Shown: in pieces, positions 1 through 64,000 of the stretch
Position numbering within the stretch: the stretch's first letter is position 1
How the letters are laid out: the number at the start of each line of letters is the position of its first letter
Source: Paenibacillus sp. FSL R7-0204
GTDB lineage: Bacteria; Bacillota; Bacilli; Paenibacillales; Paenibacillaceae
DNA: 64,000 nt
Assembly: GCF_038002225.1 (NCBI RefSeq)
Contig: NZ_JBBOCA010000001.1
Coordinates: 1,426,001 to 1,490,000 of the forward strand
Direction: 5' to 3'
Translations under genes and position numbers: made by a program
Notes under the pieces: model-generated
Database searches by the model: none
What the model was told of the DNA's origin: nothing
Seen by the model: the letters and a program-made list of their open reading frames with translations, nothing else

Positions 1-1
1 C

Positions 2-370
2 GTGGTGGAATGGCTGCAGGTACGGTGGAATGCTTTGGAGCGGCTGATTAAGGGGCCTGCGGTTATTGTTATTGCGGAGGGACAGCTTCAGCCTAAGAAT
101 CTGAGAAAGCTCAGATTAACTGTCGATGAGCTGGAAATGAGCCTGCGGGGACAGGGCATCTCCAGGCTCAGCGATGTCAAAACGGCGACGATTGAGCCTA
201 ACGGCCAGCTGGGCTATGAATTGCAGGATTCCGCAAAGCCGGTCACTATGGCCCAGGTAGAGGCGCTCCTTGCTAAATACCTGGGTGGAAGCGGTCCGGC
301 GGGTGAGACTGCATACCTGGATCAGCCTGATCGGCAGACGGGGCTTTTTGAGGAGATTAAGTTGCAGTAG
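2..370 (+). CDS. DUF421 family membrane protein, C-terminal part (5' end outside window)
   Basis: The reading frame is open from the window edge, so the N-terminal membrane part is missing and only about 122 residues are seen. The stretch from KGPAVIVIAEGQL through LRLTVDELEMSLRGQGI to ISRLSDVKTATIEPNGQLGYEL is the typical cytoplasmic tail of DUF421 (YetF/YrbG/YdfR-like) proteins, which have N-terminal transmembrane helices and a soluble alpha/beta domain. In Bacillus such proteins include spore-membrane or stress-associated members, but the biochemical role is unclear. The C-terminal tail after residue 95 is not conserved. Family assignment is from memory of the motif, not from a search. Confidence 0.75.
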   Translation: MVEWLQVRWNALERLIKGPAVIVIAEGQLQPKNLRKLRLTVDELEMSLRGQGISRLSDVKTATIEPNGQLGYELQDSAKPVTMAQVEALLAKYLGGSGPAGETAYLDQPDRQTGLFEEIKLQ

Positions 371-403
371 AGGTAGAATGGATGCTGAAGGAGGAGGGAG
401 TTC

Positions 404-853
404 ATGCGCAAATTCTTCATAACGGACATCCATGGGGATCTAAAAGGGCTGGAGCTTCTGCTCCGGCATTCTGGATTGGACTGGGAACAGGACCAGCTGG
501 TCATCGGTGGAGATATGATCAACCGGGGGAAGGACTCGGCTGGAGTTGCTTGGTTACCTTAAGCAGCTTACAGAGCGGCATCCGGGCCAGGTTCATGCAC
601 TGATTGGCAATCATGAAAATGATGGGGGATTATATAATCAGCGGTGATAAGCGGCAGGCCGGTGATTCACGGGCTTACGCCGGTTGAACGGATCTATGGT
701 GACGGCGCCAGGATGAACTGCGATCTGGGATCTAATACCTACCCGATACTTGAAGAAAGGTCGCTTGGGCTGGTGAATCTGACGGAGATGACTTGCCATG
801 TGTGTAGACAGGCAGACCAGCGGCTGGAGACCAGACGGATCGGGTGTATCTAG
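404..853 (+). pseudogene. Metallophosphoesterase (serine/threonine phosphatase type), frameshifted and internally deleted
   Basis: A good ribosome site (GGAGGAGGG, 390-398) precedes ATG 404. The first 48 residues hold the metallophosphoesterase signatures DIHGD (residues 8-12) and GGDMINRGKDS (35-45). The frame then runs into TAA at 560-562. Shifting frame at about 548-556 recovers YLKQLTERHPGQVHALIGNHEND, including the GNHE motif, up to TGA 645-647. A third piece from about 660 gives VIHGLTPVERIYGDG and CDLGSNTYP, the normal C-terminus, with GHTP altered to GLTP. About 80-100 residues of the middle are absent compared with the usual length of about 220-240. The gene is therefore decayed: one frameshift, one internal deletion and a lost histidine. 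Confidence 0.8.
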
Positions 854-916
854 CCTCAGGAGTGATACAAGACAATAGCACTTATTTGATATGGAGAAAA
901 GAAAGGACGGAATGAG

Positions 917-1390
917 ATGAAGCATCCTTTTCACCTGAAGGCGGTATGGAATGGAGGGCGGAACAGCGAAGGGCATATTGATGCAGGCGGACTGCGGACG
1001 GTCATATCGATTCCGCAGGAGATGGGCGGGCCGGGAACCGGCACGAACCCGGACGAGATGCTGCTGGGCGCAGCAGCGACCTGTTACCTGATTACCCTGG
1101 CCGCGATGCTGGAGCGTTCGGAGATTGTTCCAGAGGGGCTGACCCTGGCGTCTGAGGCGACAGTAGATGTCACGAATAATGTGTTTACGTACGAGCGGAT
1201 CGTGCATAAGCCTAGCATTGTGCTTCAGGCTGAGGCGACACCGGCGCAGCTCAAGATGGCAGAGCGGCTGGCACATAAGGCTGAAGCCTCCTGCATGATC
1301 TCCAGAGCTGTGGCCGGGAACGTCTCTATTGAGACTCAGCCAGTAGTAGAAATCGCGCGCGGGAATGGACAAGCCCGGGTAGAGTCATAG
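917..1390 (+). CDS. OsmC/Ohr family protein (SACOL1771/YhfA-like)
   Basis: 157 residues, the normal length of the OsmC fold, starting at ATG 917 behind an AAGGACGGAATGAG ribosome site. The family uses two cysteines to reduce organic hydroperoxides. Here Cys56 lies in the motif LLGAAATCYLITLA and Cys126 in EASCMISRAV, matching the peroxidatic and resolving positions. The protein should be cytoplasmic. It stands alone between a dead phosphatase gene and a convergent kinase gene. Peroxidase activity is inferred from the family; the electron donor is unknown. Confidence 0.85.
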   Translation: MKHPFHLKAVWNGGRNSEGHIDAGGLRTVISIPQEMGGPGTGTNPDEMLLGAAATCYLITLAAMLERSEIVPEGLTLASEATVDVTNNVFTYERIVHKPSIVLQAEATPAQLKMAERLAHKAEASCMISRAVAGNVSIETQPVVEIARGNGQARVES

Positions 1391-1416
1391 AAGCACAGCG
1401 GGATACTGAGCTAGAG

Positions 1417-2835
1417 CTACACTGGTGAGGCAAAATGCTGCTCCACCTCGTAGCGCGGCAGCTCTACAATTACCGTGGTTCCCTTGGTGAATTCACTCTT
1501 GATCCGCAGCTGCCCGTCATGCAGCTCGATAATTTCTTTGCAGATGGCGAGGCCCAGGCCGCTGCCGGATTGACGGGAGCGGCCTTTGAAGAATTTGGTG
1601 CCAAGCTGTGCCAGATCCGCAGCCTCGATGCCTTCGCCGTTGTCAGCAACGGTGACGGTTATCCGCTCACCTTCCAGCACTGCGGTAAGACGGATCTCAC
1701 CCCCCGCAGGGGTGAACTTGAACGCATTATCCAGCAAATTGACAAACACCTGCTTCAACCGGTTAAAATCACCGTCCACCGGCAGCGGCTGATCGGGAAG
1801 GTCGGCATAGAGGTGAATCTGCTTCGTCTGCCCCCGGTATCTGAACTGCAGCAGCAGATCCTCCAGCAGGCCTCTGAGATCATATGGCTGGCGTATAATG
1901 CGTATCTCTCCGGCCTGGAACTTGGAGAAGTCGAGCAGATCCTCCACCAGGCCGATCAGCCGGTCTGTCTCCCCGGTCATGACTTCAAGACCCTGGAGCA
2001 TCTCCTGCCTGTCCGACAAATCACCGACCAGCAGCGTCTCCCCCCAGCCTTTGATAGAGGTAAGCGGGGTCCGCAGCTCATGGGTGACGGAGGATATGAA
2101 ATCATATTTGAGCTTCTCGCTCTTGAGAATTTCCTCCGACATATAATTCAGCGATACCGCGAGGGTGCCCACTTCATCGTCATAGCGCTTCTCTGCCCGG
2201 ACGTCAAAATTACCGGTGGCCATTTCCTTGGCGACCCGGGTCAGTTGCTGGATCGGCCCTACGATCCGTTTGGCGATAATCAGGCTGAGCATGAAGCCGA
2301 ATCCAATGACGAGCAGCCCGATGATGGCTGCATTGAGCGCGATCCGTATAATTACATGATAAAAAGGCTCTGCCGAGACCGAGTAACGCAGCAAGCCGAT
2401 CGTGCTCCCCGACTCCTTCAGCGCAATAGAAACTGCCATAATTCGTTCCCCGTTCACCGGCTTGATGCTCTGAAAACTTCCTTTGCCGCTGGTCAGAGCA
2501 GCTCTGACATCAGGGGTATTCACCTGCTCTGTACTGGAGAAGCCGAAGGAATTAATGACCACCTGCCCGGCCGGACTCAGCACTTCCACCTTACTGCTCT
2601 CCTCAGAGGAAAGATTCTCCAGAATATAACGCGCCCGCTCATTCAAGCTATAACTCTCCAGATACTTATTGAAAAAGGTCGCTGAAGTCGTGGCCCTTGT
2701 ATTCAATGTCTCCATCGCACTGCCCAGATAATAATAGTGGACAGCGGCAATGAACACCCCCTCCAGCAGCAGTACGATCAGGAGCAGCATAAGGGTAATA
2801 TAGACGATAAGTCTGGACCTGATTCCCTTCAGCAC
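1417..2835 (-). CDS. Two-component sensor histidine kinase, HAMP-HisKA-HATPase
   Basis: A membrane sensor kinase of about 472 residues. The order is an N-terminal helix (SRLIVYITLMLLLIVLLLEG), an extracytoplasmic sensor region of about 130 residues, a second helix near residues 165-190, HAMP, the H-box VTHELRTPLTSIKGW, the N-box QVFVNLLDNAFKF, and the G-boxes ADNGEGIE and GSGLGLAI. A longer frame exists, but GTG at 2835-2833 is preferred because GGAGGGG lies six bases upstream and the start then falls two bases after the response-regulator stop at 2838. It is the last gene of a lipoprotein, regulator and kinase operon. The architecture resembles PhoR/WalK-type kinases; the signal is unknown. 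Confidence 0.88.
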   Translation of the reverse strand: MLKGIRSRLIVYITLMLLLIVLLLEGVFIAAVHYYYLGSAMETLNTRATTSATFFNKYLESYSLNERARYILENLSSEESSKVEVLSPAGQVVINSFGFSSTEQVNTPDVRAALTSGKGSFQSIKPVNGERIMAVSIALKESGSTIGLLRYSVSAEPFYHVIIRIALNAAIIGLLVIGFGFMLSLIIAKRIVGPIQQLTRVAKEMATGNFDVRAEKRYDDEVGTLAVSLNYMSEEILKSEKLKYDFISSVTHELRTPLTSIKGWGETLLVGDLSDRQEMLQGLEVMTGETDRLIGLVEDLLDFSKFQAGEIRIIRQPYDLRGLLEDLLLQFRYRGQTKQIHLYADLPDQPLPVDGDFNRLKQVFVNLLDNAFKFTPAGGEIRLTAVLEGERITVTVADNGEGIEAADLAQLGTKFFKGRSRQSGSGLGLAICKEIIELHDGQLRIKSEFTKGTTVIVELPRYEVEQHFASPV

Positions 2836-2837
2836 GA

Positions 2838-3524
2838 TTAGCCCCTCCAAATATATCCGAATCCCCACACCGTCTCAAGGAACTGCGGTCCGGAGGACTC
2901 CTGTCCGATCTTCTGGCGGATTCGGCTGATATTCACATCAACAATTTTAAGATCACCCATGAAGTACTGCCCCCATACGGCTGTTAGAATATCGTCCCGG
3001 TTCATGGCCTTATTCGGCTGCTCCATCAGCAGCTTCACGATCATAAACTCGGTTGGGGTCAGTGGGATATCCTGCCCGTTCTTCAATAATTTCCGTTCAT
3101 CCAGCATTAGAGAAAAAGGCGGAAGCTCGATGAGATTCTCCTGCGGCAGCGCTTCTCCCGGATACAGCCGGCGGTAGAGCGAGCGCACCCGGGCGACCAG
3201 CTCCACCGGACTAAAGGGTTTGACCACGTAATCGTCTGCGCCGGATTCCAGGCCCATGACCTTGTCGATTTCCTGGCTTTTGGCGGTGAGCATAATAATT
3301 CCCAGCCGGGGGAACTGTGTCCGCAGAAGGGTACACACCTCGAACCCGCTGAGTCCGGGCAGCACCAGGTCAAGAATCGCGATGTCGAAATCCCTCTGCT
3401 CCCGGGCAATGCTCAGCGCCTCTTCACCGGTAGAAGCCTCCGCGATCTCGAAGCCTGCCCGCTTAAGGTTGATGCACAGCAGATCACGGATAGGCTTCTC
3501 ATCTTCCAGTATCAGCACTTTCAT
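2838..3524 (-). CDS. OmpR/PhoB-family response regulator
   Basis: 228 residues. The receiver domain (about 1-115) has acidic residues EDE at 7-9, phospho-acceptor Asp52 in AILDLVLPGLSG and the conserved lysine in YVVKPFSPVEL. A winged-helix DNA-binding domain follows (about 130-228) with SRIRQKIGQE and ETVWGFGYIW at the C-terminus. The ribosome site AGGAGAGCTGTTC precedes ATG. It sits 15 bases after the lipoprotein gene and two bases before the kinase start, so the three are surely co-transcribed. It is the cognate partner of the neighbouring kinase; targets cannot be read from the sequence. Confidence 0.92.
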   Translation of the reverse strand: MKVLILEDEKPIRDLLCINLKRAGFEIAEASTGEEALSIAREQRDFDIAILDLVLPGLSGFEVCTLLRTQFPRLGIIMLTAKSQEIDKVMGLESGADDYVVKPFSPVELVARVRSLYRRLYPGEALPQENLIELPPFSLMLDERKLLKNGQDIPLTPTEFMIVKLLMEQPNKAMNRDDILTAVWGQYFMGDLKIVDVNISRIRQKIGQESSGPQFLETVWGFGYIWRG

Positions 3525-3539
3525 GAACAGCTCTCCTTC

Positions 3540-5012
3540 TTATTGCCGGGGCATCTGGGGTGTGCCGGCCAGCTGAACGACTTCATCCAATGTCAGCTTC
3601 AGCTGATTATAATTCTGCAGATCGGCCCCCTGCAGCTTGCCGGCGGCATCCGGTGCGGGCATTACGGCAACGAACAGGGTAGGCTCTGTGTCATTGTTAG
3701 AGTTCCCTTGCTCATACAGCAGCTTATACTCTCTATTCTCAGCCTTCAGCTGGACCTCTGCGGCAGCCCAGGCCTTCTTCGTCAGCAGGCGAAGCTCCAG
3801 CAGCGGAGCCTTCACAGCAGCCCCGGCATTCTTGTAGCTGAATTGGAGCTTCTCCCAGGGCTGGGGGGATTCTCCCGGAACCTCCAGCAGGGTCTGGCCC
3901 GCCCAAGACTTAGGAATACGGAAGTTAAAGCCCCAGCGGTCGAACTGCTCCTGCACGAACGTCAGGCCGGACTGTCCGTCCCACTGATAATACTTGGTAA
4001 TGAACGGGGTCGCCAAGGGAGCCATGCTCTCCGTACCGGCAGGCGGCACCAGGAAGCTGAATTCCATGATCCCGTCATTGTTCACATCCAGGCTGGCCTG
4101 GGGGTAATCCTTAATTGCAATACTGCTGCTGCCCAGCAGGTCGGGAGAGACGGCCGGCGGAGTAAGCACCAGATCCTTGCTTGCAGCAAGTGCGGTACGC
4201 TGATAATCATCTGTTGCCAGTATATCAGTAAACCTGTCATTTTCCCAAGTCAGCAGTGAAGTATAGGAAGCGTGTGCGCCGATGGCAGCGTCGATGACGA
4301 TTGCATTCCGGGTAGGGGATGCCTTGCCGAACTGGGCTTCGAGCACATTACCATCCAGCTTCTGGTCGGATAACGTCTGAAGCACACCGTCCTTGAGCCG
4401 GAGCAACAGGAGATGGGTCTCCCGGATGTTATCTGTTGTGTACGTACCCTGAAGCAAGGCAATGTCGGTATGCCCGCCCCCGGTCAGGTCGCCAAGGACC
4501 AGCTGGTCGTAAGGCTGCTTGAGCAGCTCTGTCAGCTTGCCGCCGCTTAGGCTGTAGACCGCCAGCTCCTTGCTTAATCCCTCCCCGCCGCCGTATCCGA
4601 GCAGTAGCTCCTCCGCTCCGTCACCCGTAACATCAGTGAAGGATACTTGATTCAATTCGCTGCCCACTCCGGTAAGGTTAGCCAGCTTGGTCCACTTGCC
4701 GTCCTGCTGCGAGAGGAGGAGGGTGTTGATCTCGTAATCGGTTTTGTCTGTCTTGTAGAAGGCCAGGAGTTCCTCCTGCCCGTCCTTGTCCAGATCCTGT
4801 AATTGAATCGCACTGCCGGATTCCGAGTGGATGGGTACCGTTAAATGCGCGTTGGCCGGTAGAAAGGATTTGACGATTCCGGTAAGATTGCCGTCGCTAT
4901 TCCCCTGGGACGGGGCTTGAAGAAGATCGCTCGGCGTCTTCATGGTGCCACAGCCGGACGCTATCAGGCTTAAGAATAAGAGGCTGCTGAGGCCGAAGGT
5001 ATATTTGTTCAT
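3540..5012 (-). CDS. Secreted lipoprotein with VCBS/FG-GAP-like repeats, first gene of a two-component operon
   Basis: 490 residues with a lipoprotein signal: Lys near the N-terminus, hydrophobic stretch, then the lipobox LIASGC with the lipidated cysteine near residue 21. The body contains repeated Asp-rich motifs of the VCBS/FG-GAP kind, for example LQDLDKDGQEELLAFY, FTDVTGDGAEELLLGYGG, LGDLTGGGHTDIALLQG and SLDVNNDGIMEFSF. These typically form a beta-propeller with bound calcium. The C-terminal part (about 340-490) is not recognised. Being first in an operon with a regulator and a kinase suggests an accessory surface protein that modulates or reports on the sensor; this is inference. Confidence 0.8.
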   Translation of the reverse strand: MNKYTFGLSSLLFLSLIASGCGTMKTPSDLLQAPSQGNSDGNLTGIVKSFLPANAHLTVPIHSESGSAIQLQDLDKDGQEELLAFYKTDKTDYEINTLLLSQQDGKWTKLANLTGVGSELNQVSFTDVTGDGAEELLLGYGGGEGLSKELAVYSLSGGKLTELLKQPYDQLVLGDLTGGGHTDIALLQGTYTTDNIRETHLLLLRLKDGVLQTLSDQKLDGNVLEAQFGKASPTRNAIVIDAAIGAHASYTSLLTWENDRFTDILATDDYQRTALAASKDLVLTPPAVSPDLLGSSSIAIKDYPQASLDVNNDGIMEFSFLVPPAGTESMAPLATPFITKYYQWDGQSGLTFVQEQFDRWGFNFRIPKSWAGQTLLEVPGESPQPWEKLQFSYKNAGAAVKAPLLELRLLTKKAWAAAEVQLKAENREYKLLYEQGNSNNDTEPTLFVAVMPAPDAAGKLQGADLQNYNQLKLTLDEVVQLAGTPQMPRQ

Positions 5013-5178
5013 TGCAGGTACGCTCCTTAAGATTCATCTGTGGCTAGTATATCCCAACCTTTCGGGCAATTAGTTTCAAAATGGTAAAGGAGGATAACTG
5101 AAAGATATTCATATGAGGTGGGATATGAGATGAAAAAGGCGGTAACACAAAGCATTAACGTCGTCGCTGCGGTGAACA

Positions 5179-5305
5179 TTTGGACTTCCGGCCGCTGTTG
5201 TATACAGATTTCCTGATTCAAGCCGCTGTTCGCGGTTGAAATCCGTATACAAAGGCGGACGCTATCGCTCCTACAGTTCCAAATTTCCCCTCCGCTCCTT
5301 CCTGC
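5179..5305 (+). repeat. Interspersed palindromic element, copy A
   Basis: The arms TTGTATACAGATTTC (5198-5212) and GAAATCCGTATACAA (5238-5252) are complementary except for one A/C mismatch. They are flanked by GGACTTCCGGCCGCTG on the left and AGGCGGACGCTATCGCTCC on the right. Copies at 31555-31705 and 48855-48935 (both in the opposite orientation) keep these flanks and the mismatch, but carry different arm sequences that still pair. The element lies in a gene-free stretch (5013-5553). No coding potential is supported in it. Confidence 0.75.
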
Positions 5306-5489
5306 TTTTTGTTGTTAAGTACATTCAACTGAAATTGATATCTTCAGTTACGGGGGAGGGCAGGCAAAGACCGGCGGAATGGGCCGCTGTCGCTACCCTT
5401 CCTACAGTCTAATCCAGGCTGGGCGGAATGGGTCTTGCAGCCTGTATCTGAAGACATGAAGAACGTCAGAAGCTTATCTTTCCATATGT

Positions 5490-5533
5490 AAAAAAAGCTG
5501 TCCCAATCAGCCTTTTTAAGGCTTTTCGGGACA
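5490..5533 (-). terminator. Rho-independent terminator of the GH1 gene
   Basis: Read on the minus strand, GTCCCGAAAAGCC and GGCTGATTGGGAC form a stem with inner and outer helices, followed by seven T residues. It starts 21 bases after the stop codon of the 6-phospho-beta-glucosidase gene. The same GCTGTCCCAA/AAAAA design recurs in the terminator at 49006-49054. Confidence 0.85.
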
Positions 5534-5553
5534 ACCTGTATTGTCTGGTTATT

Positions 5554-6990
<1,437 letters not shown>

Positions 6991-7053
6991 TTATTAGTTA
7001 TGGATTCAAATATGGTAAGCTGTTCATAGGTCCTATAATTCAATGCTAAATGT

Positions 7054-7067
7054 TGTAACGCGTTACA
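7054..7067. promoter_or_regulatory. LacI-type operator, perfect palindrome
   Basis: TGTAACGCGTTACA is a perfect 14-bp palindrome with the central CG typical of LacI/GalR operators. It lies between the divergent GH1 gene (start 6975) and the LacI-family gene (start 7115). On the minus strand a TTGACA-like -35 hexamer (7068-7073) directly abuts it; on the plus strand TTGTAA (7053-7058), 16 bases and TATTAT (7075-7080) would overlap it. Binding would therefore repress both directions. Confidence 0.78.
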
Positions 7068-7114
7068 TGTCAAGTATTATTATAAAGATGAAAATTTATG
7101 TAAGGAGAGCCATC

Positions 7115-8086
7115 ATGTCGAATCTGGATCAAATCGCCAAACTGTCGGGATTCTCCAAAGCTACGGTATCGAGAGTGCTGAATCGTTCTCCCCATGTGAG
7201 CCAGGCAACGCGGGAGATCATCCTGAAGATCATGGAAGAGCTGGACTATGTGCCGAACGGCAATGCCATCTCCTTGTCCAGAGGGGAGACAATGCAGATC
7301 GGGATGGTGACGGAGGGGATCAACGAGGTGATGCTGCCCTTCCTGAACAGCTTCGTGGAGACTGCGAGCCGGCACGGATATCAGACGATCATCTATACCT
7401 CCGGGGGCGATCCGGCCAAAGAGCTGCAAGCCTTCGAGGATATGCGGCGCAAAAGAGTCGATGCGCTGGTCATCAGCACCTGCGTCAACGATCAGGCGCT
7501 CCTTGGCTCCTATTGCAAATACGGGCCGATTGTGTCCTGGCAGCGGATGGAGCTTCCGGAGATTCAGAGTGTCGCCATGAATCAATATGACGGATATATG
7601 CTGGGGCTTGAGCATGTGATCGGACAGGGTTATACGCGGATTGCCAATGCCTGGGGCAGGCCGGCCAGTATGAATACCTCCGGGCGGATACAGGCGTATC
7701 AGGATGCAGTGCGCACACACGCTCTGACGGTTAACCCGGACTGGTCACAGACAGGCATCCACTCCATCCGCCAGGGCGAAGGGCTGATCCGGGAGCTGCT
7801 GCTGAGGTCCGGAGAGCGTCCGAATGTCATCCTCTGCGCGAATGATATGGTAGCGGCAGGGATACTGAGCGAGGCCCGCAGGCTTAAAGTGAAGGTGCCG
7901 GAGGAGCTGGCGATTGTCGGCTTCGACAATACGGAGCTGGCCCATACGCTGGGAATCACCTCGATAGATAATCCGATTGCCGCGCAGGCGCAGAATGCGC
8001 TCTATCTGATTCTCGGCAAGCTGAAGGGAACAGAAGCCGGGCAGCAGCGGCTTGAATTCCAGCTCGTACAGAGAGCTACTACTTGA
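7115..8086 (+). CDS. LacI-family transcriptional regulator of the GH1 gene
   Basis: 323 residues from ATG 7115. An in-frame start exists at 7043, but it would place the operator inside the gene, while ATG 7115 has AAGGAGAG seven bases upstream. The N-terminal helix-turn-helix reads LDQIAKLSGFSKATVSRVLNRSPHVS, followed by the hinge and a periplasmic-binding-protein-like effector domain (LCANDMVAAGIL, VPEELAIVGFDNTELA). It is divergent from the 6-phospho-beta-glucosidase gene and shares its operator. It probably represses that gene and itself, and is released by a phosphorylated beta-glucoside (inference). Confidence 0.9.
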   Translation: MSNLDQIAKLSGFSKATVSRVLNRSPHVSQATREIILKIMEELDYVPNGNAISLSRGETMQIGMVTEGINEVMLPFLNSFVETASRHGYQTIIYTSGGDPAKELQAFEDMRRKRVDALVISTCVNDQALLGSYCKYGPIVSWQRMELPEIQSVAMNQYDGYMLGLEHVIGQGYTRIANAWGRPASMNTSGRIQAYQDAVRTHALTVNPDWSQTGIHSIRQGEGLIRELLLRSGERPNVILCANDMVAAGILSEARRLKVKVPEELAIVGFDNTELAHTLGITSIDNPIAAQAQNALYLILGKLKGTEAGQQRLEFQLVQRATT

Positions 8087-8088
8087 AT

Positions 8089-8128
8089 AAGCCGTGAACC
8101 GTCCGATTTGGGCGGGTTCGCGGCTTTT
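8089..8128 (+). terminator. Terminator after LacI-family gene
   Basis: AAGCCGTGAACCGTCC and GGGCGGGTTCGCGGCTT form a long GC-rich stem with a short loop followed by TTTTG. It begins three bases after the stop codon at 8086. Confidence 0.85.
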
Positions 8129-8160
8129 GTGCTGTTTAGGAAATTATGGTTTGTCGTCCC

Positions 8161-8859
8161 TCAGAAAATAATCTTCTGCGCCGCCATGATCCGGCCGATC
8201 TCAAAGATGGCGGCGCATTCCACGAAATGAACCTCGGAGATAATTGAATGGTCATGCGTTCTGTAGTAATACCTGCCGTCGGTATACACGTGATCATAGA
8301 TGGGACTGATGTCATACACCGAGGTGGGGTAGAGCTCTCCTTCACCCTTGGCGATTCCCGCTGTTATGGAATGATGCCCTGAGCCTTCCACGAAGGAGAT
8401 GCCGAGGGGAAGCCAGAGGGTAACCAGATGATCCTTATCCTGCCTCCAGCTTCCGTTCAGAGTACCTTCACCGATGCGGATCAGACTGTCGCGCAGCTTG
8501 CGGGGAATCCAGGGGGAGGGGAAGACGAGGTCACGTGCGAGGTTGATGATCCTGCTGCTGTTGTCGATCTGCCTCATCAGGAAGTGGAAGCTCCGTCCAT
8601 CCAGCGTAACCTCGGCCCATTCATCAAAGAACAGATTGTCCGAGAACATCCGCTCCATCTGGTCGACCTCCCCGTAGAGTGCGGGGGTCAGCATGAGCTG
8701 GCTCTGAATACGTCTGCCGATCAGCCGGATGAAGTCCACAATCGGATGGGTCTCGGGCTGGAAATAACCATAATTGATATCATAATAAAAGCCGAGATTC
8801 TCATTGATTAAATCCTTGGCAAACGCCATGAGATTATCGAATTCTTGTTTCATCGTCAT
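8161..8859 (-). CDS. Hypothetical cytoplasmic protein, 232 residues
   Basis: I do not recognise the family with confidence. There is no signal peptide or transmembrane segment. The sequence is rich in aromatic residues (NLGFYYDINYGYFQP, DEWAEVTLDGRSFHFL) and ends with a region of conserved look (VYTDGRYYYRTHDHSIISEVHFVECAAIFEIGRIMAA). The start at 8859 is chosen because AAGGAG lies about 13 bases upstream; a second Met two codons later is possible. An exact 9-bp inverted repeat at 8881-8903 lies just upstream and may be its operator. It is transcribed away from the fructokinase gene and appears to be a single-gene unit. Confidence 0.7.
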   Translation of the reverse strand: MTMKQEFDNLMAFAKDLINENLGFYYDINYGYFQPETHPIVDFIRLIGRRIQSQLMLTPALYGEVDQMERMFSDNLFFDEWAEVTLDGRSFHFLMRQIDNSSRIINLARDLVFPSPWIPRKLRDSLIRIGEGTLNGSWRQDKDHLVTLWLPLGISFVEGSGHHSITAGIAKGEGELYPTSVYDISPIYDHVYTDGRYYYRTHDHSIISEVHFVECAAIFEIGRIMAAQKIIF

Positions 8860-8880
8860 GCAAAAGCTGCTCCTTCAACC

Positions 8881-8903
8881 ATATGATAATGTGCTTATCA
8901 TAT
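8881..8903. promoter_or_regulatory. Inverted repeat upstream of the 8161-8859 gene, possible operator
   Basis: ATATGATAA and TTATCATAT are perfect 9-bp inverted arms around TGTGC. The site is 22 bases upstream of the hypothetical gene's start, a usual operator position. The GATAAT/ATTATC flavour is loosely like Fur/PerR-family boxes, but it does not match a consensus well enough to name the regulator. Confidence 0.5.
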
Positions 8904-8972
8904 TACGTGCCATGCTCCCCTGTCTGTGATGAAAACAGCAGGTAAAGATTGGTTCAGCAGCAGCTCCGCAGC

Positions 8973-9941
8973 TTACCCGGCAAACTCCTGGACCTCGTCC
9001 AGTGTCGGCAGCGCGGCAATCGCTCCGACCTTAGTGCAGACGATGGCGCCCACCCGGTTGGCGAAGGTGACGAATTCTTGCTGCAGCTCCGCGCTGCGGG
9101 TGAAGTCTGCCGGATGGGCCAGTTGGCTGATCCGGCAGAGCAGCGCTCCGATGAAGGCATCGCCGGCACCGGTGGAATCGATGGACTTCACGGTGATGCT
9201 CGGAATCAGCAGCCGGGAGTCCGGGGAGGAGATGAGGGTACCGTCTTTGCCCAGAGTAACGGCTACTGCTCCGGCTCCCCACTCATGCAGCATATCAAGG
9301 GCGGCATCACGGTCCGCTTCGCTTGTAATCAGCTGCAGCTCCTCGTCGCTGACCTTTACCAGATCGGCCTTGGAGATACCGGCTCTGGACAGCGCGATGA
9401 ATTCCTCCTGACGCCCGGTCCACAGGTCGCCCCGGTAGTTGGGATCGAAGGAGACGAACTGTCCGTTCGTCTTCGCTTCATCCATGAGCGTCATATAGAC
9501 CTCGCGGAAGGGATCAGCCAGCAGAGCTGTCGCCGAGCCGAAATGAAGCATGGCTGCCTCACGGACGGCTGCCCGGTCAAGCTCTTCCAGCCTGAGCAGC
9601 CGGTCTGCCCCGCGGTGGAACACGAAATCGCGTTCCCCGTTCGCTGAGCGCGAGACGAAAGCCAGTGTGGTCGGGCTTGCGGGATCAAGCAGCAGCATCG
9701 AGGTATCCACGTTCTGTTCTTCCAGCGTCTGCTTCAGGAAGAAGCCGAAGGGATCGGCTCCGACTTTGCCGAGGAAGGCGGAATGGCCGCCGAGCCGGGC
9801 AATGGCTGCACTTACGTTCGCCGGCGCTCCGCCGGCCTGCTTGGAGAAATGCCGCCCTGCGGTCAGGCTGACGTCAACATCGGTGCAAAAGAAATCAATG
9901 AGCAGCTCGCCCGCACAAAGGACTGAACCATGTAGTTTCAT
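8973..9941 (-). CDS. scrK: Fructokinase, PfkB/ribokinase family
   Basis: 322 residues. It has the PfkB family features: GELLIDFF at the N-terminus, the substrate motif [17 protein letters not shown] (about 35-51), and the ATP/anion-hole motif [16 protein letters not shown] with catalytic aspartate near residue 262. The GGAPANV form is typical of fructokinases. A GGAGG ribosome site lies upstream of ATG. It is 33 bases downstream of a LacI-family gene and faces a transporter/GH32 operon, so it would phosphorylate the fructose released by GH32. The symbol is given by context and family; a related ketose kinase is possible. Confidence 0.85.
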
Positions 9942-9974
9942 TGTGAAATAACCTCCAGGCAGAATGGGTTGGTA

Positions 9975-11018
9975 TTAGCTAAGAGCGGGGGTAGAGTCTC
10001 TGAATACAACGTCTGTAGCGACATGCGTCACCTGATAAGGCTTGGCAGGGTCCTTGATCCTGGAGAGCAGCATTTCGGCAGAGACAATCCCCATATGACC
10101 GCTGTAAATATGTACCGTTGTCAGATGGGGTTCGATGATCCGGGATTCCGAGGCATCGTCGAAGCCGCAGACCGCAACCTGCTCCGGCACCTTGATTCCT
10201 CTGTTCTTAAGTGACTTCATGACACGGATTGCGATGAAGTCATTGGCGCAGATGAAGGCTGAGGGCCATTCGCCAAGAGCATCCAGCTGCTGATCCATCC
10301 AGTCCGCTTCCAGCAGGTAGTCCCGGTCCTGACCGACAATGCAGGATTCGGGATTCAGCGGGATACCGGCTGCGGAGAGTGCCCGATTGAAGCCGATCCA
10401 GCGCTCATTGAAGCTGCGGCAGTGGTTGTAATCGCCTACAAAACCGAAGCTCTGCAAGCCCTGATTGATCAGGTTACGGGTCATGGAGCACACGCTGTAC
10501 TCATTCTCCATGAGCAGCAGGTCGGCCTTCAGCTCGGGATAGATAATATCGGACGCGCAGTCGATGAAGATCGTTGAAATGCCGAGGCCGGTAATCAGCC
10601 TGCTGTATTCTTTGCTGAACATTTCAATACAGATGATGCCGTCCACGTTCGCAGGTTCGAAATTGCCGGGCAGAGTCATGCCGTTAATATCGTTCTCGCG
10701 GACAAAATAAATGGACAAGGTATAGCCTTCGGTACTGATACGCTTCTCCAGTCCGCTGAGCAGCTGGGAACCGAAGTGGGAGCTGTTGGGGAGATTGCTG
10801 GTCAAAAGGGCGATATTGCCCTGATTCTCGGAGGCGCTGCCTGCTGCTTCCAGATAGGAGAATTGTTTATATTTGAGCTCGACGGCCTTGTTGATTACCT
10901 TCTCCCGGGTCTCGGGAGGAATGCTCTCTGCACCGTTCAGGGCTTTGGAGGCCGTATTTCTGGAGATGCCTAGCGCATCTGCAATATCTTGAATGGTGAC
11001 CTTTGCTTTCTTCATCAC
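9975..11018 (-). CDS. LacI-family transcriptional regulator of the fructan/sucrose locus
   Basis: 347 residues. The helix-turn-helix is KVTIQDIADALGISRNTASKALNGAESIPPETREKV (about 6-41), with a linker containing NLPNSSHFG and a C-terminal sugar-binding domain (FICANDFIAIRVMKSL, VPEQVAVCGFDDASESR). It is co-directional with the fructokinase gene and divergent from the ABC transporter/GH32 operon. The 438-base intergenic region holds repeated TTTACA/TGTAAA half-sites that are candidate operators. It likely represses both units in the absence of its sugar. Confidence 0.9.
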   Translation of the reverse strand: MMKKAKVTIQDIADALGISRNTASKALNGAESIPPETREKVINKAVELKYKQFSYLEAAGSASENQGNIALLTSNLPNSSHFGSQLLSGLEKRISTEGYTLSIYFVRENDINGMTLPGNFEPANVDGIICIEMFSKEYSRLITGLGISTIFIDCASDIIYPELKADLLLMENEYSVCSMTRNLINQGLQSFGFVGDYNHCRSFNERWIGFNRALSAAGIPLNPESCIVGQDRDYLLEADWMDQQLDALGEWPSAFICANDFIAIRVMKSLKNRGIKVPEQVAVCGFDDASESRIIEPHLTTVHIYSGHMGIVSAEMLLSRIKDPAKPYQVTHVATDVVFRDSTPALS

Positions 11019-11223
11019 TGTGTTCCACCTTTGTTTCCCCGTATTAGTAACCTCTGCTACCTAATATATAGCATTTACTCAAAATTGACAACGTAATTTT
11101 ACAAATGCACAAATTAATTTTACAATTCAAAAATTAAAGACACCGGTAAGTGCTTATATCTATGTTAATGTTACATTTGCACTGTATAATGCACGGTTTT
11201 AAATATTTTTTGTGCAAAATGTA

Positions 11224-11252
11224 TTGACTTATAATCGCAATCTCTGATAAAT
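11224..11252 (+). promoter_or_regulatory. Predicted sigma-A promoter of the transporter/GH32 operon
   Basis: TTGACT (11224-11229) is followed at 16-17 bases by GATAAA/ATAAAT (11246-11252) in an AT-rich stretch. It stands about 205 bases upstream of the first permease. Candidate operators start within 20 bases downstream. The intervening leader (11290-11442) has only a small hairpin (TGCCATGTGAATGGCA) and no clear gene. Confidence 0.5.
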
Positions 11253-11269
11253 TGTAAAGGCAAAACATG

Positions 11270-11287
11270 TTCAAATGTAAATTTGAA
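11270..11287. promoter_or_regulatory. Candidate operator, TTCAAA-TTTGAA dyad
   Basis: TTCAAATGTAAATTTGAA is a near-palindrome just downstream of the predicted promoter. Related half-sites AAATGTAAATT (about 11303-11314) and, inverted, AATTTTACAAA (about 11094-11107) and AATTTTACAATT (about 11115-11126) occur in the same intergenic region. This arrangement suits a LacI-family repressor acting at several sites, though it lacks the usual central CG. Confidence 0.45.
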
Positions 11288-11456
11288 AACCTATTCATTT
11301 TGTTAAATGTAAATTAATAGTTAGACCGGAGGTGGGTAACCTAACCGTCAGGAGGATAGACAGATCCGGGCGGACCTATGCCATGTGAATGGCAAGCTAG
11401 CAGCGGCCCTGTTGCACAGCAGCATGAGCACAGCCGCACTGTAAGGAGGGGGAAAA

Positions 11457-12407
11457 TTGGCAAATCCGATGGTTCAACAAAGGGGTACTGAACTCAAATC
11501 ACGCAAATCAATTCTAAGTTATCTGCGCCGGAATTATATCCTGTATTTATTCTTGGCTCCGGCCGTAATTCTTACCGTTATATTCAAATACGTTCCAATG
11601 TACGGCGCTATTATTGCCTTCAAGGATTTCAGCCCGCGCAGAGGCATCCTGGGCAGCGCATGGGTGGGCTTCGAGCATTTCGAGCGGTTCCTCTCCTCGC
11701 CGAATTTCTACGATATTCTAATGAATACGCTTAAATTAAGCGCCTACGGGCTGATTCTGGGTTTTCCGGTGCCGATTGTGCTGGCGCTTATGCTGAATCT
11801 GATCCGCAGCGCGAAGCTGAAGAAGAACATCCAGCTGATTGTGTATGCACCTAACTTTATCTCGGTTGTGGTTGTCGCAGGGATGCTGTTTGTCTTTCTG
11901 TCGCCGACAGGAGTGGTGAACGCGCTCATCACTACTTTTACAGGTAAGCCGGTGTCCTTCATGAGTGATCCCGCTTACTTCCGTACCGTATATATTCTGT
12001 CAGGCATCTGGCAGACGGCAGGCTGGTCCTCGATTATCTATGTAGCCACGCTGGCCGGTGTAGATCCGCAGCTTCATGATGCGGCGACGATTGACGGTGC
12101 CTCCCTGCTGAAGCGCATCCGCCATATCGATCTGCCCGCGCTGAGGCCGGTGATGGCCGTGCTGTTCATCCTTGCCGCAGGCGGCATCATGTCCATCGGC
12201 TATGAGAAGGCCTTCCTGATGCAGACGGCGCTCAATACCCCGACCTCGGAGATCATTGCGACCTATGTCTACAAGGTGGGTCTGCAGGCCGGCGATTATG
12301 CCTATTCCACCGCAATCGGATTATTCAATTCCGTCATTAACGTAATCCTGCTGGTCTTCGTCAATACGGTCGTCAAGCGGCTGAACGAAGGGGAAGGGCT
12401 GTATTAA
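11457..12407 (+). CDS. Sugar ABC transporter permease, LplB-type
   Basis: 316 residues from TTG 11457, supported by the strong ribosome site AAGGAGGGGG. Hydrophobic throughout, with six membrane helices, preceded by RRNYILYLFLAPAVILTVIFKYVPMYGAIIAFKDF, the hallmark of LplB/YtcP-group carbohydrate permeases. The EAA-type loop that contacts the ATPase is DAATIDGASLLKRIRHIDLPALRP (about 217-240). It forms a pair with the next gene. The energising ATPase (MsmX/MsmK-like) is not encoded here, as is usual for this group. Confidence 0.92.
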   Translation: MANPMVQQRGTELKSRKSILSYLRRNYILYLFLAPAVILTVIFKYVPMYGAIIAFKDFSPRRGILGSAWVGFEHFERFLSSPNFYDILMNTLKLSAYGLILGFPVPIVLALMLNLIRSAKLKKNIQLIVYAPNFISVVVVAGMLFVFLSPTGVVNALITTFTGKPVSFMSDPAYFRTVYILSGIWQTAGWSSIIYVATLAGVDPQLHDAATIDGASLLKRIRHIDLPALRPVMAVLFILAAGGIMSIGYEKAFLMQTALNTPTSEIIATYVYKVGLQAGDYAYSTAIGLFNSVINVILLVFVNTVVKRLNEGEGLY

Positions 12408-12419
12408 AAGGAGGTAAGT

Positions 12420-13301
12420 ATGGATATTCAATATTCCGGGAAGGACCGGATTCTGGTTGTTATCACGTATATATTGCTTGGTTTGTTCATCCTGGTCATT
12501 CTATTTCCGCTGGTGTATGTCGTGCTGGCCTCCTTCTTAACACCGAATGTGCTCATTACCAAGGGGCTGGCCATTGCGCCGTCGGACTGGACCATCACAG
12601 GCTACGTCAAAATTCTCAGCAACGACGCGATGATCCGCGGCTTCTTCAACGCTTTGTTCTACTCTGCCGCCTTCGCGCTGGCTACGGTATTCTTCTCCGT
12701 CTTCGCGGCGTATCCGTTGTCCATTGAGGGGCTGGCCGGGAAGCGGCCGGTCATGATCTTCTTCCTGATTACGATGTTCTTCGGCGGCGGCCTGATTCCG
12801 ACCTATCTGGTCGTGAAGGATCTGGGGATGCTGAATACGGTGTGGGCGGTGATCCTGCCGGGGGCGATCAGCGTGTTCAATATTATTCTGGCGAAGACCT
12901 ATTTCCAGGGCCTGCCCAAGGAGCTGTTTCAGGCGGCGAGTATCGACGGGGCGTCTGATCTGGGCATTTTCTTCCGGATCGTATTGCCGCTGTCCAAACC
13001 GATTATCTTCGTGCTGGCTTTGTATGCCTTCGTGGGGCAGTGGAACTCTTATTTCGATGCCATGATTTATCTGGACGATTCGCGTCTGTTCCCATTGCAG
13101 TTGGTGCTGCGTTCAATTCTGATTCAGAATCAGGTGCAGCCCGGCATGATTGCGGATGCACTGGCCCAGGCGGAGCTTAAGAAATTGTCCGAAATGATCA
13201 AATATTCTGCCATTGTTATCTCCAGTCTGCCGCTTATCGTGATGTATCCGTTCTTCCAGAAATACTTCGAGAAGGGCGCCATGGTAGGCTCCATTAAATA
13301 A
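12420..13301 (+). CDS. Sugar ABC transporter permease, LplC/YtcP-type
   Basis: 293 residues, starting 12 bases after the first permease stop behind AAGGAGG. It has six helices, the N-terminal segment LFILVILFPLVYVVLASF and the EAA loop FQAASIDGASDLGIFFRIVLPLSKPI (about 171-196). It ends with the conserved QKYFEKGAMVGSIK of this permease subfamily. It is the second half of the channel with the preceding gene, fed by the binding protein encoded 18 bases downstream. Confidence 0.92.
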   Translation: MDIQYSGKDRILVVITYILLGLFILVILFPLVYVVLASFLTPNVLITKGLAIAPSDWTITGYVKILSNDAMIRGFFNALFYSAAFALATVFFSVFAAYPLSIEGLAGKRPVMIFFLITMFFGGGLIPTYLVVKDLGMLNTVWAVILPGAISVFNIILAKTYFQGLPKELFQAASIDGASDLGIFFRIVLPLSKPIIFVLALYAFVGQWNSYFDAMIYLDDSRLFPLQLVLRSILIQNQVQPGMIADALAQAELKKLSEMIKYSAIVISSLPLIVMYPFFQKYFEKGAMVGSIK

Positions 13302-13319
13302 TATTAGGGGGAATCTCAT

Positions 13320-14939
13320 ATGAAAAAAACATTGCAAACCTTGTCTGTGCTGGCACTTTCGGCTTCCGTGCTTGCCGGCTGCGGCGGAGGAAACAGCAAA
13401 TCTTCGGCCTCCGAGGATTACAAGCTGGAGAATGTGACACTGCCGCTTAAAGAGAAGGTATCGCTGCACTTCATGTCCCAGAGTTCAGCGCTGGCGCCTG
13501 CCGATCCGAACGAGAAGCTGATCTACAAGCGGCTGGAAGAGAAGTCCGGTGTGCACATTAATTTCACCAACTATACGAATGACTCTTTTGTCGAGAAAAG
13601 AAATCTGGCGGTAGCCAGCGGAGACCTGCCGGATGCGATCATTGATGCCGCCTACTCGGACTACGATCTGCTGACCCTGGGCAAAGATGGGACGATCGTT
13701 CCGCTTGAGGAGCTGATTGAGAAGTACATGCCGAATCTGCAAAAGGTGCTTGCAGCCGCGCCGGAGTACAAATCAATGATGACGGCGCAGGACGGCCATA
13801 TCTACGCTTTTCCATGGATAGAGGAGCTGGGCTCCGGCAAGGAGAGCATTCATTCGGTCAACGGGATGCCTTGGATCAATATGGAGTGGCTGAAAAAGCT
13901 GGGACTGGCGATGCCAACCACGACGGAGGAGCTGAAGAAGGTGCTGGTCGCCTTCAAGAATGATGACCCGAACGGGAACGGCCAGAAGGATGAGATTCCG
14001 CTGTCTTTTGTGCTGAATAACGGCAATGAGGATATGAACTTCTTGTTCGGTTCGTTCGGTCTCGGGGATAACGGCGATCACACGGTGGTTACCAATGACG
14101 GTAAAGTGCTCTTCACCGCAGGCCAGGACGGATATAAAGAGGGCATTAAGTATCTGAACGAGCTGTACCAGCTGGATCTGATCGACGAAGAGGCTTTCGA
14201 ACAGGACTACAATACGTATCTGGCCAAAGGGCAGAGCGGGCGATACGGTCTCTATTTCCAGTGGGATAAAGCCAATATTACCGGGTTCAACGATAAATAT
14301 GATCTGATGCAGCCGCTTGCCGGGCCGGACGGAGAGGTCAATGTAGTCCGTACGAACAACTTCGGTTTTGACCGTGGACGGATGGTTATTACCGGTTCAA
14401 ACAAGAATCTGGAGCTTACTGCCAAGTGGATTGACCAGCTCTATGAGCCGCAGCAGTCGGTTGAGGACAACTGGGGAACGTACGGGGATGAGACGCAGCA
14501 GAATATTTTTGAATACGATGAATCGGCCAAAATGCTGAAGCATCTGCCGCTGGAAGGCGCGGCTCCGGTTGAATTGCGCCAGAAAACCAGCATCGGCGGT
14601 CCGCTGGCGATCCTCGATGAATACTACGGTAAGGTGACTACGAAGCCGGATGATGCCGCTTGGCGGCTGGACCTCATGAAGGAGAAGCTGGTGCCTTATA
14701 TGAAGGCCGATAACAACTTCCCGCGTGTCTTCTACTCCCTGGAGGATCAGAAGGAATTGACCGCCATTGAGACGGACTTGTTCGCTTATGTGAACCGCAA
14801 GCGCGCGGAATGGACCAAGACCGGTAAAGTGGAAGAGGAATGGAAGGATTATCAGGCAGAGCTGTCCAGACTCGGGCTGGACAAATGGCTGGAGATCAAG
14901 CAAAGAGGATATGACAGCTATCTCAAGAACAAAGGCTGA
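13320..14939 (+). CDS. Extracellular sugar-binding lipoprotein (family 1, LplA-like)
   Basis: 539 residues with a lipoprotein signal ending in SASVLAGCGGG (lipidated Cys about 22). The length and motifs (FPWIEELGSGKESIHS, PWINMEWLKKLGL, DPNGNGQKDEIPLSF) match the large LplA-type solute-binding proteins that partner with LplB/LplC permeases. Located on the outer face of the membrane. Gene order between permeases and GH32 indicates that it captures sucrose or fructo-oligosaccharides; the substrate is inferred only from these neighbours. Confidence 0.9.
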   Translation: MKKTLQTLSVLALSASVLAGCGGGNSKSSASEDYKLENVTLPLKEKVSLHFMSQSSALAPADPNEKLIYKRLEEKSGVHINFTNYTNDSFVEKRNLAVASGDLPDAIIDAAYSDYDLLTLGKDGTIVPLEELIEKYMPNLQKVLAAAPEYKSMMTAQDGHIYAFPWIEELGSGKESIHSVNGMPWINMEWLKKLGLAMPTTTEELKKVLVAFKNDDPNGNGQKDEIPLSFVLNNGNEDMNFLFGSFGLGDNGDHTVVTNDGKVLFTAGQDGYKEGIKYLNELYQLDLIDEEAFEQDYNTYLAKGQSGRYGLYFQWDKANITGFNDKYDLMQPLAGPDGEVNVVRTNNFGFDRGRMVITGSNKNLELTAKWIDQLYEPQQSVEDNWGTYGDETQQNIFEYDESAKMLKHLPLEGAAPVELRQKTSIGGPLAILDEYYGKVTTKPDDAAWRLDLMKEKLVPYMKADNNFPRVFYSLEDQKELTAIETDLFAYVNRKRAEWTKTGKVEEEWKDYQAELSRLGLDKWLEIKQRGYDSYLKNKG

Positions 14940-15005
14940 GCCAGCAATAGCTGGGGCATAGGATAAACATATAAATAGATAAAGGTGGTAATTGGAGTGG
15001 AAATT

Positions 15006-16451
15006 ATGGGGAGAACCAAACACAGGCCGGCGCTGCATTTTACGCCGGCGCAGCATTGGCTGAATGATCCGAATGGACTGGTTTATTACGAAGGAGAATA
15101 TCATTTGTTCTATCAGTATCATCCGCATTCCTCCATCTGGGGGCCGATGCACTGGGGTCATGCGGTCAGTAAAGATCTGATTAACTGGGAGGAGCTGGAC
15201 ATTGCGCTGTACCCGGATGATTACGGCTATGCGTTCTCCGGCAGCGCAGTCGTTGACTGGAATAATACCAGCGGATTGTTCCCGGAGAAGCCGGGTATCG
15301 TTGCGATCTACACCAGCCATCTGGAGCCGACGGAGATGTCGCCTTCTGTGCAGAGACAAAGCCTGGCCTACAGCCATGACAATGGCCGGACCTGGAGCAA
15401 GTATGCAGGTAACCCGGTCCTGACCCATCCTTCCAAGGCGGATTTCCGTGATCCGAAGGTGTTCTGGTCCGAAGCTCACGGGAAATGGATCATGGTACTG
15501 GCAACCGATCAGACAATCACCTTCTACTCCTCCCCGAATCTGCGGGAGTGGAGCCTGGAGAGTGAATTCGGCAACGGCGCAGGCTCTCATGATGCGGTAT
15601 GGGAATGCCCGGACCTGTTCCAGCTACCGGTGGAAGGGACAGGAGACAGCAAGTGGGTGCTGCTGGTCAGCATCGGTGATAACAGCGGGGCGAGATACGG
15701 CTCGCGGACGCAATATTTCGTGGGTGAGTTCGACGGCTCCGTCTTCACACCCGAGCACAGCGACATCCGCTGGCTGGATTATGGCAAGGACAATTACGCA
15801 GGGGTCAGCTTCTCCGACATTCCGGCTGCGGACGGGCGGCGGATCTTCATCGGCTGGATGAGCAACTGGCGGTATGCCAATCAGGTTCCAAGCGATGGCT
15901 GGCGCGGAGCGATGACGATTCCGCGGGTACTGACGCTGCGTGATGCGGCAGACGGCCGGATGTTGATCCGCCAGCAGCCGGTAGCAGAGCTGGATCGTTA
16001 CTTCGCGGCAGAGTCTGCGGCATTGCCGGAGATGCTGCTGCTCCCGGGGGAGCGCCAGGAGATCAAGTGCAAGGATTCTGCCCTGGAGCTGCGGCTTGCG
16101 CTTGCGGACAATGAAGCGGAAGAATTCGGTCTTATTATTCATCATACAGCTACTGAGTATACTGAACTCATCTACTCTGCTGCTGAAGACACTCTAACCC
16201 TGCACAGAGATCAGTCCGGCGAGACCGGCTTCTCGGACATATTTCCCGATCTCCAGAGTGCAGGGGGAATCGGCAGCCTGAAGAGCCTGCGTATCCTGCT
16301 GGATGCCTGTTCAGTAGAGGTCTTCGCCAATGATGGCCTCACCGCCATCACCAGCCTGGTCTTCCCTGGAGGTATCTGCTCGGGCCTAAGCTTCTATGCT
16401 AAGGGCGGCAGTGTACGGCTGCGGGATGGACGATTATCTTTCATGGAATAA
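15006..16451 (+). CDS. GH32 beta-fructosidase / sucrose hydrolase
   Basis: About 481 residues from ATG 15006 (GTG 14997, with AAAGGTGG upstream, is an equally possible start). The three catalytic motifs of GH32 are present: nucleophile Asp21 in HWLNDPNG, the RDP motif in DFRDPKVFW, and the acid/base glutamate in VWECPDLF. A five-blade propeller is followed by a C-terminal beta-sandwich (about 330-481) with EVFANDGLTAITSLVFPGG. No signal peptide, so it should act in the cytoplasm on imported sucrose or short fructans. Last gene of the operon, followed by a terminator. Confidence 0.92.
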   Translation: MGRTKHRPALHFTPAQHWLNDPNGLVYYEGEYHLFYQYHPHSSIWGPMHWGHAVSKDLINWEELDIALYPDDYGYAFSGSAVVDWNNTSGLFPEKPGIVAIYTSHLEPTEMSPSVQRQSLAYSHDNGRTWSKYAGNPVLTHPSKADFRDPKVFWSEAHGKWIMVLATDQTITFYSSPNLREWSLESEFGNGAGSHDAVWECPDLFQLPVEGTGDSKWVLLVSIGDNSGARYGSRTQYFVGEFDGSVFTPEHSDIRWLDYGKDNYAGVSFSDIPAADGRRIFIGWMSNWRYANQVPSDGWRGAMTIPRVLTLRDAADGRMLIRQQPVAELDRYFAAESAALPEMLLLPGERQEIKCKDSALELRLALADNEAEEFGLIIHHTATEYTELIYSAAEDTLTLHRDQSGETGFSDIFPDLQSAGGIGSLKSLRILLDACSVEVFANDGLTAITSLVFPGGICSGLSFYAKGGSVRLRDGRLSFME

Positions 16452-16476
16452 ATAATCAATAGGATGAATCGCAAAG

Positions 16477-16526
16477 AAGGGTGTTCCGCACAGCCATGAG
16501 ATCATGGCTGGCTGAGCACCCTTTTT
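16477..16526 (+). terminator. Terminator after GH32
   Basis: AAGGGTG...CACCCTTTTT encloses a second stem CAGCCATGA/TCATGGCTG. The T-tract follows directly. It lies 25 bases after the GH32 stop codon and closes the fructan operon. Confidence 0.85.
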
Positions 16527-16562
16527 GGTGTGGCGGGAACGCGGCACCGGTCCACGCCAGCT

Positions 16563-17036
16563 CTAGACGCCCGGCGCTGCCGTACGGACCGGAAACATCC
16601 GGCTGAACAGGAACCGGGTCAGCGGACCGGCCACCAGCAGCTGGAGCGGCAGGGCGCAGATGAAATTAAGCCCCAGGATGGAGAAGTAATGACGGAAGAA
16701 GTTGTCCCCGAATCCGAAGTGTGCTAGTGTGCCGTATAGAGACATGAGGATGACCATGCCGCAGACCATGAAGCATGAGATCGTTAGAATTTTGCGGATC
16801 TGGGGTGCGGACGGCTTCACTATTTTGAAGGCTAGCCCTTTGGCAATTCTGCCAACGACCACAATGTCGCAGAACAGGGCAACGGCAAGTGCCGGGAGCA
16901 AGCCCGCAGCCACATCCGTGAACAGCCTGCTGTTGAATCCGTTAGAAATAATTACATTATAGAAAGACATAAAGACGACCATGCAAAAACACATCATACT
17001 GGTGAAAATTAAAGCTTCTTTTTTGTTAGTGCCCAT
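16563..17036 (-). CDS. DUF2798 family membrane protein
   Basis: 157 residues from ATG 17036, which has GGGAG nine bases upstream. A longer frame to 17069 would begin with TTG inside a palindromic operator and is not favoured. Four hydrophobic helices in two repeats of about 75 residues: each half starts with a KK/RK-rich edge followed by FTSMMCFCMVVFMSFYN or ISCFMVCGMVILMSLYG, which is the DUF2798 pattern. The function is unknown. It is divergent from a MarR-family gene with two palindromes between, so it is likely that regulator's target. Confidence 0.8.
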   Translation of the reverse strand: MGTNKKEALIFTSMMCFCMVVFMSFYNVIISNGFNSRLFTDVAAGLLPALAVALFCDIVVVGRIAKGLAFKIVKPSAPQIRKILTISCFMVCGMVILMSLYGTLAHFGFGDNFFRHYFSILGLNFICALPLQLLVAGPLTRFLFSRMFPVRTAAPGV

Positions 17037-17058
17037 GTTTCCGAACTCCCTTAAATGT

Positions 17059-17073
17059 AAGTTTGTCAAACTT
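17059..17073. promoter_or_regulatory. Candidate MarR operator 1
   Basis: AAGTTTGTCAAACTT is a 15-bp palindrome (7-bp arms around one base). It sits 23 bases upstream of the DUF2798 start and contains the same TTGTCAA core as operator 2. Confidence 0.65.
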
Positions 17074-17100
17074 CACTTATAGTAGCAGTGGGATGGATTA

Positions 17101-17119
17101 TTGTCAACCTAGTTGACAA
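17101..17119. promoter_or_regulatory. Candidate MarR operator 2
   Basis: TTGTCAACCTAGTTGACAA is an inverted repeat with exact 7-bp arms and a 5-base centre, 61 bases upstream of the MarR gene start. The TTGACA half can also serve as a -35 hexamer for either divergent gene, so binding would block transcription. Confidence 0.75.
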
Positions 17120-17179
17120 TAAGGACGGCAGGGATTTCCGGTAAGACGGAACTGCATTTCTATAATGGAGGTCTTGTAA

Positions 17180-17596
17180 ATGAAGGAATATATGAGCGGG
17201 TTGAATCTGGTCGACATGATCAGCGAGAAGCATAAGGTGCTGCGGGACAAGGTGAACCAGATGAGCGGGGAGCCGCTGAATAAGACGGAGACGCATATTC
17301 TGGCGATGCTGGAGCAGCACGGCGTTCTGTCCATTTCGGAGATCAGCAGGCTGATCAGCATTTCCCGCCAGGGAACGCAAAAGACGATCAACAATCTGCT
17401 GGCTGAAGGTTACGTGGATACTGCTGCTAAGGAAGGGAATAGCCGGGACAAGCCTATCGTGCTCACTGCGAAGGGGACAGCGGCTTGCCGGAGTATGCTG
17501 GAGATCAAGCAGAATATTGAAGCCGAAATCACGGCACGGATCGGCAGGGAGCAGGTGGAGCTGCTGCGGACGCTGCTTACACAGGACTGGCTCTGA
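17180..17596 (+). CDS. MarR-family transcriptional regulator
   Basis: 138 residues from ATG 17180 behind GGAGG. Winged helix-turn-helix: LNKTETHILAMLEQHGVLSISEISRLISISRQGTQKTINNLLAEGYV, then the wing KEGNSRDKPIVLTAKGTAA, then a C-terminal dimerisation helix. Divergent from the DUF2798 gene with two TTGTCAA palindromes between them, so it most probably represses that gene and itself. The ligand is unknown. Confidence 0.9.
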   Translation: MKEYMSGLNLVDMISEKHKVLRDKVNQMSGEPLNKTETHILAMLEQHGVLSISEISRLISISRQGTQKTINNLLAEGYVDTAAKEGNSRDKPIVLTAKGTAACRSMLEIKQNIEAEITARIGREQVELLRTLLTQDWL

Positions 17597-17639
17597 GACT
17601 TCCTGAAAATGGCTGAATATAGCAAAAAAAGCTGAAATA

Positions 17640-17682
17640 AGCAAAAGGGACGAAGCGGAAAGCCTGCTTGGTCCCTTTTGCT
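17640..17682 (+). terminator. Hairpin terminator after MarR gene
   Basis: AGCAAAAGGGAC and GTCCCTTTTGCT form a perfect 12-bp stem over a 19-base loop. The downstream T-tract is weak (GTGTCTTT). Confidence 0.7.
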
Positions 17683-17876
17683 GTGTCTTTCGGCGAATAT
17701 CATTTGTTATTCATGGTTTAGGGTTTGTCTAGGATATCTGCATATATACAGATGGTGATAAAAGAATTAATGTAGTATCGAACGGCAGCAAAAATAGTGT
17801 CTGTACCCAATTATAGGTCTAGATTTTATTTGTGCACTAGGGGTAATATAACTACAAAAAAAGTCGGTGAGTGATA

Positions 17877-19706
17877 ATGATGTCTTCGGTAAAAAGGTTC
17901 CTGATCGGACGGCCGCTGAAGTCCGATCAGCTGGGAGAACAGAAGCTTAACAAAACCAAGGCCTTAGCCATTCTGTCCTCGGATGCCTTATCCTCTGTGG
18001 CCTATGGTCCGGAGCAGATTCTGCTGGTGCTGATCACGGTTAGTACAGCCGCATTCTGGTATTCCATTCCGATTGCGGGCGGGGTACTGGTGCTGCTCCT
18101 GGCTCTGATACTCTCCTATAGGCAGATCATCTTTGCCTATCCCCAAGGCGGCGGAGCTTATGTCGTATCCAAGGAGAATCTGGGGAAATATCCGGGTCTG
18201 ATTGCCGGGGGTTCCTTGCTCGTCGATTATATACTAACCGTAGCTGTCAGTGTCTCTGCGGGAACGGATGCGATTACTTCAGCTTTTCCGAGTCTGCATC
18301 CTTATAATGTAATAATTGCCATTATATTCGTCCTGCTGATCACGACACTGAATCTGCGCGGGGTCACCGAGTCGGCCTCTTTCCTGGCGTACCCGGTCTA
18401 TCTGTTCGTCCTGGCGATGTTCATTATGATCGGACTGGGCCTGTTCAATGTGCTGACCGGAAGAGTACCGGCGGAGCTTCACACCTCACTGGGAACACCG
18501 GTGGCCGGAATCAGCCTGTTCCTGCTGCTGCGGGCGTTCTCCTCAGGCAGCTCGGCGCTGACTGGGGTGGAGGCCATATCGAATGCGATCCCCAATTTCA
18601 AGGCGCCGGCACCGAATAATGCAGCCAAAACCTTAGCGGCGATGGGAATTCTGCTCGCGCTGTTATTCTCAGGCATCGTGTTCCTGGCGTATTATTACGG
18701 CATTGCTCCGCGTGAACAGGTTACGGTGGTGTCCGATATTGCCGAGCATGTCTTTGGCCGCAACTTCATGTATTATGTCGTGCAGGGAACAACAGCCTTA
18801 ATTCTGGTTCTGGCAGCGAACACCGGATATTCCGCGTTTCCGCTGCTGGCTGTGAATCTGGCGAAGGATAAATTCATTCCCCGGATGTTCACCGTTCGCG
18901 GAGACCGGCTGGGGTACTCGAACGGAATTCTCAGCCTGGGTATCTTGTCGATTATCCTGATCATTGCCTTTAAGGGGCGGACAGAGCATCTTATTCCGCT
19001 GTATGCAGTCGGCGTCTTCATCCCGTTCACCCTGTCGCAGACGGGCATGATCGTCAAATGGCTCCGGCACAAGCCGGAAGGCTGGCTGCCCAAGCTGATC
19101 ATCAATGCAATCGGGGCGCTGATCAGCTTCATTGTTACGATGATGTTCTTCCTGACCAAGTTCACGCAGGTCTGGCCGGTTCTGGTCTTCCTGCCGCTGA
19201 TTATCCTGTTCTTCTACCGCATCTACAAGCATTATGAATCGGTCGCCGACCAATTGCGGGTAGCCACCTGCGGGGAGCCGCCGCTGGCGATTGAAGGGAA
19301 TATCATCATCCTGCCGGTGGCCGGTATTACTCATGTGGTGGAGAATTCTCTGCGGTATGCCAAGTCGCTGGGCGCGCAGCAGATTATTGCCGTCCACATC
19401 CCGTTCGAGCGGGAGGATGACGTCATCTTCGAAGAGAAGTGGAAGAAGTTCCACCCGGAGGTGCGGTTAGTGACGCTGTATTCGCCTTACCGCAGCATCA
19501 TTCATCCATTGACCAAGTTCATTGATACGGTTCAGCGCAAGGCCAGCGAGTCGAATTATCAGGTGACCGTCATTGTCCCTCAATTCATACCGAAGAAGGG
19601 CTGGCATAACATTCTGCATAACCAGTCCAGTCTGCTGATCCGCGCGCATCTGCTGTACCGGCGCAATGTCATTATCACTACCGTCCCTTATCATTTGAAA
19701 AAATAA
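17877..19706 (+). CDS. kimA: KimA-type potassium importer (APC superfamily, YdaO)
   Basis: 609 residues, close to the 607 of Bacillus subtilis KimA. The start begins with SSVKRFLIGRPLKSDQLGEQKLNKTKALAILSSDALSSVAYGPEQ, the strongly conserved KimA/YdaO opening. Twelve or so membrane helices cover residues 30-450, with the substrate-site regions ALSSVAYGPEQ and PQGGGAYVVS. A cytosolic C-terminal domain follows (about 460-609), a universal-stress-like fold that in B. subtilis takes part in c-di-AMP control. ATG 17877 is chosen over GTG 17871 for its GGTGAG spacing. It imports K+ with protons. No ydaO-type riboswitch is evident in the 190-base leader. Confidence 0.85.
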   Translation: MMSSVKRFLIGRPLKSDQLGEQKLNKTKALAILSSDALSSVAYGPEQILLVLITVSTAAFWYSIPIAGGVLVLLLALILSYRQIIFAYPQGGGAYVVSKENLGKYPGLIAGGSLLVDYILTVAVSVSAGTDAITSAFPSLHPYNVIIAIIFVLLITTLNLRGVTESASFLAYPVYLFVLAMFIMIGLGLFNVLTGRVPAELHTSLGTPVAGISLFLLLRAFSSGSSALTGVEAISNAIPNFKAPAPNNAAKTLAAMGILLALLFSGIVFLAYYYGIAPREQVTVVSDIAEHVFGRNFMYYVVQGTTALILVLAANTGYSAFPLLAVNLAKDKFIPRMFTVRGDRLGYSNGILSLGILSIILIIAFKGRTEHLIPLYAVGVFIPFTLSQTGMIVKWLRHKPEGWLPKLIINAIGALISFIVTMMFFLTKFTQVWPVLVFLPLIILFFYRIYKHYESVADQLRVATCGEPPLAIEGNIIILPVAGITHVVENSLRYAKSLGAQQIIAVHIPFEREDDVIFEEKWKKFHPEVRLVTLYSPYRSIIHPLTKFIDTVQRKASESNYQVTVIVPQFIPKKGWHNILHNQSSLLIRAHLLYRRNVIITTVPYHLKK

Positions 19707-19723
19707 CAGGATTATGCGCAGGG

Positions 19724-19761
19724 AAGCCTCCAGCTTACGGATATCCGCAGGCTGGGGGCTT
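19724..19761 (+). terminator. Terminator after kimA
   Basis: AAGCCTCCAGC and GCTGGGGGCTT pair, with an additional inner dyad (CGGATATCCG) in the loop, followed by a T-rich tail. It lies 18 bases after the stop. Confidence 0.75.
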
Positions 19762-19867
19762 TCTGTATCTCCCCGGCATGTGATAAGCTTGACTCTATGG
19801 GCGAAGATTCGCTTCTTCAAGGTTCGGTTAAGCTAGTAGCAACAGTCAGCGGATGGAGGGACAGAGG

Positions 19868-20632
19868 TTGAAGAAACGCAGGTTGAACGGGACTCGAATT
19901 AAGGCAATACTGATGATGCTTATGCTTGTCCTGCTGCTTACAGGGTGCGCGCAAGGCACGGCCCATGTAACCGTGAAGAAGGACGGCTCTCTGGATCTGG
20001 CCTTCAGTCTGTTGCTGGATGCCCGGGCTGAGAAGCTGGTCAGCGGCAAGGTGGAGGAGCTTCTAACCACCCGGCTGGCGGCCGCAGGCATAGAGCTGAA
20101 GAAGACAGCAAGCGGCAAATCAACGGAATATCAATTTCATAAATCGTATGCTTCAATGGAGGAGCTGAAGAACAGCAGCAGCGGCTTTGATATTGTGGAG
20201 GCTGAAGTGGGACAGACGCACAGGTGGCTGTATACCAAATACGATGTGGTGGCCCAGCCTAAGCTGAACGCCTACTCCGATGAGATTATCGACGGCATCG
20301 GCAGCTTGAATGTCCCTAAGTCCCTGGTGCGGCTGCTGATGGGCAGCTTCTCCGTCGATTTCAAATTAACGATTCCCTATGATCTATACGGGGCTAATAA
20401 TGCGGCCGAGCAAGACGGCAACACGTTAACCTGGCATGTGTCGCTTGCGGATTCCGAGCCGATTCAGCTGGTAGTCTATGTACCGGATATCAGGAATATT
20501 GCGATTACTGCAGGCGGCATCTTGCTTATTCTGGCTGTACTTCTTACATGGTTTATCAGAAAAAGAAAGCTGAAGAGGCTCGAGGCCCCGCCTGAAGGCA
20601 AGGCCCCTACTCATCGCCCGGGACCGCTCTAA
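19868..20632 (+). CDS. Membrane-anchored lipoprotein, LppM/DUF3153-like
   Basis: 254 residues from TTG 19868. ATG 19853 is also in frame, but its first codons themselves contain the GGAGGG ribosome site of the TTG. The lipoprotein signal is KAILMMLMLVLLLTGC. The body starts with HVTVKKDGSLDLAFSLLLDARAEKL, typical of the LppM/DUF3153 fold. A C-terminal membrane helix (IAITAGGILLILAVLLTWFI) and the basic tail RKRKLKRL follow. So it has both a lipid and a helix anchor, with the domain outside. Its last 26 bases overlap the convergent AraC-type gene. Function unknown. Confidence 0.75.
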   Translation: MKKRRLNGTRIKAILMMLMLVLLLTGCAQGTAHVTVKKDGSLDLAFSLLLDARAEKLVSGKVEELLTTRLAAAGIELKKTASGKSTEYQFHKSYASMEELKNSSSGFDIVEAEVGQTHRWLYTKYDVVAQPKLNAYSDEIIDGIGSLNVPKSLVRLLMGSFSVDFKLTIPYDLYGANNAAEQDGNTLTWHVSLADSEPIQLVVYVPDIRNIAITAGGILLILAVLLTWFIRKRKLKRLEAPPEGKAPTHRPGPL

Positions 20633-22946
20633 GCTTCGTATGGAAGCTGTCACGGTACTGGCCGGGGGTCATCCCCTCCTGCTTACGGAAGGAACGGATG
20701 AAATTCTGTGAATTATTGTATCTCAGGCGGGAGGCGATATCCTTCACGGGCATATCGGTCTCCTCCAGCCATTTCTTGGCCATTTTGAACCGGTACATGG
20801 TCAGGTAATCACTGAAATAATACTGCGTCTCCTTGCGGAATACACTGCTGATGTAGTTGGCGTTATAATGCAGCCGGGAAGCACACTCCTCCAGCGTCAG
20901 ATCCTGGTCATACTCATGCTGGACGATGTCGATCAGCTTCTCGGAGATATTATGATACTGGGCGTTCTGCCTGCTGTGGAAGATGACGATGACCGGCTGA
21001 ATCACAATAGTCCAGAACCAGTCTTCAATCTCGGCCACGATATGCAGATCGGTCAGCTCCTCGAACAGGGAACCGCCCGCGTGGTAGATCTGATTCAGCG
21101 TAATTCCCGATTCCTGCATCATAATGAGCGTATTGTTCAGCAGCCGGGTCAGCGGAATCTGATATTCCTGCGGCGACAGTCCCAGCGCAAAAATACACTT
21201 GAACAGCTTATGCAGCAGCTCCTTCGCCTTATCGCTGTCCGCCAGCTTGATGGCATCCATCAGGTCATTTTCCGTGTGGGTCGGGTAGTTCAAATTGAGA
21301 TAATGCTTGCCGGAATTGATATTCTCGTACTGGATAATGATACCTTTGCCCAGGGTAATCCGGTGCTTCAGAGCCTCCAGGCTTTCCCGGTAGGCAATGG
21401 ACATTTTGTCAAACGAATGAAACGGCAGGCTCAGCCCAATGCTGACCTGCAGCTTCAGGACCCCGTTAATCTCCTGCTGCAGCTTCTCCGTCAGCGCATA
21501 GAGCATCCGGTGAAAAGCTTCCGTGCTCTCCTCCTCACTGCCGATGACGACTGTCAGCGCATGCCCCATCATCACAGGGGTTAGCCTGTGCTGCGCAGAG
21601 ACCAGCTCCTGAGTCATATTATGCGCTGCGAATAACAGCAGATTAAGATCCTTTTTCTCATAGCTGTTCTCCTCGGAGAAGTCGATGCTCAGCGTAATCA
21701 CAGCCATCGTCTTCCATTCCTCGACTTGCTTGCCGTACCCGTATTGCTCCAGCTCCTCCATCAGCTCGCGTCTTCTCAGATTGTCTCCGAACGCCTGAAT
21801 CAGAAAGAAGGTCCGCACCTGTCCGAGATGCTGGCTGACCTCCTTCTCCAGCTGCGACTTCGATTGGAACAGGGAATGCACCTGTTCGCCAATAAGCTGG
21901 AATTCATCCGTACGCCCTGCCCGCAGACCGGGACGGCGCAGTCCAATCTGGGTGAGCAGCCGCTCGATAGGTGTATACATGCGCCGGGAGCCCAGCCAAG
22001 CCAGCAGGACAGACAACAGCAGCATGAATGTGCAGACGAATACCGTGTAGGTGCCAATTTTGCCGGATTCGCGGGTCAGGCTCTTGATGGAGGTGGCCGA
22101 CAAATAGATCCAGCCGTTCAACTGGGAACGCATATAGGTGATCGAGTAATCGGCTTCATTAAGCTTGGTCTTGAATTGTCCCGACGGCTCGGCGGCAGTG
22201 GCGATCTGCTCGAAGCCCGTGAAGCCGGCCGCTGTGGCAGGCTCTCCGATCAGCTTGCGGTCCGGATGCAGCAGAATCCGTCCGCTTTTATCCAGCACCA
22301 TAATACTGTCCAGCGGCTGCATATCGGGATTAATGAAGTCCTGAAGACTGCAGGCCGGAATATTGGCCAGAGCCAGTCCGTATTTCTGCAGCTTGGTGGT
22401 CGGCAGCTTCTTAATCAGGCTGATGCTGTAATTGCAGCCGGTCACGTTAATGCTCTCTTCACTGTAGAACAGGGAGGAAGGGTTCAGCACCCAAGAAGAG
22501 CTGCCTTCCACATTCAGCAGATTCGTCAGCTGCTCGTAATTACGGTATTCATTCAGCCGGTAGAGCCCGGAATTCTTGATCATCCAGTTCTGGCGCTGAT
22601 TGAGCAGGATGACATCCTCCAGCTTCGTATCGAAGGACTGCATATTGCGGATTTCATTGCGGATGTCGTTATATAAAATGAAATCGTTTTCACTAAGCGG
22701 GTTGTTCAGCGCCTTCTTCAGCACCGAAGAGTTCACGACCTGGTTCAAGGTCTGGTTGACAGTATTCAGCTTATGTTCTACATTTGAGGTAATTTGTAAA
22801 ATGAGTTCCTTTTTGCTTTCGTTAACATTTTTTTGAATTTCGCTGGAGGATGTGAAGTAGGAGAATGAGCCAATGAACAGCACCGGCAGGATGCTGATGG
22901 CGAACGCGAACATAGTTAATTTACTGAGAAAGCTAAGACGTTTCAA
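20607..22946 (-). CDS. AraC-family regulator with membrane sensor half (Cache-type)
   Basis: 779 residues. One membrane helix near residues 10-30, an extracellular sensor domain (about 35-300), and a second helix at about 300-320 (GTYTVFVCTFMLLLSVLLAWLG). A cytoplasmic linker (about 330-660) follows, then a C-terminal AraC/XylS DNA-binding domain (about 675-770) with both helix-turn-helix motifs (LTLEECASRLHYNANYISSVFRKE; MPVKDIASRLRYNNSQNFIRSFRKQEGMTPGQYR). This one-protein sensor-regulator is common in Paenibacillus carbohydrate loci. It is divergent from a sugar-binding lipoprotein gene and probably activates the pectin-type locus downstream. Confidence 0.9.
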   Translation of the reverse strand: MKRLSFLSKLTMFAFAISILPVLFIGSFSYFTSSSEIQKNVNESKKELILQITSNVEHKLNTVNQTLNQVVNSSVLKKALNNPLSENDFILYNDIRNEIRNMQSFDTKLEDVILLNQRQNWMIKNSGLYRLNEYRNYEQLTNLLNVEGSSSWVLNPSSLFYSEESINVTGCNYSISLIKKLPTTKLQKYGLALANIPACSLQDFINPDMQPLDSIMVLDKSGRILLHPDRKLIGEPATAAGFTGFEQIATAAEPSGQFKTKLNEADYSITYMRSQLNGWIYLSATSIKSLTRESGKIGTYTVFVCTFMLLLSVLLAWLGSRRMYTPIERLLTQIGLRRPGLRAGRTDEFQLIGEQVHSLFQSKSQLEKEVSQHLGQVRTFFLIQAFGDNLRRRELMEELEQYGYGKQVEEWKTMAVITLSIDFSEENSYEKKDLNLLLFAAHNMTQELVSAQHRLTPVMMGHALTVVIGSEEESTEAFHRMLYALTEKLQQEINGVLKLQVSIGLSLPFHSFDKMSIAYRESLEALKHRITLGKGIIIQYENINSGKHYLNLNYPTHTENDLMDAIKLADSDKAKELLHKLFKCIFALGLSPQEYQIPLTRLLNNTLIMMQESGITLNQIYHAGGSLFEELTDLHIVAEIEDWFWTIVIQPVIVIFHSRQNAQYHNISEKLIDIVQHEYDQDLTLEECASRLHYNANYISSVFRKETQYYFSDYLTMYRFKMAKKWLEETDMPVKDIASRLRYNNSQNFIRSFRKQEGMTPGQYRDSFHTKLRAVPGDE

Positions 22947-23131
22947 CAGAGTTCAGCACCTTTGCATGAAATAGGAAAATCACTGTCTTAAGTGTATGCA
23001 TCACGAAGGATAATAACAATAATCATCTGGTGCCGCAATAATCATTTTCTCTAATCATTCATACATAAGCTGCATTATTCAATAGATAGGCTTCTAAGGC
23101 AGATAAATATTACGCTTCAGGGGGTTATGGA

Positions 23132-24652
23132 ATGTTCAACCGGTTAACGGGCAGAAAGAAAGCTCTTGCGGGGTGCTTCATCCTGTTCTTATCGTTCATG
23201 ATGTTAAGCGCTTGCAGCGGGGGGGAGTCTGAGCGTTCCGATTCAGCGGGTGCCCCGGCACCGATCTCGATTCTGGCACCGCTGCATTTTCCGCAGACGC
23301 CTTCAGCGGAGCTGATCGCCGAGATTGAGAGACTGACCGGGACTCAGCTCGATATTACCTGGGTGCCGGAAGGCGTCTACACGGACAAAATGAATACCGC
23401 ACTGACTACCGGCTCGCTCGGCAAAGTGACGTTCGTGAAATTCACCGATTATAATCCGGTTAAGAATATGATCCGCTCCGGCGCTTTTTGGGAGATTGGT
23501 CCCTATCTGGCGGAATTTCCGAATCTCAGTCAGCTGAATGCGGCGATTCTTAAACAGACTTCGGTGGATGGGGGAATCTATGGACTTTATACAGAAAGAC
23601 CGGCCTCCCGGCAGGGCATTATTATCCGCAAGGACTGGCTGGAGAAGCTGCATCTCAGTCCGCCTAGTACGCTGGAGGAGCTGTATGAGGTGATGAAGCA
23701 GTTCACCATGAAGGACCCGGACGGCAACGGCAAGGCAGATACCCTCGGACTGGTGGACCGCAACGATCTGGTGTACGGGGTATTCAAGACGTTAAGCTCT
23801 TATTTCGGCACGCCGAATAACTGGGAAATCGAAGATGGACAGTTCATCCCGGAATTCGCCACGCCCGAGTATATGGACACGATGAACTTCATGCGCAAAT
23901 TATACAAGGAGGGGATCATTAACCAGGATTTCGCCCTGACCAGCAAGGAAGTGCAGCGGGACAAATTCATCCGGGGAACCGCCGGGATCTTCATCGGGAG
24001 TATGACGGATGTGCAGCGGCTATCCATTGAGGCCAAGGCGATCAACCCCAAGGCGGAGCTGACGCTGATTAACCGGATTAAGGGACCGGACGGATATAAG
24101 GTATGGTCTATACCCAAGTACAACGGCTTGTACCTCTTTTCACGTAAAGCCATTGCTACCGAGCAGGAGCTGAAGCAGGTGCTCGGATTCTTCGACCGCA
24201 CGATGGATGAGGATGTAGCCAACCTGATGGCTTACGGCTTCGAGGGCCGCCACTATAAGCTGGACGGGGAAGGCAAAGTAATTCTTCCGGAAGAAACGTC
24301 CCAGCTGCGGGTGTATGAGGTCAATCCGCTCAATTCCCTGATGATCGCCGATGTAGGCAATACCCATATCAAGGAGGTCGCGCAAAAGGAGCAGCTCACC
24401 GCCCTGGCCGACCAGCTCAGCCGGGATAACGAGCAGTTTCTCGTCGATGACCCCACCGTGTCACTCACCTCGCCGACCTATGACGAGAAGAACGCCGAGC
24501 TGTCCGCGATCATCGTGGATGCCACCTACAATTATATTCTCGGCAACATCGACGCCGCCGGCTTCGCCGGGGAGGTGGAGAAATGGAAGACCAGCGGCGG
24601 CAGCCTGATTATTCAGGAGTACGGGGAGGCGGCGAGGGGGTTGGAGGAGTGA
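23132..24652 (+). CDS. Extracellular sugar-binding lipoprotein (LplA-like), no adjacent permeases
   Basis: 506 residues with a signal peptide ending in FMMLSACSGG. It is clearly paralogous to the protein encoded at 31904-33466: both have FWEIGP-LxEFPNL, RQGII-RKDW, DPDGNGK-DT-GVVDRN-LVYG-FKT and FGTPNNW motifs in register. The divergent AraC-type gene is its likely regulator. Unlike the other binding-protein genes here, no permease follows; the next base composition is AT-rich island DNA, so the original operon has probably been interrupted just after this gene. Confidence 0.9.
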   Translation: MFNRLTGRKKALAGCFILFLSFMMLSACSGGESERSDSAGAPAPISILAPLHFPQTPSAELIAEIERLTGTQLDITWVPEGVYTDKMNTALTTGSLGKVTFVKFTDYNPVKNMIRSGAFWEIGPYLAEFPNLSQLNAAILKQTSVDGGIYGLYTERPASRQGIIIRKDWLEKLHLSPPSTLEELYEVMKQFTMKDPDGNGKADTLGLVDRNDLVYGVFKTLSSYFGTPNNWEIEDGQFIPEFATPEYMDTMNFMRKLYKEGIINQDFALTSKEVQRDKFIRGTAGIFIGSMTDVQRLSIEAKAINPKAELTLINRIKGPDGYKVWSIPKYNGLYLFSRKAIATEQELKQVLGFFDRTMDEDVANLMAYGFEGRHYKLDGEGKVILPEETSQLRVYEVNPLNSLMIADVGNTHIKEVAQKEQLTALADQLSRDNEQFLVDDPTVSLTSPTYDEKNAELSAIIVDATYNYILGNIDAAGFAGEVEKWKTSGGSLIIQEYGEAARGLEE

Positions 24653-25491
24653 GGCAGAATGAGTTCGTAAGAAAGGGTAAGGAACATTTCGAAACGGTAA
24701 TACTTCCAAAACTCCGATTGATTTCTGAACAGGTTGTCAATAATATGATGATCTTCATTGAAGGTTCGGTTGCATATGGATTCTGTGATGAAAAATCGGA
24801 TGTTGATTTAGATTATTATATCGACATGGATATTGATGAGGATATCCGTCAAAGAATCAGAGAACTTTTTACGGGCGAAACCTATTGGTATCAAGGGGTA
24901 CGAGTATCTTACGGGTTTAGCGGAGCGTATTGGAAATTTGATCTCCTTATGAATGATGAAATGGATAGATTCTGGAATGAGTTTGATCCTTATGCGTTAA
25001 ACAATATTATGAGAGCTATTCCAGTATGGGACCCCAAAGGAATCTTAGCATTATCGCAAAAAAGGGTTGAATGCTATCCGGATGAGATAAAAAAGAAGAT
25101 TATTCGTGGTCTATGGGTTACAATTAATGACAGTGGCGAGTACAATTTCTGCGAAGCATTGAAAAGAAATAATATAATTGAAGGGCGGATCTATCAATAT
25201 AGAGCAATAGAAGCAATGCTTCGACTGGTATATATCTTAAATAATCAATATTTTTATCCAACTAAATGGTTATCTGCGGGATTAGATCATGTACAGGAGG
25301 ATTTTGGGCTAAAAGAGGCTTTTAATAAAATAGCTGCATCACATTGTGAAGAAGATGATTATAAAGAGTTTAAGAAAGTCTATGAAAATATGAAGCAATT
25401 TATGGTTCAGTATGATTCGATTGAATTAGAGTGTATTGACAACTACAGTATGATTTTTCAAAAACCATTTCATGTTTTTAGTGCATTTTAG
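24649..25491 (+). CDS. Nucleotidyltransferase-fold protein (DUF4037-like)
   Basis: About 280 residues if started at GTG 24649, which overlaps the preceding stop by four bases (GTGA). The nucleotidyltransferase core is FIEGSVAYGFCDEKSDVDLDYYI (residues about 34-56), with the GS motif and the two metal-binding aspartates, and a third acidic residue in KFDLLMND. The rest is helical. Composition falls sharply to AT-rich exactly here, so this is the left edge of an accessory island. The true start is uncertain; the coding part with homology begins near 24670. The substrate is unknown; such proteins can modify antibiotics, nucleotides or proteins. Confidence 0.75.
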   Translation: MRQNEFVRKGKEHFETVILPKLRLISEQVVNNMMIFIEGSVAYGFCDEKSDVDLDYYIDMDIDEDIRQRIRELFTGETYWYQGVRVSYGFSGAYWKFDLLMNDEMDRFWNEFDPYALNNIMRAIPVWDPKGILALSQKRVECYPDEIKKKIIRGLWVTINDSGEYNFCEALKRNNIIEGRIYQYRAIEAMLRLVYILNNQYFYPTKWLSAGLDHVQEDFGLKEAFNKIAASHCEEDDYKEFKKVYENMKQFMVQYDSIELECIDNYSMIFQKPFHVFSAF

Positions 25492-25519
25492 ATCAGACAA
25501 TATGGAGGTAGATTACACC

Positions 25520-25963
25520 GTGAATATTCAATTACATAAGATTACCCCTGAGATGGAACAGGAGTGCACCCAATTGAGTGTAAGTGCCGGGCAACTGGAT
25601 TTGGTGGCAAGTAATGCCGACTCACTTGTACATGCGACCAACGAACCTACCTCTGTACCCTATGGTATTTTCAATGAAGAAGAGATGGTCGGATTTATCC
25701 TGTTTGACAATGAAGCATATACAGACGGCTACTATTGGATTCTGAGATTTATGATTGACGGAAGATTTCAGGGCAAAGGGTACGGGAAAGCAGCAATTAA
25801 AGAGGTTATTAAGATGCTGAACAACCGCGAGGATTGCACACAGATTAGGGTATCGCATATCCCGATTAATCTAGCGGCTAATAAGCTCTATAAGAGTGTG
25901 GGATTCACCGAGACTGGGGAGTTTGAGGACAACGGGGATATTATTTTGGGTTATAGGATGTGA
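25520..25963 (+). CDS. GNAT N-acetyltransferase (BltD/PaiA-like)
   Basis: 147 residues from GTG 25520; upstream ATG 25502 is in frame, but its second to fourth codons hold the GGAGG ribosome site. The GNAT core has WILRFMIDGRFQGKGYGKAAIKEVI, with motif A Q-G-K-G-Y-G for acetyl-CoA. The late motif NLAANKLYKSVGFTETGEF is typical of BltD/PaiA-type polyamine acetyltransferases. The 18 bases upstream of ATG 25502 include the end of the nucleotidyltransferase gene, so the two are likely one unit. Followed by a strong terminator. Confidence 0.85.
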   Translation: MNIQLHKITPEMEQECTQLSVSAGQLDLVASNADSLVHATNEPTSVPYGIFNEEEMVGFILFDNEAYTDGYYWILRFMIDGRFQGKGYGKAAIKEVIKMLNNREDCTQIRVSHIPINLAANKLYKSVGFTETGEFEDNGDIILGYRM

Positions 25964-25974
25964 GCATTTTTTTA

Positions 25975-26006
25975 GGCCTTGAGTGAATCCTCAAGGTCTT
26001 TTTTTT
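25975..26006 (+). terminator. Terminator after GNAT gene
   Basis: CCTTGAG and CTCAAGG pair over a six-base loop and are followed by a run of eight T residues. It lies 13 bases after the stop. Confidence 0.9.
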
Positions 26007-26121
26007 GTGCCCGAAACTATTCATAACTCTATTCATGAAAGTGAGCAGGATGGCCATTGTACCAATAGTGGCAACCCTAATGCCAAAATTTTAAAGTTTA
26101 GGAAAAATACATAATCAGTAC

Positions 26122-26150
26122 TTGATTAATGAATCGACCGCTGGTATATT
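26122..26150 (+). promoter_or_regulatory. Predicted promoter of the XRE regulator/peptide unit
   Basis: TTGATT (26122-26127), exactly 17 bases, then TATATT (26145-26150). It is 64 bases upstream of the TTG start at 26214, with an AT-rich leader. No dyad was evident around it. Confidence 0.55.
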
Positions 26151-26213
26151 TTGTATAACAGAAAAGGGATTTTATTCTATAAATACAAATTAAATAGGGA
26201 GGGTGGTTAGGAC

Positions 26214-27611
26214 TTGCAGGCAACGACTACGATGTTATCGGAACTGGAGGAGTATTTGCGGCAGAAGGGATTATCGATCACGGAATTCGCCAAGCGTTCT
26301 CAGCTTCATTCGGGGACACTCAGCAATATTCTTCGCGGACACCGGCCTATTGCGATGCAGCAGCTAGATCGGATTACCGAGGCCATGGGACAGGAGAAAG
26401 GATACTTCTATGACTTGTATATCGATGATTATATTATCCGTGGTTCCTCAGACTGGAGAAGGATTGGACCGCTATTGCTCCGCTGTGCTGACCTGAACAG
26501 ATTGGGCAGTATTCAGCGCCTGGCCCGCCATATTATGGACAATCTGATGTACGCTCCATTGTTGTTTGATAGTGCGGAAGAACTCTTCAAAGCCCGGAAA
26601 AAGGAAGCTGCTGCTGCTATCTACGAGATTGTTGCTGAAGCCGAACGCTACCAGCATTCAGAACGTTTGGCGCTATGCCAATTCAGGCTGTTTATTATTT
26701 CGCTCAGCGATGACCAGAACCGGAACCTGTGGGCTGCGAACCGGTTTGAGCCTTTTGTGGAACGGCTCGATGAAGTCGATCAACTGGATGCACTCAAAGA
26801 GCTTGCCAATACATACCGGTCTTTACAGCGCTGGGACAAGGTCGATGAATGTGCAGCCAAGATGGGGCATAAGGCTAGAATACAGTATGACCTGAAGGTC
26901 CAGCACGAACACAGAGCATCAGAACCCGTGAAGCTCCCCGGCAGACCGCTGTTCTTTTACATTGCATACAGTGATTTGTTGCGGGGGAATGTTTGTGATG
27001 AGCTTGGGGATTATGAGGGAGCTTTGGGTTACATAAGCCGTTATTCTGATTTGGGCTGGGTGAGAGAGCAGGAAGATGAGGTCGAGCGTTGGAAGAGTCT
27101 GTTTATGGAATGGTCCGAGGCTAATACTTGTCTAGCAAGGCTTTGGAGCGGGGAAAACGAAATTATTGAACGATATAAAATTTATATAGAGAAGCATAAA
27201 GAAGAACAGGTAACGGGGCTTCTAAATGTTGTTAGGGTAGCTAATAAGTATCAATTAAATGTTGATGATATACTAAATTATTTCAATCAAGAAATTCAAG
27301 AAGATATCAGTGAACTAATAGCGGGGAGATATAACCGGAAGTTGGCACTTGATCGTCGGGCTACATTAATGTATGAACTTGCATTTTACCATTTGCATAA
27401 AGGCGATTATCCTAAAGGTTTTGATTTGTTGTTAAAAACAATAGAAAATTTCCAGCAGATAAACAATGAGAAGTATATACTGGAAAGTGTAACTCTGTTT
27501 GAAAGGTTTAGAAATATTGCCAGTCAAGAGATAAGGGAGCAATATCAAACTTTACTTTTGGGAGGGAATTCTCATGAAGAAAAAGGCAGTTATACTTCTT
27601 ACGGTTCTTAG
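26214..27611 (+). CDS. XRE helix-turn-helix regulator with TPR-like sensor domain (RRNPP/AloR-like)
   Basis: 465 residues from TTG 26214, which has AGGGAGGGTGG upstream (ATG 26232 is in frame). N-terminal XRE domain: LSITEFAKRSQLHSGTLSNILRGHRPIAMQQLDRIT (about 20-55). The remaining 400 residues are entirely helical with repeated about 35-40-residue blocks of aromatic/Ala-rich pairs (for example YEGALGYISRYSDL and ELAFYHLHKGDYPKGFDLLLKTIENFQ), the pattern of TPR-like peptide receptors. A secreted-peptide gene overlaps its 3' end. Composition changes inside the gene: balanced GC up to about 27120, AT-rich after. It probably binds the re-imported peptide and controls nearby promoters. Confidence 0.82.
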   Translation: MQATTTMLSELEEYLRQKGLSITEFAKRSQLHSGTLSNILRGHRPIAMQQLDRITEAMGQEKGYFYDLYIDDYIIRGSSDWRRIGPLLLRCADLNRLGSIQRLARHIMDNLMYAPLLFDSAEELFKARKKEAAAAIYEIVAEAERYQHSERLALCQFRLFIISLSDDQNRNLWAANRFEPFVERLDEVDQLDALKELANTYRSLQRWDKVDECAAKMGHKARIQYDLKVQHEHRASEPVKLPGRPLFFYIAYSDLLRGNVCDELGDYEGALGYISRYSDLGWVREQEDEVERWKSLFMEWSEANTCLARLWSGENEIIERYKIYIEKHKEEQVTGLLNVVRVANKYQLNVDDILNYFNQEIQEDISELIAGRYNRKLALDRRATLMYELAFYHLHKGDYPKGFDLLLKTIENFQQINNEKYILESVTLFERFRNIASQEIREQYQTLLLGGNSHEEKGSYTSYGS

Positions 27612-27693
27612 TATTATTTTTGTTCCGATTGTGACAGTGCCAAGCATACCAATTTCGTCTGGCATAACTTTATATACCCATGGTGACGGTTAG
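27574..27693 (+). CDS. Secreted signalling propeptide, 39 residues (Phr/AloP-like)
   Basis: ATG 27574 follows GGGAGGG at 27560-27566. The frame gives MKKK, a hydrophobic core (AVILLTVLSIIFVPIVTV), then PSIPISSGIT and the C-terminus LYTHGDG before TAG. This is the layout of exported pheromone precursors of RRNPP systems: positive N-terminus, short signal sequence, mature peptide at the very end. It overlaps the regulator gene by 38 bases in another frame, which is the usual coupling of receptor and peptide genes. The mature peptide is predicted to be the last 5-10 residues. Too short for usual gene callers. Identity is inferred from position and architecture. Confidence 0.75.
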   Translation: MKKKAVILLTVLSIIFVPIVTVPSIPISSGITLYTHGDG

Positions 27694-27748
27694 CTGATTA
27701 ATCCCTCCAACCCTTAGAACAGTATCATCCTATAAGCTCAACCTAAAG

Positions 27749-27783
27749 TCCTGCTACAGCTTCTTGTGGTGGGATTTTTCAGT
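27749..27783 (+). terminator. Possible terminator after peptide gene
   Basis: TCCTGCTACA and TGTGGTGGGA can pair with several G-T wobbles, followed by TTTTT. Weak, but suitably placed about 55 bases after the propeptide stop. Confidence 0.4.
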
Positions 27784-27830
27784 GACATCAGCCAACCCGT
27801 TTCCCCACTTTACCTAAATTGTACATCTTA

Positions 27831-27861
27831 AATAAAAAAAGATCCGCCTTATTGGCGAACC
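27831..27861 (-). terminator. Terminator on the minus strand after the 27882-28104 remnant
   Basis: On the minus strand GGTTCGCC, a five-base loop and GGCGGATC are followed by TTTTTTTATT. It lies 20 bases after the remnant's stop codon, supporting that the remnant was a real gene. Confidence 0.7.
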
Positions 27862-27881
27862 ATTACAGCAGATTGACCCTG

Positions 27882-28104
27882 CTATAATTTAGCTATTGCA
27901 TCGCTAACCATTTTGTCACGCTCGGGATTGGCGCCGGGCATCGATTGCTCAACGTAATGACCGCCTGCAAACTGAATGGTGCTTTCATCTTTGATTGGAA
28001 AGCAACTTCAAAACCAATCTCCATGCTGCATTTGCATGCAAAAGCCATCAGGTGTTCACCAATTAAATCAAACTCTTTGCGCTCTCAAGAGCCACTCCTT
28101 TGAC
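27882..28104 (-). pseudogene. Remnant of a small acetyltransferase-like gene, frameshifted
   Basis: Three frames must be joined to read it: VKGVALES, then FDLIGEHLMAFACKCSMEIGFEVAFQSK, then a segment ending with QSMPGANPERDKMVSDAIAKL and TAG. The middle piece resembles a GNAT-like acetyl-CoA-binding helix region (GxHLxAFACKxSxExGFEGxV). At least two frameshifts and no start make it nonfunctional. The family naming is tentative. The rest of 27694-28255 holds two terminators and no other recognisable gene. Confidence 0.45.
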
Positions 28105-28255
28105 CCTAATGATTCTTCATTAAGCTAACAGGCAGCTATGCAGATTAGTACAAAAGTTTCTTCAAACATTCCATTATCTTTATACCTATTTAATGTTAAT
28201 CTGACCAGAGGAAAAGATCTGGATCTAATAAACATTAAGGAAAGATGGTGCTGAG

Positions 28256-28660
28256 ATGAGTATACGTTACGCTTCAAATATTGAGTTTATCACTAAGGAG
28301 GTACTTCAAGAGTTATTTCTATCGGTCAATTGGGAATCCGGTAAATATCCGAATGAGCTTATGCAAGCAATTCAAAACTCTCATTCAATTGTGGCGGCAT
28401 GGGATGGAGCGAAGCTCGTTGGCTTGGTAAATGCTCTGTCTGATGGTGTTCTAACAGTGTATTTCCATTATATGCTTATCGATCCAAGTTATCAGGGGAA
28501 AGGAGTAGGTAAAAAAATGATGACCACTATGCTCGATCGATATAAAGAATATAAACAGAAAGTGCTGATTTCTTATCCGAGTGCAGTGGATTTTTATTAT
28601 AAGTGTGGATTTTCGAGTGAGCATGGAACTACGCCTATGTTTATTTCAGAGTTGGTCTAA
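28256..28660 (+). CDS. GNAT N-acetyltransferase
   Basis: 134 residues from ATG 28256 with GGTG/GAGATG-type weak ribosome site upstream. The GNAT core shows VYFHYMLIDPSYQGKGVGKKMMTTMLDRY, with the Q-G-K-G-V-G acetyl-CoA loop, and the late motif AVDFYYKCGFSSEHGTTPMFI. A short, single-domain enzyme; the substrate is unknown. It is a lone gene inside the AT-rich island, followed directly by a fragment of an oxidoreductase gene. Confidence 0.85.
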   Translation: MSIRYASNIEFITKEVLQELFLSVNWESGKYPNELMQAIQNSHSIVAAWDGAKLVGLVNALSDGVLTVYFHYMLIDPSYQGKGVGKKMMTTMLDRYKEYKQKVLISYPSAVDFYYKCGFSSEHGTTPMFISELV

Positions 28661-28683
28661 TGCCACACTTCTCCTGATAAATA

Positions 28684-28749
28684 ATCATCACTGAATATAT
28701 CGAATCCGGGGCAATCCGGCCTGTGATTGACCGGATTATTCGCGACTAG
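28684..28749 (+). pseudogene. C-terminal fragment of an MDR-type oxidoreductase gene
   Basis: The frame ATC ATC ACT encodes IITEYIESGAIRPVIDRIIRD then TAG. It matches IITAYLESGAIKPVIDRVF of the complete oxidoreductase at 30190-31194 (DNA 31062-31106) with about 80 percent base identity by eye. Nothing upstream continues the frame. It is a scrap left by recombination or deletion of a paralogous gene. Confidence 0.75.
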
Positions 28750-28760
28750 ATGGATACCCC

Positions 28761-29045
28761 TTAGGATAACGGGGCTTCCCGATTACTCATCACTTCAATT
28801 AATAGGTTTGCCCCCAACTTGAACCCATGATGAAAGGCAGCTTCCACATGCATGCTGTTCACGCTGTCGCACAAGTCCAAATATTCCTCCAGCTCTCTAA
28901 ACACTTCCTCGCCCAACCGTTCGCGCCATTGCTGTGTCTCTGCTGCTACCTGTTTGCATGCGGAACGATACTCTGGATGTGATGGCACAATGGTCATATC
29001 GGGTTGAAGCTTCCCGTGGTACAAGGCTTCCAAAATTGTTTTCAT
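28761..29045 (-). CDS. Small DUF6809-like protein
   Basis: 94 residues, soluble and helical, starting MKTILEALYHGKL with later HPEYRSACKQVAAET, EEVFRELEEYLDLCDS and AAFHHGFKLGANLLIEVMSN. This pattern (start of the M-K-x-I-L-E-A-L-Y-x-G kind and the AAFxxGFxLGxxLxIE end) is what I recall as DUF6809, a family of unknown function often found beside mobile or defence-type genes. The upstream neighbour on the same strand is a ribbon-helix-helix gene 141 bases away, possibly one transcript. Confidence 0.65.
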   Translation of the reverse strand: MKTILEALYHGKLQPDMTIVPSHPEYRSACKQVAAETQQWRERLGEEVFRELEEYLDLCDSVNSMHVEAAFHHGFKLGANLLIEVMSNREAPLS

Positions 29046-29186
29046 GTTCGTCCTCCCATTATGTTCATCGCATCGCTTGAATGAGATTCCTGCACATGGT
29101 AGGATATTTATGCAGTCTGCTTATCCAAGCGGATGTGTGGGTAGGAAGTAGCGGTGTTCTTTGCGGGATTTACGCTGCTTCCTTCT

Positions 29187-29366
29187 TTAATTTTGGAGCT
29201 CGTCAAACACCTTTTCAATTCCCTTGCGAATCACATCGGAACGGGTCGTTTGGAGTTTTTCGGTGCAAGCATCTAGCTTGCTCAGAATCTCTTGATCAAC
29301 ACGTATCTCAATCTTTTTGCTTTTGGGATTGTCAGATAGAGGACGCCCCATCTTCTTAGCGGACAT
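29187..29366 (-). CDS. Ribbon-helix-helix (CopG/Arc-type) DNA-binding protein
   Basis: 59 residues from ATG 29366 (AGGGGTGA seven bases upstream; a longer frame to 29423 would run through the operator). The sequence SKKIEIRVDQEILSKLDACTEKLQTTRSDVIRKGIEKVFDEL is a beta-strand followed by two helices, the ribbon-helix-helix fold. The N-terminus has GRPLSDNPKSKK, a basic arm common in such regulators. A 34-bp imperfect palindrome sits immediately upstream. A broken second copy of the 3' half lies at 31190-31275. Toxin-antitoxin use is possible, but no toxin is recognised. Confidence 0.8.
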   Translation of the reverse strand: MSAKKMGRPLSDNPKSKKIEIRVDQEILSKLDACTEKLQTTRSDVIRKGIEKVFDELQN

Positions 29367-29381
29367 TTCATCACCCCTTTT

Positions 29382-29415
29382 TTGCCCTGACAATAATATA
29401 TTATTGCCTGGACAA
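29382..29415. promoter_or_regulatory. Palindromic operator of the ribbon-helix-helix gene
   Basis: The centre CAATAATATATTATTG (29391-29406) is a perfect 16-bp palindrome. Outside it, TTGCCCTGA on the left and CCTGGACAA on the right continue the dyad with a few mismatches to 34 bp. It lies 16 bases upstream of the start codon, overlapping the place for a -10 box, so autorepression is likely. Confidence 0.75.
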
Positions 29416-29628
29416 AAAGTCAATGAGATCCTGCATGGTTACCTTGCTTTTTCATACAAAGAATGCGGATAACTACGATAAAACTATAGAACTATACAAG
29501 CACAGGTGTTTTAGAGACTGAAGTAGTTGGATTTTTTCGAATGCAGCCGCTTGAAAATCGATTTTTTCAACAGTCTGTAAATCTATAAATCATTTCAATG
29601 CGAATAGTAAGAAGCACAGGAGATACAG

Positions 29629-29672
29629 CGGGGAACCTTGGACGAAAGATGTTCGAGGTTTCCTTTATTTTG
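29629..29672 (+). terminator. Possible terminator in the 29.4-29.8 kb gap
   Basis: GGGGAACCTTGGAC and GTTCGAGGTTTCC pair around a short loop followed by TTTATTTT. No gene is seen upstream on the plus strand, so it may be a relic. The rest of 29416-29833 is AT-rich without a recognisable gene. Confidence 0.45.
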
Positions 29673-29833
29673 CATTACAAAAATTCTTCACTTGAAAGAT
29701 TAAGCGAAATGTAAAATATATCCTTGTGGTCTCGATTTTCTTTCCCAATATTGCAGCGTGTAACTGGGTGTGGCATACTCATCAGCAAAAGGTTCGTTTT
29801 TTTGAACGGGGAAGCGGATTGAGGGGGAGTAAC

Positions 29834-30121
29834 ATGGATAAGCAGCAAGTGGTCCGAAGGATTAGAGAAGATTTTAAAACATGCCAGCAGATCTTGTCTG
29901 CCATTGGGAATGATACACGCCAGTCGATTATTACGGCACTTATGGAGACTACATGTACAAACGGCCTGCGTGTAGGCGAGATTACGGAGCAAACCCATCT
30001 GTCGCGCCCGGCGGTGTCGCATCATCTTAGAATTCTCAGAGAGGCAGGGATTATTATGGTCAGGGAGGAAGGGGCCAAGAACTATTTTACATGGACGTCA
30101 GAACCAACCTCGGGACGCTGA
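29834..30121 (+). CDS. ArsR-type winged-helix regulator with frameshifted C-terminus
   Basis: 95 residues from ATG 29834 with GGGGGAG upstream. The winged helix is intact: IGNDTRQSIITALMETTCTNGLRVGEITEQTHLSRPAVSHHLRILREAGIIMVREEGAKNYF. After NYF the frame reads TWTSEPTSGR and stops at 30121. In the adjacent frame the following bases give DVRTNLGTLRNVVTHIDEFIERFY and a stop at 30168, the normal C-terminal helix. One T missing from a TTTT run near 30088 explains this. DNA binding may survive, but the last dimerisation helix is lost. It is 68 bases upstream of the oxidoreductase gene, its probable target. Confidence 0.75.
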   Translation: MDKQQVVRRIREDFKTCQQILSAIGNDTRQSIITALMETTCTNGLRVGEITEQTHLSRPAVSHHLRILREAGIIMVREEGAKNYFTWTSEPTSGR

Positions 30122-30189
30122 GGAATGTAGTCACTCATATCGATGAGTTCATTGAACGGTTCTATTAGACAAAAGCTGGAGGGTCCATC

Positions 30190-31194
30190 ATGAAAGCAAT
30201 GGTTATCGAAAAATACGGAAAAACCCCGCTTCGTTTAGCGGACCGCCCAATGCCTGAAGTCGGCGAGCATGAGGTGCTTGCGGAAATCCGTGCGGCCAGT
30301 ATTAATCCGATTGATTTTAAAATCCGGGATGGAAAATTACGGATGCTTTTGAAATATGAGATGCCGCTTATTCTGGGCAATGATTTCTCAGGTATCATTA
30401 CCCGGGTCGGGGACAAGGTGAAGAAATTCAGGGTAGGGGATGGAATCTACGGCCGGCCCAGAAAAAGCAAAATTGGCACCTTCGCGGAGTATATTGCCGT
30501 TCATGAGGATGATATCGCGCTGAAGCCCCGCAACCTCACTTTTGAAGAAGCAGCTTCGATCCCGCTTGTTGGGCTGACCTCTTATCAGGCACTACATGAT
30601 ACTCTTCAGCTCACGGCTGGGCAAAAGGTATTGATTCAGGCAGGAGCGGGCGGAGTAGGCACCTTTGCCATCCAGCTTGCCAAAGTGATGGGGATTTACG
30701 TTACAACCACTGCCAGTGAAGCTGGAACTGAACTCGTTAAATCCCTTGGGGCCGATCAGGTCATCAACTATAAAACAGAGCAGTTCGATCAGGTGCTGCA
30801 CAATTATGATGGAGTATACGATACCCTCGGTGGTGAGGCGCTGGAGCGAGCATTTCGCATCGTCAGACCGGGAGGGCAGGTCGTATCCGTATCGGGTCTG
30901 CCCAACGCCCGTTTTGGTGCAGAGTATGGGGCTGGTTTTCTGAAAACAACGGCTCTCCGGCTTGTTACCCGTAAGCTCACCAAGCTGGAGAAACAGTACA
31001 ATGTCAAATACAGCTTCTTGTTCATGAAGCCAAGCGGCGGGCAACTGGGCATCATCACTGCATATCTGGAATCGGGCGCAATCAAGCCTGTTATTGACCG
31101 GGTTTTTCCTTTGGATGAAGCCCAGCAGGCGATGCAGTATTCCGAATCCGGCCGGGCTAAGGGGAAGATTATTTTGAGAGTAAAATGCGAATAA
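30190..31194 (+). CDS. NADP-dependent MDR-superfamily oxidoreductase (quinone reductase-like)
   Basis: 334 residues, full length for zinc-free medium-chain reductases. N-terminal GroES-like domain with ASINPIDFKIRDG and PLILGNDFSGIITRVGD; no catalytic zinc cysteines. The Rossmann domain has QAGAGGVGTFAIQLAKVMG (about 155-173) for NADPH binding, and the C-terminus has PVIDRVFPLDEAQQAMQYSESGRAKGKIIL. Likely reduces quinones or reactive enones. It follows an ArsR-type gene in one unit. Its last codons (GCGAATAA) fuse directly onto a duplicated ribbon-helix-helix scrap, so the 3' end lies at a recombination point. Confidence 0.88.
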   Translation: MKAMVIEKYGKTPLRLADRPMPEVGEHEVLAEIRAASINPIDFKIRDGKLRMLLKYEMPLILGNDFSGIITRVGDKVKKFRVGDGIYGRPRKSKIGTFAEYIAVHEDDIALKPRNLTFEEAASIPLVGLTSYQALHDTLQLTAGQKVLIQAGAGGVGTFAIQLAKVMGIYVTTTASEAGTELVKSLGADQVINYKTEQFDQVLHNYDGVYDTLGGEALERAFRIVRPGGQVVSVSGLPNARFGAEYGAGFLKTTALRLVTRKLTKLEKQYNVKYSFLFMKPSGGQLGIITAYLESGAIKPVIDRVFPLDEAQQAMQYSESGRAKGKIILRVKCE

Positions 31195-31275
31195 CTTTGG
31201 AACGGGTCGTATGGAGCTTTACGGTGCAAGCATCAAGCTTGTTCAAGATCTCTTGATCGGTACGTACTCGGATCA
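31190..31275 (-). pseudogene. Fragment of a second ribbon-helix-helix gene copy
   Basis: The bases from GAATAACTTTGGAACGGGTCG onward align with 29229-29313 (GAATCACATCGGAACGGGTCG...) at about 80 percent identity by eye, in the same orientation. The homologous part covers the codons for the two helices of the DNA-binding fold; start and end of the gene are missing. Confidence 0.75.
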
Positions 31276-31339
31276 TGCGGCCCGAGATAGTTGGAATTCT
31301 TCCACTTGCTGATGAACTAATAAACGTTACAAGAATGAT

Positions 31340-31420
31340 AGTTGGAAAAACAACACTTAAATCCGTCCAATTCAGCAGCAGTAGGCAAAACTAACATAAT
31401 TAGATGCCTTTTTTCCAACT
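31340..31420. repeat. AT-rich inverted repeat, possible small mobile or REP-like element
   Basis: AGTTGGAAAAA (31340-31350) and TTTTTCCAACT (31410-31420) are exact 11-bp inverted arms around 59 bases. A related AGTTGGAA/TTCCA dyad lies at 31285-31300. No coding frame is supported. Confidence 0.4.
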
Positions 31421-31499
31421 ACTTCTGCCTTTTCTCAAAAAACGGCTAAATTAAGATACATTTTTCCACCTGTTTGTTGCAGGAGAAGGTAACTTACAA

Positions 31500-31526
31500 G
31501 GCCCCGCCGCGCGAAGCGGCGGGGCT
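31500..31526. terminator. GC-rich hairpin in the 31.2-31.9 kb gap
   Basis: GCCCCGCCGC and GCGGCGGGGC form a perfect 10-bp stem with a five-base loop, followed by TATTTCCTTT. It stands alone between the island and the next operon and may be a terminator for island transcripts. Confidence 0.5.
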
Positions 31527-31554
31527 ATTTCCTTTGCCCCTTTCAAGGATAGGC

Positions 31555-31705
31555 CTTGGAAGCCACCAATCTGGAGCGGCAGAAAGGGACGGAGGGAGGT
31601 TTGGAGCTGGAGGAGCGGTAGCGTCCGCCTTTGTCTCCGGATGTTATCTGCTGCAAGCATATAATCAACAACATCTGGAGACAACAGCGGCAGGAAGTCC
31701 AAAGC
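31555..31705 (-). repeat. Interspersed palindromic element, copy B
   Basis: On the minus strand the order is GGACTTCCTGCCGCTG, arm TTGTCTCCAGATGTT (31684-31670), a 24-base loop, arm AACATCCGGAGACAA (31645-31631), and AGGCGGACGCTACCGCTCC. The flanks match copy A (5179-5305) almost base for base; the arms differ but pair, with the A/C mismatch at the same place. Confidence 0.75.
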
Positions 31706-31903
31706 TCACGCAGTCCCGCCCCCCCGCCGCTCCCGCCCCCCACACACTAGCTTTCGATGCCTATCCCCCCATCACACGATAATCATTAACCCACACCCCC
31801 ACGCCCAGCCCGCTTTTATGAGCAAATGATTGTTTTCGTAATCCAGCGCAGAGCGTAATGTGAGGCTTGTAACCAATACAAGTTAAACGGAGGTCAAAAA
31901 GGA

Positions 31904-33466
31904 ATGACGAAAAAATCCTTCACCCTGCTCCTAAGCACGCTGCTGACCCTCAGCATGTTGTCCGCTTGCGGCGGTAACAACAACAAAGAGGCGGCAGCTA
32001 CGAAAGACCCGGGCGCCAACACCGGGACCAACACCACCGCAACCACGGACCCAGCCACTGCTGAGCCGGAGAAGCCGACTGAGATCAAAATCATGCTCCC
32101 GCTGAACACGACAGATACTCCACCGGATACGATCAAGACGGAAGTGGAGAAGTTGACGAATACGAAGCTGACCTACCAGTTCTTCCCAGCCGATACGTAT
32201 GAAGAGAAGCTGAACTCCTCGTTCGCCACAGGCTCCCTGCCGCAGGTGACGTATCTGAAGAATCAGACCACTTTCCTGCAGATGAAGGAAGCGATCAAGG
32301 ACGGGCAGTTCTGGGAGATCGGGCCGCTGCTCAGCGAATTCCCGAACCTGAACAAGCTGAAGCCGGAGATCCTGAATAATACGAAGGTAGACGGCAAGCT
32401 GTATACCCTGTATATCGGCCGTCCGCTGGCGCGCCAGGGCATCATCTACCGCAAGGACTGGGCGGATAAGCTGGGACTGAAAGCGCCGGCCAACACGGAG
32501 GAATTGTTCGCGATGGCTAAGGCTTTTACCGAGCAGGACCCGGACGGCAACGGGAAGAAGGATACCATCGGTGTTGTTGACCGCAACGAGCTGGTGTATG
32601 GTGCGTTCAAAACCGTCTCCTCCTGGTTCGGCACGCCGAACAACTGGGCTGAGAAGGACGGCCAGCTTGCGCCGGAGTTCACTTTTCCGCAATACATCGA
32701 CACGATGGATTTCTTCAAAAAGCTGCGTGAAGGCGGTTATATGAACCAGGACTTCGCGGCAACCAGTAAGACGGATGCGGTCAATATGTTCACCAGCGGC
32801 AAGGCCGGGCTGTATATCGGCGGCTCGATGCAGGACATCGATTCCCTGAACAAGGACTTGATCAAGAACGTGCCGGATGCCGTACTGGATACACATAGCA
32901 TGGTGGCTGGACCTGACGGCAAATTCGCCCAGTGGATGATTCCCGGCTATAACAACGTAGTGCTGTTCCCGAAATCGGCAGTCAAGGATGAGGCGGAACT
33001 GAAGAAGATTCTGAAGTTCTTCGACGCGATGATGACCCCTGAGGTAGCCAATCTGATGTACTGGGGTATTGAAGGCACACACTACACCGTCGTGGACGGC
33101 AAGGCCAAAGCGACCGACAATAAAGAGCTGATCGAACGTGAGGTCAAAGGCTTCAAGGACAGCGTCATCGGCGAATATGAAACGAACGGCATGTACCAGA
33201 GCTTGAACGTGCTGCCGGGCCGGATTCATGCAGAGGAGCTGGTACTGGAGAATGTGAAGTACGGGGTCGCAGATCCTACGGCGGCGCTCGACTCGGCAAC
33301 CTATACGTCCAAGGGCGTAGAGCTGCAGCAGATTATTGCGGATGCGACTTACAAGTACATGTATGGTCAGCTCGATAAGGCCGGCTTCGAGAAGGAAGTC
33401 GAGAACTGGAAGAGCCGGGGCGGGGCGAAGATTATTGAAGAATACAATGCCGCGTACAAAAAATAA
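31904..33466 (+). CDS. Extracellular sugar-binding lipoprotein (LplA-like) with cognate permeases
   Basis: 520 residues; signal peptide ends in LTLSMLSACGGN, then a Thr/Ala/Pro-rich linker (about 25-55) and the binding domain. It shares register-matched motifs with the orphan paralog at 23132-24652 (FWEIGPLLSEFPNL, RQGIIYRKDW, EQDPDGNGKKDT, FGTPNNW). ATG 31904 has CGGAGG upstream. A terminator-like hairpin separates it from the permeases, which would give more binding protein than channel. Context with GH105 and GH28 points to oligogalacturonide or rhamnogalacturonan fragments as ligand (inference). Confidence 0.92.
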   Translation: MTKKSFTLLLSTLLTLSMLSACGGNNNKEAAATKDPGANTGTNTTATTDPATAEPEKPTEIKIMLPLNTTDTPPDTIKTEVEKLTNTKLTYQFFPADTYEEKLNSSFATGSLPQVTYLKNQTTFLQMKEAIKDGQFWEIGPLLSEFPNLNKLKPEILNNTKVDGKLYTLYIGRPLARQGIIYRKDWADKLGLKAPANTEELFAMAKAFTEQDPDGNGKKDTIGVVDRNELVYGAFKTVSSWFGTPNNWAEKDGQLAPEFTFPQYIDTMDFFKKLREGGYMNQDFAATSKTDAVNMFTSGKAGLYIGGSMQDIDSLNKDLIKNVPDAVLDTHSMVAGPDGKFAQWMIPGYNNVVLFPKSAVKDEAELKKILKFFDAMMTPEVANLMYWGIEGTHYTVVDGKAKATDNKELIEREVKGFKDSVIGEYETNGMYQSLNVLPGRIHAEELVLENVKYGVADPTAALDSATYTSKGVELQQIIADATYKYMYGQLDKAGFEKEVENWKSRGGAKIIEEYNAAYKK

Positions 33467-33507
33467 GCAGAGCATAGCCGCTATAGCAGCGGACTGAACA
33501 GGAAGAG

Positions 33508-33543
33508 GGCTGACCCGGGTTAGCGCTCCGGCAGCCTTTTTTT
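33508..33543 (+). terminator. Partial terminator between binding protein and permease genes
   Basis: GGCTG-CCGG and CCGG-CAGCC form a stem with a small internal bulge, followed by seven T residues. It is 41 bases after the lipoprotein stop and 38 bases before the permease start, inside one operon, so it is likely a leaky terminator setting the ratio of products. Confidence 0.75.
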
Positions 33544-33580
33544 CTACTAACGAATAATTTACAGAGAAAGGAAGAGAATC

Positions 33581-34549
33581 ATGCAGGAAGTAACCGCCCC
33601 GCCCCGCGTAGTTCCCGAACCCATGCCGAAGAAATACAAGAGCAGCAGTGAGCTGAAGAAGCGGCTGTGGCGCAACAAATTGCTCTATGTAATGCTGATC
33701 CCCGGCGTGCTGTATTTCATTATCTTCAAATACTTGCCGATGTACGGACTGATTATTTCCTTCCAGGATTACAAGCCTTACCAAGGGATTACCGGGAGCG
33801 AATGGGTGGGCATGAAGCATTTCAGCCGGCTGTTCACCGAGCCTGATTTCTTGAACATATTAGCCAATACGCTGATTCTGTTCGGGATGAATATTCTGAT
33901 TTATTTTCCGATTCCGATTATTCTGGCCCTGATGCTTAATGAACTCAGAGGCACCTTCTTCAAAAGATTCTTCCAGACCCTGGTGTATCTGCCGCACTTC
34001 ATGTCTTGGGTTATCGTCGTCTCAATCTCCTTCGTCATGGTGACGATGGACGGGGGGATTATCAACGAGCTGCTCGCTTACTTCGGATTCGCCAAAATCA
34101 ATTTCCTGCTGAGTCCGGGCTGGTTCCGGCCGATGTATATCCTTCAGGTCATCTGGCGGGAAGCAGGCTGGGGCACGATTATTTATCTGGCTTCCATTGC
34201 GGCTATTGATCCGGGGCTCTATGAAGCTTCCCGTATGGACGGAGCCGGACGGCTCAGACAGGTCTGGCATATTACGCTTCCGGCCATCCGGGGAGTGATC
34301 ATCACCCTGTTTATTCTGAAAATCGGTTCCGTTCTCGACCTGGGCTTCGAGCATGTCTACCTGCTGCTCAACTCCATGAACCGCGAGGTTGCGGAAATTA
34401 TCGATACGTATGTCTACACCGCCGGTCTGCGGCAAGGGCAGTTCAGCTACAGTACAGCCATCGGCTTCTTCAAGTCGATTGTGGGCCTGATTATGGTCAT
34501 GACCGTCAACAAGGTGTCCAAGAAAATAGGAGAAGAAGGCGTTTATTAA
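33581..34549 (+). CDS. Sugar ABC transporter permease, LplB-type
   Basis: 322 residues from ATG 33581 behind GAAAGGAAG. After a charged N-terminus (KKYKSSSELKKRLWRNK) come LLYVMLIPGVLYFIIFKYLPMYGLIISFQDYKPY and six helices. The EAA-type loop is YEASRMDGAGRLRQVWHITLPAIRG (about 217-241). Ends with NKVSKKIGEEGVY, the subfamily tail. It works with the next permease and the upstream binding protein; the ATPase is encoded elsewhere. Confidence 0.93.
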   Translation: MQEVTAPPRVVPEPMPKKYKSSSELKKRLWRNKLLYVMLIPGVLYFIIFKYLPMYGLIISFQDYKPYQGITGSEWVGMKHFSRLFTEPDFLNILANTLILFGMNILIYFPIPIILALMLNELRGTFFKRFFQTLVYLPHFMSWVIVVSISFVMVTMDGGIINELLAYFGFAKINFLLSPGWFRPMYILQVIWREAGWGTIIYLASIAAIDPGLYEASRMDGAGRLRQVWHITLPAIRGVIITLFILKIGSVLDLGFEHVYLLLNSMNREVAEIIDTYVYTAGLRQGQFSYSTAIGFFKSIVGLIMVMTVNKVSKKIGEEGVY

Positions 34550-34570
34550 AATGCCGCAGGAGGAATTCAA

Positions 34571-35446
34571 ATGGTAGAAGACCGCACATTCAGCGGCAGA
34601 CTATTCTCTGCCGTCAACTTTATACTGCTCGCCCTGATCGCGCTGGTAACGGTGCTGCCTTTCGTCCACGTCGTTGCAGGCTCATTCACAACCAGTGCTG
34701 AGCTGGCTGCCAACAAGTTTGTGCTGATTCCGAAGGTATGGAGCCTGGAGGCGTACAAATTTATTTTCTCCACGAATACGATCTTCAGAGCCTTAGGGGT
34801 ATCGATTGGAGTCACGCTGGTAGGCACGCTGTTCAGTATGTTCATCACGGCGCTGATGGCCTACGGTCTCTCCCGCAAGGATCTGGACGGCCGCCGGGTG
34901 TTCAACTTCCTGGTGGTGTTCACGATGCTGTTCCACGGGGGGATGATTCCTACGTTCCTCGTGGTGAAGGAGCTGGGGCTGATCGACTCGTATGCGGCAC
35001 TGATTCTGCCTTCCGCGATCAGTGCGTTCAATATGATTATACTCAAGAACTTTTTTCAGAACATTCCGGAGGGGCTGGAGGAATCGGCCAAGATTGACGG
35101 CTGCAATGACTTCGGGATTCTGTTCAAAATCGTGCTGCCCCTGTCGCTGCCGGCGATTGCCACGATCTCTCTGTTCTACGCCGTGACGTACTGGAACACG
35201 TATATGAGCGCCATTCTCTATCTGGATAACAGCGCCAAATGGCCGATTCAGGTCCTGCTGCGGCAGATTGTCGTGCTGGCCAGCGGGATGGATCACAGTG
35301 CGACACTGGACGGCACGGTTCCGCCGCCGGATCAGACGATCAAGATGGCGGTTATCGTGGTCGCTACGCTGCCGATTCTGATGGTGTATCCGTTCCTGCA
35401 GAAGCATTTTGCCAAGGGTGCGATGCTGGGCTCGATGAAGGGCTGA
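34571..35446 (+). CDS. Sugar ABC transporter permease, LplC/YtcP-type
   Basis: 291 residues, 21 bases after the previous stop, behind AGGAGG. Six helices; LIALVTVLPFVHVVAGSF at the N-terminus, the EAA loop EESAKIDGCNDFGILFKIVLPLSLPA (about 169-194) and the tail QKHFAKGAMLGSMKG. Second channel half of the importer. The next gene, a GH105 hydrolase, follows after about 68 bases, so imported oligosaccharides meet their degrading enzyme in the cytoplasm. Confidence 0.93.
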   Translation: MVEDRTFSGRLFSAVNFILLALIALVTVLPFVHVVAGSFTTSAELAANKFVLIPKVWSLEAYKFIFSTNTIFRALGVSIGVTLVGTLFSMFITALMAYGLSRKDLDGRRVFNFLVVFTMLFHGGMIPTFLVVKELGLIDSYAALILPSAISAFNMIILKNFFQNIPEGLEESAKIDGCNDFGILFKIVLPLSLPAIATISLFYAVTYWNTYMSAILYLDNSAKWPIQVLLRQIVVLASGMDHSATLDGTVPPPDQTIKMAVIVVATLPILMVYPFLQKHFAKGAMLGSMKG

Positions 35447-35514
35447 TGCTGACGGGGGAACCGCTGATACTAAGGGAAGACCGGATATTCTGAATTATGG
35501 AAAGGGGTATTACG

Positions 35515-36624
35515 ATGATAGGCAGTCTGCCGCAAACACCGATCGAATGGGCGCAAAAGGCCTGTGATTCACTAATGGAGACGTATGAGGCGGGAGAACT
35601 CCCGCCTGCGCACCGCTGGCATTATCATCAGGGCGTGTTCCTGTGCGGGATGGAGCTGCTGTGGAAGACGCTCCGGGAGGACCGCTATATTGATTATATT
35701 AAGCAGTATGTGGATGATCTGGTGGATGAGCAGGGGAATTTCGACTTTGCCCGGGATGAGCTGGATGCCGTACAAGCGGGGCTGCTGCTCTTCACACTGT
35801 ATGAACGGACCGGCAAGCGGAAATACCGCGAGGCGGCAGTCAAGCTTCGCCATCTGCTGCTGACGCTGAACCGGACCACTGAGGGCGGGTACTGGCATAA
35901 GGACAAATATCCAAACCAGATGTGGCTGGACGGGCTGTACATGGCCGGGGTGTTCTCGCTGAAGTACGCGAATACTTATAGAGACGATGCCTTGCGGGCC
36001 GAAGTCCTTCATCAGGAGCGCCTAATGCGCAAATATATGAAAGACGAGGCGACCGGCCTGCTCTACCATGCCTGGGATGAGAGCCGCCGTATGCCATGGT
36101 CGAATCCCGCCACCGGCTGCTCGCCGGAATTCTGGAGCCGCTCGCTTGGCTGGTACGGGCTTGCCGTCTCACAGTTCATGGATGAACTGCCGGAGACTGA
36201 TCCTGGACGGGCAGAGCTTGCAGCCGAGCTAAGCGGATTCGTACAGGCGTTGATCCGTTATCAGGACCCGCAGAGCGGTCTGTGGTATCAGGTGGTGGAT
36301 AAGGGACATGAACCTGATAATTGGCTGGAGACCTCCGGCTCCTGTCTGTTCGTCTACACGATTGCCAGAGCAGTGAAGCTGGGTATCCTTCCGGCTGAAA
36401 TTGCGGATAAAGCGGCGGAAGCAGCGCGTAAAGGCTACGAAGGCTTAATTCAGGTGCTCCAGTGGGATGAGCAGGGCCGGCTGCTGCTGCCGGATATCTG
36501 CATCGGGACCTCGGCCGGAGATTACCGTAACTATGTAACCCGTCCGAAGGTCAGCAATGATCTGCACGGCGTGGGCGCGCTGGTGATGGCCTGTGTGGAG
36601 ATGCAGGATTTGTATCCGGCATAA
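35515..36624 (+). CDS. GH105 unsaturated rhamnogalacturonyl/galacturonyl hydrolase
   Basis: 369 residues from ATG 35515, with AAGGGG eight bases upstream; ATG 35497 is in frame but lacks a ribosome site. The (alpha/alpha)6 barrel of YteR/YesR-type enzymes is recognised by HRWHYHQGVFLCGMELLW, the catalytic-type DELDAVQAG and GYWHKDKYPNQMWLDGLYMAGVF, SRSLGWYGLAVSQFM and LETSGSCLFVYTIARAV. It removes the unsaturated uronic acid left at the non-reducing end by pectate or rhamnogalacturonan lyases. No signal peptide, so it is cytoplasmic. Part of the binding protein, permease, GH105 and GH28 operon. Confidence 0.9.
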   Translation: MIGSLPQTPIEWAQKACDSLMETYEAGELPPAHRWHYHQGVFLCGMELLWKTLREDRYIDYIKQYVDDLVDEQGNFDFARDELDAVQAGLLLFTLYERTGKRKYREAAVKLRHLLLTLNRTTEGGYWHKDKYPNQMWLDGLYMAGVFSLKYANTYRDDALRAEVLHQERLMRKYMKDEATGLLYHAWDESRRMPWSNPATGCSPEFWSRSLGWYGLAVSQFMDELPETDPGRAELAAELSGFVQALIRYQDPQSGLWYQVVDKGHEPDNWLETSGSCLFVYTIARAVKLGILPAEIADKAAEAARKGYEGLIQVLQWDEQGRLLLPDICIGTSAGDYRNYVTRPKVSNDLHGVGALVMACVEMQDLYPA

Positions 36625-36725
36625 GCGGAGTGGAGCTAGAGGGCTGCCGGTTCAGACATAGGCACAATAGAGCCGGAAGCTGCCTGGATCAGCCCGGCAG
36701 CGGATGACAAGAATGGAGGCGGACA

Positions 36726-38069
36726 GTGTATAACATAATAGACTACGGAGCGCAGCGGGACAGCGGGTTGCCAGCAACGCAGGCGATTGTAGATGCTATT
36801 GCAGCGGCGGACCGTGACGGTGGAGGTACAGTGTATATTCCGGCCGGTACTTTCCTGACAGGCGCGGTTAGGCTACGCAGCAACATTGAGCTGCATCTCA
36901 GTCCTGGTGCGGTATTGTCCTTCAGTACCAATCCGGCGGATTATCCTGCCGTGGAATCACGGTGGGAAGGGGTGAAGCGGGAGGTTCATGCCGCCTGCAT
37001 CTACGGAGCGGGCCTGAGGAATGTCTCGATTACCGGGAGCGGAACCATTGACGGGAATGGAGAACCTTGGTGGAAAAAGCATTGGGACCGCCCGGAAGAG
37101 CTGGAGTATCCCCGTCCAAGACTGATTGGTTTCGACGATTGCAACCGGGTGACGCTCCGCGATCTGACGCTGGTGAATTCCCCGAGCTGGACGGTGAATC
37201 CGATTAATTGCAGCAATGTGATGATCGATAATCTGTCGATTCTGAATCCGGCAGATTCCCCGAATACCGATGGAATCAATCCCGAATCCTGCCGCGATGT
37301 GCGTATCAGCAACTGCCATATCGATGTCGGTGATGACTGCATTGCCATTAAGGCAGGCACCGAGGATACTAAGGAGCGGATTCCCTGCGAGAATATCACG
37401 ATTACGAACTGCGTGATGGTTCACGGCCACGGAGCGGTGGTGCTGGGAAGTGAGATGAGTGGCGATATCCGCAATGTGACGATCAGCAATTGTGTATTTA
37501 AGCAGACGGACCGCGGCATCCGCATGAAGTCCCGGCGGGGACGGGGCGGGATGATTGAGGATATCCGGATCAGCAACATTGTGATGGAGGATGTGATCTG
37601 TCCCTTCACGCTGAATCTCTACTATTTCTGTGGGCCCCGGGGCAAGGAGAAATACGTCTGGGACAAAAATCCGTATCCGGTGACAGCGGAGACGCCGCAG
37701 TTCCGGCGGATTCATTATGCCAATATTACGGCCCGCAATGTCCATGCGGCGGCGGGTTTCCTGTACGGGCTGGCTGAGCAGGCCGTCTCGGAAATCACCT
37801 TCACCAACATTGATATCTCGATGGCGGAGCAGGCGGTGCCCGGCCAGCCGGACATGATGGCAGGGCTTGAGGACATGCAGCGCCGTGGCTTCTTCCTCGG
37901 CAATGTCCGCGAGGTGCAGTTCCAGCAGGTCAGCATTGAGAACCATGACGGCCCGGCCTTTTACGTTGAGAACGGGGAAGATGTGGAGTTCCTGAACTGC
38001 CGCTCCAGGAACACGGCGAAGCCGGAGAAGCTGGTGGAGCAGGTTACGGTGGCGGTGGCGGAACGATAA
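36726..38069 (+). CDS. GH28 polygalacturonase-family hydrolase
   Basis: 447 residues from GTG 36726 with AATGGAGG upstream. A right-handed parallel beta-helix is indicated by repeated short strand motifs. The GH28 active-site signatures are NTDGINPESC, DVGDDCIAIKAG (two catalytic aspartates), GHGAVVLGSEMSG (catalytic-region His) and RGIRMKSRRGRGG (substrate-binding Arg-x-Lys). No signal peptide, so it probably cleaves imported oligogalacturonides or rhamnogalacturonides as an exo-enzyme. Last gene of the operon, followed by a terminator. Confidence 0.92.
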   Translation: MYNIIDYGAQRDSGLPATQAIVDAIAAADRDGGGTVYIPAGTFLTGAVRLRSNIELHLSPGAVLSFSTNPADYPAVESRWEGVKREVHAACIYGAGLRNVSITGSGTIDGNGEPWWKKHWDRPEELEYPRPRLIGFDDCNRVTLRDLTLVNSPSWTVNPINCSNVMIDNLSILNPADSPNTDGINPESCRDVRISNCHIDVGDDCIAIKAGTEDTKERIPCENITITNCVMVHGHGAVVLGSEMSGDIRNVTISNCVFKQTDRGIRMKSRRGRGGMIEDIRISNIVMEDVICPFTLNLYYFCGPRGKEKYVWDKNPYPVTAETPQFRRIHYANITARNVHAAAGFLYGLAEQAVSEITFTNIDISMAEQAVPGQPDMMAGLEDMQRRGFFLGNVREVQFQQVSIENHDGPAFYVENGEDVEFLNCRSRNTAKPEKLVEQVTVAVAER

Positions 38070-38107
38070 CGCCTGGGGTTCGAATATTCGAATAGAGGTT
38101 GTAAGTG

Positions 38108-38142
38108 AAAGAGCCTGGTCCTGTTGGGAGACCGGGCTCTTT
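38108..38142 (+). terminator. Terminator closing the GH105/GH28 operon
   Basis: AAAGAGCCTGGTC and GACCGGGCTCTTT pair with one wobble over a nine-base loop. Located 38 bases after the GH28 stop. Confidence 0.88.
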
Positions 38143-38240
38143 GTGCGAAATCCGGCGGTGCCGATGGACAGGCTTGAAAATGAATGATAAAAGTGTTATC
38201 AATTGTGCTAAGGTTTAAAGTAGGGAGGCGATTCACAGCT

Positions 38241-38468
38241 ATGCAAGAAGATGAAAAAATTTATAATACTGCAGTCGAAGCAACGCTTGAAGTCATCGGA
38301 GGCAAGTGGAAGCCGGTCATCCTGTTCCATCTCACTTTCGGCAAGAAACGTAATGGCGAACTGATGCAGCTTTTGTCATCCATGTCGCAAAAAATGTTGA
38401 CCCAGCAGTTATATCGATTTTCCAGCCTCCATTGCCTAAGTAATGCTCAAGGAATAATTTTACGCTGA
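38241..38468 (+). pseudogene. HxlR-family regulator, truncated
   Basis: ATG 38241 is preceded by GGGAGGCG. The first 50 residues are the classic HxlR opening: NTAVEATLEVIGGKWKPVILFHLTFGKKRNGELMQLL, then SQKMLTQQL. At that point, in the middle of the recognition region, the sequence changes to YRFSSLHCLSNAQGIILR and stops at 75 residues, against the usual 105-125. The second half of the winged helix, including the wing, is gone. A deletion junction near 38412 is likely. No partner gene is adjacent. Confidence 0.8.
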
Positions 38469-38544
38469 CGGAAATCTTCAAAACGCACTTTGAACTCATC
38501 TAAGCACTTAAAAGTAATCATAATCAAGGCTCAGAAGTTTTGTT

Positions 38545-38964
38545 CTATTTAACTTGGATTTTTAAGGCGTAAACCGCAGTACCTTTCTTCCAGGTGGCCA
38601 TTACCCCGTAGATGTAGGTACCGGCACTACCCGGTACATTGAATTGATTCAAGTCAGTAATATCTTTGAATTTATACTTACTGAAGTGTTCTCTTACGAG
38701 CATTGAATCCGGCGGATTATCGAATTTGATTTGAATTTCAGCTCCAGCAGGAATAATTGCCGCATCTTTCTCCTCCATAGCTTCCCATGGACCACCGTAT
38801 AATTCTTTGGCACCCCAACTATATGTACTAATCTCCACAGGAACAACTTCACCGGTATCCAAAGTAGCGCTCATTTCGGGTAAAGACATAGAGCTAAGCT
38901 TACTACACCCAGTGATCATCACTATAAGAATAAGTGCTAACAATAACTTTCTTATTCTGTTCAT
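38545..38964 (-). CDS. Small secreted lipoprotein of unknown function
   Basis: 139 residues from ATG 38964, which has GAAAGGGG six bases upstream (Met two codons earlier has the site abutting it). Lipoprotein signal: MNRIRKLLLALILIVMITGC, with lipidated Cys at 20. The mature part is about 120 residues with no family I recognise; it has IPAGAEIQIKFDNPPDSMLVREH and ends VMATWKKGTAVYALKIQVK, suggesting a small beta-sandwich. Base composition is AT-richer than its neighbours. Transcribed alone, convergent with the truncated HxlR gene. Confidence 0.75.
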   Translation of the reverse strand: MNRIRKLLLALILIVMITGCSKLSSMSLPEMSATLDTGEVVPVEISTYSWGAKELYGGPWEAMEEKDAAIIPAGAEIQIKFDNPPDSMLVREHFSKYKFKDITDLNQFNVPGSAGTYIYGVMATWKKGTAVYALKIQVK

Positions 38965-39121
38965 AGGCATCCCCTTTCTCAGGAGACTAAAGAAGATAGC
39001 TGTATTCCAAACATTTAAACACAGTGAAAAGGAAGGTTTTCTGCTTCTAACTATTAAGTCCTCCCCTTCTACCTTAATCAGGTACGGCAACCCGCCAGTA
39101 TGCGATTGGCTACAGTATATC

Positions 39122-39760
39122 CTACATCCGCCGCCGCAGATCCTTCGGCTTCAATCCGTTCTTCCGGGCCGTTCCGTGCCAGAAGAAGTGTGTGGCATTG
39201 AATTTCCAGGCGAAGCGCGGGAAGTTGGGGTTAATCAACAGAGATTCCCCGGAATTCCGGGACTGGATGCTTCCGGCCAGGCTGTACATGGCACGGCCCA
39301 GGTTCTTCAGCGGGCCCCGGCCGAGCGGTACCTTCCCCAGAGAACCCAGCATTTCACCGGCGCCGTGGCCGATGCCTTGCCCGAAGTGAACACCAGCGCG
39401 CGCGCACCAGTGTCTGAGGATATCCAGCGCAATCTGGTTCTGCTCGCCCTCATAGAAGCCGTTGTTAATCAGCACATAGACGTATATCTCACGTTCGCGT
39501 TCCGTCTTCAGATAACCTTCGAGGGTAACCAGGAGCTGGAACAGGTGCGATGGAATGCCGTCATTATAGAGCGGGAACGCCAGGACCAGCACATCCATGC
39601 GGCATAGCTCGCTGTACTCTTCAGGAGTGAGCGGTCTTTTATTCGGCGTATAGGCGTGCAGTTCGTTCCCGTCCGCAATCAGCGGCTCCAGCATCCCCAG
39701 CAGAAGACCTGAGTTACTGCCGGTAGGCTTGGGGCTGCCGTTAATCATAGCAATGTTCAT
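39122..39760 (-). CDS. Flavodoxin-fold NAD(P)H-dependent oxidoreductase
   Basis: 212 residues. N-terminal FMN-phosphate loop INGSPKPTGSNSGLLLG (6-22), VLVLAFPLYNDGIPSHLFQLL in the middle and INNGFYEG (isoalloxazine loop) match the NADPH-dependent FMN reductase/flavodoxin-2 group. The C-terminal 50 residues are an extension with NPNFPRFAWKFNATHFFWHG. It overlaps the upstream flavoprotein gene by four bases (ATGA), so the two are translationally coupled. Electron acceptor unknown. Confidence 0.82.
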   Translation of the reverse strand: MNIAMINGSPKPTGSNSGLLLGMLEPLIADGNELHAYTPNKRPLTPEEYSELCRMDVLVLAFPLYNDGIPSHLFQLLVTLEGYLKTEREREIYVYVLINNGFYEGEQNQIALDILRHWCARAGVHFGQGIGHGAGEMLGSLGKVPLGRGPLKNLGRAMYSLAGSIQSRNSGESLLINPNFPRFAWKFNATHFFWHGTARKNGLKPKDLRRRM

Positions 39761-40266
39761 TGCAGGACCTCCTTGATACTCTGCGGACTGGTGTGGAAAA
39801 ATACGTTGTTGCCTGTCGAATACAGATTCATGCTGTTAGCCGCAACGAGCCTTCTCGCTGTATCCTGCTCAGCCTCTGTAATGTCGTCACCATAGAAATG
39901 CACCGATAGTGTGAACTGGTGATCATAGCGGCGGCGGTGACGGGTCGCTCCATCCTCGGTTTCAAAATAGGGTAGGACGTAGGAAATGCTCCGGTTCAGC
40001 ACGTTCAGCACAAAGGGGCTATAGCTGCCGTACATACATTTACTGATGATCGTGAGTTCATCGCTACGGGAGAACAGCTCCCCCAGATTGTCGTAGCCAT
40101 CTCTCTTAATGACGCATGTCCCGGGAGTCCGGGTCCAGCAGCCGAAGCAGCCCATGCAAGAACGGATCGTACCGCTATCTGAGATAACCGTTACTTCCTC
40201 TTGCGCCATATCCCCCAACCAGCCCGCGAATTCTTGCTCCTGCAGATCGTGAATGATCGTTCTCAA
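39757..40266 (-). CDS. Flavodoxin/iron-sulfur-flavoprotein-like reductase
   Basis: 169 residues. The motif SCMGCFGCWTRTPGTCVIKRDGYDNL (about 36-61) contains the C-x2-C-x2-C pattern of NADPH-dependent FMN reductases related to iron-sulfur flavoproteins, followed by ISKCMYGSYSPFVLNVLNRSISYVLPYF. The very N-terminus lacks the usual beta-strand and phosphate loop (it begins IIHDLQEQEFAGWLG), so the flavin site may be incomplete or shared with the coupled neighbour. It is 12 bases after the TetR-type gene and overlaps the next gene by four bases. Confidence 0.78.
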   Translation of the reverse strand: MRTIIHDLQEQEFAGWLGDMAQEEVTVISDSGTIRSCMGCFGCWTRTPGTCVIKRDGYDNLGELFSRSDELTIISKCMYGSYSPFVLNVLNRSISYVLPYFETEDGATRHRRRYDHQFTLSVHFYGDDITEAEQDTARRLVAANSMNLYSTGNNVFFHTSPQSIKEVLQ

Positions 40267-40278
40267 GACTTCATCTCC

Positions 40279-40869
40279 TTAAAAGATAGATTTAAGCTCC
40301 AGCAGATCGCGCCATTTGCCCGAATACTTGACCCCATTATTGGTAAGCAATGCCGTAATTCCGTGCACCATGGACCAGAGTGTGAGTAGCTGAGGGGTGA
40401 ACTCGGTCTCTGGCAGACCGTTGCTGCGGAACACTTCAAAGGCTGTAGTCCTGAACAGGACGAATGGCGGATAACTGTCAGTATCATAATTGTCCAGATC
40501 AATGGTTATGCCGGAATGGTAGAACAGAAACTGGAAATACTGTGGATGCTCTACGAAAAAATCAATATAGGCCTGCCCAAGCCGGGAGACCGCTTCAAAC
40601 TTACCTTCCTGGCCTTGGATGGAGATACGCAGCGAATCCATAAATTGCCCGGTAACATGTTCCCCCATGGCGGCTACCAGTTCATCTATATTTTTGAAAT
40701 GGCTGTAGGGGGCAGTGTGGCTGACTTCACATTCGGCGGCAACCTTCCGCAGGGAAAAGCTGCTGATGCCGTCCGAGTTAATTAGCCTGATACCCGCTTC
40801 TATAAGCTGATTGCGCAGATTGCCGTGATGGTAGGGTTTCTCCTTCAAGGTATGCATTCTTCCTTTCAT
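40279..40869 (-). CDS. TetR/AcrR-family regulator
   Basis: 196 residues (or 192 from an internal ATG at 40857 directly behind AAAGGAAGA). N-terminal helix-turn-helix: NLRNQLIEAGIRLINSDGISSFSLRKVAAECEVSHTAPYSHFKNIDELVAAMGE. The C-terminal helical domain is of the WHG/TetR_C_33 type. First gene of an operon with two flavoproteins; a pair of 21-bp inverted arms immediately upstream is its probable operator. It likely represses the operon until an electrophile or redox-active compound binds (inference). Confidence 0.88.
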   Translation of the reverse strand: MKGRMHTLKEKPYHHGNLRNQLIEAGIRLINSDGISSFSLRKVAAECEVSHTAPYSHFKNIDELVAAMGEHVTGQFMDSLRISIQGQEGKFEAVSRLGQAYIDFFVEHPQYFQFLFYHSGITIDLDNYDTDSYPPFVLFRTTAFEVFRSNGLPETEFTPQLLTLWSMVHGITALLTNNGVKYSGKWRDLLELKSIF

Positions 40870-40878
40870 ACTTGCCTG

Positions 40879-40937
40879 ACATCTTAACGTTGTAAAGATT
40901 GTAGCATGTGTTTTCGATCTTTACAATGTTAAGATGT
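40879..40937. promoter_or_regulatory. Long inverted repeat upstream of TetR-type gene
   Basis: The arms 40879-40899 (ACATCTTAAC, then GTTGTAAAGAT) and 40917-40937 (ATCTTTACAA, then TGTTAAGATGT) are complementary over 21 bases with a single mismatch, with 17 bases between. Each arm also contains an imperfect dyad CTTAAC-GTT-GTAAAG of the kind bound by TetR dimers, so this may be two operators in mirror orientation. It lies between the tetR-type gene (start 40869) and fabH (promoter 40969). Confidence 0.8.
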
Positions 40938-40968
40938 GATTGCTGTTGGGGGATTCCGGGTATACATT

Positions 40969-40997
40969 TTGCAAAACAGTCAGGAGCAGGTTATAAT
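40969..40997 (+). promoter_or_regulatory. Sigma-A promoter of fabH
   Basis: TTGCAA (40969-40974), 17 bases, then a perfect TATAAT (40992-40997). Transcription would start near 41003, inside the FapR-box-like palindrome. Confidence 0.75.
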
Positions 40998-41013
40998 TAG
41001 TACCAAGTACTAA
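40997..41013. promoter_or_regulatory. FapR-box-like operator upstream of fabH
   Basis: TTAGTACCAAGTACTAA is a palindrome with 7-bp arms around CAA. It closely resembles the FapR operators of Bacillus fatty-acid genes (TTAGTACCTAGTATTAA type). It overlaps the end of the -10 box, the position expected for repression. A weaker half-site GATACTAATAA follows at about 41019-41029. FapR itself is not encoded in the window. Confidence 0.7.
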
Positions 41014-41052
41014 TATCAGATACTAATAAACTTAAAAGCTGAGGTGGATCTA

Positions 41053-42063
41053 ATGACAGGTGCAAAAATAACAGCGATCGGATCTTATGTGCCGGCCCGG
41101 AGACTTACGAATCAGGATCTGGAGCAGATGGTGGATACCAATGATGAGTGGATTGTGCAGCGGACAGGTATCCGTGAGCGCAGAATCAGCCGCGGGGATG
41201 AATATACCAGTGATCTGTGTGCAGCCGCCGCCTTGGACATGATGAAGCGTTATGGCAAAAGCGTGCAGGATGTCGATATGGTGCTTGTGGCGACCAGTAC
41301 GCCTGACTTCTCTTTTCCATCTGTAGCGTCCATTGTCCAGAATACCCTTGGCATTCCGCTGACTGCGGGAGCGATGGATCTGAGTACCGCCTGCGCCGGA
41401 TTCGTATATGCTCTGCATACGGCTCATGCGCTGGTGTCCTCGGGACTGCATCATAAGGTACTGGTCATTGGTGCTGATACGCTGTCTAAGATCACAGATT
41501 ATACGGACCGCAGTACTTGTATTCTGTTCGGGGATGGTGCAGGGGCTGTGCTGGTGGAGAGCGGCGGGGCGCAGGACGACTTCATGGGATACCATCTCGG
41601 CAGTGACGGAAGCGGAGCGCAGCATGTCTACCGCACAGGGCTTGCGGACAAGGTGAACGGAGTAGAGCTCTCCGGGACAGGGCTTCTGGTGCAAAATGGC
41701 CGGGAAGTGTTCAAGTGGGCGGTCCGTACGGTTCCGCAGGGAGTACAACAGGTGCTGAAGAACGCCGGAGCAAATCTTGCGGAAGTAGACTGGTTCATCC
41801 CGCACAGCGCCAATCTGCGGATGATTGAACCTATCTGCGAACGGCTGAATTATCCGCTGGAGCAGGCCCTATACAGTCTTGAAGCCTTCGGCAATACCTC
41901 GGCAGCCAGTATTCCGCTGGCGCTTGATCTGGGTATTCGCGAAGGGAAGGTGCTTAGCGGCCACCAGGTTCTGCTGTACGGATTCGGTGCAGGTCTTAGT
42001 CATGCGGGTCAACTGGTCAGATTGTCGCTGGACCCTCAGGTAGCTGCGCCTGCTCCGCTGTGA
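41053..42063 (+). CDS. fabH: 3-oxoacyl-ACP synthase III (FabH)
   Basis: 336 residues from ATG 41053 (GAGGTGG upstream; GTG 41044 is in frame but part of that site). The catalytic triad is Cys114 in DLSTACAGF, His251 in WFIPHSANLRM, and Asn281 in EAFGNTSAAS. N-terminal GSYVPARRLTN and DTNDEWIVQRTGIRERR are FabH hallmarks. It condenses acyl-CoA with malonyl-ACP to start fatty-acid synthesis, in Bacillota often with branched-chain primers. It stands alone, not in a fab cluster, so it is likely an additional copy with its own control. Confidence 0.93.
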   Translation: MTGAKITAIGSYVPARRLTNQDLEQMVDTNDEWIVQRTGIRERRISRGDEYTSDLCAAAALDMMKRYGKSVQDVDMVLVATSTPDFSFPSVASIVQNTLGIPLTAGAMDLSTACAGFVYALHTAHALVSSGLHHKVLVIGADTLSKITDYTDRSTCILFGDGAGAVLVESGGAQDDFMGYHLGSDGSGAQHVYRTGLADKVNGVELSGTGLLVQNGREVFKWAVRTVPQGVQQVLKNAGANLAEVDWFIPHSANLRMIEPICERLNYPLEQALYSLEAFGNTSAASIPLALDLGIREGKVLSGHQVLLYGFGAGLSHAGQLVRLSLDPQVAAPAPL

Positions 42064-42179
42064 TGTGTTCAGACTAGAGAAGCAAGGACAGGCCAATGTG
42101 GGGGCCAAGCCGAAAAATGGTCCCCAAAATCAGAAAAACGGTGCCTTGAAGCAGCCCGCTAAATGAGCGATTATAGTAT

Positions 42180-42193
42180 CGAAAGCGTTTTCG
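42180..42193. promoter_or_regulatory. LacI/CcpA-type operator downstream of the LacI gene
   Basis: CGAAAGCGTTTTCG is a near-perfect dyad with central CG. It matches the site at 43525-43538 in the form CGAAA-N-CG-N-TTTCG, both preceded by AT. It also fits a catabolite-responsive element loosely. It lies in the 233-base gap between convergent fabH and LacI-type genes, where no start codon needs it, so a role in looping with the upstream site is attractive. Confidence 0.55.
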
Positions 42194-42296
42194 GGTGGGT
42201 GCGTAATGCAGCCAAGCGAAGTTCTGAGCTGGAGGGGAGGGATCGCAGGGCAGATCCGGGAGAGACAAAAGTTCAGCGTTACGGCGATCCGGTGGT

Positions 42297-43337
42297 TCAG
42301 GCGTTCAGCGGTTTCAAATGTTTCAGCCCGCTGCCGCAGGATTCACGGACGATCAGCGCCGGTTCAACTACAAACGAGCCGCCTTCAGACTGGTTATTAA
42401 TGAGATCGAACAGCATATGGGCGGCGAGCACACCCAGTCGTTCCTTGTTCTGGCGGATGGTAGTCAGCGTAGGGCTGGTATACTTGCAGGCCTCGATATC
42501 GTCACAGCCGATGATGGCCACATCCTCGGGAACAAGCAGACCCTGCTCCTTCAAGGCGCGGACTGCGCCGAGGGCGAGCAGATCGGAGGCGGCGAAGACC
42601 GCTTTTGGCAAATCACCCGATGCAATTAACGAATTCATTGCCGCATACCCGCTGGGCTCGAAGAAATCGTCGCCATGCACGAACCACTTAGGATTCATAA
42701 CTAGGCCGAAGCCGGCAATGGCTCTGACATACCCTGCTTCCCGCAGGTTAGAGATGTCCGAATCTGCTGTACTGCCTATGAAGCCAAGCTCCCGGTGTCC
42801 GAGCAGGTAGAAGTGCTCCACCACCTTGGATGCAATCTGGTAATTGTCCGACATGACGTACCCGGATTTCTTGCCGGTCAGCTCCAGGTCAACCCCGATG
42901 CAGGGAATATGGCTCCGGTCGAGTTCCTGTATTGCAGGCTCCATCTGCTCTCCCGAGATAATGACACAGCCGTCCACATGGAAATGCAGGCAACGGGAGT
43001 AGTAATCGCCGCTGTTAATGAACTTTTCATTTGAGAAGAAAATCAGGTCATACCCCAGCACCCCCATCTGCTTCTTGAACGAATTCAGCACCTCTACAAA
43101 AAAAGGATGGGTAAATTCCACATTCAGCTCACCGGCAAAAATAACCCCGATCAGATTCGATTTCTTGGTAGCCAGCGTTTTGGCGGAGCTTGAGGGGGTA
43201 TATCCGGTTTGTTCGATGATTTCGAGCACTCTTCGTTTCGTTTTTTCGGAAACATCGCTGTAATTGTTCATGATTTTGGATACAGTCGATACAGAGACCC
43301 CGGCCATTTCGGCAATTTTTTTGATATTCATTTGCAT
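42297..43337 (-). CDS. LacI-family regulator of the GH16 gene
   Basis: 346 residues from ATG 43337 (GGGGGTGAG upstream; GTG 43349 in frame). Helix-turn-helix MNIKKIAEMAGVSVSTVSKIMNNYSDVSEKTKRRVLEI, hinge SSSAKTLATKKSNLIGV, and an effector domain with FAASDLLALGAVRAL and VPEDVAIIGCDDIEACKYTSPTLTTIRQ. Divergent from the large SLH/GH16 gene; operator-like sites flank the regulator gene on both sides (42180 and 43525). It probably represses the GH16 gene in the absence of beta-glucan sugars. Confidence 0.9.
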   Translation of the reverse strand: MQMNIKKIAEMAGVSVSTVSKIMNNYSDVSEKTKRRVLEIIEQTGYTPSSSAKTLATKKSNLIGVIFAGELNVEFTHPFFVEVLNSFKKQMGVLGYDLIFFSNEKFINSGDYYSRCLHFHVDGCVIISGEQMEPAIQELDRSHIPCIGVDLELTGKKSGYVMSDNYQIASKVVEHFYLLGHRELGFIGSTADSDISNLREAGYVRAIAGFGLVMNPKWFVHGDDFFEPSGYAAMNSLIASGDLPKAVFAASDLLALGAVRALKEQGLLVPEDVAIIGCDDIEACKYTSPTLTTIRQNKERLGVLAAHMLFDLINNQSEGGSFVVEPALIVRESCGSGLKHLKPLNA

Positions 43338-43524
43338 GGCTATGCTCACCCCCGCTTCATAGGTATAACAGGGCCAAAAGACGGGTATGCCAGGGTTTCT
43401 CTAGGCTACTGACCGTTCACTTGGACACTTTCTGCTGTCAAACAGCAGTCCTTTCTAGAGTCTATTCAACTTGCCGAAACAAGTCAAAGGTTAATTGTAT
43501 TCAGAGGAATGGCATGGAAATAAT

Positions 43525-43538
43525 CGAAACCGATTTCG
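43525..43538. promoter_or_regulatory. LacI-type operator between the LacI gene and the GH16 gene
   Basis: CGAAACCGATTTCG has the same CGAAA-N-CG-N-TTTCG form as 42180-42193. It lies 188 bases upstream of the regulator start and 108 bases upstream of the GH16 start in the 308-base divergent region, the natural place for shared control. No clear -35/-10 pair could be assigned. Confidence 0.6.
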
Positions 43539-43645
43539 GTCAGGGAGCTTGAGGGTCTTTAGATGGATCTGAGAGTAACTTGAGGGCAGCCGGGCGATGG
43601 AAATGCGGTAAGAGGAGACTCTAATCCTGAGGAGGCATACACGGA

Positions 43646-46600
43646 ATGAAAAGGAATATATCGGTATTGTTAGCAGCCGCTGTAATCGTTACCGGACTTC
43701 TATCCCCGCTGGGCAGCGGCGGGGCTGAGGCGAATTCTGTTCAGGGCAGGCTTGCAGCGCCTGCGAAGACTAAGGCTGCCTTGCAGGGCGGGAACTTGGA
43801 TGCTAGTGGTTTGAAAGCGTTTACTGATGTAAAAGAGGGCAGCTGGGCGGCTCATGCTGTGCAGCGCTGGAGCCGCAGCGGGGTGATCTCCGGCTACGGG
43901 GACGGCAGCTTCCGGCCGGAGCAGCAGGTAACCCGGGCAGAATTCACGGCAATCGTCAACCGTATATTCGGCTATAAGGATATGGCGGCTGTGCTTCCGG
44001 CAGATGTCCCGGCGGGGGCCTGGTATAAGAACGATATTGCCAAAGCGGTAGCAGCGGGGTATCTGAGCGCAGATGCAGATCAGCGTATCGGACCTGCGGC
44101 TCCGCTGAAGCGCGGGGAGGCAGCTGTGGCGCTGCAGCGGATACTGAGGCTGGAGACTGAGCGTCAAGCCAAGGGCTTGTATAGCGACCTGGCGGGAGCC
44201 GATAGTGCGGTAAGCGCTGCGGCGGATGCTTTTACGGCAGCCGGTTATATGCAGGGCTATCCCGGAGCCTTATTCAAGCCGGACGGGAGAATCACACGTG
44301 CCGAACTGGCGAAGCTGGCGGATATGCTGGTGCCGGAGCTTCGCTCCGCCGCCGGGGAAGTGAAGCTGGGCGTGGTGAAGGGCAATGTGGTGCTGAGCCA
44401 TGAGGATATTACACTGAGGGACACTATCATAGAAGGAAATCTCTATCTTACCGAGGGGATCGGGGAAGGAGTGATCCGGCTTCAGGGGGTGCAGGTTACA
44501 GGCACCACCTATATCCGCGGCGGCGGGGATCAGGGCGTGAGCCTTACGGACAGCAGTCTTGGGGCTGTTCAGGTGGCGAAGCCGAAGGGCAGCGTCCGCA
44601 TCGTTGCCAGCGGGACCACAACCGCCGGAAGGGTGCACCTTGATTCCGGTGCTATCCTTGAAGAAGGGGCGCTTACCGGGGAGGGATTCGCTGGTGTTGT
44701 ACTCCCGGCAGGGGAGCAGGCGGTCACTCTTATTGGCAATTATGGGGTGGTATCCACCGCTGATGCGGCCGGAGGCAACCTTACGCTGAGCTTGTCAGGC
44801 AAGCTATCCAAGCTGATCTGGGGCACTCCCGGCAAGCTGGTGCTGATGAATCAGGCGCAGGTGGCTGAGCTGCTCCTTACTGCCGGTGCCCGGGGCACTA
44901 CGATTACAGGCAGCGGCAGCTTCGGCACTGTGCTGAATCAGGCCGAGGCTGTGACGGCCGGGGGCGTCGCTCTCAAGCCGGGCAGCCGCAGCAATCTGAA
45001 TTTGGCCTCGCCGCAGGCCAGCCAGCCGCCTGTTGCTGCCGGTGGCGGGGAGACGGTGACGGCTACACCGGCTGTTACCCCTTCGCCGGAGCCGACAGCG
45101 AAGCCGACGCCGGAACCAACGCCAATACCGACACTGGAACCAACGCCCACGTCAACACCCGCGCCGACCACTGATCCGTGGAGTCTGGTGTGGAATGATG
45201 AATTCGATGACAATGTGATTGATCCCGCAAAGTGGACCTATGATCTCGGTGATGGCACCGTTGTCGGGAATCCGGGCTGGGGCAATAATGAGCTGGAGTA
45301 CTACACCAATGACGCGAAGAACGTGAAGGAACAGGACGGCAAACTAATCATCACCGCGCACAAAGAAGCGGTAGGCGGCAAGCCGTACACTTCCACCAGA
45401 ATTAAGACCAACGGCCTGTACAGTAAAATGTACGGCAAGTTCGAGATCCGGGCGAAGGCGCCGGCAGGCAAGGGGCTGTGGCCGGCGATCTGGATGCTGC
45501 CGGAGAATTATGTCTACGGCAATTGGGCGGCCTCCGGGGAACTGGATATTATGGAAGGCTGGGGCAGCCGTCCAAATGTGGTTGCCGGCACGATCCACTA
45601 TGGTTCCCAGTGGCCGGATAATGTCTATTCCGGCAAGGAATATGTGCTGCCGGGCGGTTCCACTATTGAAGACTTCCACACCTACTCCATTGAATGGGAG
45701 CCGGGAGAGATCCGCTGGTATGTGGACGGGGTGCTGTTCTCTACCAAGAATGACTGGTACAGCAAGAGTAGCGGACAGCCTGCGGTGAATGCGTATCCGG
45801 CACCGTTCAACCAGAAGTTCCATCTGCTGATGAACCTGGCAGTCGGCGGCAACTTTGACGGTAATCCTACGGATGAGACAATATTTCCGAGTTCCATGGA
45901 GATTGACTATGTCAGAATCTATGAGCTGACCGGACGCGAATACCGGCAGCCGGTACCGGTGGAGCTGGCGAAGGAGCCTTATCTGGAGGGAGCAAAGCCG
46001 CCGCTGGCGGACGGAAACTTCATATATAACAGCGGGTTCACTCAGCAGGTGGAGGGAGATCCGGGGATGGGCATCCCGAATACTGCGCACTGGGTACTCT
46101 ACACAGATGAAGGCGCAGATGCGGCTCTGTCTTTGGAGCAGGCAGGCGGCATGAACCTCCTCAAGGTGAAGATTAACAAGCCAGGCGGAAACGCCTATTC
46201 GATTCAGCCGCAAGCCATTGTCTCGCTGGCAAAGGGCAGATTCTACAAGCTGAGCTTCGACGCCAGAACGGATACGGCCAGGGAGTTCACAGCCCGGCTG
46301 ACCGGAGGCGCACCGCTGGGCTTCCCGTCCTATTCCCCGGCGTTCAAGGCGGTGCTGACCCCGCAGCTTCAGCATTACGAGACGCTGTTCCAGATGAAGG
46401 AGAGCTCGGACAATGCCGCGCGGATTGAGTTCAATCTGGGGACCAATGCTTCCCCAGTCTGGCTTGGCAATGCACGGCTTGAAGAAATCGATAGCATTCC
46501 CTTCGATCATGACAGCGCCAAGACGCCGCTCGGCAGCGGCAACCACCTCTATAACGGCAGCTTCGATCTGGGCGAACCAGACCGGATGAGCTATTGGCAT

Positions 46601-48673
46601 ATCGATGCTTCAGGAGGTGCGGAGGTTAATCCGCAGGTTGACATTGAAGGCCGCCTGAAGCTGGACATTACAGGCGCGGACTCTGGCGGCAGCGAAATTA
46701 CGCTGCAACAGAAGGGGATCTTCCTGGTGCAAGGCCAGGATTACAAGCTGACCTTCGAGGCGGATAGCTCCTCTCCAAGGACAGCGGTAGTTGAACTGCG
46801 CGGCCATGATGGCGTAGTCTATGCTTCGGAGCCGGTACAGCTGAGTGCGGGACATCAGCAGGCTGAAGCGGTGTTCAAAAACTTCCCTGGAGCCAGCGAC
46901 CGCCTTGGACAATTCGTCCTAAGCCTCAGCGGTGGCACCGGAACGGTGCTGCTGGACCAGTTCGTACTGGTACGCACCAGCTCCTATTATGATCCTGATC
47001 TGACCTATTACCCGCTCTTAAACGGGGATTTCAGCTTCGGGCTTACGAGCTGGGAGCGGCTGCTGACAGAAGACGGCGGCCAGAGCACTGCGGCAGCGGT
47101 GGACGGAGCAGCGAAATTCAGCATTACGAATACCGGTAATCAGGCGTATTCGGTGATGCTTTTCCAGAATAATCTGAAGGCAGCGGCGGGCCTCGATTAT
47201 GTCATTGAATTCGATGCCAGTGCCAGCGTGGCCCGGCAGATCAATGTGAAGGCAGAGAATGCGAGCTATTCCCCTTCCATTGATAAGACGGTGGAGCTGA
47301 CACCAGAGATGAAGCATCACCGGTTCGAATTCCGGCAGGGTACGAATGATACGCTGTCATTGAAATTCCTGCTTGGCAAGGTAGGCGGAATGAGTGTTCC
47401 GCAGAGTCATGACATCATCATCGACAATGTGCGATTCGAGATCAAGGACGCCCCGGCGAAGCCGCAGGAGCTGCTTGCAGATTCCACAGCCAACCGGGTA
47501 TCCCAGCCGATTGAGCTGGCCTTCATCCCGAAAACAGAGTGGTCCGGCAGCATTAAGTCTGTTAAGGTGAATGGCGCCACGCTTGCGGCGGAGCTGTACC
47601 ATGTAGGGCCGGGAGCAATCACAATTCAGCCTGCCGCCTTCCAGGCAGAGGGGAGCTATATCATTACCGTGGAAGCTGAGGGGTATGTCAACGCTAGTGT
47701 GGTTCAGACGATATTGGCGAATGATAACAATCTGGTCGTCAACGGATCATTCACCAGCGGCAGCTCAGGCTGGTCTACCTGGTCTGGCGAAGGCGGAGCT
47801 TCGTCCTTCCATGTGGTGGATGGAGCGGCGGAGGTGCTGATCACGGCGGCCGGGTCACAAGCCTGGCACACCCAGCTCTATCAGGAGAAGATTCCGCTGG
47901 AAGCCGGCGCAACCTATGAGCTGAGCTTCAGAGCGAAGTCTACCGTACCCCGGCAGATTATCGTGGAATACAGCGGAACCTCTGCCCAGGCGGCTCAGGC
48001 GAAGTTCGACATTACTGCCACATGGGCGGCTTACAGCACACAGTTCAGTGTGACGAACGGCAATCCGCTGAAGCTGAATTATCTGATCGGCGCGACGCTG
48101 GGTGAGGATCAGACGGCGAACCATACGGCGCATACGATTTCTTTTGACGATATCGTGCTTAGGAAGTTAACGGACGGACCGGGTACTGAACCTGCCAGCG
48201 GCACGCTGGATAACGGCACATTCGATGCGCAGCCGGTTCTTAAGGGCTGGACCCAGTACTTCGAGGGCGCCGGAAATGCTGCAGTTCAGAATGGGGAGCT
48301 TGAGGTGTCGTTGGCCTTCACGGGATCTGCCAACTACGCCGCCCAGGTAGATTACAGGGATCTGAAGCTGGCTCAGGGTAAAAGCTACACCTTGAACTTC
48401 AGCGCACGTTCGGATATCAACCGGCTGATTGAAGTAGCCGTCGAGCATTTTGGAGGGGATTATACGAAATATTTGCAAACAACCGCCGCTGCATTAACGG
48501 GCGAAATGCAGCGCTTCAGCTACACCTTCACCATGAACGGCGGAACGGATGCAGGTGTTCATCTGGTCTTTCTGCTGGGGCTGAACCCCGGAAACAGCGC
48601 AGAGACGAATGCAGCCATCGAGGCAGGAAATCATATCTATATTGATGATGTCACTTTGGTGGAGAACCCGTAA
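43646..48673 (+). CDS. S-layer-anchored multimodular GH16 beta-glucanase (laminarinase type)
   Basis: 1675 residues. Signal peptide (1-30), three SLH repeats (about 58-109, 117-165 and 178-228; FTDVKEGSWAAHAV, ITRAELAKLADML) for cell-wall binding, a beta-rich region (about 235-450), and a Pro/Thr linker of PTPEPT repeats (about 470-508). Then a GH16 domain (about 511-757) with the catalytic motif GELDIMEGWG (nucleophile and acid/base glutamates near 632-637). Beyond it lie about five CBM4/9-like carbohydrate-binding modules (starting near 790, 965, 1121, 1361 and 1520; each with NGSF/NSGF-type openings) and a small Ig-like or DUF1533-type module near 1268-1358. It should cleave beta-1,3/1,4-glucans at the cell surface. 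Confidence 0.9.
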   Translation: MKRNISVLLAAAVIVTGLLSPLGSGGAEANSVQGRLAAPAKTKAALQGGNLDASGLKAFTDVKEGSWAAHAVQRWSRSGVISGYGDGSFRPEQQVTRAEFTAIVNRIFGYKDMAAVLPADVPAGAWYKNDIAKAVAAGYLSADADQRIGPAAPLKRGEAAVALQRILRLETERQAKGLYSDLAGADSAVSAAADAFTAAGYMQGYPGALFKPDGRITRAELAKLADMLVPELRSAAGEVKLGVVKGNVVLSHEDITLRDTIIEGNLYLTEGIGEGVIRLQGVQVTGTTYIRGGGDQGVSLTDSSLGAVQVAKPKGSVRIVASGTTTAGRVHLDSGAILEEGALTGEGFAGVVLPAGEQAVTLIGNYGVVSTADAAGGNLTLSLSGKLSKLIWGTPGKLVLMNQAQVAELLLTAGARGTTITGSGSFGTVLNQAEAVTAGGVALKPGSRSNLNLASPQASQPPVAAGGGETVTATPAVTPSPEPTAKPTPEPTPIPTLEPTPTSTPAPTTDPWSLVWNDEFDDNVIDPAKWTYDLGDGTVVGNPGWGNNELEYYTNDAKNVKEQDGKLIITAHKEAVGGKPYTSTRIKTNGLYSKMYGKFEIRAKAPAGKGLWPAIWMLPENYVYGNWAASGELDIMEGWGSRPNVVAGTIHYGSQWPDNVYSGKEYVLPGGSTIEDFHTYSIEWEPGEIRWYVDGVLFSTKNDWYSKSSGQPAVNAYPAPFNQKFHLLMNLAVGGNFDGNPTDETIFPSSMEIDYVRIYELTGREYRQPVPVELAKEPYLEGAKPPLADGNFIYNSGFTQQVEGDPGMGIPNTAHWVLYTDEGADAALSLEQAGGMNLLKVKINKPGGNAYSIQPQAIVSLAKGRFYKLSFDARTDTAREFTARLTGGAPLGFPSYSPAFKAVLTPQLQHYETLFQMKESSDNAARIEFNLGTNASPVWLGNARLEEIDSIPFDHDSAKTPLGSGNHLYNGSFDLGEPDRMSYWHIDASGGAEVNPQVDIEGRLKLDITGADSGGSEITLQQKGIFLVQGQDYKLTFEADSSSPRTAVVELRGHDGVVYASEPVQLSAGHQQAEAVFKNFPGASDRLGQFVLSLSGGTGTVLLDQFVLVRTSSYYDPDLTYYPLLNGDFSFGLTSWERLLTEDGGQSTAAAVDGAAKFSITNTGNQAYSVMLFQNNLKAAAGLDYVIEFDASASVARQINVKAENASYSPSIDKTVELTPEMKHHRFEFRQGTNDTLSLKFLLGKVGGMSVPQSHDIIIDNVRFEIKDAPAKPQELLADSTANRVSQPIELAFIPKTEWSGSIKSVKVNGATLAAELYHVGPGAITIQPAAFQAEGSYIITVEAEGYVNASVVQTILANDNNLVVNGSFTSGSSGWSTWSGEGGASSFHVVDGAAEVLITAAGSQAWHTQLYQEKIPLEAGATYELSFRAKSTVPRQIIVEYSGTSAQAAQAKFDITATWAAYSTQFSVTNGNPLKLNYLIGATLGEDQTANHTAHTISFDDIVLRKLTDGPGTEPASGTLDNGTFDAQPVLKGWTQYFEGAGNAAVQNGELEVSLAFTGSANYAAQVDYRDLKLAQGKSYTLNFSARSDINRLIEVAVEHFGGDYTKYLQTTAAALTGEMQRFSYTFTMNGGTDAGVHLVFLLGLNPGNSAETNAAIEAGNHIYIDDVTLVENP

Positions 48674-48740
48674 AAATAAAGAAAAACGGCGTGATCTGCC
48701 GGTAGTATAACTGCCGAAAGACAGCACCATAGCATGTGAC

Positions 48741-48779
48741 AACGGCCGCGATCCTTGATTCAAGGGTCGCGGCCGTTTT
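48741..48779 (+). terminator. Terminator after the GH16 gene
   Basis: AACGGCCGCGATCC and GGGTCGCGGCCGTT form a nearly perfect 14-bp stem over nine bases, followed by TT. Located 67 bases after the stop codon. Confidence 0.88.
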
Positions 48780-48854
48780 GACACTTGTATGGAAACTATA
48801 GTTTCCTGGTAGAGCATCCTATGGCCCTAATGTATGCGGAAAACAACATACATT

Positions 48855-48935
48855 TGGCAGCGTTCGCCTTTGTCCCCGGATTTTCACCGCTAAGGAGAAT
48901 CAACAAATCTGGGGACAACAGCGATTGGAACAACG
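48855..48935 (-). repeat. Interspersed palindromic element, copy C
   Basis: On the minus strand: GCTG, arm TTGTCCCCAGATTT (48918-48905), a loop beginning GTTGATT, arm AAATCCGGGGACAA (48883-48870), then AGGCGAACGCT. It shares the inner flanks and the fixed A/C mismatch with copies A and B, while the variable part of the stem is CCCC/GGGG. The outer flanks are more diverged than in A and B. Apart from this copy and the two terminators, 48674-49091 holds nothing recognisable. Confidence 0.7.
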
Positions 48936-49005
48936 GTCCGTTCACGCAGCGTCCACCCAAGCGCTTACGTTAATCCTGCTCCTCAATTCCTTCAACTCCA
49001 AATAT

Positions 49006-49054
49006 AAAAAGCTGTCCCAAGCGCCATTGCATGGCTTTTGGTGACAGCCTTTTC
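49006..49054 (-). terminator. Terminator of the GbsR-type gene
   Basis: On the minus strand GCTGTCACC, an inner stem GCCATGCAATGGC, and GGGACAGC are followed by TTTTTAT. It begins 38 bases after the gene's stop. Confidence 0.85.
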
Positions 49055-49091
49055 AGGTTGGGCAGAATAGTTTGAATGCCTATAGCTGATA

Positions 49092-49646
49092 TTATTCTTT
49101 AGGGATTAATTCGAAGATCTTGCCGGTCTCCAGCGCTTCGATCAGCTTCAGCAGCCAGCGGTAATATTTGATAGCTTCCTCAATCTTGATCTCGTCGGTG
49201 TGGAGCAGGCGCGACAGGTCGGGCTCGTCCGCATAATCGGTTTGCATCTGCCGGATTTCGGCGAGTGATTTGTTAAGGGCGGTCATATTCCCTTCAACTG
49301 CTTTTCTCCATTTAATAGAGAAGTAATCGCTGAAGTTCTGATGCCAGTCGGGAACCACCTCGAACAGATCCTTGCGGGTGCCCTTGCCCCAGACTTTATC
49401 GATCATCTTCAAATCCAGCAGGGTACGTACTCCAGTACTCATGGAGGTCTTACTCATGCCCATGGTGCTGCTTAGCTCATCCAGTGTAACCGGGCCCTCA
49501 TTAAAATACATGTAACCGTATAAATGCCCAATGGACAGGGTGATGCCGTATAAATCCATATTTTTGCCGATAGAGTCGATGACCCGTTCACGGGCTTTGC
49601 TGATTTTTTCTATTTGCTCGGGCAAAAGCCCCTCTAAATCGTTCAT
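49092..49646 (-). CDS. GbsR/OpcR-family regulator of compatible-solute uptake
   Basis: 184 residues from ATG 49646 (AGGAGGGACATC upstream; a longer frame to 49682 contains that site). GbsR-type winged helix: ARERVIDSIGKNMDLYGITLSIGHLYGYMYFNEGPVTLDELSSTMGMSKTSMSTGVRTLLDLKMIDKVWGKGTRKDLFEV. The C-terminal helical part has FSDYFSIKWRKAVEGN, where aromatic residues in family members bind choline. Divergent from the opuA-type operon, and probably its repressor. Confidence 0.9.
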   Translation of the reverse strand: MNDLEGLLPEQIEKISKARERVIDSIGKNMDLYGITLSIGHLYGYMYFNEGPVTLDELSSTMGMSKTSMSTGVRTLLDLKMIDKVWGKGTRKDLFEVVPDWHQNFSDYFSIKWRKAVEGNMTALNKSLAEIRQMQTDYADEPDLSRLLHTDEIKIEEAIKYYRWLLKLIEALETGKIFELIPKE

Positions 49647-49768
49647 GATGTCCCTCCTGAGGAATAGGCTGACATTCTGCATGTCTCTCCTAGTGTATTG
49701 TAATCAAATCCCCGGCAAGAAGTAAAGAATTCATCCGGAACGGAATCCGGCGTTAAACAGAGTATACT

Positions 49769-49854
49769 ATACGTAAAGTGCGTAAAGTTAAAACTGTACA
49801 CTCATTTCTTAGCGAATATGAGCTTTGCGTATTTTTTCGTAAGTCCGTTACACT
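49769..49854 (+). promoter_or_regulatory. Predicted opuA promoter region with direct repeats
   Basis: TTGCGT (49825-49830), 18 bases and TACACT (49849-49854) could be the promoter. Upstream, CGTAAAGTGCGTAAAGTT repeats CGTAAAG twice, near a GTATACTATAC dyad; these may bind the GbsR-type regulator. The assignment is tentative. Confidence 0.4.
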
Positions 49855-49902
49855 AGGTCAGTAGCGTTAACCCGAAAGTAAAAGGGAGAGAAGGAGGTCA
49901 CC

Positions 49903-51102
49903 ATGGCAATTATAGAGGTGAAACAGTTAACCAAAGTATTCGGTCATGATGCAGGACGGGCACTTCCATTATTAGAACAGGGCTGGTCCAAAGAAAAAAT
50001 CGCCCGGGAAGCCAAGCTGACCGTCGGTGTGAACAAAGCCGAATTCAGCATTGAAGAAGGAGAAATATTCGTCATTATGGGATTGTCGGGCAGTGGTAAA
50101 TCCACGCTCGTCCGTCTATTGAACCGGCTGATCGAGCCTACCGGGGGGCAGGTGCTCTTCAAGGGCAAGGATGTCGTGAAGATGAATCCCGAGCAGCTCC
50201 GGGAGTTCCGGCGTAAGAATATCGGTATGGTCTTTCAAAAGTTCGCGCTGTTCCCGCACCGCAGTGTGCTGGCCAACGCAGAATACGGACTGGAAGTTCA
50301 AGGTGTGGAGAAAAGCAAACGAACTCGGCTGGCGATGGAGGCTCTGGAACTTGTGGGTCTGAAGGGCTGGGAGAATCACCGTCCGGATCAGCTCAGCGGG
50401 GGCATGCAGCAGCGTGTCGGCCTGGCGCGCGGTCTGGCCAATGATCCCGACATCCTGCTGATGGATGAAGCCTTCAGTGCGCTTGATCCGCTGATCCGCA
50501 AGGATATGCAGCAGGAGCTGCTGGAGCTGCAGTCCAGAGTGAAGAAGACGATTGTGTTCATCACTCATGACCTGGATGAAGCGCTGCGGATCGGGGACCG
50601 GATTGCCCTGATGAAGGACGGGGTCATTGTCCAGATCGGATCGCCGGAAGAAATCCTTATCCAGCCTGCGAACAAGTATGTTGAGCGCTTCGTGGAGGAT
50701 GTTGATCTGTCCAAGGTACTGACCGCTTCCCATGTCATGCGCCAGCCGGAAATGATCCGCCCGGAACGCGGTCCCCGGGTAGCCCTGCAGCTCATGCGGG
50801 ATAGCGGGGTCTCCAGCTTGTATGTCGCCGATAATGAAATGCGGCTGCAGGGTCTCTTGACGGCGGATAATGCCTCACAGGCCTTGAAGGAGAACCGCAG
50901 CATCCTGGATGTGATGCTCCGCGACATTCCCCGGGTTCAGCCGGATACCCTGCTGAACGATCTGTTCGAGCTGATGTCGGAGACGCATCTGCCCGTAGCT
51001 GTAGTGGGGGAAGGCGAGAAGCTGAAGGGGATTGTGATCAAAGGGGCCGTGTTGTCTGCCCTGGCCGGTAACGCGGTTCCAGAAGGAGGAATTGGTTCAT
51101 GA
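49903..51102 (+). CDS. opuAA: Glycine betaine/proline ABC transporter ATP-binding protein with CBS domains
   Basis: 399 residues from ATG 49903 behind GAAGGAGGT. The N-terminal pattern KQLTKVFG, 40 residues later VGVNKAEFSIEEGEIFVIMGLSGSGKST (Walker A about 60-68), the signature LSGGMQQRVGLARGL, and Walker B ILLMDEAFSALDPL are diagnostic of OpuAA/ProV. Two CBS motifs occupy about 275-395 (VTASHVMRQPE-type start, RSILDVMLRDIPRVQ), which in OpuA sense ionic strength or c-di-AMP. The stop overlaps the permease start by four bases. Confidence 0.93.
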   Translation: MAIIEVKQLTKVFGHDAGRALPLLEQGWSKEKIAREAKLTVGVNKAEFSIEEGEIFVIMGLSGSGKSTLVRLLNRLIEPTGGQVLFKGKDVVKMNPEQLREFRRKNIGMVFQKFALFPHRSVLANAEYGLEVQGVEKSKRTRLAMEALELVGLKGWENHRPDQLSGGMQQRVGLARGLANDPDILLMDEAFSALDPLIRKDMQQELLELQSRVKKTIVFITHDLDEALRIGDRIALMKDGVIVQIGSPEEILIQPANKYVERFVEDVDLSKVLTASHVMRQPEMIRPERGPRVALQLMRDSGVSSLYVADNEMRLQGLLTADNASQALKENRSILDVMLRDIPRVQPDTLLNDLFELMSETHLPVAVVGEGEKLKGIVIKGAVLSALAGNAVPEGGIGS

Positions 51103-51935
51103 ATCTACCCAAAATACCGCTCGGAAAGGGCGTAGAATGGATCGAAAACTGGTTAACGACCTACTTCGGACCTGTATTTGATCTCATCCATGCTGTGATC
51201 GGCGGAATGGTGAGCGGGATTGATGCGGCGCTGAATTTCCTGCCCGCAATTGTGCTGACCCTTCTGATCGCCGCTCTGGCCTACTGGATCGGCAAATGGC
51301 GGATGGCGCTGTTTGCGGTAGTCGGACTGCTCCTGATTGATAATCTTGGATTATGGGGTCCTTCGATGCAGTCGCTGGCCCTTGTGTTGACAGCCTCCAT
51401 ATTGGCGGTGGTCATCGGGGTTCCGCTGGGCGTGCTATGCGCGCAGAGCCGGACCTTCCAGAATATTGCCACGCCAATCCTGGACTTCATGCAGACGATG
51501 CCGGCGTTCGTGTATCTGCTTCCAGCCGTATCATTCTTCTCGCTGGGGGTTGTTCCCGGTGTCATTGCTTCTATTATATTTGCGATTCCGCCAACCATCC
51601 GGCTCACTAACCTGGGTATTCGTCAAGTCTCGCCCGAGCTAGTGGAGGCGGCGGATGCCTTCGGTTCAACGACAGGGCAGAAGCTGTTCAAGCTTCAGCT
51701 GCCCATCGCCATGCCGACCATTATGGCTGGTATTAACCAGACGATTATGCTGTCACTGTCTATGGTCGTCATCTCGTCGATGATCGGAGCTCAAGGTGTC
51801 GGTGCCTATGTCTACCGTGCGGTATCGCAGGCCAAGACTGGTGCGGGCTTCGAGGCGGGGATTGCCATTGTCATTATAGCGATCCTTCTGGATCGTCTGA
51901 CCCAGAAGCTGTTCAAACCCAAACAACAAGGATAG
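51099..51935 (+). CDS. opuAB: Glycine betaine ABC transporter permease
   Basis: 278 residues, start overlapping opuAA by four bases (ATGA). Begins with IPLGKGVEWIENWLTTYFGPVFDLI, the ProW/OpuAB N-terminus, followed by about seven membrane helices. The EAA loop is VEAADAFGSTTGQKLFKLQLPIAMPTIMAGI (about 184-214). Homodimer channel of OpuA. Confidence 0.93.
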   Translation: MNLPKIPLGKGVEWIENWLTTYFGPVFDLIHAVIGGMVSGIDAALNFLPAIVLTLLIAALAYWIGKWRMALFAVVGLLLIDNLGLWGPSMQSLALVLTASILAVVIGVPLGVLCAQSRTFQNIATPILDFMQTMPAFVYLLPAVSFFSLGVVPGVIASIIFAIPPTIRLTNLGIRQVSPELVEAADAFGSTTGQKLFKLQLPIAMPTIMAGINQTIMLSLSMVVISSMIGAQGVGAYVYRAVSQAKTGAGFEAGIAIVIIAILLDRLTQKLFKPKQQG

Positions 51936-51950
51936 GAGTGTATAATTAAT

Positions 51951-52835
51951 ATGACAAGAACTCATTCGATAAAGCGCAGACCGCTCATGCTGCTCATGCT
52001 GCTGCTGGCAGTAATTCTGGTAGCGGGTTGTTCGTCCAATAATAACAGTACGGTGAAGCTGGCTTATGTAGCCTGGGATTCCGAGATCGCCAGTACTAAC
52101 GTAGTCAAGGAAGTGCTGGAAACGAAGCTCGGCGTGAAGGTGGAGATGCTGCAGGTCGATGCCGGACCGATGTGGGCAGGGATTGCTGACGGCAGCGCAG
52201 ATGCTATGGTAGCCGCCTGGCTGCCAAGTACGCATGCCTCTTATCTGGAGAAATACGGCAAGGATATTGAGGATATAGGGGTTAATCTGGAGGGTACGAA
52301 GACGGGTCTTGCAGTTCCGGCCTATATGGACATTAACTCCATCGATGACCTGAAGAATGCCGATGTAGCCTCTTCTCTGAATCAGACGATTATCGGGATT
52401 GAGCCGGGGGCCGGAATTATGACGGCTACGGAAAAAGCGCTCGAAGCCTACGGCTTGAGCGATTATACGCTGCTTGAGAGCTCGTCTGCGGCGATGGCAC
52501 AGGAGCTGCAGAAGGCTTTTGACAAGAATGAACCGATTGTAGTTACCGGCTGGACTCCACACTGGATGTTCGCTAACATGGACCTGAAGTATCTGGATGA
52601 CCCGCAGAATGTATATGGCGGAGCCGAGCAGATTCACACCATGGCCCGCAAGGGACTCCAGGAGGATATGCCGGATGTGCACAAGTTCCTGAGCCAATTC
52701 AAGTGGACCGCAGAGGATATGGAGCAGGTTATGGTCAAGATTCAAGGCGGACAGTCGCCTGAAGAAGCAGCCAAGGAATGGGTAGAGAGCAATGAAGCCA
52801 AGGTGAATGAGTGGACGGCCGGCATCTCTGCATAG
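51951..52835 (+). CDS. opuAC: Glycine betaine-binding lipoprotein
   Basis: 294 residues, matching the 293 of B. subtilis OpuAC. Signal peptide ends in LLAVILVAGCSSN. The binding site tryptophans of the family are visible in YVAWDSEIAS, PMWAGIADG/AAWLPSTH and VTGWTPHWMF. Located outside the membrane, it delivers glycine betaine or proline betaine to OpuAB. Preceded by TAGGAGTG, 15 bases after the permease stop. Confidence 0.94.
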   Translation: MTRTHSIKRRPLMLLMLLLAVILVAGCSSNNNSTVKLAYVAWDSEIASTNVVKEVLETKLGVKVEMLQVDAGPMWAGIADGSADAMVAAWLPSTHASYLEKYGKDIEDIGVNLEGTKTGLAVPAYMDINSIDDLKNADVASSLNQTIIGIEPGAGIMTATEKALEAYGLSDYTLLESSSAAMAQELQKAFDKNEPIVVTGWTPHWMFANMDLKYLDDPQNVYGGAEQIHTMARKGLQEDMPDVHKFLSQFKWTAEDMEQVMVKIQGGQSPEEAAKEWVESNEAKVNEWTAGISA

Positions 52836-52959
52836 GTGAAAACTGGAGGGTCCAGTGATCTGGCGGCGATGACCGATGTGTGCTATGATGAGAGAAAATA
52901 AGCAACAATTCTGTAACTTGTACGTTTATGTCGCAGAATCTAATAGTTAGATGTTTTTT

Positions 52960-52984
52960 AAACACCCCGCAAGGGGTGTTTTTC
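52960..52984 (+). terminator. Terminator of the opuA operon
   Basis: AACACCCC, GCAA tetraloop and GGGGTGTT, followed by TTTTT-like tail. A textbook Rho-independent terminator. Confidence 0.93.
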
Positions 52985-53056
52985 TTCAACAATTAATCTT
53001 TCGTTAATGAGCGGTTCCTTTACATGCTGTTAAGAGTCAGGAAAGGAGAGCGCTCT

Positions 53057-53671
53057 ATGACCGAGATCATCAATACCTGGATTGACTGGCTGCTGCAGAG
53101 TCTTGGACTTAGCGGCCCGTATATTGTTTTCGCTACCTTTCCGCTTGCCGTGCTGCAAAGCTTGTTCGGATTTTTCCCCTTGGCGATTCTGATTGTGCTC
53201 CATGTCTCTGTATTCGAAGTGATCGGCGGGATGGCTGTCAGCTGGCTGGCCTGTAACCTGGGTGCGGTAGTTGTCTATTTTCTCTTCCGGCGTTATCTCT
53301 TCGACTGGTTCGACCGCAAATGGGGCTACAAGCTCAAGAAGTATGAGAAATGGCAGACCTATCTGGACCGTTACGGCATCTGGACCCTGGTGCTGCTGCG
53401 TACGATTCCGATTGTGCCCAGCAATATCATCAATCTGATGTCAGCTGTGTCTCCGATGAAGCCGGCGGCTTTTGTGTGGGGGACGGTGCTCGGCAATCTT
53501 TCTTTCATCTGGCTGTTCGGTACACTCAGCTCCTCGCTCATTGTTCCGCGTGAGGACTGGAACGGATTTCTGTTGTGGTATGGCGTATTCATGCTGATTC
53601 TGCTCGCTATCTTTGTCCGGCTGCATTGGGGGCATCTCCAGGAGGATAAGCACAGGCGGGCGGGGCATTAG
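53057..53671 (+). CDS. TVP38/VTT-domain membrane protein
   Basis: 204 residues from ATG 53057 behind GAAAGGAGAG (frame open from 53024). Five or six hydrophobic helices. The VTT (DedA-like) domain shows FPLAILIVLHVSVFEVIGGMAVSWLACNLGAVVVYFLFRRYL with G-x3-N-x2-A spacing, and LLRTIPIVPSNIINLMSAVSPMKPAAFVWGTVLGN, the R-x-x-P-x-x-P-x-x-x-x-N core of TVP38 proteins. Such proteins act as lipid scramblases or in membrane homeostasis. Single gene followed by a hairpin. Confidence 0.85.
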   Translation: MTEIINTWIDWLLQSLGLSGPYIVFATFPLAVLQSLFGFFPLAILIVLHVSVFEVIGGMAVSWLACNLGAVVVYFLFRRYLFDWFDRKWGYKLKKYEKWQTYLDRYGIWTLVLLRTIPIVPSNIINLMSAVSPMKPAAFVWGTVLGNLSFIWLFGTLSSSLIVPREDWNGFLLWYGVFMLILLAIFVRLHWGHLQEDKHRRAGH

Positions 53672-53689
53672 GTTTTTCACTTTAAGGCT

Positions 53690-53714
53690 AACCTCACTTT
53701 TGTGGGGTTATTTT
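53690..53714 (+). terminator. Terminator after VTT-domain gene
   Basis: AACCTCAC, loop TTTT and GTGGGGTT, then ATTTTG. It starts 19 bases after the stop. Confidence 0.75.
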
Positions 53715-53786
53715 GCGTGTGCGCCGAATAGCCTATTAATACAGGGAGCGGCTTGACCGCAGGAATGTCGGGAGGGACTGCAGGGC

Positions 53787-55085
53787 ATGGGCAGAATTAG
53801 AAAATGGGGGAAACGGAGCGCAGGCGTACCGCTCTTCGGGCGTCTGCGCCTGCCGGACTTCAGCGGAAGCGGCTTGAGGGGGCCGGACGGGCGCCGCCAG
53901 GCTTTCAAGGCCAAACCGTCCAGAGCGGGAATCCGGCCGCCGGGCGCGGGTTCGGGAGCAAGGTTCGAAGCGAAGCCGTCAAGAACCGGCGCAGGTCTGC
54001 CTGCCCGGAGCTGGGGGCGGAGCGGGGGCTTCGTGGCTAAGCCCTCCAGGTCCGGCGCCCGGCTGGACGGGAGCGGAGCGGATTACAAGGCAGCGAAGCC
54101 GTCCGGGAGAGCAGCGGGCGCTCCGGGCCAGCGGGTCTGGCGCAAGTCCGGGGGCGGCGGCTTCCGCTTGTTCGGCAGCAGGGACGGGAAGCGGCAGGGA
54201 GCTGCCGGGGGCAAGGGTCAGAAGCCGCGCAGACGGGGCAGATTCTGGATCGTTCTTAGCCTGCTGCTGCTTCTGGCGGTGCTGCAGGGACTTCGTTATG
54301 TAGAGCAGCATCTGAAGCCGCCGATTCTCCATCTCGCACAGATCCGGGTGAAGCAGATTGCAACCGAATCGATTAACAAGGCGATTACGTCCCAGGTGGC
54401 GGATGGCGGGAACGCAGAAGCGCTGATCGACTGGAAGACGGACAAGAACGGCAAAATCTCCGGCTTCATGCTCAACTACAAGGAGCATATGCGGATTACC
54501 TCGCAGGCCGCCGAGGTCATCCAGTCCACACTGCAGGAGCTGCACAACCGGACGGAATATATTCCGCTCGGGCAGGCGCTCGGCAGTCCGCTGATTGCCT
54601 CCTATGGTCCGGATATTCCGATCAAGGTCGAGCCTCAGGGGGCAGTGAAGGTTGAGCTGAACACAAGGCAGCAGAATGCCGGAATCAATATGATTCTCGT
54701 TGAAGTCTTTATTCATATTGTTACCGAGGTAGCCGTCGTCATTCCATTTGATATGGAGCCGCAGGTGGTGGATACAGAGATACCTGTCTCCTACCTGATG
54801 GTAGTCGGTGACGTTCCGATGTACTACTATAACAATCAGGGCAAGCCTGTCGGCGAGAACGGCAGCAGCGCTCCGGGCATCGCGATTCCTGCCCCCTCAC
54901 TGAGTACTGAGAAGAATAGCACCGGCGCGGACAGCGCACCAGCAGGCGGCGGCAACAGCAGCTCCGGTTCCGGCGGAGCAGGCGGACATGCGGGCAGCGG
55001 GGAGAGCCCCGAGCCAGCAGCAGGCGGCAACAATGCGCCGGATACGTCCGGGGGAGGCGGGAATGCTGGGGAAGGGGCGGAGTAG
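53787..55085 (+). CDS. yunB: YunB-like sporulation protein with basic repeat extension
   Basis: 432 residues, against about 250 for YunB of B. subtilis. The central part (about 155-355) is YunB: one membrane helix (FWIVLSLLLLLAVLQGLRYV), then HLKPPILHLAQIRVKQIATESINKAI and the conserved VFIHIVTEVAVVIPFDMEPQVVDTEIPVSYLMVVGDVP. YunB is needed for proper sporulation in Bacillus and is made in the mother cell. The first 150 residues are an Arg/Lys/Gly/Pro-rich stretch with repeated KPSR-x-G units; the last 75 are Gly/Ser-rich low complexity. Both additions are absent from the Bacillus protein. GC of the extension is very high. Confidence 0.82.
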   Translation: MGRIRKWGKRSAGVPLFGRLRLPDFSGSGLRGPDGRRQAFKAKPSRAGIRPPGAGSGARFEAKPSRTGAGLPARSWGRSGGFVAKPSRSGARLDGSGADYKAAKPSGRAAGAPGQRVWRKSGGGGFRLFGSRDGKRQGAAGGKGQKPRRRGRFWIVLSLLLLLAVLQGLRYVEQHLKPPILHLAQIRVKQIATESINKAITSQVADGGNAEALIDWKTDKNGKISGFMLNYKEHMRITSQAAEVIQSTLQELHNRTEYIPLGQALGSPLIASYGPDIPIKVEPQGAVKVELNTRQQNAGINMILVEVFIHIVTEVAVVIPFDMEPQVVDTEIPVSYLMVVGDVPMYYYNNQGKPVGENGSSAPGIAIPAPSLSTEKNSTGADSAPAGGGNSSSGSGGAGGHAGSGESPEPAAGGNNAPDTSGGGGNAGEGAE

Positions 55086-55112
55086 GGGAGAAGCGGGGAT
55101 AAGGTCGGGGTA

Positions 55113-55158
55113 AGGGCTCCTGTGGTCATTTAATGGCTGAATGGGGGTCCTTTTTTTT
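55113..55158 (+). terminator. Terminator after yunB-like gene
   Basis: AGGGCTCC pairs with GGGGTCCT (wobbles) across a loop of about 22 bases, followed by eight T residues. Confidence 0.7.
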
Positions 55159-55361
55159 GTGCCGGAGAGGTTGGTACGGGCTTATGCGGATAAAGTTCGG
55201 AATTAGTTGGCAGGCTGCTGGTGCGATGAGGACGATGAGGGAAGTATTCAAATCCACCTTTCCAATATGAATCCACTAGGAATGAACCGGAATGGCTTCT
55301 ATAATAAGGGCAACGCTGCGGCTGACAGGGGCTGTAAGCCAATCTGGGGAGGCTGAGACTA

Positions 55362-56957
55362 TTGAGAATATTGATTGTAGATGATGAACCCAGGCATCTG
55401 AGGGGGATGGTCAATCTGATCGGACGCCTTCGGCCGGAGGATCAGGTGGTGGCGGTGAAGGATGGCTTGTCGGCTATGGAAATGGTGAAAGCCCACCGCC
55501 CGGAGGCCATATTGACGGATATCCGCATGCCCGGAATGGATGGGCTTGAATTTCTGGAACGGCTTAAGCTTGAAGGTATCCGGACCAGGGTTGTAATGGT
55601 ATCCGCTTACAATCTGTTCGAGTATGCGCAGAAGGCAGTCCATTATGGGGCTTATGATTACCTGCTGAAGCCGGTGGAGATTGGCCAAGTTGCGGATGTC
55701 CTAAGCCGGATCGACCATCTGCTGACAGCGGAACAGAGGCAGCGCCGTGAAGAGGAAGAAATGCAGCAGCGGCTTAAGCTCGCTTCTTCCGCCTACCTGA
55801 ACCGGCTCATGCTGTCCTGGCTGAACGGCAGTGCGTCCTTGGCCGAGCTGGCGGAGCTGAACGGTTATGATTGGCTGCGGGAGAGTGGTGTCGCTGTGTA
55901 TTCGGAGCTGAACTCCTGCCAGGATAGCGGGGAGAGGCAGGACAGCGGCATGTTCATCCGTGCTCTGGAGCAGGCCTGGGGCAGGTGGGGGGAAGCCATC
56001 ACGATTCCCTTGAGCGGGATGACGGAGGACGGTCCTTTTGCTGCCGTTACCTTGATTAGCCTGGAAGCTCTTACCGGAGACATGCGGGATGATGCCCGGT
56101 CCATCACCCAGTCCTTGGCGGCGGATTGGGCGCATACCGGACTGCTTACCCATGGGATTGGCCCGGAATGCCGTTCCCTCCGGGAGGAAGCGCCGCGGTC
56201 CTATCTGGCGGCCAGAACGGCCAACAGCTACAATTTCTATGATTTCCGGCAGGGGCTGCTGTTTTCAGATGAGATCAGGTCTTCTTCCCGTGAGGCCGTT
56301 CCTGACTGGAGCAAGGTCTATGAGGCATTGAAAATGGATGATGCTGCGCTTGTTCTGGAAGCTTGTGTGGAAGCCCTCTGCCAGCTTGCGGACGGTGGAC
56401 ATGCCAGCCCTATGCTGCTGAAGGAGCAGGCATCGCTTATGCTGCTGCAGGTCCGGAGTGAGCATCAGGACATTCTGGATAAGAGAGCGCAGCAGAAGCT
56501 GACCAGTACGGCTACGATGCTTATCCGCTCATGCCGATCGTACCCGGAGCTGGTGGCCCATTTGGGGCAGGCACTCCGGGAAGCGCATTTGGCCTTAACC
56601 GTATCCCGGCAGGATCAGGGGGAGAGCATGATCGCTGAATGCCTAAGCTGGATACAGCAGCATATGAAGGAGGAGCTTACACTGGAGCGGGCAGCCGAGC
56701 ATTTCCATTTTAACCCCTCTTATTTCAGTACACTGATCAAGAACAGGACGGGAAAAACGTTCTCTGAGCAGGTGACGGCGGCCCGGATGAAGCGGGCCAA
56801 GGTGCTGCTCGCCGGGGAGCCGCTCCGAATATATGAAGTATCTCTGGAATGCGGATTTCAGGATACGAAATATTTTTGCCGCGTATTCAAAAAGTATTAC
56901 GGCATGTCACCCAAAGCCTATAAGCACGCGCTGTCGCAAAGGAAACGTGAGGCATGA
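55362..56957 (+). CDS. YesN-type response regulator with AraC DNA-binding domain
   Basis: 531 residues from TTG 55362 with GGGGAGG nine bases upstream. Receiver domain (1-120): RILIVDDEPRHLRGM, phospho-acceptor aspartate near residue 54 in AILTDIRMPGMDGLEFL, and YDYLLKPVEIGQV. A middle domain of about 270 residues is followed by a C-terminal AraC domain (about 425-525): LTLERAAEHFHFNPSYFSTLIKNRTGKTFSEQVTAARMKRAK and IYEVSLECGFQDTKYFCRVFKKYYGMSPKAYK. The stop overlaps the kinase start (ATGA), and the pair controls the sugar transporter genes that follow. Confidence 0.92.
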   Translation: MRILIVDDEPRHLRGMVNLIGRLRPEDQVVAVKDGLSAMEMVKAHRPEAILTDIRMPGMDGLEFLERLKLEGIRTRVVMVSAYNLFEYAQKAVHYGAYDYLLKPVEIGQVADVLSRIDHLLTAEQRQRREEEEMQQRLKLASSAYLNRLMLSWLNGSASLAELAELNGYDWLRESGVAVYSELNSCQDSGERQDSGMFIRALEQAWGRWGEAITIPLSGMTEDGPFAAVTLISLEALTGDMRDDARSITQSLAADWAHTGLLTHGIGPECRSLREEAPRSYLAARTANSYNFYDFRQGLLFSDEIRSSSREAVPDWSKVYEALKMDDAALVLEACVEALCQLADGGHASPMLLKEQASLMLLQVRSEHQDILDKRAQQKLTSTATMLIRSCRSYPELVAHLGQALREAHLALTVSRQDQGESMIAECLSWIQQHMKEELTLERAAEHFHFNPSYFSTLIKNRTGKTFSEQVTAARMKRAKVLLAGEPLRIYEVSLECGFQDTKYFCRVFKKYYGMSPKAYKHALSQRKREA

Positions 56958-58720
56958 AGATCACCTTCCGTTACCGGCTGCTGGCCAGCTATATTCTGCT
57001 GATCGCCATTCCCCTGCTCGTTCTGGGGGCTTTGTTCTACCGGACCAGCCTGAAGATTATCACAGAGCAGGCGCAGAAGAATGTGTATGAGATTGTCAGG
57101 AAGAATAATGAAGTTATGGACACCAAGCTGCGGATCGTGGACCAGAACAGCATGTCCTTGTTCCTCGATAAGGACCTGTTCCGCATCTTTAGCCAGCTGG
57201 ACCCCACGAATGAAGCGGAGCTGTTTGCAGCCGACCGGCAGGTGACGGCCGTGCTCGGCAAAACCTTTTCCCAGAACCAGGATATCTTTGCCTACCAGCT
57301 ATGGACCTCCTACTTCACCTTCGGACAACCCCTGCCTCAAGGAGAACCGACGCAATCGGATATATACCGTTTGGCCCGGCAGGCGGGAGGGAAGCTGGTG
57401 TGGATACCGACTTATGAGTTCGCTTCCATGTTCAACCAGCCCTATCTGCAAGGCGGAAATCTGGAGTTCCGTTATCTCTTCTCGGCTACACGTCTGCTGG
57501 ATTTCACCTATCTGAGCAATACGAAGCTTGCCAAAATGGATGCCGGAGTGGAACGTCCCGTACTTGCCATAAGCTTCAAATCCGAGGTGCTTAAATCCTT
57601 GTATGCAGACAGCCTTCCGGGGAACTCGCGCTACATGGTGCTTGATCCGCAGGACAGGGTAGTCGCCAGCAGTGAGGCGGGTCAGGTTGCACAGATCTAT
57701 AAGGAGGCAGGGCTGGACGAGCTGCAGCGGGAGAACAGCGGGGCACGGAGAATGAAGCTGGACGGCGAAGCGGTGATCGTCTGCTTTGACCGATCAGAGG
57801 TGACCGGCTGGATGTCTGTGGTGTGGATACCGGAGGCGGGGCTGGTGAGCACCCTGGTGCCGGTGATCCGGACATCCATTACCGTACTGGCCGTAGTGAT
57901 GGGGATTGTAGCTCTGATCTTCGCTTATTTCATTGCGGGTAAAATCACTAAGCCCATCAAGCGGCTGCTCAGCGCGATGAGATCGGTAGGCGAGGGCGAT
58001 TTCCAGACCCGCGTGGATGTGGTGAGCCATGACGAGTTCGGTGTGCTGACGCAGCGCTTCAACCGGATGAATGACCGGATTCACCTGCTGGTGACGGAGA
58101 ATTACGAGATCAAGCTGAAGGAGAAGGAGGCTGAGATTCAGGCGCTCAACATGCAGATGCATCCGCACTTCCTGTACAATACGCTAAATGTGATGAACTG
58201 GACGGCAATTGAGAACGATCAGCAGGAGCTTAGCAGGATGCTTGTCTGCCTGTCCAACATGCTGCACTATACCTCCCGGAAGACATGGGACGCCGTACCG
58301 TTGTCCGAAGAGATGAGCTGGATGAGTAATTACTTCTATATTATGTCGATCCGCTTCGAGGACAAGTTCACCGTGGAGTATGATATGGACCCGCGGCTAT
58401 TAGCGTACGATGTGCCGAGACTGCTGTTCCAGCCCTTTGTGGAGAATGCGATTCTTCACGGCTTCGATCAGACCGGTTCTGGCGGACTCATCGGAATCCG
58501 CGGCTGGATTAACGGCAGAACCCGGTATTATGAGGTGGCCGACAACGGCCGTGGTATGAGTGCGGAGACGGTACACAGGATTCTGCATCAGAAATCTTCC
58601 TCCGTGGGCATCAAGAATACTATTGACCGCATTCAGATGACCTACGGCGGCGAGTACGGGATATCCATCTTCTCAACTCCGGGAACAGGCACGAAGGTAG
58701 TGATTACTTTGCCGCTATAA
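56954..58720 (+). CDS. YesM-type sensor histidine kinase
   Basis: 588 residues. First helix LLASYILLIAIPLLVLGALFY, extracellular Cache-like sensor (about 35-290), second helix near 295-320 (TSITVLAVVMGIVALIFAYFIAG), and HAMP (GKITKPIKRLLSAMRSVGEGDFQTRV). Then a His_kinase domain with ALNMQMHPHFLYNTLNVMNW (phospho-His in the HPHFLYN motif) and an ATPase domain with LFQPFVENAILHG and VADNGRGM. This is the LytS/YesM group. Translationally coupled to the regulator; it senses an extracellular sugar, possibly through the binding protein encoded next. Confidence 0.93.
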   Translation: MKITFRYRLLASYILLIAIPLLVLGALFYRTSLKIITEQAQKNVYEIVRKNNEVMDTKLRIVDQNSMSLFLDKDLFRIFSQLDPTNEAELFAADRQVTAVLGKTFSQNQDIFAYQLWTSYFTFGQPLPQGEPTQSDIYRLARQAGGKLVWIPTYEFASMFNQPYLQGGNLEFRYLFSATRLLDFTYLSNTKLAKMDAGVERPVLAISFKSEVLKSLYADSLPGNSRYMVLDPQDRVVASSEAGQVAQIYKEAGLDELQRENSGARRMKLDGEAVIVCFDRSEVTGWMSVVWIPEAGLVSTLVPVIRTSITVLAVVMGIVALIFAYFIAGKITKPIKRLLSAMRSVGEGDFQTRVDVVSHDEFGVLTQRFNRMNDRIHLLVTENYEIKLKEKEAEIQALNMQMHPHFLYNTLNVMNWTAIENDQQELSRMLVCLSNMLHYTSRKTWDAVPLSEEMSWMSNYFYIMSIRFEDKFTVEYDMDPRLLAYDVPRLLFQPFVENAILHGFDQTGSGGLIGIRGWINGRTRYYEVADNGRGMSAETVHRILHQKSSSVGIKNTIDRIQMTYGGEYGISIFSTPGTGTKVVITLPL

Positions 58721-58758
58721 GCCAATCCTGGTCCACCAATCCAAAGAGATTAGGGTTA

Positions 58759-58772
58759 TGTAAGCGCTATCT
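58759..58772 (+). promoter_or_regulatory. Catabolite-responsive element (cre) upstream of the sugar transporter operon
   Basis: TGTAAGCGCTATCT agrees with the CcpA cre consensus TGWAANCGNTNWCA at all but the last position. A perfect TATAAT lies at 58780-58785, 69 bases upstream of the binding-protein start, so the cre covers the -35 region and would allow glucose repression. Confidence 0.7.
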
Positions 58773-58848
58773 TATATTTTATAATAAAGGCATCATAGAC
58801 TGCAGCTATGAACCCGTTGAACTTATAAATCGAGAGGGGCTTCCGAAT

Positions 58849-60252
58849 ATGTCGCAACCCAGGAAATCAGTCTTCATCACATTGGCTCTGGTTCTGATGC
58901 TTGCCGCTGTGCTGTCTGCGTGCTCGAAGTCAGATACTGCAAGCCCTGACACTTCCGCATCTTCCGGGAATTCCGGATCGAAGGAGAATATTAAGCTGCG
59001 GATGACTGTTTGGGGCTCACCGGAGGAAGTGGCTCCTTATAAAAAAGCGATTCAGAATTTCGAGGCCAAGCATCCGAGCGTTAAGGTCGAGCTTCAGCAT
59101 ATTGCCGCTGATTATGATACCAAGCTGACGACTATGGTCGCCGGGAATGATGTACCTGACATCGCCATGATGGAGTCGGGTACGATTGCTTTTCCGATGG
59201 CGGAGCAGGGCAAATTCTATAATCTTCAGGAATTCCTGGATACGGATACCGAGATTAGTCCCGATACGCTTGTTCCTAATATTACCTATTCCCTGGAGCC
59301 GGGCAATGTGATCGGAATCGGCCCCGGACCTGAATCCTTCGCCTTGTTCTACAATGAGGAGATCTTCAAGGACGCCGGCATTGAACCTCCTCCGTCGAAT
59401 GTGGCGGATGCCTGGACCTGGGATGAATTCGTTGAGGTGGCCAAGAAGCTGACGGTGGATACCAATGGAAAAACAGCGGCAGACCCGGACTTCGATCCCA
59501 AAAAAATCAAGCAATATGGAGCAAACATCTCCACCTGGTGGGGGGTATACAGCAACTTCATCTATTCCAACGGCGGGGATTTCATCTCTGCAGACGGCAA
59601 AACCTTCGGGCTGAACCAGCCGGAGGCGGTGGAGGCGCTCCAGAAAATATCCGATCTGATGAATGTCCACCATGTCTCTCCTTCACCAGTACAGTCCAAG
59701 AACATTCCAGCGACGAATGTGGCGCTCCAGACCAAAAAGGTAGCGATGACAGTGGATGGACAATGGGCAAGTGCAGGCCTGGCCCAATCCAAGTTCAGTT
59801 TCAATGTCGGGGTCATGCCAGTGATGAAAGAGCCGGTTACCACTGTCGTCTGCGGCATGTTCTCCATCTTCAAATCCTCCAAGCATCCCCAGGAGGCCTG
59901 GGAGCTGCTGAAGGCACTGCTTGATCCTGAAGCATCCATTGACATGCTTACCGCCGGAACCTGGATGCCGTCTCCCAAGGACTGGTATACCGATCCTGCG
60001 CTGTTGGCCAAATGGACGGAGAATCTGGACGCCAGACCGTCCGGCTATAAGGAAGCCATTGTCGATGTGATTCTGACCAAAGGGCATCAGACTCCGACCG
60101 GCTATGTGAAGAATTTCAACAATATTATGGACTTGGTCAATCCTGCACTGGATAAGGTGTGGCTCGGCCAGCAGACTGCCCAGGAAGCGATGGACTCCAT
60201 CGCGGCAAAGGTCCAGGCCCAGATTAAGGGACGCCGCGATATCAAGGAATAG
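58849..60252 (+). CDS. Sugar ABC transporter substrate-binding lipoprotein (family 1)
   Basis: 467 residues with a signal ending in LMLAAVLSACSKS and a Ser-rich linker. The mature domain starts KLRMTVWGSPEEVAPYKKAIQNFEAKHPSVKVELQHIAADYDTKLTTMVAGNDVPDIAMM, characteristic of the UgpB/MalE-like cluster B, unlike the LplA-type binding proteins elsewhere in the window. Contains FALFYNEEIFKDAGIEPPP and MTVDGQWA. Followed after 13 bases by its permeases. Ligand inferred to be an arabino-oligosaccharide from the GH127/GH43 neighbours. Confidence 0.92.
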   Translation: MSQPRKSVFITLALVLMLAAVLSACSKSDTASPDTSASSGNSGSKENIKLRMTVWGSPEEVAPYKKAIQNFEAKHPSVKVELQHIAADYDTKLTTMVAGNDVPDIAMMESGTIAFPMAEQGKFYNLQEFLDTDTEISPDTLVPNITYSLEPGNVIGIGPGPESFALFYNEEIFKDAGIEPPPSNVADAWTWDEFVEVAKKLTVDTNGKTAADPDFDPKKIKQYGANISTWWGVYSNFIYSNGGDFISADGKTFGLNQPEAVEALQKISDLMNVHHVSPSPVQSKNIPATNVALQTKKVAMTVDGQWASAGLAQSKFSFNVGVMPVMKEPVTTVVCGMFSIFKSSKHPQEAWELLKALLDPEASIDMLTAGTWMPSPKDWYTDPALLAKWTENLDARPSGYKEAIVDVILTKGHQTPTGYVKNFNNIMDLVNPALDKVWLGQQTAQEAMDSIAAKVQAQIKGRRDIKE

Positions 60253-60265
60253 ACTGGAGGCCAGT

Positions 60266-61153
60266 ATGCGAAAAGGAATGTTCTACGGGCTGCTGTTCAC
60301 CGCTCCCGCCATCCTTGGGTTTGCCATTTTTACGCTGGGTCCCATGATCGCCAGCCTGGTGCTCAGCCTGACTAACTATAATGTGTTCAAAGAGCAGACC
60401 GCTTTCACCGGTCTGGATAATTACATGCGGCTGTTCTCAGGTGAAGATGAGCTGTTCTATAAATCGCTGGGGATCACCTTCTATTTCGTCGTGCTGCGTG
60501 TACCTGCGGTGATTCTCCTCTCCTTCGGGATTGCGCTGCTGCTGAATCTCAATGTAAAGGGAAGGGCTATCTTCCGTACGATCATCTACCTGCCGAGCAT
60601 TGTTCCGGCGGTGGCCTCGGCCATGATCTGGATGTGGCTGCTCAACCCCGATCTTGGCCTCATCAATTCGCTGCTGAGCCGCTTGCATCTGCCGACCAGC
60701 AACTGGCTGTACGGCGAAGGCAGCGTGATCCCCTCGGTCGTACTTACCACGCTATGGGGGATCGGCAGCACGGTGATTATTTTCCTCGCCGGACTATCCG
60801 GCATCCCCCGGCAGTATTACGAAGCGATTGAGGTGGACGGGGGCGGCTGGTTCCGCAAGCTGAGCCATGTGACGGTGCCGATGGTCACCCCCACGATCTT
60901 TTTCAATACCATCATGACCATTATCGGGTCCTTTCAGGTCTTCAATGAAGCTTATATTCTGACGCAGGGCGGGCCGAATAATCAGAGTCTCTTCTATGTC
61001 TTTTATCTGTGGAGAACGGGCTTCCGGGATGCCGAGATGGGCTATGCGTCCGCGCTGGCCTGGATCTTGTTCGTCATTATTCTGTTCTTCACCTTCATCG
61101 TCTTCAGAACCTCGAAGTCATGGGTGTATTACGAAGGGGGGGACCGGGCTTGA
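60266..61153 (+). CDS. Sugar ABC transporter permease (AraP/UgpA-like)
   Basis: 295 residues. Six helices; starts GMFYGLLFTAPAILGFAIFTLGPMIASLVLSLTNY, with the P-loop region YLPSIVPAVASAMIWMWLLNPDLGLINSLL and the EAA loop YEAIEVDGGGWFRKLSHVTVPMVTPT (about 189-214). This opening and the NxxG loop mark the MalF/UgpA class with substrate promiscuity. Overlaps the next gene by four bases. Confidence 0.93.
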   Translation: MRKGMFYGLLFTAPAILGFAIFTLGPMIASLVLSLTNYNVFKEQTAFTGLDNYMRLFSGEDELFYKSLGITFYFVVLRVPAVILLSFGIALLLNLNVKGRAIFRTIIYLPSIVPAVASAMIWMWLLNPDLGLINSLLSRLHLPTSNWLYGEGSVIPSVVLTTLWGIGSTVIIFLAGLSGIPRQYYEAIEVDGGGWFRKLSHVTVPMVTPTIFFNTIMTIIGSFQVFNEAYILTQGGPNNQSLFYVFYLWRTGFRDAEMGYASALAWILFVIILFFTFIVFRTSKSWVYYEGGDRA

Positions 61154-61980
61154 GGCCATCGAAGCTTTCACTTACCGCAGGTTACGGGGCACTGGTCCTG
61201 ATCTCCTGTATGTTCATCATTCCGTTTGTCTGGCTGATCCGCAGCTCGCTGATGAATTTATCGCAGATATTCACCATGCCCCCCGAATGGATACCGAAGC
61301 CGTTTCAATGGGGCAATTTCCATAAGGCACTTACGGTGCTGCCATTCGATGTCTTCTTCAAGAACACGCTCATCATCGTGGTTACCGTGCTGGTGGGAAC
61401 CGTAATCACTAGCAGCATCGGAGCCTTCGGATTCTCACGGATTCAATGGAAGGGCAGGGATGCGGTATTCGCTCTCCTAATGACCAGCATGATGCTGCCG
61501 GCAGCGGTGACGATGATCCCAAGCTTTCTGGGCTGGCAGTTAATGGGGTTCTACGATACGCTGTATCCGCTGATTGTGCCCGCTTACTTCGGCGGGGGAA
61601 TCTTCAACATCTTCCTGCTCCGGCAATTCTATCTGAGCATTCCGCGCGATTTCGATGAAGCCGCCTATGTGGACGGGGCGAATTATTGGCGGATCTATAC
61701 CCGGATCATCTTTCCCTTAAGCCGTTCAGCGATTATCGTGGTGGCCTTGTTCAGCTTCCTGGCCTCCTGGAATGATTTTATGGGTCCGCTGATCTATCTG
61801 AAAAGCGACCATCTCTTCACCCTCGCTCTGGGCCTGCAAATGTTCCAGGGCACCTATACCGCGCAGTGGGATCTGCTGATGGCGGCCTCGGCGACCGTCG
61901 TTCTGCCCTGCGTCATTGTGTTTCTGGCCGGACAGCGTTACTTCCTGGAGGGAATAACCTTAACGGGATTAAAAGGATAA
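61150..61980 (+). CDS. Sugar ABC transporter permease (AraQ/UgpE-like)
   Basis: 276 residues from TTG 61150, overlapping the preceding stop as TTGA and preceded by GGGGGGACC; a longer frame to 61009 is out of keeping with the family length. Six helices; LVLISCMFIIPFVWLIRSSLM, then FTMPPEWIPKPFQWGNF and the EAA loop FDEAAYVDGANYWRIYTRIIFPLSRSA (about 180-206). Ends QRYFLEGITLTGLKG, the tail typical of MalG/UgpE-type permeases. Confidence 0.92.
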   Translation: MRPSKLSLTAGYGALVLISCMFIIPFVWLIRSSLMNLSQIFTMPPEWIPKPFQWGNFHKALTVLPFDVFFKNTLIIVVTVLVGTVITSSIGAFGFSRIQWKGRDAVFALLMTSMMLPAAVTMIPSFLGWQLMGFYDTLYPLIVPAYFGGGIFNIFLLRQFYLSIPRDFDEAAYVDGANYWRIYTRIIFPLSRSAIIVVALFSFLASWNDFMGPLIYLKSDHLFTLALGLQMFQGTYTAQWDLLMAASATVVLPCVIVFLAGQRYFLEGITLTGLKG

Positions 61981-61998
61981 AGGAGGCGGGGAACAGAA

Positions 61999-63840
61999 AT
62001 GGCAGAGCAACAAGCGGAGATTCATGCCTGGCAAGGCGTGTCCTTCACCCGTGTAACCATCAATGACGAGTTCTGGAGGCCGCGCCTGAAGGTGCTCCGG
62101 CAGACCACGCTGCCGGATTGCCTGTCCAAATGTGAGGAGACCGGCCGCATCAATAATTTCGCCAAGGCCGCAGGACTGCTGGAGGGGCATTACGAAGGCA
62201 AATATTATAACGACTCAGATGTCTACAAGGTGCTTGAAGGCGTTGCCTATGCACTGATGTCGGAGCGGGATGCGGCGCTGGAGGCGGAGGCTGACCGGAT
62301 CATCGGGCTCATCTCGGCTGCGCAGGAAGAAGACGGCTATCTGTGTGCTTACTTTACCCTGGAGAATCCGCAGGGTAAGTGGACGGACATGGAGAAGCAC
62401 GAGATGTACAACGGCGGCCATCTGATCGAAGCGGCGGTTGCCTACTATGAAGCCACCGGCAAGCGTGTGCTGCTGGAGGTGGCCTGCCGCCTGGCCGATC
62501 ATTATGACAGGGTGTTCGGCCCCAGCAAGCGGCACTGGGTGGAAGGGCATGAGGAGATCGAGCTGGCGCTGGTGAAGCTGTACCGCGCCACGCAGACTGA
62601 GCGCTACTGGAAGCTGGCTTTGTGGCTGCTGGAGGAGCGCGGTCATGGCCATGGCTCGGGCGCGATCTGGGACAATCCCGAATGGGGACCGGCCTATTGT
62701 CAGGACGATGTTCCCGTCCGCGAGATTAAGCAGGTCACCGGCCATGCCGTCCGTGCGGTGTATCTGTATACGGCCATGGCGGATATTGTCCATACTTCAG
62801 GAGATTCTGCTTATGCGGAGGCTCTGCACCGGGTCTGGACACATACGGTGGAGCGCAACATGTATGTAACGGGCGGCATCGGGCCGTCCAGGCACAATGA
62901 AGGCTTCACCTCCGATTATGACCTGCCCAATGAGACAGCCTATTGCGAGACCTGCGCCGCCATTGCCATGGTGTTCTGGAATCACCGGATGAATCTGACG
63001 TTCGGGGACGGTAAATATGCCGATGTCGTAGAACGGGAAATGTATAATGGCGCTTTGTCGGGCATCTCCCTGTCGGGGGATCAATATTTCTATGAGAACC
63101 CGCTGGCCTCCCAAGGCGGGCATCATCGTGTCCCATGGTTTGAAACCTCCTGCTGTCCGACCAATCTGGCCCGTTTTCTGCCATCCCTGGGCCAGTACGC
63201 CTATGCAGTTACAGAGGATGGCCTGGCGGTGAATCAATATATGAACAACGAAGCGGAGCTGGTGCTGGGCAGCGGGCTGGGCGTCAGGCTGAAGCTAAGT
63301 ACACGGTATCCCTGGAAGGGCCGGATTGAGCTTGAAGTGAATCCTGCTGCAAATGCCCGCTTCAGTATCCGGCTGCGTGTGCCGCAGTGGTGCAGGGGAT
63401 ACCGGCTGGAGGCTGGGGGCATCAGTATCGGCGGCCCCGAAGCCCTGACCGATCAAGGGTATCTGGTGCTGGACCGGAACTGGACGCGGGGAGATAAGGT
63501 TGTGCTTGAGCTGGATATGCCCGTGAATATCGTACGGGCCAAGCCGGAGGTGGAGGCGGACAGAGGGCGGGTTGCCATGCAGCGGGGACCCGTTGTGTAT
63601 TGTCTGGAGCAGGCGGACCATGTCGGGCGTTCCTATGATACCTTCTCCATTCCGGCCGGGGCTAAGTTCCGGGTGGAGCACCTGCCGGAGCTGCTGGGCG
63701 GGGTAACGGTGCTGCATAGCCGGGATGAAGACGGCAGGCCGCTCAGGTTCATCCCCTATTATGCCTGGGACAACAGAGCGCCCGGTTTCATGCAGGTCTG
63801 GATTCGGGAACCGGAAGGAAGCGGCCTGTACAGGTTTTGA
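61999..63840 (+). CDS. GH127 beta-L-arabinofuranosidase
   Basis: 613 residues from ATG 61999 (AAAGGAGGCGGGG upstream). The DUF1680/GH127 fold starts with VTINDEFWRPRLKVLRQTTLP and has YYNDSDVYKVLEGVAYAL, GHLIEAAVAYYEATG and an AAA-type barrel. The cysteine/zinc site of HypBA1-like enzymes is present: YCETC (E317 and C319 as ligands) and ETSCCPTN with catalytic Cys385 followed by Cys386. It releases L-arabinose from beta-arabinofuranosides such as those on plant hydroxyproline-rich glycoproteins. No signal peptide, so it works on imported oligosaccharides; fourth gene of the transporter operon. Confidence 0.92.
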   Translation: MAEQQAEIHAWQGVSFTRVTINDEFWRPRLKVLRQTTLPDCLSKCEETGRINNFAKAAGLLEGHYEGKYYNDSDVYKVLEGVAYALMSERDAALEAEADRIIGLISAAQEEDGYLCAYFTLENPQGKWTDMEKHEMYNGGHLIEAAVAYYEATGKRVLLEVACRLADHYDRVFGPSKRHWVEGHEEIELALVKLYRATQTERYWKLALWLLEERGHGHGSGAIWDNPEWGPAYCQDDVPVREIKQVTGHAVRAVYLYTAMADIVHTSGDSAYAEALHRVWTHTVERNMYVTGGIGPSRHNEGFTSDYDLPNETAYCETCAAIAMVFWNHRMNLTFGDGKYADVVEREMYNGALSGISLSGDQYFYENPLASQGGHHRVPWFETSCCPTNLARFLPSLGQYAYAVTEDGLAVNQYMNNEAELVLGSGLGVRLKLSTRYPWKGRIELEVNPAANARFSIRLRVPQWCRGYRLEAGGISIGGPEALTDQGYLVLDRNWTRGDKVVLELDMPVNIVRAKPEVEADRGRVAMQRGPVVYCLEQADHVGRSYDTFSIPAGAKFRVEHLPELLGGVTVLHSRDEDGRPLRFIPYYAWDNRAPGFMQVWIREPEGSGLYRF

Positions 63841-63873
63841 ATTCGCTAGTGCAGTGCAAAGGAGGAGATTCGC

Positions 63874-64000
63874 TTGCGCGGAATTACGAACCCGGTGATC
63901 CCGGGCTGGTATGCAGACCCGGAGGCCAGAACTTATGGGGGCAGGCATTATGTGTATGCCACCAGATCTTTTACGGAATATACCCGGCAGATGAATCTGG
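63874..64000 (+). CDS. GH43-type glycosidase, N-terminal part (runs out of window)
   Basis: TTG 63874 behind AAAGGAGGAG opens a frame reading GITNPVIPGWYADPEARTYGGRHYVYATRSF to the window edge. NPVIPGWYADPE contains the catalytic aspartate of GH43 (ADP motif), and YYVYxTRS-like text is usual at the start of GH43 arabinofuranosidases and xylosidases. It follows GH127 by 33 bases, so it belongs to the same operon. Only about 42 residues are visible, so substrate class cannot be judged. Confidence 0.75.
   Translation, partial: MRGITNPVIPGWYADPEARTYGGRHYVYATRSFTEYTRQMNL

Follow-up and report, generated by a model that had tools for sequence, protein, structure and literature searches.

With a probability of roughly 90%, the aloR-aloP gene pair in the window (the whole stretch of DNA analysed, 64,000 nucleotides from Paenibacillus sp. 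FSL R7-0204) is an Alo quorum-sensing pair, in which a peptide would be exported, trimmed, taken up again and bound by AloR, changing transcription. Judged from its sequence, the pair belongs to the published Alo family as a new member. This kind of system is itself known; what is new is an apparent coupled change of receptor pocket and signal within Alo. Four lines of evidence support the receptor-propeptide reading, which an earlier note on this DNA proposed: sequence homology with AloR13, conserved architecture, selection on aloP at codon level, and co-divergence of a receptor segment (residues ~268–390) with the last six residues of the peptide.

The gene pair and its predicted products

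The earlier note had described an XRE helix-turn-helix (HTH) gene overlapped over 38 bases by a small gene with its own GGGAGGG site and an LYTHGDG end, and all of these parts were found exactly in place (Table 1). The small ORF encodes MKKKAVILLTVLSIIFVPIVTVPSIPISSGITLYTHGDG, which begins with MKKK and continues into a hydrophobic core (best 12-residue Kyte-Doolittle mean, 3.23). AloP had no match in Pfam, NCBIfam or PHROGs at E values up to 1. The stem-loop behind aloP folds at −18.2 kcal/mol (z −2.75; 3 of 200 shuffles were equally good); it was not among the reports of a terminator consensus scan of the locus, which gave 2 against a shuffle mean of 1.4. A promoter consensus scan of the locus stayed at about shuffle level (5 vs. 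a mean of 4.5).

Table 1. Features of the aloR-aloP locus (window positions)
Feature	Position	Strand	Remarks
GGGAGGG 5′ of the aloR TTG start, likely ribosome-binding site	26197..26203	+	purine-rich in most orthologs
aloR, XRE/HTH receptor-regulator with helical repeats	26214..27611	+	TTG start; 465 aa; stop included
helix-turn-helix domain, AloR residues 11–59	26244..26390	+	Pfam HTH_3, E 6.8e-7
AloR residues 274–386, block diverged from nearest orthologs, putative peptide-reading segment	27033..27371	+	block scan
GGGAGGG, ribosome-binding site of aloP	27560..27566	+	GGAGG or GGGAGG-like site also in aloP-bearing orthologs
aloP, 39-codon propeptide gene	27574..27693	+	ATG start; overlaps aloR 3′ end by 38 bases (27574–27611)
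codons of C-terminal hexapeptide YTHGDG, putative mature signal	27673..27690	+	by analogy with SHGRGG of AloP13; maturation presumed
stem-loop then T-run, likely terminator 3′ of aloP	27745..27778	+	folding; sequence kept in close orthologs

The HTH_3 match of AloR scored above the Pfam cut-off, and TPR models matched weakly, below it. The helical repeat C-domain claimed for the receptor is borne out by an AlphaFold2 model (mean pLDDT 86.4) with helices and no strands, whose helical repeats aligned to TPR proteins in a fold comparison. In fold searches, unrelated TPR proteins scored level with RRNPP receptors. A profile search of PDB sequences matched mainly HTH domains, and none of its 11 matches was an NprR, PlcR, Rap or AimR receptor.

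Membership in the Alo family

Alo systems, described in Paenibacillaceae by Voichek et al. 2020 (PMC7425212), consist of HTH-TPR receptors followed by a secreted propeptide of 32–50 aa, and that paper reports 1,050 AloR hits in 149 bacteria. Its search rule takes AloR homologs at E < 1e-10 by MMseqs2 with at least 250 aa, and short ORFs of 30–50 aa overlapping the aloR 3′ end are already within the rule. In a six-frame genome search, window AloR aligned to AloR13 over residues 3–461 with 30% identity and an E value, for one genome, of 4.0e-67; AloR13 lies just upstream of the published AloP13 fragment, which genome G202 holds at 23/23 residues. The remaining full-length AloR copies of G202 were mostly 41–48% identical to window AloR, and two were 34–36%. 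Among the matches listed in a protein search, which scored the 8000 sequences with the most words in common, proteins named P. polymyxa stood at 46–48%.

Window AloR has 465 aa and, in the six-frame search, an E value far under 1e-10. An N-terminal HTH, C-terminal TPR-like repeats in the model and a 39-aa ORF overlapping the 3′ end are all present, and Kyte-Doolittle hydropathy, in place of Phobius, predicts the N-terminal hydrophobic helix of AloP. The likeness to AloR-AloP systems that the earlier note had pointed out is thus upheld by the AloR13 homology and by the 38-base overlap, which is usual in the family (see below). Its word “undescribed” was too strong, since the Alo family is published with overlapping ORFs of this size in its search rule (PMC7425212).

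Peptide ORFs accompanied 120 of 167 distinct AloR receptors, a set (the collected loci plus 100 further stretches from the genome search) picked by similarity to window AloR rather than at random. The overlap was 38 bases in 106 of these 120 pairs, which puts the aloP start 35 nt ahead of the aloR stop codon; from several possible starts, the peptide rule chose the one nearest to this offset. ORFs more than 25 bases behind the receptor (e.g., L017 and L018) were left out by the rule, and one of the 47 receptors without a peptide is a fragment of another. HG occurred within the last seven AloP residues in 102 of the 120 pairs. The source genome holds 10 full-length AloR proteins, seven with an aloP by the same rule and three without (L006, L007 and L008).

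Twice in the source genome (L002/L006 and L005/L008), a second aloR, for which no peptide was detected, closely follows an aloR-aloP pair, and genomes G091 and G092 likewise have second receptors (L050 and L049) with no peptide detected. In PMC7425212, Alo13 and Alo14 are adjacent, Alo14 having a degenerate peptide. The source genome also encodes three AloR-like proteins without an HTH by Pfam: L011 (282 aa; G000:C1 ~3795679–3796524), L012 (180 aa; ~3174970–3175509) and L013 (280 aa; ~6894949–6895788). They align to the C-terminal half of AloR only and carry small overlapping propeptide ORFs ending in NSHGMGH, FGHGVDY and INNHGAGH. Relatives of the 280-aa protein (L119–L148) have an overlapping propeptide ORF in 23 of 30 fetched loci, and ten loci, the source genome included, are 89–100% identical. 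All Alo receptors are said in PMC7425212 to contain an HTH domain; these proteins may form a receptor class of their own or act as peptide sinks.

Conservation of aloP as a gene

Within a genus search of 100 genomes, source genome included, 17 other genomes had a close AloR relative (receptor match at E ≤ 1e-150, taken as an ortholog). At 12 of these 17 loci there was a 39-codon ORF whose start lies 35 nt ahead of the aloR stop; one of them (L035) has a TTG start, not ATG. The C-termini of such peptides, which the earlier note had suggested aligning, were in all 12 of the NHGEG kind (FNHGEG in eight; YNHGEG, FNHGDG, FNHGFG and YYHGEG in one each). Across 13 aloP sequences (the 12 orthologs and window aloP), codons 14–39, outside the overlap, had a mean pS of 0.65 and a mean pN of 0.31, with pS > pN in 78 of 78 pairs. 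The two other reading frames gave pS/pN of 0.38/0.40 and 0.30/0.42, with no pS excess. The small frame is therefore conserved as protein, with offset and length kept, and the sequence evidence makes the aloP ORF a real gene.

A chance reading frame over the aloR end and spacer could be this short, lack database matches and be absent from five of the 17 orthologous loci. We reject this as having practically no chance of being right, because start offset and length are kept in the other 12 loci, pS exceeds pN in every pair and the same offset recurs in 106 of the 120 family pairs. A small hydrophobic membrane protein or toxin-like peptide would also have the strongly hydrophobic N-terminal core that, on the signal reading, is predicted to serve secretion. 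Yet a receptor segment and the last six AloP residues co-vary (see below), secretion is known for relatives with this layout, and the AloP13 hexapeptide acts on transcription (PMC7425212); we consider a non-signal product very improbable.

Regulators without the small gene had been named in the earlier note as evidence against a pair, and they do exist: five of the 17 loci (G086, G050, G041, G043 and G074) had no such ORF in the stretch that begins 260 bases ahead of the stop and runs to the locus end (~1.5 kb). But all five receptors (L027, L029, L031, L034 and L036) have an altered, shortened C-terminus, ending early at ~436–439 aa with tails (ILKQS, IFKHS or ILRDRNN) that are similar to each other and differ from the others, so that absence of aloP accompanies a shortened receptor end. 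The receptor in G050 has an in-frame stop as well. Four of the aloP-less receptors form one clade in a tree (99/99), and that of G074 stands elsewhere, less well supported (87/97); aloP may thus have been lost twice. Over alignment columns 400–440, aloP-less receptors were at 0.33–0.38 to second tandem receptors vs. 0.27–0.30 to aloP-bearing ones, a difference too weak to claim that they arose as chimeras by recombination with a second tandem aloR such as those in G091 and G092.

Some loci carry aloP itself in tandem. The second copy is intact, with another signal, at L026, L028 and L032 (G094, YTHGEG; G081, FTHGDG; G048, YTHGDG) and appears degenerate in G008 and G030 (L025 and L030). Tandem second copies are possibly a source of new signals.

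A diverged receptor block and a different signal

Window AloR was 94–96% identical to its three nearest orthologs over residues 1–262 and 50–53% over residues 263–375, and its signal is YTHGDG vs. YNHGEG or FNHGEG in these three. Compared with the nearest, G085, identity was 82% overall (96% at 1–262, 53% at 263–375 and 79% at 376–465); G085 was itself at least 93% identical to G084 and G083 in all three parts. Block scans against each of the three close orthologs placed the edges at residues 274 and 386, with 0 of 200 shuffles as strong, and nucleotide divergence was 0.42–0.43 inside the block and 0.09–0.11 outside (0.42 and 0.09 for L020). At 15 positions, ten aloP-bearing orthologs agree on a residue that window AloR lacks; nine of these positions fall at 300–349. 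Against L020, pN was 0.25–0.33 in the block vs. 0.01–0.03 before it, and pS was 0.13–0.41 over residues 1–262, 0.79–0.86 in the block, 0.64 at 376–420 and 0.34 at 421–453. The silent sites thus jump too, giving the block the look of an exchanged segment.

A similar break occurs within aloP: compared with G085, G084 and G083, codons 1–18 were 85–87% identical, codons 19–39 were 59–63% identical, and the 80 nt downstream were 93–97% identical. Two separate stretches thus differ, namely the block in the receptor and the part of aloP that encodes the signal; the DNA that separates and flanks them is better conserved.

Block scans covered 16 pairs. The pair G091–G092, with signals FNHGFG and YYHGEG, had a diverged block at 256–464. 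Between loci with identical or almost identical signals, blocks were weaker, some beyond or near shuffles and none within 274–386 (L021–L022, 247–272; L023–L024, 394–452; L030–L032, 6–43; L020–L022, 157–269; L020–L026, 225–244). No donor of the window-type block was found by a protein search with residues 262–385, which matched nine proteins, or in 394 genomes of the family. Its closest matches were P0001 and P0002 (94–98%), then P0004 (75%); the G053 locus was at 65%, and is frame-broken with a receptor tail of the aloP-less type. In the window lineage, the pocket block and the signal were likely both replaced, together, by different ones.

Co-divergence of receptor segment and signal across the family

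Among 327 AloR pairs at least 78% alike in residues 1–255, the drop in identity at residues 268–385 was negatively correlated with the number of residues shared among the last six of AloP (rho −0.615). Shuffles within related groups gave a mean rho of −0.235, and 0 of 1000 were as strong. Where the drop was at least 0.30, 0 of 17 pairs shared all six C-terminal residues; where it was below 0.05, all six were common to 42 of 101 pairs and five to 46 of 101. Within bands of N-part identity, rho was −0.52, −0.29 and −0.65, and in 44 disjoint AloR pairs it was −0.71 (p 5.6e-8). Partial correlations per window of residues, corrected for the rest of the protein, were highest at 276–390 (0.31–0.41); they also reached 0.32 at 226–265, were negative over most of residues 1–190, and were 0.09–0.14 at 401–452, the segment nearer to aloP.

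Since divergence of residues 268–385 tracks the last six AloP residues, these data support the view that the signal is C-terminal and that this receptor part reads it; the earlier note had placed the signal near YTHGDG. They suggest, at the level of sequence, that the binding region of AloR and the signal changed together. Physical linkage or shared ancestry alone might produce such an association, as aloP adjoins the receptor 3′ end and within-group shuffles keep part of the correlation. Still, the disjoint pairs remain strongly correlated, and a peak at 276–390 with low values nearer aloP is what a pocket matched to the hexapeptide would give and simple linkage would not readily give; in the window comparison, the first 18 aloP codons (0.85–0.87) and the downstream 80 nt (0.93–0.97) stay alike around diverged codons 19–39 (0.59–0.63). 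We therefore regard linkage or ancestry as an unlikely sole cause. Rapid positive selection in place, with no exchange of a segment, would fit the raised pN of the block, the lack of a found donor and the pS of 0.64 that persists just behind it. It fits less well with the accompanying rise in pS or with a similar left edge (residue 256–274) in G091–G092 and in L020 vs. aloP-less L027. Moreover, P0004, a more distant protein, is within the block more like window AloR (0.73) than like G085 (0.50), but ahead of the block it is not (0.76 vs. 0.78). We find this origin of the block rather doubtful.

We lean toward AloR residues ~265–390 and the last six aloP codons forming an exchangeable specificity unit, by which lineages would change communication group through acquiring both at a fixed site, keeping the DNA-binding half, the leader and the flanks. 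The evidence allows the window locus and the pair G091–G092 to be two examples of such a unit. From these data it can also be predicted where on the receptor the peptide is read, and the co-divergence map supplies the segment to be tested.

Proposed mechanism and chromosomal setting

By analogy with related systems, AloP would be made as a 39-residue propeptide, exported via its hydrophobic N-terminus and trimmed outside the cell to the C-terminal six or so residues, approximately YTHGDG. The trimmed peptide would re-enter the cell through an oligopeptide permease, the route used in other RRNPP systems, and would bind to AloR at residues ~270–390, which may change the control of transcription by the HTH domain. 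In Alo13, AloR activates its neighbour, and the peptide SHGRGG from AloP13 shuts off this AloR-driven expression; among the Alo systems in the parts of PMC7425212 consulted, an effect on transcription was tested for Alo13 only.

The steady neighbours of aloR are only two solute-binding-protein genes, and the genes between these and aloR vary among loci. A relative of the downstream gene (31904–33466) was found in 16 of 17 loci, the contig ending in the 17th (G091), and relatives of an AraC-type regulator and the other solute-binding protein lay upstream in 14 of 17 (8 kb fetched). The flanking genes in the window (23132–24652 and 31904–33466) are ~45% alike, and the downstream protein is 88–99% identical in 16 of 17 related loci, far above the conservation of aloR. 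No Spo0E-like match was found in nine neighbours and seven small ORFs beside the locus, part of the small ORFs nearby. On position alone, candidate targets of AloR are its own gene and the neighbouring transport genes. Paenibacillus genomes have many Alo systems each. At this locus the site is fixed and aloP is intact, but the signal has changed, and a comparison with near relatives that have another signal makes a clean pair for studying how communication groups change and stay apart.

Comparison with known systems

Literature on Paenibacillus AloR/AloP (PMC7425212, PMC10075063 and PMC9765709, in the parts available) held no individual description of the window pair, and window AloR or a sister receptor may be listed in the supplementary tables of PMC7425212 or in the large scan reported in PMC10075063. 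The terms pherotype, coevol and specificity are absent from the main text of PMC7425212, which by these terms makes no mention of a coupled change of pocket and signal in Alo. None of the receptors of NprR-NprX, PlcR-PapR, Rap-Phr or AimR-AimP (RRNPP/RRNPPA) was among the 11 PDB profile matches of window AloR.

With published Alo systems, the window pair shares an HTH plus TPR-like receptor, an aloP directly downstream or overlapping, a hydrophobic propeptide N-terminus and a C-terminal hexapeptide of the HG type (SHGRGG in AloP13); the source genome shares with them many paralogs per genome. The pair differs in its own signal, YTHGDG, in its own chromosomal site between two solute-binding-protein genes, in having no spo0E-like gene among the neighbours scanned, and in an identity to AloR13 of 30%. 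Signal groups, as in the Alo data here, are known in ComQXPA, pneumococcal CSP and ComRS, receptor-signal coevolution is likewise known in ComRS, and duplicated propeptides, as at the Alo loci here, are known elsewhere as tandem propeptides (PMC11343458).
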